In this document: piece by piece, positions 1 to 42,124 of the stretch
Position numbering within the stretch: position 1 is the stretch's first letter
How the letters are laid out: the number at the start of each line of letters is the position of its first letter
From: Alistipes sp.
GTDB lineage: Bacteria > Bacteroidota > Bacteroidia > Bacteroidales > Rikenellaceae
Length of the DNA: 42,124 nt
Reading direction: 5' to 3'
NCBI GenBank assembly: GCA_017403125.1
Contig: JAFQOR010000016.1
Span: forward strand, 1 to 42,124
Notes under the pieces: generated by a model
The model's input: the letters and a program-made list of their open reading frames with translations, nothing else
Databases searched by the model: none
What the model was told of the DNA's origin: nothing
Made by a program: the position numbers and the translations under genes

Positions 1-2343
1 CAAGAAGAGGTCGGTACGACCCACCTGACAACGCCATACACGTGCCGAGAGCGTACGACCGGGCAGAGCCACCTGAACCGTAGTCCAGTTACCATCCTCA
101 TCACGTACGGGCGAGATAGGGAGCTTGTAGAAGTTCTGTGCCTCATAGGTTGCCTCCTGCGCACCCTGCGACGAGAGACGCTGTGTAAAGTAGCCGTAGC
201 GATACAAAAGACCAACAGCCACCATAGGTACATTACGATCCGAAGCCTCCTTCAAATAGTCGCCAGCAAGGATACCCAAACCTCCCGAGTAGATCTTCAA
301 CGACGAGTGAAGACCATACTCCATAGAGAAGTATGCTACCTTGGCATGCTCTGCCGAGGGCTTCTCTGACATATACTCACAGAACTCCTTGTAGATAGAG
401 TCCATCTTCTTCAAGAAATCCTTATCCTTGGCAAGTTCATCGTAGCGTGCAGCCGAAATCTTATCCAATAGAGCAATAGGGTTGCGATCAACCTTTACCC
501 ACAACTCGGGCTCGGCATACTCGAACAAATCCTGTGCACCGGGAGTCCAGCACCACCAGAGGTTACGCGACAACTCCTCCAAAGCCTTCAAGCGCTCCGG
601 AACAGCCTTCTCAACCATCATACGATGCCATGTGGGGCGGTTCGACACGAGCTGCTGACGCAAGAAGTTAATCTGCTCATCACGATCACCGCCATCGATA
701 AGCACACGGTTTGTACGCGATACCGAATTGTCGATAGCCTCGCTATATGCTACACGATACTCATTGAACAGACGCGACCAGAGAGCCGTTGTCGAGATCT
801 CCATTGCCGACTTACGTACATCATCGAGACGCTCGCCGCTCATATCGAGGTAGTTCTTCATAACCTCGGTAATCTGCAACACCACCTCACGCTCGTTGTA
901 GTCGTCGCGACGAACGATATCTACGCCATTATGCGACGCCTGCTTTGCAACCCACATACCAAAACCGGCAAGTGTTGTTGTGAGCGTAGGCACGCCAAAT
1001 GCCACTGACTCCAACGGAGTGTAGCCCCAAGGCTCGTAGTACGATGCAAATATAGTGAGGTCGATACCCGACAACAAATCGTAGTAAGGCATGTTGAAGA
1101 TGCCATCCTCGCCATTGAGATAGGTAGGCACGAAGAGCACCTTAACGCGCGAAGCGTTGGTCGAGAGAATACTTCCCTCGATGCTCTGCGACACCAAATC
1201 CCAAGCCTCCGACTCCAAGTAGTGGGTAAGATATGGCTTCTGCGAGTGATCGATGGGCGCAGCGCTGTTTTCGAGATGCTGTGCTAAGTCGTGACGTGCA
1301 CCCACATTCGCTGCGGGAACAGCCACAAGAGCCACAACATCGCGAGTGAGGTTGTTCATGGCGAGCTGTTTGAGTGATTCGAGGAACACGTCGATGCCCT
1401 TATTGCGATACTCATAACGACCGCTGGTAGCAACAATCAGAGGCTCGTTCTCGAACTTGCAACCCCACGTTGCCTGCGCTACGTCGATAATACGTTTACG
1501 TGCCGCCTGACGCATAGCATCGAGCTTCTCACCCTTGGGAACAAAGTTGTTCTCGAAGCCATTGGGGGTAATACGCGTAACCTCACGACCGAGCAGATAC
1601 TTACACTCGTTAGCCGTGATGTCGCTTACGGTAAGAAAGGCATCGGCATACGTTGCTGCCGACTTCTCCAACGAGTGCTTTGCCATGACGTTGAACTGGC
1701 GGGCAAGCTCGTCGGCATTGAACTTATGAAGATCGTTATAGAGAGGCAAACGGTTACCTGCAATGCAACGACCCATAACGGTAGCGTGTGTCGAGAACAC
1801 CGTGGCCACGTAGGGGGCATGGTCGCGCAAATAGAGTGAGCCGGCAGCAGCCATCCACTCGTGGAAGTGAGCTACGACCTTGTCGTTGGGGGTGCACATC
1901 GTCTCTACGAACGAAGCGATAACAACACCTGCGGCATGACCAAACAACACGGGCTCGATGTAGTCCCACTGACCCGACAACGAATCCACGTGGTACGACT
2001 CCCAAAGTTGCTTCAAAATATCGTCCTTCTGTCCAATGAACGACTTGAAATCGATAAGTATAGTGATGGGGCTGCCATCAATAGCCCAACGACCGATACG
2101 CACACGTACGCCCTTGTTGTAGAGCGACTCGCGCCAACGAGCCATCAACGAGGCATCCTCCTGAAAACATGGGTTTGCAGCATCCTGCGAGAAGTCGGGA
2201 CCGATGGTAATATACTTATCTCCCATCTGGTGCTTCACCGTAGGCACCTTTGAGGCGATAACGGTATGAATACCGCCCACCTTGTTACACACCTCCCAGC
2301 TAACCTCGAACAGGTAGTTGGGGGCTAAATTTACGTTACTCAT
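1..2343 (-). CDS. Fused glycogen synthase (GT3) / alpha-glucan phosphorylase (GT35), partial at left edge
   Basis: An open frame starts at the ATG 2343-2341 and runs 781 codons to the window edge with no stop, so the C-terminus is missing. Residues 1 to about 540 resemble eukaryote-type glycogen synthase (GT3): EVSWEVCNKVGGIHTVI near residue 13, and YEPWGYTPLE at 436-445, whose two glutamates (E437, E445) match the catalytic pair of yeast Gsy2. Residues about 569-665 (LEELSRNLWWCWTP at 588) resemble the DUF3417 domain that precedes GT35 phosphorylases, and VAYFSMEYGL at 669 followed by YSGGLGILAGDYLKEASD opens the phosphorylase domain. The pyridoxal-phosphate lysine would lie beyond the edge. 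The inferred role is cytosolic storage-glucan elongation from a nucleotide sugar plus phosphorolysis to glucose-1-phosphate. Long proteins of this architecture are, as I recall, annotated in Bacteroidales as alpha-glucan family phosphorylase. Domain assignment is strong; the activity of each half is inferred. Confidence 0.9.
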   Translation of the reverse strand, partial: MSNVNLAPNYLFEVSWEVCNKVGGIHTVIASKVPTVKHQMGDKYITIGPDFSQDAANPCFQEDASLMARWRESLYNKGVRVRIGRWAIDGSPITILIDFKSFIGQKDDILKQLWESYHVDSLSGQWDYIEPVLFGHAAGVVIASFVETMCTPNDKVVAHFHEWMAAAGSLYLRDHAPYVATVFSTHATVMGRCIAGNRLPLYNDLHKFNADELARQFNVMAKHSLEKSAATYADAFLTVSDITANECKYLLGREVTRITPNGFENNFVPKGEKLDAMRQAARKRIIDVAQATWGCKFENEPLIVATSGRYEYRNKGIDVFLESLKQLAMNNLTRDVVALVAVPAANVGARHDLAQHLENSAAPIDHSQKPYLTHYLESEAWDLVSQSIEGSILSTNASRVKVLFVPTYLNGEDGIFNMPYYDLLSGIDLTIFASYYEPWGYTPLESVAFGVPTLTTTLAGFGMWVAKQASHNGVDIVRRDDYNEREVVLQITEVMKNYLDMSGERLDDVRKSAMEISTTALWSRLFNEYRVAYSEAIDNSVSRTNRVLIDGGDRDEQINFLRQQLVSNRPTWHRMMVEKAVPERLKALEELSRNLWWCWTPGAQDLFEYAEPELWVKVDRNPIALLDKISAARYDELAKDKDFLKKMDSIYKEFCEYMSEKPSAEHAKVAYFSMEYGLHSSLKIYSGGLGILAGDYLKEASDRNVPMVAVGLLYRYGYFTQRLSSQGAQEATYEAQNFYKLPISPVRDEDGNWTTVQVALPGRTLSARVWRCQVGRTDLFL

Positions 2344-2438
2344 AATTATATCCTATAAAAATTATTTTTGTCAGCTATTAACAACAAACTGTATTTGTCG
2401 CGAACACATACAACAAATACAACGCATAATACCCGCGT

Positions 2439-2447
2439 GCAAAGGTA
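2439..2447 (-). promoter_or_regulatory. Putative Bacteroidota promoter for the GT3-GT35 gene
   Basis: Read on the minus strand this is TACCTTTGC, a perfect match to the TAnnTTTG(C) -7 element of Bacteroidota primary-sigma promoters. It lies about 96 bases upstream of the ATG at 2343, giving a leader of roughly 85-90 nt. I see no clear TTTG -33 box at the expected spacing. Confidence 0.55.
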
Positions 2448-2506
2448 ATACAAATATTTAATAAAGGGAAATCTTATTAAATAATTTTAATAAGTGGTGG
2501 AATTAG

Positions 2507-2702
2507 ATGCCCGAGTGGTTGATTTTGAGGAGTGAACGGAACGTCGATACTTCAAGATTTAGGCTTGCCATACAACGCAAGCAGAAAATCTCGACGAGAT
2601 TGGAGGATTCAGTGAAGTTAAGGAGTTTAGGAAATTCGCAGATACTTATCCCAAACTCCCAAAACTCCCTATCTTCGTCATTCCGGCAAACAAGCCTCGA
2701 CG
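2507..2702. repeat. Palindrome-rich intergenic repeat
   Basis: The gap between sdaA and the GT3-GT35 gene holds nested inverted repeats. At 2542-2596, CGTCGA pairs with TCGACG (2591-2596), AGATTT (2555-2560) with AAATCT (2586-2591), and GCTTGC (2563-2568) with GCAAGC (2577-2582). At 2622-2659, GGAGTTTAGG faces CCCAAACTCC. At 2691-2702, CAAGCCTCGACG is complementary to CGTCGA plus AGGCTTG of the left part. The 73-codon open frame across it has no recognisable protein character. It looks like a structured non-coding or dispersed palindromic element; copy number cannot be judged from one window. It may also serve as the 3' end structure of sdaA, although no T-run follows on the minus strand. Confidence 0.5.
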
Positions 2703-2709
2703 CGCCAAC

Positions 2710-3918
2710 CTACTTTGCTCTATTGTAGTGCTTTGCAAGGCCACCCTCACCCGTCTCTTTATAGATAGAGGGGAGGTCGTGCCCCGTCTGCTTCATAACC
2801 TCAACCACGTGGTCGAAAGAGACGCGGTGATGTCCATCGGTGTACATCGAATATAGATTCGAGTCGAGTGCTCGCGCTGCGGCATAGGCATTACGTTCGA
2901 TGCAGGGTATCTGCACCAATCCACATATAGGGTCGCAGGTCATACCGAGGTGGTGCTCCAAACCCATCTCGGCAGCATACTCAATCTGCGCCGGCGTACC
3001 GCCAAATAGCTGGTTTGCAGCCGCTGCTGCCATGGCACATGCAACGCCAATCTCGCCCTGACAACCCACCTCGGCACCCGATATCGAGGCGTTGTGTTTA
3101 ACGATGTTTCCGATAAGTCCCGCCGTAGCCAAGGCTCGACATATACGCGCTTCGGAGAACTCTCGCGTCTTCCACAAGTGATACAACACCGCAGGCAACA
3201 CACCCGAGGAGCCACACGTAGGCGCTGTGACGATGCGTCCTCCCGAGGCATTCTCTTCGCTCACGGCAAGAGCATACGAGAATATCAACCCTCGCGATTG
3301 CAGACTCTGCTTATATCCCGATGCTCGCACGTTGTAGCGCGTGGCACGACGCTCCAAATTCAACGGCCCGGGTATCACTCCCTCGGTTTCGAGACCGCGC
3401 TCAACAGCCTCGCGCATAACGCGCCATATTTTAGATAGGAAGACCCATATCTCCTTACCCTCGTACAGCTCGACATACTCCCAAAAGGCGCGGCCATTCT
3501 CGCGACACCACTCCAAAATATCGCTCAACTTGGTCAGCGGATATATGTCGGCACTCTCAATCGGAGCCCTATTCTCCTCGGCCAGTGCACCGCCTCCGAC
3601 ACTATACACAGTCCAATCATCCGTCGTGTTACCGCTCTCGTCCAGAGCCTCGTAGCGCATAGCATTTGGGTGGAAGGGTAAAAAACGAGACGGCTCCCAC
3701 ACCAACTGCACCTCACCCAAAGGCTGCAATACATCGAGAATTGCCACATCCGTAAGGTGACCTCGCCCCGTTGCCGCAAGGCTGCCATAGAGTGTCACAC
3801 GAAAACTTTTGCAGTCGGGATTACGGCGACTGAACATCTCGGCAGCGCGGCGCGGCGCCATAGTATGGCTGCTCGACGGACCCGTACCTATACGATATAA
3901 CTCTTTGATTGTCTTCAT
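2710..3918 (-). CDS. sdaA: L-serine dehydratase (single-chain, iron-sulfur)
   Basis: This 402-residue protein deaminates L-serine to pyruvate and ammonia in the cytosol. The N-terminal beta-type domain carries [11 protein letters not shown] at residues 10-20. The alpha domain has [13 protein letters not shown] at 232. Cysteines at 286 ([11 protein letters not shown]), 328 ([10 protein letters not shown]) and 339 (IPCIERNA) are spaced 42 and 11 apart, as are the [4Fe-4S] ligands of E. coli SdaA. Length is normal for the fused alpha/beta form. The start at 3918 follows a good promoter by a short leader. It is divergent from hemW and upstream, on the same strand, of the GT3-GT35 gene, but the 366-bp gap and separate promoter suggest they are not co-transcribed. 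Confidence 0.95.
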
Positions 3919-3948
3919 GGTTCGACAAAATCTTTTGTTTCTATTTCC

Positions 3949-3957
3949 GCAAAGATA
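3949..3957 (-). promoter_or_regulatory. Putative promoter for sdaA
   Basis: On the minus strand this reads TATCTTTGC, a perfect TAnnTTTGC -7 element 31 bases before the sdaA start codon, predicting a leader of about 24 nt. No convincing -33 TTTG is seen. Confidence 0.6.
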
Positions 3958-4018
3958 ACTAATTTTGCTGAATGACTTTGAAAATCGGAATATTTTTAGG
4001 ACCTTTGTTCTATCATTT

Positions 4019-5131
4019 ATGGCAACACTCTATATCCATATCCCGTTCTGCAAACGCATATGCTCCTACTGCGACTTCTACAAGGTGGGAGCCATAAGCC
4101 ACATTCCACAAGTGGTTGAGATGTTGCATCGGGAGATGGAGGAGCGAGCCAACTACGTGTCGAATCGCCATCTTACGTCGATATATTTTGGGGGCGGCAC
4201 ACCCTCACTCATCAATCCCAAAGAGATAGAGGGACTCATAAGCCATGCCGACAAACTCTTTGACTGCTCGGCCGTGGAGGAGATTACCATCGAGGCAAAC
4301 CCCGACGACCTCACCAAGGAGTATGTATCGTCGCTCGCCTCGACACCCGTAAACCGCGTGAGCCTCGGCATCCAATCGTTTGATGACGAAGCACTTCGCT
4401 TTATGAATCGACGCCACACCTCGACCGAGGCCATAGATGGCGTACGCCGCCTGCGCAACGCCGGTTTTCGCAACATATCGCTCGACATCATCTTCGGCAT
4501 AGCAGGTTTTGGCGACAGGGTCCTAAAACATAGCATCGAGCAGCTAATTGCGCTAAACCCCGAACATATCTCGGCATACCACCTCATCGTCGAGGAGCAG
4601 ACACGCCTCGGCATCATGACACGACGCGGCGAATACACCCCCATTGACGACCTACTCTCCGAGCAGGAGTACCTGATGGTACACCACATGCTCACCGAGG
4701 CAGGCTACGAGCACTACGAGGTGTCGAACTACTCGAAGGCCGGCTTCCGCGCACGCCACAACTCATCGTATTGGCAGGGCGTAGAGTACCTCGGTTTGGG
4801 CCCCGGAGCACACTCGTTCTCGACCGACAACCGCACATGGTGCACATCCACAGTAAAGGAGTATGCCACAGGCGTATTCAAATATGAGGATGAACACCTT
4901 ACGCAGCGTGACCACCTCAACGAGTATGTCATGACATCGCTTCGTTGTTGCGAGGGCATTGACCTTGCTACAATTGAACAGCGCTTCGGCAGCCACGAAC
5001 GACAACGCATTCTGCGATGTGCACAGAGCTGGCTCGATAGCGGTGCTCTATTGCTTGCCGACAACCACCTCTTCATTCCCACACCCAAGATGCTTATCTC
5101 CGACGCAATTATCGAAACTCTCTTTGAGTAG
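4019..5131 (+). CDS. hemW: Heme chaperone HemW (radical SAM, coproporphyrinogen oxidase-like)
   Basis: This 370-residue protein belongs to the HemW family, radical-SAM proteins that bind and insert heme rather than oxidise coproporphyrinogen. The cluster motif C-x3-C-x2-C is at residues 11, 15 and 18 (PFCKRICSYCDF). GGGTPS is the usual SAM-binding glycine motif, and HNSSYW followed by LGLGPGAHS is the HemW signature. An upstream TTG in the same frame at 3965 would add 18 residues, but the ATG at 4019 gives the standard start MATLYIHIPF. A near-match -7 element (GACCTTTG, 4000-4007) sits just upstream, implying a very short leader. It is divergent from sdaA. No heme biosynthesis genes are adjacent. 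Confidence 0.93.
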   Translation: MATLYIHIPFCKRICSYCDFYKVGAISHIPQVVEMLHREMEERANYVSNRHLTSIYFGGGTPSLINPKEIEGLISHADKLFDCSAVEEITIEANPDDLTKEYVSSLASTPVNRVSLGIQSFDDEALRFMNRRHTSTEAIDGVRRLRNAGFRNISLDIIFGIAGFGDRVLKHSIEQLIALNPEHISAYHLIVEEQTRLGIMTRRGEYTPIDDLLSEQEYLMVHHMLTEAGYEHYEVSNYSKAGFRARHNSSYWQGVEYLGLGPGAHSFSTDNRTWCTSTVKEYATGVFKYEDEHLTQRDHLNEYVMTSLRCCEGIDLATIEQRFGSHERQRILRCAQSWLDSGALLLADNHLFIPTPKMLISDAIIETLFE

Positions 5132-5222
5132 ATAGGCTGCATGCCAACCCCTTAGGTACACCCAAAATAGAAGAATCCCACCTCGAAAAACAGCCCTTTT
5201 TTGAAATTTCTTAAATAATTAT

Positions 5223-5254
5223 TTTGCGCTTTGAAAAAAAATACGTAACTTTCG
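5223..5254 (+). promoter_or_regulatory. Promoter of the glycogen operon
   Basis: TTTG at 5223-5226, a 19-base spacer and TAACTTTCG at 5246-5254 match the Bacteroidota consensus TTTG-N19-TAnnTTTG with one mismatch (C for G). This is the best two-box promoter in the window. Transcription would start near 5261, leaving a leader of about 119 nt that contains the hairpin at 5281-5332. Confidence 0.7.
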
Positions 5255-5280
5255 TCAAAGATTTGCAAACAAAATAGCTA

Positions 5281-5332
5281 CTAACTGCGACATGATACAC
5301 TAATATTGTGTATATCAATTAGTTGCGGTTAG
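5281..5332 (+). promoter_or_regulatory. Structured 5' leader hairpin of the glycogen operon
   Basis: CTAACTGCGAC (5281-5291) pairs over 11 positions, with two G-U wobbles, with GTTGCGGTTAG (5322-5332). Inside, GATACAC (5294-5300) pairs with GTGTAT (5308-5313) around a 7-base loop. The element begins about 20 nt after the predicted transcription start and ends 47 nt before the ATG. No T-run follows, so it is not a simple terminator. Its regulatory role is inferred only from position and structure. Confidence 0.5.
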
Positions 5333-5379
5333 TGCGTTCGTATAAAATTTCGAAACTAACAACAACATACAATAATATT

Positions 5380-7410
5380 ATGTCAGGACTAACATTCGAC
5401 AAACGCGAATTGTGCAACTTGGAGTACTCGCTTGACCGTGAGATGCTTGCTACGGATCGTCGTGGAGGCTACATGAGTACTACTATCATAGGTTGCAACA
5501 CGCGCAAATATCACGGATTGATGGTCGCGCCTATCGACCAGAGTGACCGAACCTTTGTTCTACTTTCGTCGCTCGACGAGACCGTCATACAGCACGACCA
5601 GCCGTTCCACCTCGCCATTCACCGTTTCAACGGCGTATATGAGCCACGAGGACACAAATACATCACCGACTTTGAATATACACCCACGCCTACGATAACC
5701 TACCGCATAGGCGGTGTTGTACTGCGCAAGGAGTTGCTGTGGATTCACAACCGCACACAGCTTATGATTCGCTATACGTTGGTTGATGCTCACTCCGAGA
5801 CTACACTGCGCCTACGCCCACTACTCGCCTTCCGCGACAAGCATGCCCTGTCGAAGGCAAACATGGAGGCAGACGGCAAGGCATACCCCATTCCCTACGG
5901 TGTTAAGTGCCGCCTTTACGAAGGTTTCCCGTGGTTACACATGCAGGTATCAAAGGCGGATGCCGAGTTCGTTGCCGTTCCGGATTGGTACTACAACTTC
6001 GAATATCACAAGGAGTTGGCTCGCGGCTACGAGGGTCACGAAGACCTGCTTTCGACGGGATACTTCGAGTTCAAGATTAACAAGGGAGAGAGTGTTATAT
6101 TCTCTGCTGCTACCGACCTTATGGCATCACCCGAGACCATCTCGGCAGTCTATGAGAGTGCATTGGCGCGTCGCACACACAAGATTGACCTTATAAGCTG
6201 CCTCGAACACTCGGCACGCCAGTTTGTAATCCGCCGTGGGGATAACCGCGCAGAGGTAATTGCGGGTTACCCATGGTTTGGAACATTTATGGAGGATACG
6301 TTTATGGCTCTTCCGGGACTAACGCTCACGCAGGGACGTAAGGATGACTGCATAGATGTTCTCAATACGGCAGTTCGCGACTTAAAGACAAGCGGCATAT
6401 TGGAGGGTAAAACCCTTCCGGCAACTGTCGATGCTCCATTGTGGTTCTTCTTCACGCTCCAACAGCTCGAAGAACACATCACCCAAAAGGAGCTCTGGGC
6501 AAAGTATGGCGACATCATGAAGGGAATACTTGAAGCCTTCCGCCGCGGCTTCGGCGAGGAGGTCAAACTCCACCCCAACGGTCTTATTTGGGCATCGGCA
6601 GAGCGTCCTTTGACATGGATGGGCACTATCGTCGATGGCATGCCTATCACACCGCGCCGTGGCTACCCCGTAGAGCTCCAAGCCCTGTGGTATAACGCCG
6701 TAGAGTACACCTTGGCTGTTGCCAAGAAGCAGGGTGACAAGGCTTTTGTCGCCGAGTGGAAGGATGAACCGGCAAAGACACGCAACGCCTTTATCTCAAA
6801 GTTCTGGCTCGAAGAGGAGGGATACTTGGCAGACTACGTAAACTACGACGAGGTTAATAAGTTTATACGTTGCAATATGGCTGTGGCATGCGGTCTTAAC
6901 TATCGCATGCTCAACGACGAGCAGCTCGTAGCCACATTGCAAACAATACATCAACACCTGCTCACGCCGCGCGGTTTGCGCACATTGTCACCGCGCAACT
7001 TGCTCTACAAGTCGAACTACAACGAGGACCAACGCTCACAGGACCTCGCATCACGCAACGGCTCGGCATGGGTATGGCCTTTGATGTTCTACGTTAAGGC
7101 GTGCTTCGAGCTTGGCGGTGCAAACTACGTAGCCGAGGCAGAGAGCATTGTTGAGGCATTCGACGAGGAGCTGCAAACAAAGTGTGTAGGTTCACTTTCG
7201 GAGCGCTTCGAGGGTGATCCCCCGCACGCTCCCCGTGGCTCGGTATCGCACGCGACATCGGTTGCAGGTCTGCTCTTCATCAACGACCTCATCAAGAAGT
7301 ATGCTCCCAAAAAGCCTGCGCGCAAAAGTTGCAAGAAGGCTGCACCCAAGACAGAGTGCTCGGAGGAGAAGCCCAAGAGAAAGTGCGTACGCAAGAGTGT
7401 AAAAAAGTAA
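5380..7410 (+). CDS. Glycogen debranching enzyme (amylo-alpha-1,6-glucosidase, GH133-type)
   Basis: This 676-residue protein should hydrolyse alpha-1,6 branch points of glycogen in the cytosol. Residues about 15-240 resemble the bacterial/archaeal GDE N-terminal domain (GCNTRKYHGLMVAP). Residues about 270-635 resemble the GDE C-terminal alpha/alpha toroid, with AGYPWFGTFMEDTFMALPG near 310 and NGSAWVWPLM near 555. The ATG at 5380 is chosen over an in-frame TTG at 5323 because that codon lies inside the leader hairpin. Residues 639-676 form an unusual Lys/Cys-rich tail (for example KKPARKSCKKAAPK) that is not part of the fold. It is the first gene of an operon with the GT4 and GH57 genes, an order I recall from other Bacteroidales such as B. 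thetaiotaomicron BT4303-4305. Confidence 0.92.
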   Translation: MSGLTFDKRELCNLEYSLDREMLATDRRGGYMSTTIIGCNTRKYHGLMVAPIDQSDRTFVLLSSLDETVIQHDQPFHLAIHRFNGVYEPRGHKYITDFEYTPTPTITYRIGGVVLRKELLWIHNRTQLMIRYTLVDAHSETTLRLRPLLAFRDKHALSKANMEADGKAYPIPYGVKCRLYEGFPWLHMQVSKADAEFVAVPDWYYNFEYHKELARGYEGHEDLLSTGYFEFKINKGESVIFSAATDLMASPETISAVYESALARRTHKIDLISCLEHSARQFVIRRGDNRAEVIAGYPWFGTFMEDTFMALPGLTLTQGRKDDCIDVLNTAVRDLKTSGILEGKTLPATVDAPLWFFFTLQQLEEHITQKELWAKYGDIMKGILEAFRRGFGEEVKLHPNGLIWASAERPLTWMGTIVDGMPITPRRGYPVELQALWYNAVEYTLAVAKKQGDKAFVAEWKDEPAKTRNAFISKFWLEEEGYLADYVNYDEVNKFIRCNMAVACGLNYRMLNDEQLVATLQTIHQHLLTPRGLRTLSPRNLLYKSNYNEDQRSQDLASRNGSAWVWPLMFYVKACFELGGANYVAEAESIVEAFDEELQTKCVGSLSERFEGDPPHAPRGSVSHATSVAGLLFINDLIKKYAPKKPARKSCKKAAPKTECSEEKPKRKCVRKSVKK

Positions 7411-7430
7411 AAATGTAAAACATATTGATT

Positions 7431-8747
7431 ATGAGAGTCTTAATGTTCGGATGGGAGTTTCCTCCCCATATTGCCGGAGGTCTGGGCACAGCCTGCTATG
7501 GCATGACCCAAGGCTTGGCTCGCAACGACGTGGAGGTTATCTTCGTCATGCCCAAGGCATCGGGTGACGAGGATCAGAGTTTTGTTAAGGTTGTAAATGC
7601 CAGCGACATCGAGGCACACTACTGCGATTCAAGCATCGAGGGCGCCGATGATATAATGCGTAAGATATCGTTCATCCATATCGATTCAAACATGGTACCC
7701 TACATCTCTCCCGAGGAGTGGGCAACCTACCGCGAGGGCTACGAGCGCACAGGCAAGAAGTTCTGGGAGCGCAAGGGAGATAGTTGGACCCAGCGCTACA
7801 CCTTCTCGGGCAAGTATGGCGCAAACATCATGGAGGAGGTCGCTCGCTATGCTGTTGTTGCTGCCGAGGTAGCAAAGCAGCTCGAAGGAGAGTTTGATGT
7901 TATCCATGCCCATGACTGGCTCACGTACTTTGCTGGTATCGCTGCAAAACGCGTGTCGGGCAAGCCCCTTGTAGTACACATGCACGCAACATCGTTCGAC
8001 CGCTCGTCGAGCGACAATATCGACACTCGCGTCTATGAGATCGAGCGTGCGGGTATGCAAGCCGCAGATATGGTTATCGCCGTGTCGCACCTCACACGCA
8101 ATATCGTTATAAACAAGTACGCCATTGATCCGGACAAGGTTGTCGCCGTACACAACGCCGTACAGTTTGCCGAGAACGACAACCCACTGCCAGAGCGTGG
8201 TGTCGATGATAAGATTGTTACGTTCCTGGGACGTATCACCTTCCAGAAGGGTCCCGACTACTTTATCGAGGCAGCTGCCAAGGTTCTGAAACGTGTTCCG
8301 AACGTACGTTTCGTTATGGCAGGCTCGGGCGACATGATGAATCACTGTATTCGCCGTGCCGCACAACTCGGTATCGCGGATCGCTTCCACTTCACGGGCT
8401 TCCTCAAAGGCGACGACGTGCAGAAGATGTTCCAACTCTCGGACGTATATGTCATGCCCTCTGTATCGGAGCCGTTTGGCATCTCGCCATTGGAGGCCAT
8501 GCGTTCTAACGTTCCCACAATCATCTCGAAGCAGAGCGGTGTAGCCGAGGTTTTGGACTATGCCGTAAAGGTGGACTACTGGGATGTCGATGCCATGGCA
8601 GACTCGATTTATGGTCTTATCACCTATCCGGCACTCGCCAAGATGTTCTCCGAGAAGGGTATGGACGAGGTTAATAACCTCAAATGGTTCAACGCCGCTG
8701 TGAAGATTAAGGATGTATATCAGCAGGCTATCGACAAGTGTAAATAA
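7431..8747 (+). CDS. Glycosyltransferase family 4/5-like protein of the glycogen operon
   Basis: This 438-residue GT-B fold enzyme opens with MRVLMFGWEFPPHIAGGLGT, an ADP/UDP-glucose starch-synthase-like N-terminus. It carries HAHDWLT at about 159 and the C-terminal donor-site E-x7-E motif SEPFGISPLEA (E347, E355). The likely role is transfer of glucose to an alpha-1,4-glucan. The acceptor and donor cannot be read from sequence, and annotation as a glycogen/starch synthase paralogue is an inference from operon context. The ATG at 7431 is preferred over the TTG at 7425. It lies 20 bp after the debranching enzyme gene and 19 bp before the GH57 gene, so all three are probably one transcript. Confidence 0.9.
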   Translation: MRVLMFGWEFPPHIAGGLGTACYGMTQGLARNDVEVIFVMPKASGDEDQSFVKVVNASDIEAHYCDSSIEGADDIMRKISFIHIDSNMVPYISPEEWATYREGYERTGKKFWERKGDSWTQRYTFSGKYGANIMEEVARYAVVAAEVAKQLEGEFDVIHAHDWLTYFAGIAAKRVSGKPLVVHMHATSFDRSSSDNIDTRVYEIERAGMQAADMVIAVSHLTRNIVINKYAIDPDKVVAVHNAVQFAENDNPLPERGVDDKIVTFLGRITFQKGPDYFIEAAAKVLKRVPNVRFVMAGSGDMMNHCIRRAAQLGIADRFHFTGFLKGDDVQKMFQLSDVYVMPSVSEPFGISPLEAMRSNVPTIISKQSGVAEVLDYAVKVDYWDVDAMADSIYGLITYPALAKMFSEKGMDEVNNLKWFNAAVKIKDVYQQAIDKCK

Positions 8748-8766
8748 TAATATAAGGTAACTATAT

Positions 8767-9945
8767 ATGAAGACAGTTTGTTTCTACTTTCAGGTACACC
8801 AGCCCTGGCGTTTGAAGACCTATCGTTTCTTCCAGATGGGCAAAGACCATAACTACTTGGACGACTTCACAAATCGTTCTATCATGCAGAAGATTGCTCG
8901 TGAGTGCTATCTGCCCATGAATGCATTGTTGTTGAGCCTCATCAAACAGAATAAGGGCGCTTTCCGCTGCTCGTTCTCGATTACGGGTTCGGCCGTTGAG
9001 CAGTTTAAGGCCTACGCCCCCGAGGTCCTCGACTCGTTCAAGGAGCTTGCTGCAACAGGTTGCGTAGAGTTTCTCGGCGAGACCTACTCTCACTCGTTGT
9101 CGTCGCTCTACTCTACCGAGGAGTTCAAGCAGGAGGTTAAGCTCCACTCTGCAATGCTTAAAGAGGAGTTTGGCATAAAGCCCACAGCATTCCGCAACAC
9201 GGAGCTTATCTACTCTGACGATATTGCTGCAACGGTATCGGGCATGGGCTTCAAGACCATGCTTGCCGAGGGAGCCAAACATATCCTTGGCTGGAAGTCT
9301 CCGAACTTCGCCTATACCGACGCCGTTGATAACAAGTTGCGTCTATTGCTCCGCAACTACAAGCTCTCGGACGACATTGGCTTCCGCTTCTCGAACGAGG
9401 GTTGGTCGGAGTGGCCACTAACCGCCGACAAATACGCCTCATGGGTAGCTGCCGAGACGGGCGAGGTGGTAAACATATTTATGGACTACGAGACATTTGG
9501 CGAACACCAGAAGGCATCTACGGGCATCTTCGACTTCATGAAGGCACTGCCTGCTGCATTGATGGCAACCGGCGAGGTGGAGTTCGCCACGGTAAGCGAG
9601 GCAAGCAAGAAGTTGCAACCCGTTGCCGTATTGCACTGCCCCCATGCCATGTCGTGGGCAGATGAGGAGCGCGATGTTACGGCTTGGCTTGGCAACGACT
9701 TGCAGAACGAGGCATTCAACAAGCTCTACGCCTTGGCACCACGCATCCGCAAAACCAAGAACAAGGACTTTGAGTATGTATGGCACTTTATGCAGAACTC
9801 CGACCACTTCTACTACATGGCAACAAAGTGGTTCTCGGATGGCGACGTACACTCGTACTTTAACCCCTATGGCTCGGCATACGAGGCGTTTATCAACTAT
9901 ATGAACGTGCTCGCCGACTTCGAAATCGAGCTCGACAAGCTCTAA
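8767..9945 (+). CDS. GH57 alpha-amylase / glucan-processing enzyme
   Basis: The 392-residue protein has the GH57 conserved regions in order: VHQP at 10-13, GETYSHS at 104, FRNTELIYSDD with the probable nucleophile E146, and MDYETFGEHQ with the probable acid/base D240. No signal peptide is seen, so it acts in the cytosol. GH57 includes alpha-amylases, 4-alpha-glucanotransferases and branching enzymes; at this length and in this operon an amylase-like activity on stored glucan is most likely, but a branching role cannot be excluded. It is the last gene of the glycogen operon and is followed by a strong terminator. Confidence 0.92.
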   Translation: MKTVCFYFQVHQPWRLKTYRFFQMGKDHNYLDDFTNRSIMQKIARECYLPMNALLLSLIKQNKGAFRCSFSITGSAVEQFKAYAPEVLDSFKELAATGCVEFLGETYSHSLSSLYSTEEFKQEVKLHSAMLKEEFGIKPTAFRNTELIYSDDIAATVSGMGFKTMLAEGAKHILGWKSPNFAYTDAVDNKLRLLLRNYKLSDDIGFRFSNEGWSEWPLTADKYASWVAAETGEVVNIFMDYETFGEHQKASTGIFDFMKALPAALMATGEVEFATVSEASKKLQPVAVLHCPHAMSWADEERDVTAWLGNDLQNEAFNKLYALAPRIRKTKNKDFEYVWHFMQNSDHFYYMATKWFSDGDVHSYFNPYGSAYEAFINYMNVLADFEIELDKL

Positions 9946-9960
9946 TCGCCGATAACACAA

Positions 9961-9997
9961 AAATAGTATAGGCAGCAAAAGCTGCCTATACTATTTT
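9961..9997. terminator. Bidirectional intrinsic terminator between the GH57 gene and panB
   Basis: A 16-bp perfect stem (left arm 9961-9976, right arm 9981-9996) with an AAAA loop separates the convergent GH57 gene and panB. An A-run precedes it and a T-run follows, so it can terminate from both sides. Confidence 0.85.
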
Positions 9998-10023
9998 AAT
10001 ATGTGTGAGACCTTACTCCACTC

Positions 10024-10839
10024 CTAATACTGCTCCTTCTCGTTGGGGAAGTCACAGCTCTTTACATCATCGACATAGTGACCTACGGCCTCCGAAATCG
10101 TTGCCCCAAGGTCGGCATAGCGACGCAAGAAACGGGGAGAGAAGGCTTGTGTGATGCCCAACATGTCGTGTGCCACAAGCACTTGACCATCAGTAGCGCC
10201 ACCCGCACCAATACCTATCGTCGGTATGTGTAGCTCCTCCGATACGCGCCTACCAAGTTTTGCGGGAATCTTCTCCAACACAACAGCAAAGCATCCTGCC
10301 TGCTCCAAGAGGTGTGCATCGCGCACCAACTTCTCCGCCTCCGCCTCATCCTTGGCACGCACGTTATATGTACCAAACTTATGGATAGACTGCGGAGTGA
10401 GTCCAAGGTGTCCCATGACGGGAATACCTGCCGATATGATTCGATTTACCGACTCCAAAATCTCCTCACCGCCTTCGAGCTTCACAGCATCTGCCTCTGT
10501 CTCCTTCATAATGCGCACCGCCGAGTCGAGAGCCACCTTCGAGTTACCCTGATAGGTACCAAAGGGAAGATCCACAACAACCAGCGCACGCTCCACGGCT
10601 CGTACTACCGACTTGGCGTGATAAATCATCATATCGAGCGTTATGGGAAGCGTGGTTTCGAAGCCCGCCATAACATTTGCTGCCGAGTCGCCGACGAGGA
10701 TAACATCCACGCCCGCCTTATCGACAATCTTTGCCATAGAGTAATCATAGGAGGTGAGCATGGCAATCTTCTCGCCGCGCTGTTTCATCTCCGTAAGGCG
10801 CAATGTGGTTACCGCCCTGACTGTACTTTCTACCGACAT
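10024..10839 (-). CDS. panB: 3-methyl-2-oxobutanoate hydroxymethyltransferase
   Basis: The 271-residue cytosolic enzyme transfers a hydroxymethyl group from methylene-tetrahydrofolate to 2-oxoisovalerate, giving ketopantoate for pantothenate and CoA. Family signatures include [19 protein letters not shown] at 27, the metal-binding VGDSAANV (D51), [16 protein letters not shown] and the catalytic-glutamate segment [23 protein letters not shown] precedes the C-terminal helices. Length is normal. It sits 48 bp downstream of the DUF5606 gene on the same strand and has no promoter motif of its own that I can see, so the two are probably co-transcribed. Other pantothenate genes are not in the window. 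Confidence 0.95.
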
Positions 10840-10887
10840 AACAACTTCTTAGTTCCGGGGTTAGTGTTTTGGACATCTGCCAAAGGG

Positions 10888-11322
10888 CTACTCCTGCGAC
10901 TCCTGTGCCTCGCCCTGCACATCCTCCTCAGAGGGGAGCTTAAACTCGGTGAAGCCTGCCTCGACAAGCAAGTTGTACCACGCAAAGCACTTCTTCATAT
11001 CCGACACGTGTACGCGGTCACGGTCATACTCGGGCAATACCTTTGCAAACTCCTCCTTGATGCGCTCTGCCGACTCCTTATGCGAGATAGCCTGCTTACC
11101 ACCCGTATAGTTCCAGATGTTGGTAAATACATCTGCCAAGGCGATATCCTCACCCTCGGTAAACATTGAAATCTCGGTAAGAGCACTCACACGCGATGTT
11201 GCCGAAGCATTCATGCGCTTGCCATCAATAAGCGACTCAACAATCACTCCACGCATAGACTGCGCTACATACTTGTACAAACCGGGCTGACCCGAGATTG
11301 CCAATATCTCCTTTAACTCCAT
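10888..11322 (-). CDS. DUF5606 family protein
   Basis: The 144-residue protein begins MELKEILAISGQPGLYKYV, the characteristic opening of DUF5606, a small cytosolic family conserved across Bacteroidota with no assigned function to my knowledge. It lacks a signal peptide or membrane segment. The C-terminal 15 or so residues are acidic and Gln-rich (EEDVQGEAQESQE) and probably disordered. It is the promoter-proximal gene of a probable two-gene unit with panB and is divergent from serB. Confidence 0.85.
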   Translation of the reverse strand: MELKEILAISGQPGLYKYVAQSMRGVIVESLIDGKRMNASATSRVSALTEISMFTEGEDIALADVFTNIWNYTGGKQAISHKESAERIKEEFAKVLPEYDRDRVHVSDMKKCFAWYNLLVEAGFTEFKLPSEEDVQGEAQESQE

Positions 11323-11376
11323 ATACAGTGTAGTTTTTTATGGTGTATTACAAATTGTTTTTAATCTTTATCGCGA

Positions 11377-11384
11377 CAAAGGTA
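11377..11384 (-). promoter_or_regulatory. Putative promoter for DUF5606-panB
   Basis: Minus-strand TACCTTTG is a perfect TAnnTTTG element 55 bases upstream of the DUF5606 start. It lies back-to-back with the serB promoter, 21 bp away. Confidence 0.6.
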
Positions 11385-11405
11385 ATTAAATTTTACAAAA
11401 ATTTG

Positions 11406-11413
11406 TATATTTG
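11406..11413 (+). promoter_or_regulatory. Putative promoter for serB
   Basis: TATATTTG is a perfect TAnnTTTG element 32 bases upstream of the serB ATG. No clear -33 box at standard spacing. Confidence 0.55.
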
Positions 11414-11445
11414 TGCCATAGTAAATAAATTAAAGCGGTATTGGT

Positions 11446-12672
11446 ATGCAGAATAATGAGCTTGAAATCATCCAAATCAACATCTCGGGAGAGGATAAGC
11501 CAGGACTAACCACAGCGCTAACAGATATCTTGGCACACCACGACGCCTTTATCCTTGACATAGGTCAGTCGAACATCCATCGTTCACTGACATTAGGCAT
11601 ACTCTTTCTTACTACCTCCGAACGCTCGGGACAGATAATGAAGGAGCTACTCTTCAAAGCCTCGGAGATGAACATAAACATACGTTTCACACCCATCACC
11701 GAAGAGGAGTATAGCCGCTGGGTGTCGGGACAGGGCAAGAATCGTTATATCATCACACTCATAGGACGCAAGCTCACCGCCGGACACATAGCGCGTGTCA
11801 CGCAGGCAATCTATGACGAAGGTCTTAACATCGACGACATCAGCCGTCTGTCTGGACGTATGCCATTGGACGAAAACGAGCGTGTGCCCAACACCAGCAT
11901 CGAGTTCTCGGTACGTGGCTACCTCGAAGACAAAAGCCGAATACAAAATCGCCTAATGGAGCTTACCGAGGAGGGTGAGGTTGATATTTCGTTCCAGAAG
12001 GATGGCATTTTCCGCCGTTCGCGCCGCCTTATATGCTTCGATATGGATTCGACGCTGATTCGCACCGAGGTTATCGACGAACTTGCAGACCGTGCAGGCG
12101 TGGGCGCCGAGGTACGTGACATCACCGAACGAGCAATGCGTGGCGAAATAGACTTCCGCGAAAGTTTCACCGAGCGTGTGGCACTACTCAAGGGTCTTGA
12201 TGTGAACGTCATGGAGGATATTGCCATAAATCTGCCGATAACCGAGGGTTTGGACCGCATGATGACCATACTCAAACGTGTGGGCTACAAGACCGCAATA
12301 CTCTCGGGTGGTTTCACCTACTTTGGCAACTATCTGCGTAGCCGCTTCGGCTTCGACTATGTATATGCCAACGAGTTGGAGGTCGAGAACGGAAAACTTA
12401 CGGGACGCTACACGGGCGAGATTGTAGATGGCAAGCGTAAGGCGGAGCTGCTGCGCCTATTGTGCCAATTCGAGAATATCGATATACAGCAGTCGGTAGC
12501 TGTTGGTGATGGCGCCAATGACCTGCAAATGTTAAGCACCGCCGGACTCGGCATCGCCTTCCACGCAAAACCCAAGGTACGCGCCACAGCAAGGCAGTCG
12601 ATATCAACCGTTGGTCTTGACGGCATACTCTACTTCCTCGGCTTGAAGGATTCGTGGGTGGATAAGGCATAG
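11446..12672 (+). CDS. serB: Phosphoserine phosphatase with tandem ACT domains
   Basis: The 408-residue protein dephosphorylates O-phospho-L-serine in the last step of serine synthesis. Residues about 8-80 and 100-175 are two ACT-like regulatory domains (the first opens with INISGEDKPGLTTALTDIL), which in the family bind amino acids such as serine. The HAD phosphatase starts near 195 with CFDMDSTLI (nucleophile D199, general acid D201), followed by AILSGGFTYF and VAVGDGANDLQML. This is the long, regulated SerB form. It is followed after only 6 bp by a DUF5689 lipoprotein gene, suggesting co-transcription. With sdaA in the same window, both a serine-producing and a serine-degrading enzyme are present. 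Confidence 0.95.
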   Translation: MQNNELEIIQINISGEDKPGLTTALTDILAHHDAFILDIGQSNIHRSLTLGILFLTTSERSGQIMKELLFKASEMNINIRFTPITEEEYSRWVSGQGKNRYIITLIGRKLTAGHIARVTQAIYDEGLNIDDISRLSGRMPLDENERVPNTSIEFSVRGYLEDKSRIQNRLMELTEEGEVDISFQKDGIFRRSRRLICFDMDSTLIRTEVIDELADRAGVGAEVRDITERAMRGEIDFRESFTERVALLKGLDVNVMEDIAINLPITEGLDRMMTILKRVGYKTAILSGGFTYFGNYLRSRFGFDYVYANELEVENGKLTGRYTGEIVDGKRKAELLRLLCQFENIDIQQSVAVGDGANDLQMLSTAGLGIAFHAKPKVRATARQSISTVGLDGILYFLGLKDSWVDKA

Positions 12673-12678
12673 TTTAAT

Positions 12679-13482
12679 ATGCTGAAAATAGAGCTATTAA
12701 CACTACTATTATTAGTATCGGCAGGGTGTTATCGTCTTGCCGATACTCCTATTCTTACCAACTCAACTACGCCGCCCACACTATCAATTAGCGAGTTCCG
12801 TGACCACTACGTGGGGTCGGGATGCACCTATATCGCCGATAAGATAGTCATGCAGGGGAGAGTTATCTCGTCGGATAGATGCGAAAATTTCTATCGCACA
12901 CTCCTCATTGATGATGGCACTGCTGCCGTAGAGCTTCTTACGGGTCTATATAATACACATGCCGATTACCCCGAGGGTCTGTGCGTAGCTCTTCACGTGG
13001 AGGGCTTGGCTGCAGACTACTCTCGTGGAGTGTTGCAAATTGGGCGTAAATCACCCTCATATAGCCCCTATCCGCTCGACTATCTTGCATCGAGCGTGGC
13101 GATGGACAATGTTGTGGAGCGCAGCCTTGACATTGACCCCATATCGCCCATCACGAGCAAAATATCTTCACTCAACAGCTCGATGTACGGAAGATTGGTA
13201 CGCATAGACTCACTACGGCTGATTGACGCCTCGTCGATAGATACGCTCCGTGGCGACAACCTACGTGATGCACGCTGGTACGGCTATGCCCTCTTTCGGG
13301 ATAAGCAAGGCGACTCCATAGTGGTATATACAAGCGACTACGCCACCTATGCCGACAACAGCATACCACAAGGCTACGTCGCAATACAGGGCATAGTGCA
13401 GGCATCGCTCGCTTCGGACCACTACACAGCAAGCCTTCCACAATTAAAGATGCGTTATGCCGAGGATTGCTCGACATATTAG
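12679..13482 (+). CDS. DUF5689-type lipoprotein
   Basis: The 267-residue protein starts with a hydrophobic signal peptide ending in the lipobox VSAGC (C17), so it should be lipid-anchored. The mature part (ISEFRDHYVGSGCTYIADKIVMQG, shortened here to its start ISEFRDHYV) and a beta-rich pattern (TLLIDDGTAAVELL, VALHVEGLA) resemble DUF5689, an OB-like domain of Bacteroidota surface proteins of unknown function. Residues after the lipid cysteine (YRLADT) are not acidic, so surface export is less clear than for its neighbour. It is 6 bp after serB, and its last 26 bp overlap the next, related gene. Confidence 0.75.
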   Translation: MLKIELLTLLLLVSAGCYRLADTPILTNSTTPPTLSISEFRDHYVGSGCTYIADKIVMQGRVISSDRCENFYRTLLIDDGTAAVELLTGLYNTHADYPEGLCVALHVEGLAADYSRGVLQIGRKSPSYSPYPLDYLASSVAMDNVVERSLDIDPISPITSKISSLNSSMYGRLVRIDSLRLIDASSIDTLRGDNLRDARWYGYALFRDKQGDSIVVYTSDYATYADNSIPQGYVAIQGIVQASLASDHYTASLPQLKMRYAEDCSTY

Positions 13483-14233
13483 CCTGTTTTGTTGTCTTGT
13501 GCTATCAATGGGCATAGGCGTCACTGCGTGCGAGAGCAACGACGAACACGCCTCGACTGTAAACCATAGCATCGCCTATCTGCACTCGCTGTCGCGCAAC
13601 TATACCGTAATCATCGGCGAGGATATCTATGTCGAGGGTTGTATCGTAGCAAACGACATCCTCAACGAGGTGCAAAACACCATAGTTGTTGCCGACAATT
13701 TCGCCGGCGTAGAGGTTAAGATTGAGGGGCAGGAGCTACATAGATACCTACCTCTATTTGCCAAAGTTAGGATTCGCTGTGCAGGTCTGGCACTGGGGCG
13801 CGAAGGAGATTGCTTGGTGCTGGGCATGCCACCCACGTCGGAGTATGTCGCAGACCGCATACCAAGCAGCAGTGCCACAAACTACCTATCGATAACATCG
13901 TTAGACGAGCACCCTCCCGTAATGCAATGTAACATAGGCGATATCACGCCTGCACTACTTCAACGCTACATATCGCTCGAAGATGTAGGCTTTGTCGATG
14001 AGGAGCAGGGAGCAACATGGTGCGAGCACGACACGGCAACGCCACACAGCTACCTCACAACCATACGCCACCTTACCAACGGCATTGATACACTGCAAGT
14101 AGTAACCTCGGGCGAGTGCGACTACGCCTCGACAACGCTCCCCTCGGGTATGCTGCGGTGCGAGGGTAAAATAGAACAGCACGACCACGAGGTCGCGCTG
14201 CGCATCATAAATTACGGGGTAGCATCCTTATAG
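13457..14233 (+). CDS. Second DUF5689-type lipoprotein, tandem paralogue
   Basis: The 258-residue protein has a signal peptide with lipobox VTAC (C25), followed by an acidic stretch (ESNDEH) of the kind that acts as a lipoprotein surface-export signal in Bacteroidota. The mature part echoes its upstream neighbour: IIGEDIYVEGCIVANDI, NTIVVADNFAGVEVKI and VRIRCAGLALG line up with comparable segments there, so I read them as diverged tandem duplicates. The ATG at 13457 overlaps the preceding gene by 26 bp in another frame, implying translational coupling. It converges on rsmA with a 44-bp gap holding only a weak hairpin. Substrate or partner is unknown. Confidence 0.75.
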   Translation: MPRIARHISLFCCLVLSMGIGVTACESNDEHASTVNHSIAYLHSLSRNYTVIIGEDIYVEGCIVANDILNEVQNTIVVADNFAGVEVKIEGQELHRYLPLFAKVRIRCAGLALGREGDCLVLGMPPTSEYVADRIPSSSATNYLSITSLDEHPPVMQCNIGDITPALLQRYISLEDVGFVDEEQGATWCEHDTATPHSYLTTIRHLTNGIDTLQVVTSGECDYASTTLPSGMLRCEGKIEQHDHEVALRIINYGVASL

Positions 14234-14277
14234 CCGTTTTGTCACGACCTATGCGCGATGCCACGCATCAATGCCAA

Positions 14278-15063
14278 CTATCGGTGCTCCGCAACCCAAC
14301 GCGTAAGCTCCACAAAATCGGCAACAGACAACTGTTCGGCACGCATCGTAAAGAAGCGATGCTCCTCGCCACCGAAATCCCCAAATGCCGACTTCAACGA
14401 GTTGCGCAACATCTTGCGACGCTGCCCAAACGACGCCTTGACGACCTTGATAAAGAGTTGCTCGTCGCAATCGAGGCTCCGAACATCGTTGCGCACCAGA
14501 CGTATCACGGCACTCTTGACCTTTGGAGGCGGATTAAAGACCTTCTCGCCCACGGTGAAGAGATACTCGATATCGTACCAGGCCTGCAACAATACACTCA
14601 AAATGCCATACTCCTTCGATCCCGGAGGCTCGGCAAGACGCACCGCAACCTCGCGCTGTATCATACCCACACACTCGGGCACAATATCGCGGTTTTCGAG
14701 CACCTTAAAAAATATCTGCGATGATATATTATATGGGAAGTTGCCGACGATTTTCAGCCTATTGCCATACTCCTGTCTCAAATCCATCTTCAAGAAGTCG
14801 CCCTCGGTAAGACGTGGCGTAAATTCCGGGAAATGGCTATGCAGATACTCCACCGACTCGGAGTCAATCTCGGCACCATAGGTCACAATATCATTGCGTT
14901 GCAACAGAAATTGGGTGAGCACACCCATGCCACAACCAACCTCCAACACCTTATCGGGGCACTCCTCCGTGCCTCCCGAGAGTGACATAGCAATCTTTCG
15001 TGCTATGTTCAGGTCGGTCAGGAAGTGCTGTCCCAACGCCTTCTTTGCCCTTACCTCACCCAT
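14278..15063 (-). CDS. rsmA: 16S rRNA dimethyladenosine transferase
   Basis: The 261-residue enzyme (KsgA) dimethylates the two adjacent adenosines near the 3' end of 16S rRNA during small-subunit maturation. Motifs are AKKALGQHFL at 6-15, the SAM-binding EVGCGMGVLT at 41-50, GDFLKMD at about 88 and the catalytic NFPY at 108-111. FNPPPKVKSAVIRL and FGQRRKMLRNSLK of the C-terminal domain are present. It begins 9 bp after the recQ stop on the same strand, so it is read from the recQ transcript. Length is typical. Confidence 0.96.
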   Translation of the reverse strand: MGEVRAKKALGQHFLTDLNIARKIAMSLSGGTEECPDKVLEVGCGMGVLTQFLLQRNDIVTYGAEIDSESVEYLHSHFPEFTPRLTEGDFLKMDLRQEYGNRLKIVGNFPYNISSQIFFKVLENRDIVPECVGMIQREVAVRLAEPPGSKEYGILSVLLQAWYDIEYLFTVGEKVFNPPPKVKSAVIRLVRNDVRSLDCDEQLFIKVVKASFGQRRKMLRNSLKSAFGDFGGEEHRFFTMRAEQLSVADFVELTRWVAEHR

Positions 15064-15072
15064 CTTTCTACG

Positions 15073-17262
15073 TTAATTGGCTACCTCCGATATAAACTTG
15101 ATGCGCACCAAACGAATCTCCTCCTCGCTATACTCCGAGCCCAACTCCTCGATGGCGGCATCCAACGAGTCGGTCTCGGCATCCTCCTTGAAATACAGAT
15201 AGATATCCTCAACCTTATCCTCGTCCATAATGGTATTCAGATAGTACTGAATATCGAGACGCGTGCCCGAATTGACAATTGCCTCAATCTCGGTCAGCAA
15301 CTCATCCATATCGAGATTACGCGCACGAGCAATATCCTCGAAGTCCATCTTGCGGTCGATGGACTGAATGATAAATATCTTGTTGTTGGACTTGCTTGCT
15401 ACGGACTTAACGACCATATCCTGCGGACGAATAATCTCCTTCTCCTCGACATACGCCTTGATAAGTTCAATAAACTCCGCTCCATACTTCTGTGCCTTGC
15501 CGGCACCAACGCCCGATATGGTCTGCATCTCCTCCATGGTTATAGGGTACTGCACCGACATATCCTCCAACGACGGATCCTGAAAGATGACGTATGGAGG
15601 CAGATTATTCTGCTTAGCTACCTTACGACGCAAATCTTTAAGCATTGCAAAAAGCTCTTCGTCGGCAGCACCTCCACCCTTCATAGCGGCAATCTGTTCG
15701 TTATCCTCCTCCGAATCGTAGTCATGATCGAGAGTAACGGTTACCTTCGTGGGCTTGGCTATATACTTCTCGCCCTTGGCATTTATGGATATAAGACCAT
15801 AGTTCTCGATATTCTTATCGATAAGTCCCATAATCAACGCCTGACGAATAACAGCATTCCAGAAGCGCGGGTCCTTATCCTGTCCTGCCCCAAATATCTC
15901 CAACTTATGATGGCCATAGCTCTTAATCAGCGCCGTAACCTTGCCCAGAAGCAGCGCTACGAGGTGGTCAATCTTGAACTTGTCGCCAATCTCTTTCAGC
16001 GCCTCCAACGCGAGTTGCATCTCCTCGTGAGCATCGACCTTGGGCTTGGGATTACAACAGTTGTCGCAGTTTCCGCAATTATCCTCGCCATACTCCTCGC
16101 CAAAGTAGTGTAACAACGACTTACGGCGACACATCGAACTCTCGGCATACGACACGGTCTCCAACAAAAGCAACTTGCCAATCTCCTGCTCGGCAACAGG
16201 CTTACCCTGCATGAACTTCTCGAGCTTCTGAATATCCTTGTAGCTGTAAAATGTTAGGCAGTGACCCTCACCACCATCACGCCCTGCACGTCCTGTCTCC
16301 TGATAGTAGCCCTCCAACGACTTGGGTATATCGTAGTGGATGACATAGCGTACGTCGGGTTTATCGATACCCATACCAAAGGCAATCGTTGCAACGATAA
16401 CATCGACCCTCTCGTGCAGAAAGGCATCCTGATTATCGGCACGCGTCTGCGCATCCATACCGGCATGGTATGCCAACGCCTTGATGCCATTTGCCACCAA
16501 CAACTCGGCGAGTTCCTCAACCTTCTTACGGCTCAAACAATAGATTATACCACTCTTGCCGCTATGCTGCTTGATAAAGCGAATAATATCGTGATCGACA
16601 TTGTGCTTCGGACGCAACTCGTAGTATAGATTCGGACGATTGAACGACGAACGGAATACCGTAGCATCGGTCATACCGAGGTTTTTCTGTATATCCATCT
16701 GCACCTTGGGCGTTGCCGTTGCCGTGAGGGCAATGAGCGGCGCCGTACCAATATCGTTAATGATGGGGCGTATGCGTCGATACTCCGGGCGGAAGTCGTG
16801 ACCCCACTCCGAGATGCAGTGTGCCTCGTCGATAGCATAGAACGATATCTTTATCTTGCGAAGGAAGGCTATATTATCCTCTTTGGTCAGCGACTCGGGA
16901 GCAAAATAGAGCAGTTTGGTACGTCCCTCCAAAACATCTTGACGCACCTGCGCTATTGCCGACTTGTTAAGCGACGAATTTAGAAAGTGTGCTATGCCCG
17001 ACTCCGTAGAGAAGGTACGCATGGCATCTACCTGATTCTTCATCAAGGCAATAAGTGGCGATATGACAATAGCTACACCATCCATAATAAGCGCCGGCAG
17101 CTGGTAGCAAAGAGATTTACCACCACCCGTAGGCATTAACACAAAGGTATCCTTACCTGCTAAAACATTGTTTATAACAGCCTCCTGATTGCCTTTGAAC
17201 GATGTAAAGCCAAAGTATTCACGCAACTTATCGTGTAACAAACCTGCTTGTTGGGTACTCAT
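15073..17262 (-). CDS. recQ: ATP-dependent DNA helicase RecQ
   Basis: This 729-residue 3'-5' DNA helicase acts in recombination and repair. Walker A is MPTGGGKS at 43-50, the DEAH box is at 145-148 (IDEAHCISEWGHDFRPEY), and motif VI is YYQETGRAGRDG. The RecQ zinc cysteines follow (MCRRKSLLHYFGE then CGNCDNCC). An HRDC domain lies near 535-600 (TISGVGAGKAQKYG). A C-terminal helical extension of about 100 residues (DFEDIARARNLDMDELLTE) resembles the helix-turn-helix tail common in Bacteroidota RecQ. It is first in a two-gene unit with rsmA and is divergent from lptB. Confidence 0.96.
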   Translation of the reverse strand: MSTQQAGLLHDKLREYFGFTSFKGNQEAVINNVLAGKDTFVLMPTGGGKSLCYQLPALIMDGVAIVISPLIALMKNQVDAMRTFSTESGIAHFLNSSLNKSAIAQVRQDVLEGRTKLLYFAPESLTKEDNIAFLRKIKISFYAIDEAHCISEWGHDFRPEYRRIRPIINDIGTAPLIALTATATPKVQMDIQKNLGMTDATVFRSSFNRPNLYYELRPKHNVDHDIIRFIKQHSGKSGIIYCLSRKKVEELAELLVANGIKALAYHAGMDAQTRADNQDAFLHERVDVIVATIAFGMGIDKPDVRYVIHYDIPKSLEGYYQETGRAGRDGGEGHCLTFYSYKDIQKLEKFMQGKPVAEQEIGKLLLLETVSYAESSMCRRKSLLHYFGEEYGEDNCGNCDNCCNPKPKVDAHEEMQLALEALKEIGDKFKIDHLVALLLGKVTALIKSYGHHKLEIFGAGQDKDPRFWNAVIRQALIMGLIDKNIENYGLISINAKGEKYIAKPTKVTVTLDHDYDSEEDNEQIAAMKGGGAADEELFAMLKDLRRKVAKQNNLPPYVIFQDPSLEDMSVQYPITMEEMQTISGVGAGKAQKYGAEFIELIKAYVEEKEIIRPQDMVVKSVASKSNNKIFIIQSIDRKMDFEDIARARNLDMDELLTEIEAIVNSGTRLDIQYYLNTIMDEDKVEDIYLYFKEDAETDSLDAAIEELGSEYSEEEIRLVRIKFISEVAN

Positions 17263-17289
17263 AATTTTTTGTTATGACAAAAATTTACC

Positions 17290-17297
17290 CAAATATA
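17290..17297 (-). promoter_or_regulatory. Putative promoter for recQ-rsmA
   Basis: Minus-strand TATATTTG is a perfect TAnnTTTG element 28 bases before the recQ start, predicting a leader of about 20 nt. Confidence 0.6.
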
Positions 17298-17321
17298 GGA
17301 TATTTTTTTGAAAAATAGTAA

Positions 17322-17329
17322 TAACTTTG
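17322..17329 (+). promoter_or_regulatory. Putative promoter for the lptB-aroA-aroC-prmC-recX run
   Basis: TAACTTTG is a perfect TAnnTTTG element 21 bases before the lptB ATG at 17350. It is back-to-back with the recQ promoter. Confidence 0.55.
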
Positions 17330-17349
17330 TGAAAAATTTACAAAAAAAG

Positions 17350-18225
17350 ATGAGACTCTTTACAAGCGAACTCGTAAAAACCTATAAATCACGCACTGTC
17401 GTAAACCACGTCACAATCGATGTTAAGCAGGGTGAGATTGTCGGTTTGCTCGGCCCCAACGGTGCCGGCAAGACGACTACCTTCTACATGATTGTTGGAC
17501 TTATCAAGCCCAACGAGGGACGTATCTACCTCGAAGATGACATGGGCAAAGTTTCCGACATTACAAAGGAGCCGGTATATCGTCGTGCACAGATGGGCGT
17601 AGGTTACCTTGCGCAGGAGGCATCGGTATTTCGACGCCTTACGGTCGAAGATAACATTCGTGCCGTATTGGAGATGACCAAGTTCTCGCGTAAATATCAG
17701 CGAGAGCGCATGGAGTCACTCATCGAGGAGTTCCGCTTGCAGAAGGTACGCAAGAACTACGGCAACCAGCTCTCGGGTGGCGAGCGTCGTCGCACCGAGA
17801 TTGCACGTGCCGTGGCCATAAATCCCTCATTCATACTTCTCGACGAGCCGTTTGCGGGCGTCGATCCCATTGCTGTTGAGGATATTCAGAGCATCGTGGG
17901 GACACTCAAAGACAAGAATATCGGCGTCATCATCACCGACCACAACGTGGACGAGACACTCGCCATCACTGACCGTACATATCTGCTCTACGAGGGTAAG
18001 ATTTTGAAGGCAGGAACACCCGAGGACCTTGCCGCTGACGAGATGGTGCGCAAGGTATATCTCGGCAGCAACTTCCAGCTGCGCACCTCACCCCAGATGG
18101 CACGCGAGCGCCGCGAGAGAGAGGAGCGCGAAAGAGAGGAGGCGCTGCTTGCTATGGGTCACGTTCACGAGCGTGACGAGGATGACGATGACGATTGGGA
18201 CGACAGCGACGAAATCAACGAATAA
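17350..18225 (+). CDS. lptB: LPS export ABC transporter ATP-binding protein with charged C-terminal tail
   Basis: This 291-residue ATPase powers lipopolysaccharide extraction from the inner membrane with LptF/LptG. Walker A is GPNGAGKTT at 35-43, the signature LSGGE at 141-145, Walker B FILLDEP with D165-E166, and the switch histidine is H198. The ATG at 17350 is preferred over the TTG at 17308, which lies upstream of the -7 element and would precede the transcription start. The core matches LptB, but residues about 250-291 are an extra tail, first an RERREREE-type charged helix and then an Asp-rich end ([13 protein letters not shown]); E. coli LptB has 241 residues. It heads a tight gene run with aroA 6 bp downstream. 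A permease partner, lptG, lies 15 kb away in this window. Confidence 0.94.
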
Positions 18226-18231
18226 TCTATT

Positions 18232-19491
18232 ATGGATAGTACGGTCCCTTTAGGGTGCACATTATCGGGAGAGATTACGCCTCCCTGCTCCAAAAGCTAT
18301 GCTCAACGAGCTCTGGCGGCAGCACTACTCGCCAACGAAACCACTACGCTGCGCGGCATAGAGATGTGCAGCGACACACGTTCGGCAATCGATGCTATCG
18401 AGAAGCTCGGAGCTACGGTACATATCATCGACCAAAACACTATTAAAATTGAGGGTGGACTCAACCCACACACCGACCGCCTCGATGTTGGCGAGTCGGG
18501 GTTAGCAGCCCGTCTGTTTACGCCCATTGCAGCACTCACCGCCAAGCCTTTGACGATAGATGGACGTGGCACATTGCGTCATCGCCCCATGACAATGATG
18601 ATTGAGCCTCTGACGGAGCTTGGTGTCGAGGTGCGTGATGGCGGTGGCAAACTACCCATCGAGGTGCGCGGTCCCATGCGCGGAGGACGCGTGACGGTCG
18701 ATGGCTCGATGTCATCGCAATTTATCACAGGTCTGCTCATTGCGCTTCCTATGGCAAAGGATGATACCACTATCGAGGTACGCGGAGCCGTATCTACGCC
18801 CTACATCGACATGACACTCGAAACCCTCAAACGATTCGGCATCGAAGTACTCTACAAGGAGGGTGACTACACCGAGTTCTACATCGAGGGCGGACAGTGC
18901 TACAAAGGTGTGGATTACACCATCGAGAGCGATTGGTCGGCAGCAGCCATAATCATGGTTGCAGCGGCAATAGCAGGCGACGTCACCATACGCAACATAT
19001 CTACCCTATCGCGTCAGGCCGATACCATCGTATGTCGCGCTTTGGAGCGTGCCGGAGCATCTCTCGTCATCGAGAGCGACAACATCACCGTATCACACCG
19101 CGAACTCACAGCGTTCAGTTTCGACGCCACCAACGCCCCCGACCTCTTCCCGGCACTTGTAGCTCTTGCCGCAGCTGCGGATGGCGTATCGACGATATAC
19201 GGTATCGAGCGTCTGCGTGGCAAGGAGAGCGACCGCGGCGAAGTGTTGAGAGAGGAGTATGCGAAGTTGGGCATCGATATAGAGCTCGACTACGACGAGA
19301 ATGTAATGCGCATTGTAGGTGGCACACCCCACGGTGGCGAGGTTGATAGCCACGATGACCACCGCATAGCCATGTCATTAGCTGTGACTGCGTTACGCAC
19401 AAGCGACGAAGTTACGATACGAAACCGCGAATGTGTTGCAAAGAGCTATCCATCGTTCTTCGATGACATTGAGTCATTGAGAGTAAAATAG
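18232..19491 (+). CDS. aroA: 3-phosphoshikimate 1-carboxyvinyltransferase (EPSP synthase)
   Basis: The 419-residue enzyme joins shikimate-3-phosphate and phosphoenolpyruvate in the sixth step of the shikimate pathway. It shows PPCSKSYAQRALAAALLA (the substrate-binding lysine and serine) near residue 17, GESGLAARLFTPIAAL at about 87, and the C-terminal lobe motifs LRGKESDRG and DSHDDHRIAMSLAV. SSQFITGLL is the usual shikimate-3-phosphate contact. It follows lptB by 6 bp and precedes aroC by 10 bp, so two consecutive chorismate-pathway enzymes (steps 6 and 7) are co-transcribed. Confidence 0.96.
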   Translation: MDSTVPLGCTLSGEITPPCSKSYAQRALAAALLANETTTLRGIEMCSDTRSAIDAIEKLGATVHIIDQNTIKIEGGLNPHTDRLDVGESGLAARLFTPIAALTAKPLTIDGRGTLRHRPMTMMIEPLTELGVEVRDGGGKLPIEVRGPMRGGRVTVDGSMSSQFITGLLIALPMAKDDTTIEVRGAVSTPYIDMTLETLKRFGIEVLYKEGDYTEFYIEGGQCYKGVDYTIESDWSAAAIIMVAAAIAGDVTIRNISTLSRQADTIVCRALERAGASLVIESDNITVSHRELTAFSFDATNAPDLFPALVALAAAADGVSTIYGIERLRGKESDRGEVLREEYAKLGIDIELDYDENVMRIVGGTPHGGEVDSHDDHRIAMSLAVTALRTSDEVTIRNRECVAKSYPSFFDDIESLRVK

Positions 19492-19501
19492 TGTTTTTAG
19501 G

Positions 19502-20485
19502 ATGAAGAACTCGTATGGCGAAATACTGCGCGTGACCATATTTGGCGCATCGCATGCCGAGAGCGTAGGAGTCGATATTGAGGGCGTTCCGCAGGGTCTG
19601 CGCCTCACCGAGGAGCTCTTTGCATCAGATATCGAGCGTCGTCGCCCGATGCAGCGTGGCGACACCCCGCGCCACGAGAGCGACACACCCCAAATCGAAG
19701 GCACAGATAAGGAGCACCTTACGACAGGCGGAAGCATACGAATATCATTCAGAAACAACAACATTCGCTCGAAAGATTACGCACACCTTGTCTATCATCC
19801 GCGCCCCTCGCACGCCGACCTCACACAACGTCGCAAATATGGACAGGAGGCAGACCTTGCCGGCGGAGGCATAGCATCGGGCAGGATGACCGTAGCGCTG
19901 GTTGCGGCGGGGGTTGTGGCCAAGCAGCTTATACCCAACGCGAGGTTTGAGACAAAGCTTATCGAGGTCGCGGGCATCACCGATGTCTCGCGTTTCGACA
20001 GCCTGATTCAGGAGGCACACAGCGACAAAGACTCGGTAGGAGGCGTTGTGGAGTGTCGTGTCGAGGGCGTTGAGGCGTCGCTCGGAGAGCCCTTCTTCGA
20101 CTCTGTTGAGAGCACCATAGCCCACCTTCTATTCTCGATTCCGGGAGTCAAGGGGGTGGAGTTTGGCGATGGCTTTGCGGGCTGCAAAAAGCGTGGTTCG
20201 GAGCGCAACGACGCCATAATCGATGATAAAGGTACGACACTAACCAATAACGAAGGGGGTATAAATGGGGGCATTACAAATGGCAATCCCATCATTGTGC
20301 GTGTTGCCATAAAGCCCACGCCAAGCATAGGCAGGGAGCAGCATAGCTACGATTTTTCGAGCGGTCGAATAGCCCCACTTACCATTGGTGGGCGCCATGA
20401 TGCCTGCATAGCACGCCGTGCTGCGGTAGTTGTGGAGGCGATGGTCGCTCTGGCTCTTGCCGACCTAAAATTGCGTAACCTATGA
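19502..20485 (+). CDS. aroC: Chorismate synthase, divergent
   Basis: The 327-residue FMN-dependent enzyme converts EPSP to chorismate. It keeps the overall fold signatures but with substitutions at usually invariant places. The first signature reads FGASHAES (family FGESHG; H18 kept). RPSHADLTQ keeps the second histidine (H104). AGGGIASGRMT replaces GGGRSSARET. GGRHDACIARRA keeps the RHD motif. SIPGVKGVEFGDGF and GGINGGITNG are well conserved. Length is 20-35 residues short of common forms, mostly at the C-terminus and in the central insert. Placement after aroA strongly supports the assignment. It overlaps prmC by 4 bp (ATGA). Confidence 0.88.
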   Translation: MKNSYGEILRVTIFGASHAESVGVDIEGVPQGLRLTEELFASDIERRRPMQRGDTPRHESDTPQIEGTDKEHLTTGGSIRISFRNNNIRSKDYAHLVYHPRPSHADLTQRRKYGQEADLAGGGIASGRMTVALVAAGVVAKQLIPNARFETKLIEVAGITDVSRFDSLIQEAHSDKDSVGGVVECRVEGVEASLGEPFFDSVESTIAHLLFSIPGVKGVEFGDGFAGCKKRGSERNDAIIDDKGTTLTNNEGGINGGITNGNPIIVRVAIKPTPSIGREQHSYDFSSGRIAPLTIGGRHDACIARRAAVVVEAMVALALADLKLRNL

Positions 20486-21324
20486 CAACACGGCGCCAAA
20501 TAGTGGATATGTTGCGTCGTGCCGCCGAGGAGTGTTACCCTCCGCAGGAGGCACAGCAGATTGCCGAAATCATCGTCGAGAAGTGTGGTGGCGTTAGTCG
20601 CAACCAACTTATCGTAGAGCCCGACAAGGAGCTGCATATCGAGGATTTGGAGCGCATGCAAAAAGATTTAAGGTCGTGGCGACCTGTACAATACATAGTT
20701 GGCAGAGCCGACTTTTGTGATATGGAGTTCTTTGTCAAGGAGGGTGTACTCATACCCCGCCCCGAGACCGAAGAGTTGGTTGCATGGATAGCGTCGGAGA
20801 GCAAGGCACAGAGCTCGATACTCGACGTATGTACGGGCAGTGGTTGCATTGCTATATCCCTGGCACGTGCCGTAACCCGTAGCCATGTAGCAGCTCTTGA
20901 CTTATCGACCGATGCTCTCGAAATTGCACGTTGCAACGCCAAGAGGCTCGCTCCAGATGTGGAGTTCTTCGAGGCAGACGCACTCGGAGATTTTGCCGCG
21001 AACATCGATACCAGATTCGACGTTATCGTGTCAAACCCTCCGTACATTCCTGCAAGTGACCGCCGAATGATGCGTCCAAATGTCACGGAGTATGAACCCG
21101 ATATGGCGCTCTTTGTTCCCGACGCAGAGCCTCTGCTCTTCTATCGCTCGATAGCCCGCAATGCGCGTAAGCTTCTGAACGATGGAGGCAAGCTCTACTT
21201 CGAGATTTATGAGGCGTATGCCAAGCAGATGACATCGATGCTTCACGACGAGGGTTATAAGCGAGTACGCCTGCGTAACGATTTCTGTGATAAACCGAGG
21301 ATGATATGCGCAGAGATAGACTAA
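20482..21324 (+). CDS. prmC: Peptide chain release factor N5-glutamine methyltransferase
   Basis: The 280-residue SAM-dependent enzyme methylates the glutamine of the GGQ motif in release factors. An N-terminal helical domain (residues 1-80) is followed by the linker VKEGVLIPRPETEELV at 85-100, the SAM site ILDVCTGSGCIAISLA at 113-128 and the catalytic NPPY at 185-188. It starts inside the aroC stop (ATGA overlap) and overlaps recX by 19 bp, so translation is probably coupled along the run. Confidence 0.95.
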   Translation: MTTRRQIVDMLRRAAEECYPPQEAQQIAEIIVEKCGGVSRNQLIVEPDKELHIEDLERMQKDLRSWRPVQYIVGRADFCDMEFFVKEGVLIPRPETEELVAWIASESKAQSSILDVCTGSGCIAISLARAVTRSHVAALDLSTDALEIARCNAKRLAPDVEFFEADALGDFAANIDTRFDVIVSNPPYIPASDRRMMRPNVTEYEPDMALFVPDAEPLLFYRSIARNARKLLNDGGKLYFEIYEAYAKQMTSMLHDEGYKRVRLRNDFCDKPRMICAEID

Positions 21325-21839
21325 ATAGCTCAACATCAACACAAGAGCAAGGCATGCGCAGCAAAACTCCAAAACAAGCCTTGGGGTCGCTAATGAGGCT
21401 TTGTGCCCGCTCGGAGCGTAGTTCGGGAGATGCCATACGTCTGCTACGTCGTTGGGGAGTCGCCGAGGGGGAGCATAAAGCGATTATTGATAGGCTAATC
21501 ACGGAGCGATATATCGATGACCGCCGTTATGCCGAGGCCTATGCACGCGAAAAGTCTCAATTGGCGGGCTGGGGAGCAAGAAAGATAGCTCTGTATCTAC
21601 GGCAAAAGGGCATTGAGAACACTATAATTGAGGAGGTTACGGCAATGCTTGATAGTAGCATCCAACGCGACAAACTCATCGCAAAACTACGCCGCAAGGC
21701 GAGTACGGTAAAGGCAGACTCGGACTACGAACTGCGAGGCAAACTAATGCGCTATGCAGCTGGACTCGGCTACGACTACGCGATGGCGAAAGAGATGGTA
21801 GCGGCAGTTATGGGCGAGGATAGTTTAGAAGAAATTTAG
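21306..21839 (+). CDS. recX: Regulatory protein RecX
   Basis: The 177-residue protein belongs to the RecX family, which modulates RecA filaments. Its three-helix repeat pattern is visible: LMRLCARSERSSGDAIRLL, LITERYIDDRRYAEAYAREK and WGARKIALYLRQKGI. The ATG at 21306 lies 19 bp inside prmC; an in-frame ATG at 21354 would remove 16 poorly conserved residues and is an equally plausible start. It ends the lptB-recX run. recA is not in the window. Confidence 0.9.
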   Translation: MRRDRLNSSTSTQEQGMRSKTPKQALGSLMRLCARSERSSGDAIRLLRRWGVAEGEHKAIIDRLITERYIDDRRYAEAYAREKSQLAGWGARKIALYLRQKGIENTIIEEVTAMLDSSIQRDKLIAKLRRKASTVKADSDYELRGKLMRYAAGLGYDYAMAKEMVAAVMGEDSLEEI

Positions 21840-21897
21840 TATAATATTGAACAAATAACCAACTTTTAATAAGTTTAACACTAAAAACCAATTAACT

Positions 21898-22275
21898 ATG
21901 AAAAAACTAATGATGATGGCAGCCCTTGCAGGCTTTATGGTAGCTTGCGGCTCGGAGAAGAAAGCAGAGGAAAAGACGGATGCAGCAGCCGCTCCCGAAA
22001 CAGTTGTTGTAGAGGATGTTACAGCAGAGGAGACAACAGCTGCCCCCGAAGCTACAACGGTAGATAATAGCGATATTAAGGCTAACGAAAAGGCCGTTAT
22101 CGATGTTCCTGTACACAAGGTAAAGGGTTCAAAGGAGAGTAACGAGCCTAAACTCATTATAGCAGACAGCAAGTTGGAGACAAAGGAGAGCACCCCTACC
22201 AACATCAGTCTTAATGTAGCTAACGATCTCGACATCAAGGCAGAGGACATCACTGTTTTGGAGGTTGTGAAGTAA
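21898..22275 (+). CDS. Small low-complexity lipoprotein
   Basis: The 125-residue protein has a signal peptide with lipobox MVAC (C17), followed by a Glu/Lys/Ala/Thr-rich segment (EKKAEEKTDAAAAPE) that is likely disordered. The last 50 residues have more ordered beta-like character (EPKLIIADSKLETK, NISLNVANDLDIKAEDI). I do not recognise a family. A near-consensus -7 element (TAATATTG, 21842-21849) lies just after recX, so it may have its own promoter. It ends before a strong terminator. The acidic/lysine-rich region after the cysteine (GSEKKAEEK) is compatible with envelope anchoring; side of the membrane is unknown. Confidence 0.75.
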   Translation: MKKLMMMAALAGFMVACGSEKKAEEKTDAAAAPETVVVEDVTAEETTAAPEATTVDNSDIKANEKAVIDVPVHKVKGSKESNEPKLIIADSKLETKESTPTNISLNVANDLDIKAEDITVLEVVK

Positions 22276-22332
22276 AATATTGCAGAGGTCGCCGACCAAA
22301 ATATAGATGCGTGTCGGTGACATAGGGCAAGT

Positions 22333-22394
22333 GTGGCTCTCATCATGTCATTTGAAACATCGGTTTGTGACATGGCGAGAGCCACTGTTTTTTA
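22333..22394 (+). terminator. Intrinsic terminator after the small lipoprotein
   Basis: GTGGCTCTC (22333-22341) pairs with GAGAGCCAC (22377-22385), and CATGTCA with TGACATG inside. A T-rich tail (TGTTTTTTATT) follows, giving a classic plus-strand terminator. The proS promoter begins immediately after it. Confidence 0.85.
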
Positions 22395-22397
22395 TTG

Positions 22398-22430
22398 TTG
22401 TTGCATTTCGCTTTTTTTTACTATCTTTGC
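22398..22430 (+). promoter_or_regulatory. Promoter of proS
   Basis: TATCTTTGC at 22422-22430 is a perfect TAnnTTTGC -7 element, with TTG at 22398-22400 or 22401-22403 at acceptable -33 spacing. The predicted leader is about 50 nt. Confidence 0.65.
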
Positions 22431-22489
22431 AGCGTCTTATATGAAATATAAGATTTCGCACGACAAAATAGAGTTAAAAATCATATACA

Positions 22490-23974
22490 ATGGCAGTTGA
22501 ACTGAAAGATCTTACCAAGAGCGACGAAAACTACTCGCAATGGTACAACGATTTGGTTATCAAGGCTGGTCTTGCCGAGAACTCGGCAGTACGCGGCTGT
22601 ATGGTAATCAAGCCCTATGGCTATGCAATATGGGAGAAGATGCACGATGCTCTCGACCGCATGTTCAAGGAGACAGGACACGAGAACGCATACTTCCCGC
22701 TCTTCATCCCCAAGTCATTCTTCTCGCGCGAGGCGAGCCACGTCGAGGGCTTTGCCAAGGAGTGTGCGGTGGTTACACACTACCGTTTGAAGAACGACCC
22801 CGATGGTAGTGGTGTGGTGGTTGATCCCGCTGCACGTCTCGAAGAGGAGCTCATCGTCCGCCCCACATCCGAGACTATCATCTGGAATACCTACAAGAAT
22901 TGGATTACTTCGTACCGTGATCTACCCATCCTCTGCAATCAGTGGGCAAATGTGGTTCGCTGGGAGATGCGTACACGTCTGTTCCTCCGCACCGCCGAGT
23001 TCCTCTGGCAGGAGGGTCACACGGCACACGCCACTGCCGAGGAGGCACAAGAGGAGACCGAGCGCATGATTAACGTCTATAAGACCTTTGCCGAGGAGTG
23101 GATGGGTGTGCCCGTTATCGTAGGTCACAAGTCACCCAACGAGCGCTTTGCAGGTGCCGTTGATACCCTCACCATCGAGGCTCTGATGCAGGATGGCAAG
23201 GCTTTACAGAGCGGCACATCGCACTTCTTGGGTCAGAACTTTGCCAAGGCCTTCGACGTTCAATACACCAACAAGGAGGGTAAGCAGGAGTATGTGTGGG
23301 CAACATCATGGGGTGTATCGACACGTCTTATGGGTGCTCTTATCATGTCACACTCGGACAACAACGGCTTGGTATTGCCTCCGAAGTTGGCGCCCATACA
23401 GGTTGTCATGGTACCCATCTACCGTGGCGAGGAGCAGCGAGTGCAGGCCGTAGCCCGCTTCGAGGAGATTGCCAAAGAGTTGCGCGCCAAGGGTATATCG
23501 GTTAAGATTGACGGTCGCGACAACGTTCGTTCGGGCTTCAAGTTTGCCGAGTACGAGCTCAAAGGCGTACCCGTACGCTTGGCTCTCGGACCTCGCGATT
23601 TGGAGAATGGCACCATCGAGTTGGCACGTCGCGACACACTCACCAAGGAGGTTGTATCGCAGGAGGGACTTACCGAGCGTATCGTAGCCCTCATGGACGA
23701 GATTCAGCAGAACATCTTCCAAAAGGCATTGGATTATCGCAACTCAATGATTACCAAGGTTGATAGCTGGGAGGAGTTCAAGCAGGTGCTCAACGACAAG
23801 GGCGGCTTCATACTTGCTCACTGGGACGGAACTCCCGAGACCGAACAGGCGATTAAGGATGCTACGAAGGCGACTATACGTTGTATCCCTATGGACGTAG
23901 TACCCGAGGAGGGCAAGTGCGTCTATTCGGGCAAACCCTCGCCCTACCGCGTGCTCTTTGCCAAGAGCTACTAA
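22490..23974 (+). CDS. proS: Prolyl-tRNA synthetase, archaeal/eukaryotic (c) type
   Basis: The 494-residue class II synthetase charges tRNA-Pro. It is the short type without the YbaK-like editing insert: motif 2 region [20 protein letters not shown] directly follows [12 protein letters not shown], and the anticodon-binding domain starts near 305 ([13 protein letters not shown]). The Pro-specific segment [11 protein letters not shown] is present. Many Bacteroidota carry this form instead of the bacterial one, so it is not a sign of recent transfer here. It has its own promoter and is followed by an inverted repeat at 24013-24050. Confidence 0.96.
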
Positions 23975-24012
23975 ACGGGGTTGCCCAGGGGCGACTATCG
24001 GATAAACAGAGA

Positions 24013-24050
24013 GCAGAGGTTGTTCGACACAAAGGTCAAACAACCTCTGC
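24013..24050 (+). terminator. Terminator-like hairpin after proS
   Basis: GCAGAGGTTGTT (24013-24024) pairs perfectly over 12 bp with AACAACCTCTGC (24039-24050). The following bases (TATATTAA) form only a weak T-tract, so termination is probable but not certain. Confidence 0.6.
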
Positions 24051-24099
24051 TATATTAACACACCACCTATTTTCAGGTTGATATTGTATAAGCACAGAT

Positions 24100-25479
24100 A
24101 TGTATAGCTTCAAGAGGTATAAACCCCACTATTCGCGTATCCTACGCCTCGCCATGCCGGTGGTCTTGGCACAGGCGGGACAGCTCACAACACAGTTTGC
24201 CGATACTGCAATGGTAGGACAATTCGGAGGCGACAACCCCATACCATTGGCTGCCGTTTCGCTCGGAAGCTCACTCTTCCTGCTTATCTACCTCGCCGTA
24301 CTTGGTCTGGCTCTCGGCATAACACCTATCGTTGGCGAGAGCTACGCTCGCAACGACCGCAGAGAGGTTAGTCGCATATTCGCAAATGGCATACTCTACT
24401 GTCTGCTATTGGGAGTAGGTGCAACAATAGCCGCCATAGCCATGCGACCATTTATCGGCGTATTGCAGGGGTGGATGTCGTCGTCGGGTGGCGATGTTGA
24501 GGCGGTAGCGGAGATGGCTCTCCCCTACTACGATATGCTGGTTTGGAGTATCGTGCCCATGACCCTCTTTCTTGCCGTTAAACAGTTCTTGGAGGGCATA
24601 GGCAACACGAAAGTTGCGATGTGGACAACATTGGGTGGTAACGTGCTGAACATCGGACTCAACTATATTCTGATTTTTGGACATTGTGGCGTTGAAGCTA
24701 TGGGCGCCGAAGGGGCAGGACTCGCTACGCTCATATCGCGCATTGTGCAGACCATAGCCATAGCGTGCTACTTCTTCTTCTCGTTTCGCATGCGCATATA
24801 CCGCAGTCTCTTCGAGCGTGGCTCGCTCGCTGCATCCTACCTAAAACGCCTATTAAGCATTGGCTTTCCCATATCGTTTCAGATGGTATTGGAGTCGGCT
24901 GCATTTATCCTAACCTCGATACTCGCGCTGTCGTTCGGTGCCGCAGCATCAAGCGCCATGCAGGTATCGTTCAACATCGCCAACATCGCATGGATGATAA
25001 CAGTGGCAATAGGCTCGGCATCGACAATCGTTGTATCGCACATCTATGGTGCACAACAGCGCTCCGAACTACGCCCAACCATCTATGCCACCTACCACCT
25101 TGGGTTGGTGTGGGCTCTGTTCATGGCGACACTCTTCGTTGTGCTTCGCAACAACATAGGCGCACTCTTTACCGACAATACGGAGACCATAGCCCTCACA
25201 GCACAACTCATGCTTCCGATAGCTATATATCAACTCTCGGACTCGATACAGGGACTATCAATCAGCATGTTACGAGGTATTCAGGACGTGAAAATCATCA
25301 TGCCCATAGTCCTATGCTCCTACCTCGTACTCAACATTCCGATAGGGTGTATGCTCGCCTACCACTTCCAAATGGGGTGCATGGGCTTAGTCATAGGACT
25401 AATCATAGGATTGAGTTCGGCAGCAATACTGACTGCCCTACGCCTCCGAAATCAGACTAAACGCTTTGAGCTAAAATAG
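24100..25479 (+). CDS. MATE family efflux transporter
   Basis: The 459-residue protein has about twelve hydrophobic segments and the MATE N-terminal pattern LAMPVVLAQAGQLTTQFADTA (shown to its start LAMPVVLAQ), with FADTAMVGQFGG typical of the family's first repeat, and the second repeat near 245 (IGFPISFQMVLESAAFIL). It is an inner-membrane cation-coupled exporter of drugs or metabolites resembling NorM; the substrate cannot be predicted. It converges on susD with only 8 bp between the stops and no visible terminator there. Confidence 0.93.
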   Translation: MYSFKRYKPHYSRILRLAMPVVLAQAGQLTTQFADTAMVGQFGGDNPIPLAAVSLGSSLFLLIYLAVLGLALGITPIVGESYARNDRREVSRIFANGILYCLLLGVGATIAAIAMRPFIGVLQGWMSSSGGDVEAVAEMALPYYDMLVWSIVPMTLFLAVKQFLEGIGNTKVAMWTTLGGNVLNIGLNYILIFGHCGVEAMGAEGAGLATLISRIVQTIAIACYFFFSFRMRIYRSLFERGSLAASYLKRLLSIGFPISFQMVLESAAFILTSILALSFGAAASSAMQVSFNIANIAWMITVAIGSASTIVVSHIYGAQQRSELRPTIYATYHLGLVWALFMATLFVVLRNNIGALFTDNTETIALTAQLMLPIAIYQLSDSIQGLSISMLRGIQDVKIIMPIVLCSYLVLNIPIGCMLAYHFQMGCMGLVIGLIIGLSSAAILTALRLRNQTKRFELK

Positions 25480-25487
25480 GCTGCGCT

Positions 25488-27074
25488 CTAACGCAATCCC
25501 GGATTCATCGACTTATCAGCATAAGGATAGGGGCAATACATCTTTGCATCGCTCCATTCGCCCGTAACGGGAACGACCTCATTGCGGAAGACCCCCGGAG
25601 CGACCTCAATCATCGGATTCAGCTTACGATACTCGAAGTGGTCCTTCAAGCGATACATACGGAACATATCGCGCGAACGCGAGGCAAAGCCACACCAGTA
25701 GTATCCGGCAATCTCCCACCCATGCTCATTGTAGGCAGCCTCGGCAAGCTCCGTCGGACTCATTGCCATAGTATAGATATTGGACGTAGTGCCATCGGCA
25801 CGATTGCGCACACGATTTAACACATCGACAGCCTTCTGCGTAACCTGTCCCGAACGTCCCACAGCTTCGGCATACCAGCAATACACCTCCGCAAGGCGTA
25901 TTATTTGCAGCGTCTTTTGTCCTGCCGACTGTCCGGGCGAGGGATCGGCGTAGTCGAACTCCACGCCTCGCTCGGGGGCCTCGGCGGTCTTGATGAAGAC
26001 AGGTGCTACAACCTCGCGTGAAGCAGGTTCGGTATCGTACCACCAATCATATAATTCGCCATCGGCAAGCATAATCTTGGGGAAATAGGTAGCATCCTTT
26101 CGCGGGCCCTCCGGGAACTCCTTCCAGAACTTAATCTCTCCATTGGTATCCCCCCAGCCTCCTTGCTTCATTTCAAGCAATATATCGGTAAGAGGCATCG
26201 CATGCGACGAACGATCTCGATGATAGTACAATCCAAGAAGTAGCTCGGGATTAGAGTGGCTATATTTCAACGAGTATATATCGGCATAATTATCCAATAG
26301 TCGATAATAGTAGGTGCCATCCTCCACCATATCAATGACCTCCTCGGCCTTGGCTGCTGCCTTTGCATAATACTCCTCGCCAAGATTCATTGGCCACCCC
26401 GCCATACACATATATACATACGACATTGTAGCCTTAACCGCCCCCTGACTAACAGCCACATTCACTCCATTCTGAAAGTACGGAGCCTTGGTATAGTTCA
26501 CCGGACACCCCTTTTCTGCAATTTCGAGATCAGTTAATATAAGTTCATAGATCTGCTCTACGGTCCACAAAGGAGCGTTGTAGTCGATGGTTTCGTTGAG
26601 CATAACGGGCACAGGACCCCATGTCGTAACGAGATAGAAGTAGGAGTAGGCCCTCCAATAGTGAGCCTGCGCCAAAGCCTGCGTAAGCTCCTCCTCGGTA
26701 ACATTTGGCGTACGCGACGCATTGTTAATGATAAAGTTCGCCGCCTTGATAACCTTAAAGCGCTGCTCCCACATGCTCACCATCCACGCATTATTATCCG
26801 TTACGCTATATTGGTCATGCTCGCGTAGCGACTGCTTATTGCTCGCCGGATGGGTAGAAATATCGTCGCCCGATAGGAAGTTTGTTCCCACATAATTGTT
26901 GGCGCGTTGCGAAGTTGTAACAACGGAATATAGGGCATTGATCGATGACGCCAAATCCTCGGCATTAGAGAAGAACCCATCGCTTGACAACTTGCCATTA
27001 GGCTGCTCATCCAAAAAGTCGGAACATCCGACAAGAGTCATAAATGAAAGTGCTAAAACAACTATATATCTCAT
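25488..27074 (-). CDS. SusD/RagB-family outer-membrane nutrient-binding lipoprotein
   Basis: The 528-residue protein has a signal peptide with lipobox TLVGC (C17) followed by SDFLDEQPNG, the typical SusD start, and the N-terminal helical segment FFSNAEDLASSINALY. The C-terminal RagB/SusD region contains IIRLAEVYCWYAEAVGR and ELAEAAYNEHGWEIAGY. It should sit on the cell surface as the lid of the SusC channel encoded 15 bp upstream. No glycoside hydrolase, sulfatase or sensor/regulator gene lies next to the pair, so the ligand cannot be inferred. Confidence 0.95.
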   Translation of the reverse strand: MRYIVVLALSFMTLVGCSDFLDEQPNGKLSSDGFFSNAEDLASSINALYSVVTTSQRANNYVGTNFLSGDDISTHPASNKQSLREHDQYSVTDNNAWMVSMWEQRFKVIKAANFIINNASRTPNVTEEELTQALAQAHYWRAYSYFYLVTTWGPVPVMLNETIDYNAPLWTVEQIYELILTDLEIAEKGCPVNYTKAPYFQNGVNVAVSQGAVKATMSYVYMCMAGWPMNLGEEYYAKAAAKAEEVIDMVEDGTYYYRLLDNYADIYSLKYSHSNPELLLGLYYHRDRSSHAMPLTDILLEMKQGGWGDTNGEIKFWKEFPEGPRKDATYFPKIMLADGELYDWWYDTEPASREVVAPVFIKTAEAPERGVEFDYADPSPGQSAGQKTLQIIRLAEVYCWYAEAVGRSGQVTQKAVDVLNRVRNRADGTTSNIYTMAMSPTELAEAAYNEHGWEIAGYYWCGFASRSRDMFRMYRLKDHFEYRKLNPMIEVAPGVFRNEVVPVTGEWSDAKMYCPYPYADKSMNPGLR

Positions 27075-27089
27075 AATATGTCCATTTTT

Positions 27090-30056
27090 CTAAAAGATGA
27101 TTTTGAGTCCAAAGGTATACGTTCGAGGCACGGGATAGGCACCATAGTCCAATCCATCGTAGCCGTTATACACCTCCGGGTCCATACCCGAATATTTTGT
27201 AATGGTAAAGAGGTCCTGCGCACTTATCGAAAATTGAATATCGGCAAAACGTGTAATCGAACGTGGCAACATATACGATATTGTAATGTTCTTCAACTTC
27301 AAGAATGATGCATCCTCCAACCAGAATGTGGTGTTTGCATAGCTCTTATTGTTCGTATTCTTGACACTTGCATACTCTGCCATACTCTTATCCTCGACAT
27401 AGTCCCAACCCTTGTAGTAGGCATCACGAAGAGTTATGAAACGCGAAGCACCGCTCATCGAAGCTGTCATAAAACGACTCATATTCAACCTATCGTAGTC
27501 CAAAGCTCCGCTGAAAAAGATATTTACCGAGAGGTTGCGCCATGTGATAGTATTATTCCATCCCAACATCCAACGAGGACTTGCATTACCACGCACAACC
27601 AAATCCGAAGATGTGGGGGCATTGGTAACACCTCCGTCTGCCGTACGATAGATATTGGCTCCCTGCTCGTCGAAACCCAACCACTCATAAACGTAGAACG
27701 AGCCAAGCGGATAGCCGGGTTTCATAATCTGCATAGGTCCACCCAAATCGCTATAATTTGCGGTAAGCACAAAGTCGTTGCCAGCCAAATCTTTAACTTC
27801 GTTGTGAATGAAGGTCATATTGAATGTCGTCTCCCACTTTACGCCTCGGTTTACAGGGAAGCAGTTCAGCGAAAATTCGACACCTTGATTCAGCAGCTCG
27901 CCCTGATTCACCCAATAGCTGCCACCTCCGTTGTAGTGCGGAACCTGCTTTTGAAAGAGCAGGTCCTCGGTATATTTTCTAAACAGGTCCATCGAGATGT
28001 TGATGCCATAAATCGACAAATCGAGGCCCACATCGTATTGTGTGGTTGTCTCCCACGTAAGGTTAGGCGTTGCAAAGGTGTTGCCCCAATACCCCGTATA
28101 TCCGGTCGATGTGCCCCAGCCGTAGGAGGTGCTTGATAACATTCCGAGTGTGTTGTACGCGGCAATAGCCTCGTTACCCGTTATACCGTAGCTGGCACGC
28201 AACTTCAACTGCTCGACGATACCATTTCCTCGCAAGAATGGCTCGTTAGCAATATCCCATGCGACAGCAGCCGAAGGGAAGAAACCCCAACGGTTACGCC
28301 CCTGGAACTTCGAAGAACCATCGGCACGTAGCGCCGCGGTGAAGAAGTAGCGTTTATCGTAGTCGTAATTTAGGCGAACAATACCCGACATTAACGATGA
28401 CTGCGTATAGGAGTTACTCTCGCTACGTACCGTGGCATTGCTCACATCCCAATAGCCCACACTCTCGTTATTCAATCCACTACCGCTAATCGACATATTG
28501 GTTGTTACGCTCTTGCTCATCTCCCACACTGCATTTGCCGATATCGAGTGACGATTGAACGTGTTGGCATAGCTCAAATTGTTTGTATTCTGCCAATATT
28601 GGTACACCGATGCCTTGTTCGACATCGAGCTCGTTGCGCCCGAAGCTACTTTACTCGACGAAAATGCATAGGAGGGAGCATAGTCGAAGTTATAACCACC
28701 CTGGACATTGAGCGTCAAGCCATCATAAATATTGAAACGCAGCACCATATTGGCATTCAGGTTGTAGCTATACGAGTCGTTATCGCTCTCGGCCAACGCG
28801 CCATAAGGGTTGTTGCTCAACATGTTGTATGGGTCTTTGTTATAGACACCTGTTTCCGGGTCTTTTAGCTCCATCGTGGGCGAATAGTTGAGAATATGAT
28901 GCCAATTAGGGGCACTACCATCCTGATGCATAATAGCTCCACTAATCTTGGTCGATAGTTGCAACCACCGTCTGACATCAGCATCGATATTTGCTCTGAT
29001 GCCATATCTACTATACTTCGAAAGGATGGTTACGGCTTGTTGGTCAAGAACATTACCAGAGATTAGATAGCGAGCACTCTTGCCACCGCCAGATACAGCA
29101 AGATTATAGTCCTGTGTTACGGCAGTGCGTGTCATCAGGTCCACCCAATCGATGCCCTTCTCACCACTGCGATATAGCGCCATATCTTCATCAGATATGG
29201 TATTTGCTGCACGCAAGGTATTCAATGCCTCACCATATTCCGGGGCACTCAACAGATCGTAGTTTTTGCGCACACTCGATATTCCTATCTTACCGTCAAA
29301 CACTATGCGCGCCGGTCCCGATTCGCCACCGCGCGTAGTAATGAGCACTACACCGTTTGCACCTCGTGAGCCATATACCGCCGTCGAGGAGGCATCTTTC
29401 AACACCTCCATCGAGGCTATATCTTGTGGATTGAGCCCATCGATACCACTCGACGATATTATACCATCGACAACATATAGCGGATCGCTACTCTTGTTAA
29501 TGGACGTAGTACCGCGCACACGAACCTTGGCCCCTGCTCCCGGCATACCGCTTACGTTCGTAACCTCGACACCCGACGTTCGTCCTTGCAGAATATCAGC
29601 AACACTCTTCACCGGTTGATAACTAAAACTGCGCTCCGAGATTGTTGCTACCGACCCGGTGAGGTCACTCTTCTTCACCTCGCCATAACCAATAACAACC
29701 ACATCTCGAAGGTTGTGCGCCTCGATACTCAAAACCACATCGTATGTTGTTTGATTTGGGACTATCTCAAACTCTTTTGTCTCGTAACCCACGAACGACA
29801 CCACAACCGTAGAGCCTACTGCAACACGCAGGTCATACGCTCCCTCGTTATCGGCAACCGCACCATTGGTCGTATTATCCTTCTGGTAAATCATTGCCCC
29901 CGGAATCGCATCACCAACATCATCAACGACCCGTCCTCTTACCAATACTACATCGGTGCCTACATTTTGAGCATTGAGCAACGCAGGTGTCATAAGCATA
30001 AATATCAATGACATAACCATGCGCACTAACCAGTTACTCATAAATAATTTCAACAT
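27090..30056 (-). CDS. SusC/RagA-family TonB-dependent outer-membrane transporter
   Basis: The 988-residue protein has a signal peptide (probable cleavage after ALLNA, residue 29), a carboxypeptidase-regulatory-like beta-sandwich at about 38-115 (VRGRVVDDVGDAIPGAMI), a plug at about 120-235 (VVIGYGEVKKSDLTGSV, LYVVDGI, STAVYGSRGANGVVLITT) and a beta barrel ending in an aromatic residue (TYTFGLKIIF). It lacks the N-terminal STN domain used for ECF anti-sigma signalling, so transduction through that route is unlikely. It energises import with TonB of a substrate captured by the SusD partner. The start is uncertain among ATGs at residues 1, 6 and 13. Confidence 0.96.
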   Translation of the reverse strand: MLKLFMSNWLVRMVMSLIFMLMTPALLNAQNVGTDVVLVRGRVVDDVGDAIPGAMIYQKDNTTNGAVADNEGAYDLRVAVGSTVVVSFVGYETKEFEIVPNQTTYDVVLSIEAHNLRDVVVIGYGEVKKSDLTGSVATISERSFSYQPVKSVADILQGRTSGVEVTNVSGMPGAGAKVRVRGTTSINKSSDPLYVVDGIISSSGIDGLNPQDIASMEVLKDASSTAVYGSRGANGVVLITTRGGESGPARIVFDGKIGISSVRKNYDLLSAPEYGEALNTLRAANTISDEDMALYRSGEKGIDWVDLMTRTAVTQDYNLAVSGGGKSARYLISGNVLDQQAVTILSKYSRYGIRANIDADVRRWLQLSTKISGAIMHQDGSAPNWHHILNYSPTMELKDPETGVYNKDPYNMLSNNPYGALAESDNDSYSYNLNANMVLRFNIYDGLTLNVQGGYNFDYAPSYAFSSSKVASGATSSMSNKASVYQYWQNTNNLSYANTFNRHSISANAVWEMSKSVTTNMSISGSGLNNESVGYWDVSNATVRSESNSYTQSSLMSGIVRLNYDYDKRYFFTAALRADGSSKFQGRNRWGFFPSAAVAWDIANEPFLRGNGIVEQLKLRASYGITGNEAIAAYNTLGMLSSTSYGWGTSTGYTGYWGNTFATPNLTWETTTQYDVGLDLSIYGINISMDLFRKYTEDLLFQKQVPHYNGGGSYWVNQGELLNQGVEFSLNCFPVNRGVKWETTFNMTFIHNEVKDLAGNDFVLTANYSDLGGPMQIMKPGYPLGSFYVYEWLGFDEQGANIYRTADGGVTNAPTSSDLVVRGNASPRWMLGWNNTITWRNLSVNIFFSGALDYDRLNMSRFMTASMSGASRFITLRDAYYKGWDYVEDKSMAEYASVKNTNNKSYANTTFWLEDASFLKLKNITISYMLPRSITRFADIQFSISAQDLFTITKYSGMDPEVYNGYDGLDYGAYPVPRTYTFGLKIIF

Positions 30057-30090
30057 ACTGATTAAACTAATTATTCTCTGAATCTGGCGA

Positions 30091-30121
30091 CAAATATACT
30101 ATGTGCGCAATAAAATAACAA
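30091..30121 (-). promoter_or_regulatory. Promoter of the susC-susD pair
   Basis: On the minus strand TTG (30121-30119), a 20-base spacer and TATATTTG (30098-30091) match the Bacteroidota promoter consensus. It lies 35 bases upstream of the SusC start. Confidence 0.65.
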
Positions 30122-30178
30122 GATTTTCATAATAAAATTGACAATAAAAGGGGCGAATCGCCAATATTAGAGGGTGAA

Positions 30179-30214
30179 ATAATTATATAACATCCGATAA
30201 TTATATAACATCCG
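30179..30214. repeat. Two tandem copies of an 18-bp repeat
   Basis: The 18-mer ATAATTATATAACATCCG occurs twice without spacing (30179-30196 and 30197-30214), directly abutting the hairpin at 30213-30248. The region lies between the alkaline phosphatase stop and the susC promoter. Copy-number change by slippage is possible. Confidence 0.8.
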
Positions 30215-30248
30215 AGAGGCTGTTGCTTCCAAATGCAACAGCCTCTCG
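30213..30248 (-). terminator. Perfect 14-bp hairpin downstream of the alkaline phosphatase
   Basis: CGAGAGGCTGTTGC (30213-30226) and GCAACAGCCTCTCG (30235-30248) form a perfect stem with an 8-base loop. It lies 100 bp beyond the phosphatase stop codon. On the minus strand it is followed by the AT-rich 18-bp repeats rather than a clean T-run, so termination is probable but unproven. Confidence 0.55.
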
Positions 30249-30347
30249 ATCTACCATCTCTGCAAATTGGTAAACAGGTCGCTATTTGTGCTATGTGTGC
30301 AATTTATAGCCCCCTACATCCATTTTAACGCCACATGTAGCAACACA

Positions 30348-31442
30348 TCATAGCGACTCTACACTCCCATTATCTACTATACTTTTAATTTTGGCGCCTA
30401 ACTCCGAATTCTCCATAACACCGTTGATACGCTCGGCTCCCGTACCATATAGATATACCGGCACCATCGATGCCGAGTGTCCCTTGGTGGCAAAGCTATA
30501 AGATACCCCCTGCTCCGAGAGATTGAAATCGGCATCGTTGCTCACGATAGACAAACCTCCCGTCTCGTGGTCGGCAGTCACAACGACCAACGTGCCGGGA
30601 TTCTGCTCGGCATACATCACCGCTACCTCCACCGCAGCCATAAAGCCCTCCATCTCACGCTGCATAGCCTCTGCATCGTTGGCATGCCCCATGCCGTCGA
30701 TAAGCGAGCCCTCGACCATAAGAAAAAAGCCATTACCGTTGCTGCGCGCCTCGAGAAGGCGCAACGCCTCGTTCGTAGCATCGGCGAGGTAGTCTCCGCT
30801 ATCGGCTCCCACCTCCTTGTCGGCAAGTAGAGCCATAACACGACTATCGCCATCCACGGCTTCGAGCTCCGCCATACTCTGCACAAGGTCGAAACCGACA
30901 TCGTGCAATGCCTCCTCAACACACTCATTGTCACCATAAACCTCACGGAAGAGTGTCATGCCGCCACCCACAGCTACATCCATGTCGCTCTCAACAAGCT
31001 GACGTGTGATTGTCGCCGAGTCGTGGCGACTGATGCAGTGGGCATAGAATGCCGCAGGCGTAGCATGCTGCAAATATGTCGTAACAACAACACCCGTAGG
31101 CATACCCCTCATGGCAGCCAACTCCGCAACCGAGAATAGCGACTTTCCATCCTTATCGACACCAATATATGTATTGTTTGTCTTAACACCCGAACTCAAC
31201 GCCGTACCCGACGCTGCCGAGTCTGTTACACGATTATCTGCCGAATAGGTCTTCGTTAGCGCAACGTTATCGGCTCGGTCGAATATCGTCGTCTCGAAGT
31301 TGTTTTCGAGCTGCATCATCGACACCGAGGCAAGCCCCATTCCGTCACCAATCATATATATAATGTTTCGAACATCGTCCTGCGCATTCACCCCCGAAAC
31401 CGAGATTATCGCAAACGACAAAAGTGCTAATACCTTACGCAT
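30348..31442 (-). CDS. phoA: Secreted alkaline phosphatase (PhoA family), compact
   Basis: The 364-residue protein has a signal peptide (cleavage near VNA-QDD, residue 20), so it acts in the periplasm or outside. Active-site residues match E. coli PhoA: D33 (IGDGMG), nucleophile S75 (VTDSAASG), T128 with H126 (QHATPAAF), E244, D249 and H253 (MVEGSLIDGMGHAND), D291-H292 (TADHETGG) and H322 (KGHSA). Position 250, lysine in E. coli, is glycine. At 364 residues it is about 100 shorter than E. coli PhoA, implying reduced loops or crown region. It releases phosphate from organic monoesters. It lies upstream of susC-susD on the same strand but is separated by a 291-bp gap with a hairpin and a promoter. 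Confidence 0.93.
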   Translation of the reverse strand: MRKVLALLSFAIISVSGVNAQDDVRNIIYMIGDGMGLASVSMMQLENNFETTIFDRADNVALTKTYSADNRVTDSAASGTALSSGVKTNNTYIGVDKDGKSLFSVAELAAMRGMPTGVVVTTYLQHATPAAFYAHCISRHDSATITRQLVESDMDVAVGGGMTLFREVYGDNECVEEALHDVGFDLVQSMAELEAVDGDSRVMALLADKEVGADSGDYLADATNEALRLLEARSNGNGFFLMVEGSLIDGMGHANDAEAMQREMEGFMAAVEVAVMYAEQNPGTLVVVTADHETGGLSIVSNDADFNLSEQGVSYSFATKGHSASMVPVYLYGTGAERINGVMENSELGAKIKSIVDNGSVESL

Positions 31443-31468
31443 AAGTTTGAAGAATTTGACTTTACACC

Positions 31469-31499
31469 TTGCAAAGGTAGAAAAAATTGGTTACCTTCG
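31469..31499 (+). promoter_or_regulatory. Putative promoter for ung
   Basis: TTG (31469-31471), a 20-base spacer and TACCTTCG (31492-31499, one mismatch) form a plausible promoter. It overlaps the divergent phoA -7 element, so the two promoters could compete for polymerase. Confidence 0.5.
31471..31479 (-). promoter_or_regulatory. Putative promoter for phoA
   Basis: Minus-strand TACCTTTGC is a perfect TAnnTTTGC element 28 bases before the phosphatase start codon. I see no obvious additional phosphate-box-like repeat. Confidence 0.6.
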
Positions 31500-31540
31500 C
31501 AATATATTTTTTAAGAAAAAATCAAACATCTAACACCACT

Positions 31541-32206
31541 ATGGCAGAAGTACGCATAGCGAGCGATTGGAAAGAACTCCTCAAAGAGGAGTTCACGAAA
31601 CCCTATTTCGAAGAACTTGTCACCTTCGTACGCTCGGAGTATGCCAAGGGCGTGGTCTATCCCGCCGGGCGTAATATATTCCGAGCCTTCGACAAGTGCC
31701 CCTTCGACAAGCTGAAAGTCGTCATCATAGGTCAAGACCCCTATCATGGTCCGGGACAGGCAAACGGGTTGTGCTTCTCGGTATCGGAGGGTGTAGCATT
31801 TCCCCCATCACTGCAAAACATTCTGCGCGAGGTATGCGACGACACGGGCGCCGCAATACCAACCTCCGGAGAGTTGGACAGATGGGCAGAGCAGGGCGTA
31901 CTACTGCTCAACGCAGTGCTTACCGTCAGAGAGCACGCTGCCGGCTCACATGCAAAACATGGCTGGGAGCAATTTACCGATGCCGTTGTTCGTACCATAG
32001 CCGAACGCAAAGATGGCGTGGTTTACATGCTCTGGGGAAACTATGCGCAACGCAAGGGCTCCATCGCCGACCCCACTCGAAATCTCATACTTAAAACCGC
32101 GCATCCATCACCCCTCTCGGTATATCGCGGCTTCTTTGGATGCAAACACTTTTCACAAGCAAATGCCTACCTGCGCAGTATTGGAAAAAGCGAAATAATT
32201 TGGTAG
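31541..32206 (+). CDS. ung: Uracil-DNA glycosylase
   Basis: The 221-residue family-1 enzyme removes uracil from DNA. The water-activating motif GQDPYHGPGQANGLCFSV carries the catalytic Asp at 66, FPPSLQNI the phosphate contacts, LLLNAVLTV the uracil-recognition segment, and HPSPLSVYRGFFG the catalytic His at 188 and the minor-groove intercalation loop. The ATG at 31541 gives the usual start; an in-frame upstream TTG/ATG extension through the promoter is not believable. Divergent from phoA. Confidence 0.96.
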   Translation: MAEVRIASDWKELLKEEFTKPYFEELVTFVRSEYAKGVVYPAGRNIFRAFDKCPFDKLKVVIIGQDPYHGPGQANGLCFSVSEGVAFPPSLQNILREVCDDTGAAIPTSGELDRWAEQGVLLLNAVLTVREHAAGSHAKHGWEQFTDAVVRTIAERKDGVVYMLWGNYAQRKGSIADPTRNLILKTAHPSPLSVYRGFFGCKHFSQANAYLRSIGKSEIIW

Positions 32207-32284
32207 AAAACACCTCAACCACTCAACAGCGAATATAGGGCTTTAAGAGCCACTATTCCCACCCCTACACAGTGCCCACATTGT

Positions 32285-32304
32285 CGATTTAATATATTAA
32301 ATCG
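32285..32304. promoter_or_regulatory. Perfect 20-bp palindrome upstream of the tgt promoter
   Basis: CGATTTAATATATTAAATCG is identical to its reverse complement. It ends 10 bases before the -33 box of the tgt promoter. It could be an operator for a dimeric regulator or a hairpin marking the end of the ung transcript; there is no T-run after it, which favours the first or an alternative role. Confidence 0.45.
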
Positions 32305-32314
32305 CAATTGGGCA

Positions 32315-32344
32315 TTGTTCTTTGATAATTATTGACTATCTTTG
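32315..32344 (+). promoter_or_regulatory. Promoter of tgt
   Basis: TTG (32315-32317), a 19-base spacer and TATCTTTG (32337-32344) match the Bacteroidota consensus well. The ATG at 32363 follows after a leader of only about 12 nt. Confidence 0.7.
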
Positions 32345-32362
32345 TGCGTTATATATACCACA

Positions 32363-33493
32363 ATGAAGTTCACACTACAACATACTGCACCCGACAGCAA
32401 GGCTCGTGCCGGAGAGTTGGTCACCGACCACGGCGTTGTTCAAACCCCGATATTCATGCCCGTAGGCACAGCGGCTGCCATGAAGGGCATATTTCACCGC
32501 GACGTACTGAACGAGGCGCATGCCCAAATAATCTTGGCAAATACCTACCACCTCTACCTGCGTCCCGGCATGGATATTATCGAAAAGGCGGGGGGCGTTC
32601 ACCGCTTCTCGTCGTGGGACAAGCCGATGCTTACGGACAGTGGAGGCTTTCAGGTCTTCTCGTTAGCTGCATGCCGCAAGCTCAAAGAGGAGGGGTGTCA
32701 CTTTCAATCGCACATCGACGGCTCGCGTCATCTGTTCACGCCAGAGAGTGTTATCGACACAGAGCGCTGCATAGGTGCCGACATCATGATGGCATTCGAC
32801 GAATGTCCTCCGGGAGATGCTCCGCACGACTATGCTGCAAAGTCGTTGGCTCTGACCGAGCGTTGGCTCGACAGATGCTTCAACCGCTACGAACAGACGG
32901 CACCACGCTGGGGACACTATCAGGCCCTATTCCCCATAGTGCAGGGTTGTGGCTATGCTGATTTAAGAGAGAAGGCTGCCCGCAACGTACTGCAATACAA
33001 CGCCGATGGCTATGCTATTGGAGGTTTGGCCGTGGGCGAACCCACCGATGTCATGTATGCTATGATTGAGGTGGTAAACGCAATTTTGCCCACAGACCGA
33101 CCACGCTACCTTATGGGTGTGGGTACCCCTGTAAACATCCTCGAAGGCATCGACCGCGGTGTCGATATGTTCGACTGTGTGATGCCTACGCGCAATGGTC
33201 GTAATGGACAGCTATTTACGTCGGAGGGCATCATCAACATACGCAACAAGAAGTGGGAGGACGACTTCTCGCCCATCGACCCCAATGGTGTTGCGTTTGT
33301 CGATAAGGTATATACGAAGGCCTATTTGCACCACCTTGTAGTGTGCAAGGAGATGTTGGCAGCGCAGATAGCATCGTTGCATAATACGGCATTCTACCTT
33401 TGGCTTGTTGGCGAGGCACGCAAGCATATATGTGCCGGAGACTTCAAGCCCTGGAAGGAACAGATGGTAGAGAGGCTCGCACGACGCTTGTAG
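32363..33493 (+). CDS. tgt: Queuine tRNA-ribosyltransferase lacking the zinc cysteines
   Basis: The 376-residue enzyme exchanges guanine-34 for a queuosine precursor in GUN-anticodon tRNAs. TDSGGFQVFSL (D92), GGLAVGEP at 220 and DCVMPTRNGRNG with the nucleophile D271 identify it. The usual zinc cluster C-x-C-x2-C, located between DP and YxxAYLHHL, is absent: the aligned segment is DPNGVAFVDKVYTKAYLHHL, so the three cysteines are Gly309, Ala311 and Asp314, while the histidine ligand is kept (SLHN, H340). This may be normal for Bacteroidales Tgt, which I recall looking similar, but cannot check. The ATG at 32363 is preferred over a TTG at 32342 inside the -7 element. Confidence 0.94.
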   Translation: MKFTLQHTAPDSKARAGELVTDHGVVQTPIFMPVGTAAAMKGIFHRDVLNEAHAQIILANTYHLYLRPGMDIIEKAGGVHRFSSWDKPMLTDSGGFQVFSLAACRKLKEEGCHFQSHIDGSRHLFTPESVIDTERCIGADIMMAFDECPPGDAPHDYAAKSLALTERWLDRCFNRYEQTAPRWGHYQALFPIVQGCGYADLREKAARNVLQYNADGYAIGGLAVGEPTDVMYAMIEVVNAILPTDRPRYLMGVGTPVNILEGIDRGVDMFDCVMPTRNGRNGQLFTSEGIINIRNKKWEDDFSPIDPNGVAFVDKVYTKAYLHHLVVCKEMLAAQIASLHNTAFYLWLVGEARKHICAGDFKPWKEQMVERLARRL

Positions 33494-33576
33494 CACCCCG
33501 GCGACGCAGCGCACTCCAACTATCCGTGAAGGATTAACCGTAAACCGTTGTTTAAGTTTAGCAACAGAGCGAAAAC

Positions 33577-34695
33577 ATGAAATTCAGACTCATACCGGAC
33601 TTCCCGGGATATCGCACCATAGACCGCTATATCCTCTTAAAGTTCTTGCGCACCTACGTCTTCGGAATGGTGATGGTGCTCATTGTCATGGTCGTCTTCG
33701 ACTACGTTGAGAAGGTCGATGACTTCACCGAGTTGAAGGCTCCGACCGATGCCATCATCAACGACTACTACCTAAACTTTATCCCCTACTCGATATGCCA
33801 ATTCAGTGCGCTGTTCTGCTTCATCTCCGTTATCTTCTTCACGTCGAAGATGGCTGGACAGACCGAGATTGTGGCGATACTGTCGGGAGGCGTTAGCTTC
33901 AAACGCCTGCTGTGGCCCTACATGATAGGAGCAACGCTCATCACAACACTTACGCTCGTCTTGGGCATGTGGGTTATCCCCGTCACGCAGCGTGCTAGCA
34001 TCGAGTTTCAGGACAAATATCTCAAAAAGAACAAGGAGGTGCTCTACGACAAGCACGTATATCGCCAGATAGAGCCTGGCATGTTTGCCTATATTCGAGG
34101 CTACTCACCCAATATCGACGTCATACCCTTCTTTGCATTGGAGAAGTACGAGGATACGGAGCTTGTGGGTAAACTTGAAGCGGCAAGTGTAACCTTCGAC
34201 GAGGAGACGCGCCGTTGGAGTGCCAACCGCTATGTAACCTACTCGCGTGACTCACTCGGCATACTCCACGCCAAGGAGCATGCCTACCATCTCGACACGC
34301 TTATCAACCTCGACGCACGCGAGTTAAGCCAGATAAAACTGCTTGTTAAGACCATGACTATCGGTGAGCTAAATGACTTCTTGGCACAGCAGCGCTCCAA
34401 GGGTAGCGACGACTCCTACATCATTGAGGTAGAGCGCCACACGCGCTACTCCTACCCAATATCAACCTTCATATTGACCATCATCGGCGTTGCCCTCTCG
34501 TCGCGCAAGGTGCGTGGCGGCATGGGCATGCACATCGGTGTCGGCATTGCCCTATGTTTCGGCTACCTGATGTTGGGACGAATATGTGAGCAGATTGCAA
34601 TCAGTGGCTCGCTATCACCTCTGATAGGCGTATGGCTACCCAACATACTATTCACACTCATAGCAATATATCTCTACATTAAAGCACCCAAATAA
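33577..34695 (+). CDS. lptG: LPS export permease LptF/LptG family (YjgP/YjgQ)
   Basis: The 372-residue inner-membrane protein has three hydrophobic segments near 30-120, a periplasmic beta-jellyroll-like middle (residues about 125-275) and three more near 285-370, the LptF/G topology. IDRYILLKFLRTYVFGM opens the first coupling helix, and EIVAILSGGVSFKRLLWPY matches the cytoplasmic coupling loop that contacts LptB. It forms the permease half of the exporter powered by the LptB encoded at 17350. LptF versus LptG cannot be settled from sequence alone. It ends 2 bp before the mqnE-PASTA fusion gene, so the two are co-transcribed. Confidence 0.92.
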   Translation: MKFRLIPDFPGYRTIDRYILLKFLRTYVFGMVMVLIVMVVFDYVEKVDDFTELKAPTDAIINDYYLNFIPYSICQFSALFCFISVIFFTSKMAGQTEIVAILSGGVSFKRLLWPYMIGATLITTLTLVLGMWVIPVTQRASIEFQDKYLKKNKEVLYDKHVYRQIEPGMFAYIRGYSPNIDVIPFFALEKYEDTELVGKLEAASVTFDEETRRWSANRYVTYSRDSLGILHAKEHAYHLDTLINLDARELSQIKLLVKTMTIGELNDFLAQQRSKGSDDSYIIEVERHTRYSYPISTFILTIIGVALSSRKVRGGMGMHIGVGIALCFGYLMLGRICEQIAISGSLSPLIGVWLPNILFTLIAIYLYIKAPK

Positions 34696-34697
34696 TC

Positions 34698-37370
34698 ATG
34701 CACACCCTATACGATATCATAGAGTTGGTACGTCGCGGCGAGAGAGTATCGGCAGAGGATGCCGTGACGCTATGGCGCGAAGCCCCGCTGTGGGTACTTG
34801 GCGAACTTGCTACGGAGCGCAAACGCAAATGTAGCGGCGATATGGTCTTCTTCAACCGCAATATACATATCGAACCTACGAACATATGTCTTTTCAACTG
34901 CGAGTTCTGCTCATTCCGCCGTCGCGAGGGCGATGCCGACGCATGGTATATGACACTCGACGAGGTCGTAGCACGCGCAGCCGAGATGAAGGATAGCGAC
35001 ATAACAGAGGTTCATATCGTTGGTGGCGTACATCCGACACATACGCTCGATAGCTACTGCGACATGATTCGTGGCGTGAAGAGCGTGCTGCCAAACGTCA
35101 CGGTTAAGGCATATACCGCCGTCGAGATTCTCTACATGATACGCCGTGCCGAGGTCAGCATCGTCGAGGGATTAACGCGACTCAAAGATGCAGGCATGGA
35201 GTGCATACCGGGTGGCGGTGCCGAGATTTTCGACGAGGAGCTACGTAGCAAGATATGCCCCGACAAGTGCTCATCGAGTGAGTGGCTGGCTGTACACCGC
35301 GCTGCACACAACCTCGGTATCAAGACCAACTGCACGATGCTATATGGTCATATCGAGAGCATCGAGCAGCGCGTGGATCACCTCATGCGCCTGCGCAAAC
35401 TCCAAGACGAAGCCCCGGGCTTTGATGCATTCATTGCACTGAAATATCGCAGTCGCAACAACCGTATGTCCGAGGTAGGAGAGTGTAGCGTCAAGGAGGA
35501 TTTGCGTACGATAGCCATGAGTCGCATAATCTTGGATAACATACCTCATATCAAGGCATATTGGGTAGCATATGGCAAGGCAACAACGGAGATGGCTTTG
35601 GCATTTGGTGCCGACGACATCGATGGCACCATAGACAATACCACCAAGATATACTCCATGGCGGGTGGTGATGAGCGTCCGGGCATGAGCGTTGAGGAGC
35701 TATGTTCACTCGTTCGCGATGCAGGCTTTGTACCTGTCGAGCGCGATACGCACTACAACATCATCAAACGTTATGACAACTGCGATGAGGCGAAACCAAC
35801 AACCAATACCAGCCAGAAGGTTGCCGCAGCAACGGCTGCAGTGACCGCTGCAACGGCAGCAGCTGCGAGCACCACAGCCACAACAGCTGCCACGACTGCA
35901 AGTGTCGCCACAGGTGCCGTAGCAACGAGTGCCACTGCCGCAACAAAAATAGGGGCAGAGGGTGGCAAGAGGGCTACACAGAGTAGTGTTAAAGTTGCCG
36001 AAACAGTCGCCACAGCAGCTACGACAGCCGTAAAAATGGGGGCAACAGCCATCACCGAGAGCAACACAAAAAAGGATAGTGAGGATAATAGCACAATAGA
36101 GATGAAATCGGAGAAGAGACAGGGAGCTACGCAACGCAACTCCGCCAAGAGAGAGGAGGAGTCGTGGTGGGGAGCTCTTGTGGCAAAGATAAAGGGGCCG
36201 AAGCGCGATAAAGCCACAACCAAAGGCAGTGCAACAAAGAGTATAAAAGCGCCAAGTGGTGGTCGTCGCCGAGGCAAAGGCAAGGGCGGAAAGTGGCAAC
36301 GATTTTGGGATGCAACGAAGAGGGCGTACCAACGCTACACGATACTCTTCCACATACTCTTCATCTTCATCTTCCTGCTTATCCTCGTAGGAGCGCTCTA
36401 CCTTGGATTGAAGTGGGGCACACGCCATAACGAGACTACTGCCGTGCCTAACTTCATAGGCATGACACTCGACGAGGCAGAGCGTACGGCAGCAGCCGCG
36501 GAGCTACATATCGTTGTTCGCGACACGGTATTCGACGAATATGCCATGCCGGGTGAGGTTTTGGAGCAGTCGCCACGCACTTCGGATATACGCACCGTTA
36601 CCGTAAAGCCCGGTCGTAACATCTACCTCACGATAAACACCCCCAACTCCCGCATGGTCGATATGATAAACGTCTCGGGCAAGACGCTACGTAGCGCCAT
36701 CAGCGACCTTGCACGTGCAGGACTCACCATCGAGAGGCTTATCTACGAGCCCGACTACTCGCACGACAATGTTATACGTCAGCGCGTGGGCAACCGCGAG
36801 GTAACCAAGGACAATATAGCTACGTGGGGCAAGGTGCCATACAACACGGGAGTTACACTCTATGTAACATTCGCCGTAGATAAGAATAGCCGCACCACCG
36901 AGGAGCCCAACGTCGTGGGAATGACCATGCGACAGGTCAAGAGCGCACTATGGAACAAGGGATTGAACATTGGCGAGGTGCACTACGACAACAGCATTGA
37001 GGACCGTATCGACCGTCGTGACGCCCGCGTCTATATGCAGGTGCTCAACTCCGAGGTGGCCAACATACCCCGCCTCGGCGATGCCGTGTCGTTGTATCTC
37101 ACATGCGACAGCCTACTTGTGGATTCATTAGCACCGCTGGTAAAGCAACGTCTTGCGGGACAGAAGTTAGCCATAACAGAGTTCGAAACGCTGCAACCCG
37201 TAATCGATGGCGAGGAGATGCCAACCGAGGAGATGATGGGCGAAGAGTCTATTGAACAGAGTGGCAATAATAGCCTTGACTATAACTATACGGACATCCC
37301 CATGCCTACCTACGAGGACAATACATCGTTGGAGTTTTACTACGGCGACGAAGAGGATAACTTCTTCTAA
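34698..37370 (+). CDS. Aminofutalosine synthase MqnE fused to a membrane-anchored PASTA protein
   Basis: One 890-codon frame joins two proteins. Residues 1-362 form a complete MqnE: radical-SAM motif C64-x3-C68-x2-C71 (EPTNICLFNCEFCSF), EVHIVGGVHP at 104, GGGAEIF at 172 and the usual end near VERDTHYNIIKRYD. MqnE adds a radical from SAM to carboxyvinyloxybenzoate in the futalosine route to menaquinone. Residues 363-545 are a low-complexity Ala/Thr linker turning Lys/Arg-rich (GGRRRGKGKGGKWQRF). A transmembrane helix lies at about 549-572. Three PASTA-like repeats follow at about 582-648, 652-727 and 735-803 (VPNFIGMTLDEA; MVDMINVSGKTL; EPNVVGMTMRQV), then an acidic tail. Topology puts MqnE in the cytosol and PASTA in the periplasm. 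In other Bacteroidales the PASTA protein is, as I recall, a separate gene just before rluD, the position seen here. Internal ATGs (residues 447, 469) could give a separate PASTA product. Confidence 0.88.
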   Translation: MHTLYDIIELVRRGERVSAEDAVTLWREAPLWVLGELATERKRKCSGDMVFFNRNIHIEPTNICLFNCEFCSFRRREGDADAWYMTLDEVVARAAEMKDSDITEVHIVGGVHPTHTLDSYCDMIRGVKSVLPNVTVKAYTAVEILYMIRRAEVSIVEGLTRLKDAGMECIPGGGAEIFDEELRSKICPDKCSSSEWLAVHRAAHNLGIKTNCTMLYGHIESIEQRVDHLMRLRKLQDEAPGFDAFIALKYRSRNNRMSEVGECSVKEDLRTIAMSRIILDNIPHIKAYWVAYGKATTEMALAFGADDIDGTIDNTTKIYSMAGGDERPGMSVEELCSLVRDAGFVPVERDTHYNIIKRYDNCDEAKPTTNTSQKVAAATAAVTAATAAAASTTATTAATTASVATGAVATSATAATKIGAEGGKRATQSSVKVAETVATAATTAVKMGATAITESNTKKDSEDNSTIEMKSEKRQGATQRNSAKREEESWWGALVAKIKGPKRDKATTKGSATKSIKAPSGGRRRGKGKGGKWQRFWDATKRAYQRYTILFHILFIFIFLLILVGALYLGLKWGTRHNETTAVPNFIGMTLDEAERTAAAAELHIVVRDTVFDEYAMPGEVLEQSPRTSDIRTVTVKPGRNIYLTINTPNSRMVDMINVSGKTLRSAISDLARAGLTIERLIYEPDYSHDNVIRQRVGNREVTKDNIATWGKVPYNTGVTLYVTFAVDKNSRTTEEPNVVGMTMRQVKSALWNKGLNIGEVHYDNSIEDRIDRRDARVYMQVLNSEVANIPRLGDAVSLYLTCDSLLVDSLAPLVKQRLAGQKLAITEFETLQPVIDGEEMPTEEMMGEESIEQSGNNSLDYNYTDIPMPTYEDNTSLEFYYGDEEDNFF

Positions 37371-37410
37371 TGCAGAGGACAATAATCACAAAAAAAAACA
37401 GACTACACAG

Positions 37411-38511
37411 GTGACCGATAGAGATAGTATTAGCCAAGAGCTCCTGCTCGACGAACAGATTGACTCGACAGCAGCAGAGCTTATGGACGAGGGCGACGAG
37501 ATGTACGAGCACTTCTCGCTCACGGTAGATAAGGGGCAGTCGCTCATGCGCCTCGACAAGTTCCTGACAGCACGTTTGGAGCACACCTCGCGCAACCGCA
37601 TACAATCTGCTGCCGACAACCAGAGCATCTTGGTCAATGGCAAGCCACAGAAGTCGAGTTATAAGGTAAAACCCCTCGACCAGATATCTATTGTTATGCC
37701 ATATCCCCGACGCGAGTCGGAGATAACACCCGAAAATATTCCACTCGACATCGTCTTTGAAGATGACGATATCATCGTGGTAAACAAGCCGGCAGGCATG
37801 GTCGTACATCCCGGCGTAGGCAACCACAGCGGCACGCTGGTACACGCCTTGGCATACCACCTACGCGATATTCCGATGTTCGCCGAGGGTAATGCTCGCG
37901 CAGGACTTGTTCACCGTATCGACAAGGATACATCCGGGCTGCTCGTAGTTGCCAAGAGCGAGCGAGCTCATACCTCTTTGGCAAAGCAGTTCTTCGACCA
38001 CACCATATATCGCCGCTACGTAGCTCTGGTCTGGGGCAATATCGCCGAGGACGAGGGTACGATTACGGGACACATAGGTCGCAATCCCAAAGATAGGTTG
38101 CAGATGTATGTCTTTGCCGACGGCTCGGATGGCAAGCACGCCGTAACACACTTCAAGGTGTTGCGCCGCTATGGATACGTAACACTGGTTGAGTGTCGCC
38201 TCGAAACGGGACGCACGCACCAGATACGTGTTCACATGTCGTGGCAGGGGCACCCACTATTCAATGACGAGCGTTATGGCGGCAACCGCATATTGAAGGG
38301 CACAACATTCATGAAGTACAAGCAGTTCATCGAAAATTGCTTCAAGCTTATACCTCGACAGTCGTTACATGCACGAGCCTTGGGCTTCGACCACCCCGTG
38401 ACGGGCAAATATGTGCAGTTCGAGTCGGAGCTACCCAACGACTTCAAGGCCGTTCTTGCGAAGTGGGATACCTACACCGATGCTGTGGGGCTCGACCCCG
38501 ACGAGATTTAG
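37411..38511 (+). CDS. rluD: RluA/RluD-family 23S rRNA pseudouridine synthase
   Basis: The 366-residue protein (GTG start at 37411) has an S4 RNA-binding domain (LDKFLTARLEHTSRNRIQSA) and the catalytic HRIDKDTSGLLVVAK motif, plus GRTHQIRVHMSWQGHPLFND. It isomerises uridine to pseudouridine in 23S rRNA, probably at the helix-69 positions. The start is unclear. The ATG at 37370 overlaps the stop of the preceding gene (TAATG) but is one base out of frame because of a nine-A run at 37390-37398; one extra A, or a -1 slip on A AAA AAC, would join it to this frame. GTG 37411 and in-frame ATGs near 37483 and 37501 are alternatives; everything from about 37505 is needed for the S4 domain. Confidence 0.9.
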   Translation: MTDRDSISQELLLDEQIDSTAAELMDEGDEMYEHFSLTVDKGQSLMRLDKFLTARLEHTSRNRIQSAADNQSILVNGKPQKSSYKVKPLDQISIVMPYPRRESEITPENIPLDIVFEDDDIIVVNKPAGMVVHPGVGNHSGTLVHALAYHLRDIPMFAEGNARAGLVHRIDKDTSGLLVVAKSERAHTSLAKQFFDHTIYRRYVALVWGNIAEDEGTITGHIGRNPKDRLQMYVFADGSDGKHAVTHFKVLRRYGYVTLVECRLETGRTHQIRVHMSWQGHPLFNDERYGGNRILKGTTFMKYKQFIENCFKLIPRQSLHARALGFDHPVTGKYVQFESELPNDFKAVLAKWDTYTDAVGLDPDEI

Positions 38512-38556
38512 TCCGTAGCAAATGCGGCTGAACATAATACTAAAAGATGAAAGCCT

Positions 38557-40347
38557 ATGTTTCTACCAACAACCATAAAGGAGGTACACGAGCGAGGATG
38601 GGATGAGTTGGATATCATCATCTTTTCGGGCGATGCCTATATCGACCACCCTGCTTTCGGGCCGGCGGTAATAGGTCGTATCCTCGAAGCCGAAGGCTAC
38701 CGCGTAGGTATTGTACCCCAGCCCAATTGGCGCGACGACCTCCGCGACTTCAAGAAGTTAGGCAAACCTCGTCTCTTCTTTGCCGTGAGTGCCGGCGCCA
38801 TGGACTCTATGGTAAACCACTATACGGCAAATCTACGACTTCGTAGCAACGATGCCTACACTCCGGGGGGCAAAGCGGGATTTCGCCCCGACCGCACAGT
38901 AGATACTTATAGCAAGATTCTAAAACGACTATACCCCCATACGCCTGTGGTCATCGGAGGTATAGAGGCATCGCTGCGTCGCCTCACCCACTACGACTAT
39001 TGGAGCGACAAGCTACAACAATCCATACTCGCCACAAGTGGCGCCGACCTGCTCATCTACGGCATGGGCGACAAGGTTATCCGTGAGGTGGCACGCGCCA
39101 TGCGCAATGGATTCAACATGAAGCTACTACGAGGTTTGCGCCAAGTGGGCTTCGTGGCAGACAAAGAGTATGTCGAGAAGCTATATAGCGGAAAGAGTAT
39201 CGTTCTGAACTCGTATGAGAGGTGCTGTGAGGATAAGCATTGCTTTGGCGAGAACTTCGTGCGCATGGAGACGTTGAGCAACATGATGGAGTGCGATACA
39301 ACACTCATCGAGCCCACGGGCGATAGGTTTGTAGTTATAACACCTCCACACGCCACGCTGACAACCGAGGAGCTCGACCGCTCGTTCGACCTACCCTATG
39401 AGCGCGCACCGCACCCACGCTATCGCAACCGAGGCGACATCCCGGCATGGGAGATGATTAAGCACTCGATAAACATCCACCGCGGATGCTTTGGAGGCTG
39501 CTCATTCTGCACCATTTCGGCACATCAAGGCAAGTTCATAAACTCCCGTTCGGAGCGTTCGATACTCGCCGAGGTGAAGCACATGACCGAGATGCCCGAC
39601 TTCAAGGGCACCATATCCGACATTGGCGCCCCCTCGGCAAACATGTACCGCATGCGAGGCAAGGACGAAACGTTGTGCAAACGCTGTAAGCGCCCTTCGT
39701 GCCTACATCCCAAGCTATGCCCCAACATGAATAACGACCATAGGCCCCTTATCGAACTATATCACAAGATTTGTAGCATCAAGGGGGTGAAACATGCCTA
39801 CATAGGCAGCGGCATACGCTACGACCTGTTTGACGACTCAAACTACTTCGATATCGTGGTCAAGAATCACACCTCGGGGCGCTTGAAGGTTGCCCCCGAA
39901 CATACCGAGGAGCATGTGCTACGCCTTATGCGTAAGCCCTCGTTCGAGATGTTCGAGGAGCTAAATCGCCGCTTTACAACGATATGCCGACGCGAGGGAG
40001 TGAGATACCAACTTATACCCTACTTCATTTCGTCGCATCCCGGATGCAGCGAACGCGATATGCAGTCGCTATCGCACAAGGTGTTAGGACGCCTTAACTT
40101 CACATTAGAGCAGGTACAAGACCTTACGCCTACACCCATGACACTCTCCTCAACAATGTTCTACATGGGAGAGAATCCCTATACGGGCGAGAAGGTGTAT
40201 GTTGCCCGTTCGCAAGACGAGAAACGCCGCCAGAAGGCATACTTCTTCGACGAGAAGCCACGTATGCACAGCTCAAATGGCGTAGCTAAACGAGCAACAC
40301 ACAACGATAAGCCGAGGCCACAATTTAGACCTAAAACACGCAAATAG
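38557..40347 (+). CDS. ygiQ: YgiQ family radical SAM protein
   Basis: The 596-residue protein starts with the YgiQ N-terminal domain (LDIIIFSGDAYIDHPAFG) and a B12-binding-like fold. The radical-SAM motif is C311-x3-C315-x2-C318 (HRGCFGGCSFCTI). A second cysteine group (C374, C377, C382, C388) lies in the middle of the SAM barrel and is typical of the family. The C-terminal tail is basic (KPRPQFRPKTRK). The reaction catalysed is not established to my knowledge. It lies 45 bp after rluD in the same direction and may be the last gene of the lptG-mqnE/PASTA-rluD run, followed by a hairpin at 40361-40388. Confidence 0.95.
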   Translation: MFLPTTIKEVHERGWDELDIIIFSGDAYIDHPAFGPAVIGRILEAEGYRVGIVPQPNWRDDLRDFKKLGKPRLFFAVSAGAMDSMVNHYTANLRLRSNDAYTPGGKAGFRPDRTVDTYSKILKRLYPHTPVVIGGIEASLRRLTHYDYWSDKLQQSILATSGADLLIYGMGDKVIREVARAMRNGFNMKLLRGLRQVGFVADKEYVEKLYSGKSIVLNSYERCCEDKHCFGENFVRMETLSNMMECDTTLIEPTGDRFVVITPPHATLTTEELDRSFDLPYERAPHPRYRNRGDIPAWEMIKHSINIHRGCFGGCSFCTISAHQGKFINSRSERSILAEVKHMTEMPDFKGTISDIGAPSANMYRMRGKDETLCKRCKRPSCLHPKLCPNMNNDHRPLIELYHKICSIKGVKHAYIGSGIRYDLFDDSNYFDIVVKNHTSGRLKVAPEHTEEHVLRLMRKPSFEMFEELNRRFTTICRREGVRYQLIPYFISSHPGCSERDMQSLSHKVLGRLNFTLEQVQDLTPTPMTLSSTMFYMGENPYTGEKVYVARSQDEKRRQKAYFFDEKPRMHSSNGVAKRATHNDKPRPQFRPKTRK

Positions 40348-40360
40348 CGACATCAAGAGG

Positions 40361-40393
40361 GAGGTTACGATATATATTTTCGTACCTCTTTGT
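40361..40393 (+). terminator. Probable terminator after ygiQ
   Basis: GAGGTTACGA (40361-40370) pairs with TCGTACCTC (40380-40388) with one bulged base, followed by TTTGTA. The T-tract is short, so confidence is moderate. Confidence 0.5.
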
Positions 40394-40605
40394 ATATTAG
40401 GTAGTTGTGCGCGTTACGAAATTCAAGGTCACAAGTTGGTTACCAGCAGTACAACTGCATGACTATCCATCCAAGCGACATCGGTTTTGCTATTGATTAG
40501 AGCACAAGTTACCCCCTTTTGGCCCTCAAAGAACGATAAGTTTAATGCAAAGGTGCGTACATTATTTGATATAAACAAGTTTAATCACAACCATTTAATA
40601 TCATT
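40394..40605. other. Intergenic stretch without recognised content
   Basis: This 212-bp gap lies between the convergent ygiQ (+) and the secreted-protein gene (-). It has no open frame of note, no tRNA-like fold and no strong inverted repeat. The last 60 bases are AT-rich. It could hold decayed sequence, but I cannot identify a parent. Confidence 0.5.
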
Positions 40606-41574
40606 TTATGGGAAATAAGTATTAGGTTCACTTTCCGTTATTCTCAGATACAAATCAGCCACCGCCGCCGCATTGTTGCCCGACTTGTTGAGCGCATCGA
40701 ATGCTGCATTGCCTGTTACGCTCGGCATCTTTGCTTTGGCGGCATCGGACGTAGTTGCAAACTGCATCAGATATTTCAATTCGCCCTGACAGTTGTGAAT
40801 CACCTCCGTCCAGATACGATATGCCGCTGTATTGTATTCAATCTCCAACTGTATTAGGTATTGCTGCTGGGCATCGTACTGCTCTTTGGTTATCGACTTG
40901 GTCATAACATCGTCAAGACCATATATCAGTTTAGGTCTGGCCGCCATATATTTATCATACTCGATCAATATACGTCTATTGGCATCATCTTCCCACTCAG
41001 CAGCCTTTTTCTCATATAACATCATATGCTCCATATACGCCATATCAGCCTCTTGCGATGCTTTTATCGCATTGGCATCTATCTGTGGCATATTGACCGG
41101 GGGCTGCGTATCAAGCCCTATACTGTTTGCCATTGCAGCAATATCGTTGGGATTGAGTCCAGCCTCCTGCATTTTCTTCATTATAAACTCCTCAGACTCC
41201 TTGTCGTCCATCTTCGATATTTTCATTATGTCAGCCTCCGTAAGGTTTAATTTCTGCATCAGCATCCCCATCATTTCCATGCCTTTTGCGGCCTGATCCA
41301 TACGCTGTGACATCTGCTGAATCTCTTTCATCTGCTCTGCTTGAACATCTCTAATGTCGTCCTCTGAGATATTCTCTGCTGTGGCCGCTACTATCTTTTT
41401 TAGCGCACTTCTCAACTCCTCAATCTTGGTTAAGAATGCCTCTGTATGGCCGTTTTTTCCCCACTGTTCAGGCGTGGGCAATGGGGGAGTATTTGCTATC
41501 ACTGCTTCGGGAGTCATTTGTGCCGCAGCCAACATCGGCAACGCAGCAAATAGTAAAATAACAAACTTTTTCAT
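40606..41574 (-). CDS. Secreted methionine-rich helical protein, unknown
   Basis: The 322-residue protein has a clear signal peptide (MKKFVILLFAALPMLAAAQ, cleavage near residue 18). The mature part is rich in Met, Gln and Glu with a predicted helical/coiled stretch at about 75-115 (EQMKEIQQMSQRMDQAAKGM) and little beta character. The end of the chain (YLRITESEPNTYFP) has no sorting signal that I recognise. I do not recognise a family. It is monocistronic on the minus strand and converges on ygiQ. No TAnnTTTG element is obvious upstream. Periplasmic location is inferred from the signal peptide alone. Confidence 0.75.
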   Translation of the reverse strand: MKKFVILLFAALPMLAAAQMTPEAVIANTPPLPTPEQWGKNGHTEAFLTKIEELRSALKKIVAATAENISEDDIRDVQAEQMKEIQQMSQRMDQAAKGMEMMGMLMQKLNLTEADIMKISKMDDKESEEFIMKKMQEAGLNPNDIAAMANSIGLDTQPPVNMPQIDANAIKASQEADMAYMEHMMLYEKKAAEWEDDANRRILIEYDKYMAARPKLIYGLDDVMTKSITKEQYDAQQQYLIQLEIEYNTAAYRIWTEVIHNCQGELKYLMQFATTSDAAKAKMPSVTGNAAFDALNKSGNNAAAVADLYLRITESEPNTYFP

Positions 41575-41678
41575 AATTATCTATTGTTGTTTATATGGTA
41601 TAGACCAAAAAGGGTCATTCAGAACATCTATGCGATATCTGCGGCAAAATCGGCTATAACCTTCGTTTTGCTACAAAG

Positions 41679-41710
41679 GGAGGTGACTCAAAAGTTAATT
41701 AGCCACCTCC
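41679..41710. terminator. Hairpin between two minus-strand genes
   Basis: GGAGGTG (41679-41685) pairs with CACCTCC (41704-41710), extended by CT/AG after one mismatch. It lies downstream of the small gene at 41863-42105 and may end its transcript; the minus-strand tail (CTTTGTAG) is only weakly T-rich. Confidence 0.45.
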
Positions 41711-41721
41711 ATTTTGTTATA

Positions 41722-41839
41722 AGGTTGAATAAAAAGATGTAGTTTTAGGCCTGCGATGCCCGAAAAAGCGGAGTTTACTGAGCGTAAATGAGCATTTTGA
41801 GGGCGAGCATAACGACAAAATACACTTTTTATTCAGCCT
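41722..41839. repeat. 118-bp element with terminal inverted repeats (MITE- or REP-like)
   Basis: The ends are near-perfect 15-bp inverted repeats: AGGTTGAATAAAAAG at 41722-41736 and CTTTTTATTCAGCCT at 41825-41839 (one mismatch), with further partial pairing inside (TGTAGTTTT against AAAATACA). A central palindrome TTTAC-TGAGC-GTAAA sits at 41774-41788. There is no open frame inside. This layout suggests a non-autonomous mobile or dispersed palindromic element. No transposase is in the window, and a flanking target duplication is not evident. Confidence 0.6.
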
Positions 41840-41862
41840 CATCATAACCCATTAAATACATA

Positions 41863-42105
41863 CTAGTATGCGTTCGCCATAGACTCATAGAGTGCACGGA
41901 GTTCATCTCTTGTCACACCTTCGAAATCCTCCGTTTCATCGATGGTGACAGTTCTACCCGATTTGCTAATTTCGTCGTACATTTGACGATACGACTCATA
42001 AAATATCTCTGCAAGCTCAGCCGACGAAAATTCGTAGCGCGCAATAGCCTCGATACAATATCCATCGCTGTTGAATTTGCATGTATAGGTAACGATATAA
42101 GCCAT
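41863..42105 (-). CDS. Small protein of unknown function
   Basis: The 80-residue open frame (MAYIVTYTCKFNSDGYCIEA at its start) has an alternating hydrophobic beta-like N-terminus and an acidic helical C-terminus (ETEDFEGVTRDELRALYES). No signal peptide, membrane segment or known motif is seen. Its composition looks protein-like, which favours a real gene over chance. Its promoter and upstream neighbours lie beyond the right edge. Confidence 0.6.
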   Translation of the reverse strand: MAYIVTYTCKFNSDGYCIEAIARYEFSSAELAEIFYESYRQMYDEISKSGRTVTIDETEDFEGVTRDELRALYESMANAY

Positions 42106-42124
42106 ACCATAACCCCATGATTGC

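Follow-up and report, generated by a model that had tools for sequence, protein, structure and literature searches.

An mqnE-PASTA gene fusion in Alistipes-related bacteria and a candidate internal start codon within its linker

The aminofutalosine synthase MqnE is represented by the family model TIGR03700 and by the solved structures PDB 6xi9 and 6xig, and the protein described here resembles these in having a full-length radical-SAM domain with its cysteines kept, but differs in carrying in addition a C-terminal linker, a single transmembrane helix (TM) and PASTA repeats. The order of a cytosolic enzyme, a TM and external PASTA repeats is also that of the PASTA kinases (PknB/Stk1) and the PASTA penicillin-binding proteins. 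Unlike in those proteins, the enzymatic part belongs to the biosynthetic radical-SAM proteins, and neither a kinase nor a transpeptidase domain came up in a Pfam scan of the fused protein; the kinase model NF033483 matches residues 537-763 only, at 70.5 bits against a cut-off of 450. A literature search, with most subscription papers outside its scope, returned no paper pairing MqnE or menaquinone with PASTA and none evidently on the PASTA protein of this locus; as far as the accessible parts of the sources go, a search on aminofutalosine synthase and fusion gave nothing evidently about MqnE-PASTA.

The fused gene and its neighbours

The window, that is, the whole 42,124-nucleotide stretch of Alistipes sp. 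DNA that was analysed, contains the fused gene on its forward strand at 34698..37370. As the initial annotation had it, this is a single uninterrupted frame of 890 codons, running from ATG to TAA (stop at 37368-37370) with no internal stop. The MqnE domain occupies 34698..35771 (residues 1-358). Its description as a full radical-SAM MqnE is upheld by the NCBIfam model TIGR03700, which matches residues 8-356 at 447.6 bits (cut-off 434.55) over positions 2-351 of the 351 in the model; the score to the stricter model NF006276, 360.1 bits, lies below its cut-off of 560. Pfam places Radical_SAM at residues 58-229 and CofH_C at 240-356, the radical-SAM motif CX3CX2C is present in alignments as C64, C68 and C71, and the closest solved structure by sequence is the aminodeoxyfutalosine synthase 6xi9 (E 5.3e-108). 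This half is predicted to be an aminofutalosine synthase. The same genome (G000) provides futalosine-pathway company in the form of at least two PF02621 (MqnA/MqnD-type) matches and an MqnC above cut-off. The initial annotation had also raised the matter of a second mqnE; neither that nor a free PASTA copy was found at E 0.001 in this genome, which is 88% complete, the other matches being one MqnC and one weak radical-SAM match.

The MqnE domain is followed by a low-complexity, stop-free linker (35772..36341, residues 359-548), with pLDDT below 50 at residues 342-532, and then by the TM (36342..36410, residues 549-571), which was located by hydropathy and is modelled as a helix at 548-574. A Lys/Arg-rich stretch lies just before the TM, and by the positive-inside rule the protein would be oriented with its N terminus inside. 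PASTA repeat 1 (36441..36638, residues 582-647) is a match to PF03793, with a whole-protein Pfam score of 72.8 bits against a gathering threshold of 23.2 and this one stretch above cut-off. Three PASTA-like repeats had been claimed at the outset. The first is confirmed by Pfam, whereas the second (36651..36872, about residues 652-725) and the third (36900..37103, about residues 735-802) are PASTA-like by the alpha-beta-beta-beta pattern of a low-confidence AlphaFold2 model and were missed by Pfam. That model, of the full protein, was built from 8 sequences with a mean pLDDT of 55.3 and was used for rough secondary structure alone.

Immediately upstream, on the same strand, lies an LptG/LptF-like permease gene (33577..34695) that scores 177 bits, below the LptG cut-off of 240, and stops 2 nt short of the fused gene, and the same upstream neighbour was seen in the congeners examined. 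Downstream lies an RluA-family, RluD-like pseudouridine synthase (37252..38511, forward strand; these are open-frame coordinates rather than a mapped start), which is the downstream neighbour in relatives too. The expectation that the PASTA gene stands just before rluD is borne out in 26 of 27 hand-picked loci, RluD not being found within the stretch examined in the remaining one (L162). The complete order TGT-LptG-(MqnE)-PASTA-RluD-YgiQ-like is present in 22 of the 27, and four of the five loci departing from it are from other genera. Eight of the 27 loci have no mqnE, and in these LptG adjoins PASTA, so that mqnE is absent exactly from between lptG and PASTA. Elsewhere in the window, at 25488-31442 on the reverse strand, a SusD-like protein, a SusC-like TonB receptor and an alkaline phosphatase family protein are clustered in a possible nutrient-uptake locus.

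Distribution and history of the fusion

The genus search covered 180 genomes, nearly all of them drafts and probably MAGs, and mqnE was found, among the matches listed, in 114, for all of which the mqnE locus was fetched. Frames were judged by direct reading of these loci, since the automatic open-frame length can cross a stop (G126 vs L075). The fused MqnE-TM-PASTA gene is present in 38 of the 114, counted as species-level genomes (37 whole, and one, G092, cut over two contigs), and separate same-strand neighbours with mqnE directly upstream of the PASTA gene are present in 74; no PASTA was seen near mqnE in the other two loci (L064, L147). One of the separate loci, L076, is so classed at E 1e-5, its PASTA call being missed at E 1e-8, and L049 and L142 represent one genome. 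Seven fused loci from a named collection, titled Alistipes sp. or Rikenellaceae MAGs from ruminant and deer gut, turned out to be sequences already present among the 38 and were not double-counted. The domain order first noted in the window thus recurs in 37 other congeneric genomes, which is far beyond chance. An assembly or sequencing artefact was considered and rejected for the main clade, given the same fusion in 38 genomes. The split form that the initial annotation proposed looking for in relatives does exist, in the 74 congeners, but is not universal.

The separate loci are closely set, with a median spacing of 11 nt (from -26 to 166) between the mqnE stop and the PASTA start. In 19 of the 74 (e.g., L081, L084, L088 and L109) one stop alone stands between mqnE and PASTA frames that are in register, so that in these loci loss of the stop would fuse the genes. 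No mqnE was found, among the matches listed, in 66 of the 180 congeners, and the PASTA half is present in 62 of those 66. Three of the other four genomes (G050, G055 and G076) have strong PF02621 matches, among the matches listed, yet neither mqnE nor PASTA was found in them, and G164 likewise gave neither; because PASTA is missing along with mqnE, the locus may simply be absent from these four assemblies.

Beyond the genus, the family is represented by 20 loci of other genera, which include every row listed with a frame above 460; the genes are separate neighbours in 16, no PASTA match lies in the stretch examined in four, and no locus is fused. Within other families of the order, mqnE adjoins the PASTA gene in three of five loci (L175-L177 of L173-L177). 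MqnE is matched at the set limit in 98 of 295 genomes of the order, where the longest frame among the matches listed, the window's genome aside, is 458 aa, and in 49 of 395 genomes of the phylum, where frames of 618-682 aa appear in 14 rows. No MqnE-PASTA fusion was seen outside the genus, five of those 14 long phylum frames having been examined.

Three changes of the fused state are required on a tree of 133 MqnE sequences, of which 37 are fused, 90 separate and 6 without either call; this tree leaves out L002-L010, repeat loci and the still-counted G092. On a smaller tree of 49 rows, carefully built, the number is again three (5-95% range over 200 bootstrap trees, 3-3). The simplest history has one old fusion, in the ancestor of a 39-species clade with branch support of 100, a later split in three genomes, and an independent fusion in G133. 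The split trio falls within this clade on a branch with support of 99/97, but an AU test did not reject a tree that unites 36 fused rows to the exclusion of these three (p 0.225), which makes fission of the trio likely rather than proven; if the trio is indeed nested, its PASTA start would descend from an ATG internal to the fused gene. The G133 fusion (L145), known from a single draft genome, may be erroneous. The genus may be regarded as a natural gene-fusion experiment, with the two genes as separate neighbours (74 genomes), fused (38) or with PASTA alone (62), in which three of the 74 may be re-split and one of the 38 is apparently fused afresh.

The MqnE half has a median dN/dS of 0.042 and the PASTA half one of 0.103 over 16 close pairs selected for the comparison, and MqnE is strongly constrained. 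Among 95 unfused sequences (L146 excluded), 98 columns reach at least 99% conservation, and 37 fused sequences show exceptions at nine of these, the cysteines not included. One such position is an Arg, equivalent to residue 251 in the window, that is conserved at this level in unfused MqnE and is His in 20 of the 37 fused sequences (L019, L020, L022-L030, L032, L034-L040 and L042). The window's MqnE retains the Arg and has P247A and D314N.

The linker and a candidate internal start

The proposed course of events begins with loss, in one lineage, of the stop between adjacent genes of an lptG-mqnE-PASTA-rluD operon. On reaching the end of mqnE, a ribosome would then go on to translate a long disordered linker and the PASTA protein as well, so that MqnE-PASTA would sit in the inner membrane with MqnE cytosolic and the PASTA repeats periplasmic, while the old PASTA start codon, now inside the linker, would most likely still initiate and yield a second, short product, free PASTA. 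On balance we think it probable that both a membrane-tethered MqnE-PASTA and, by internal initiation, a free PASTA protein are made. The placement of MqnE at the inner membrane, suggested in the initial annotation, follows from the frame and the TM as a prediction; the existence of both products, a use for the long one and the described topology are inferred.

Between the end of MqnE and the TM, the 38 fused genes have 49-189 codons, with a median of 87.5. The equivalent stretch in the 74 separate loci has a median of 33.5 codon-equivalents, so that the linker lengthened after fusion. None of the 38 linkers contains an in-frame stop, whereas the alternative frames have 138 and 324. Linker dN/dS is 0.54 to the left of the internal ATG discussed below (12 of 15 pairs usable) and 0.18 to its right (9 of 16 usable), values that are near saturation and of which the right-hand one includes three near-identical pairs. 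The linker is fast-evolving yet open in 38 of 38 genes, and its openness and greater length suggest that the cell has a use for the long form.

The initial annotation had also allowed for an accidental read-through, kept because the halves fold independently. A recent accident is now unlikely, because the fusion is common to 38 species-level genomes and the linker has stayed open. An older, tolerated and near-neutral read-through, in which proteases would cut the linker and free MqnE and free PASTA would do the work, agrees with the standard form of each half, the predicted disorder of the linker and the existence of the split form inside or beside the fused clade. Also in its favour, the segment left of the internal ATG, taken alone, is expected under position-wise shuffling to be open in 22.1 of the 38 genes, with a joint log10 probability of -11.2 if the genes are independent. 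Against it, the whole linker is expected to be open in only 7.9 of 38, and lengthening would not be expected of a neutral linker; neither point is decisive, but we regard neutral read-through as distinctly unlikely.

The linker columns are unalignable, and a conserved Met column was not demonstrable, at most eight of the 38 Mets sharing one; alignment-free tests were used for this reason. An in-frame linker ATG is present in all 38 fused genes against 24.7 expected from the background Met rate, and one lies 20-80 aa before the TM in all 38 against 17.9 expected, the range having been chosen after viewing the data. Bacteroidetes are described, in the part of the source available to us, as lacking Shine-Dalgarno sequences, with initiation tuned by upstream bases, including A at -3, and by mRNA structure (PMC6847099). 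A start-context model was trained on 71 split-gene PASTA starts and compared with 500 rounds of codon shuffling. The mean best linker score is 6.01, against a null of -3.51 (sd 0.88; highest of 500 rounds, -0.68) and comparison medians of -11.4 for ATGs in the MqnE body, -11.4 in PASTA and -9.2 for out-of-frame linker ATGs. Taken singly, 25 of the 38 genes reach p <=0.05 and 13, the window's gene included, do not. With the ATG chosen by position only, the folding energy is -2.5 kcal/mol compared with -7.5 elsewhere in the same linkers, a value reached in none of 20,000 draws, and 19 of the 38 ATGs fall within the most open tenth of their own linker. The 38 species are related and hence not independent, and the shuffle statistics ignore this kinship.

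Upstream of the best ATG, 9.05 of 18 bases are A, where chance would give 7.04, in the 37 genes that have a Met within the range used. Single-position frequencies count against a start: A stands at -3 in 0.42 of the chosen ATGs, hardly more than the 0.36 of the remaining linker codons and less than the 0.56 of split starts, and at -13 the chosen ATGs have 0.34 vs 0.62. The distance from Met to TM is longer, with a median of 44.5 aa in fused genes vs 24 in split genes. The window's own candidate, Met469 (36102..36104, forward strand), lies 80 aa before the TM and has a poor start-context score of -0.9 (shuffle p 0.30) and an MFE of -0.6, just 3% of the tested linker positions being as open (rank 0.03). 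At the level of the group, an in-frame start codon in start-like context is kept in relatives, all 38 genes having a linker ATG.

A rival reading has the long protein alone being made, with MqnE tethered and the linker ATGs as functionless relics of the old start. It accounts for the open frame and for the linker being longer than in separate loci, for the weak context of the window's ATG, and for the composition of the left part of the linker, which is rich in E, A, V, P and K and poor in L, F and W, like protein spacers. However, an ATG with open, A-rich surroundings persists where little else aligns, and a relic should have decayed at the divergence seen here (dS in MqnE of about 0.4-1.9 over the 16 pairs). 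We consider a sole long product possible but unlikely. The linker ATG looks like the old PASTA start codon, kept in the fused genes, and a kept start argues that the short form is wanted as well.

Possible roles and comparison with known systems

If both products are made, selection might have kept the enzyme on an envelope-sensing PASTA protein, with the ratio of tethered to free forms linking quinone synthesis to envelope growth; judged from sequence, this function is decidedly doubtful. The substrate and product of MqnE are soluble, which counts against a control in which PASTA would bind muropeptides or a wall precursor and shift the place or activity of MqnE, so that wall state would govern menaquinone synthesis. 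The PASTA part has no solved-structure relative at E 0.01, and the PASTA gene occurs without mqnE in 62 congeners. Such control agrees with the inferred topology and with the PASTA repeats of kinases, which are said to sense muropeptides in what could be consulted of PMC5706477, but we rate it highly improbable.

Two questions are made testable by this locus, namely whether fusing operon neighbours preserves the second gene's own start, and what role the widely kept PASTA protein has. If tethering matters, menaquinone synthesis would be connected to the envelope. In Alistipes-related gut bacteria the gene for an enzyme of the vitamin K2 pathway has been joined to its envelope-protein neighbour, and the joined form has persisted over dozens of species.

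The free-standing PASTA proteins of congeners, encoded between lptG or mqnE and rluD, share the TM, the PASTA domain and the neighbourhood of the fused gene, and differ in that the window's protein has its N terminus joined to MqnE. MqnE also has a C-terminal partner in five fusions from another class of the same phylum (L197-L201; 618-682 aa), but there the partner is a menaquinone-pathway enzyme, MqnA-like by PF02621 in Pfam for L197 and by eye from shared residues for the other four, and no TM or PASTA match is present. Single-frame genes with two isoforms, such as SpaO as described in the part of the literature available, resemble the arrangement proposed here in giving a long and a short C-terminal product; in the mqnE-PASTA gene, where the products are predicted, the internal start differs in that it apparently once opened a gene of its own.
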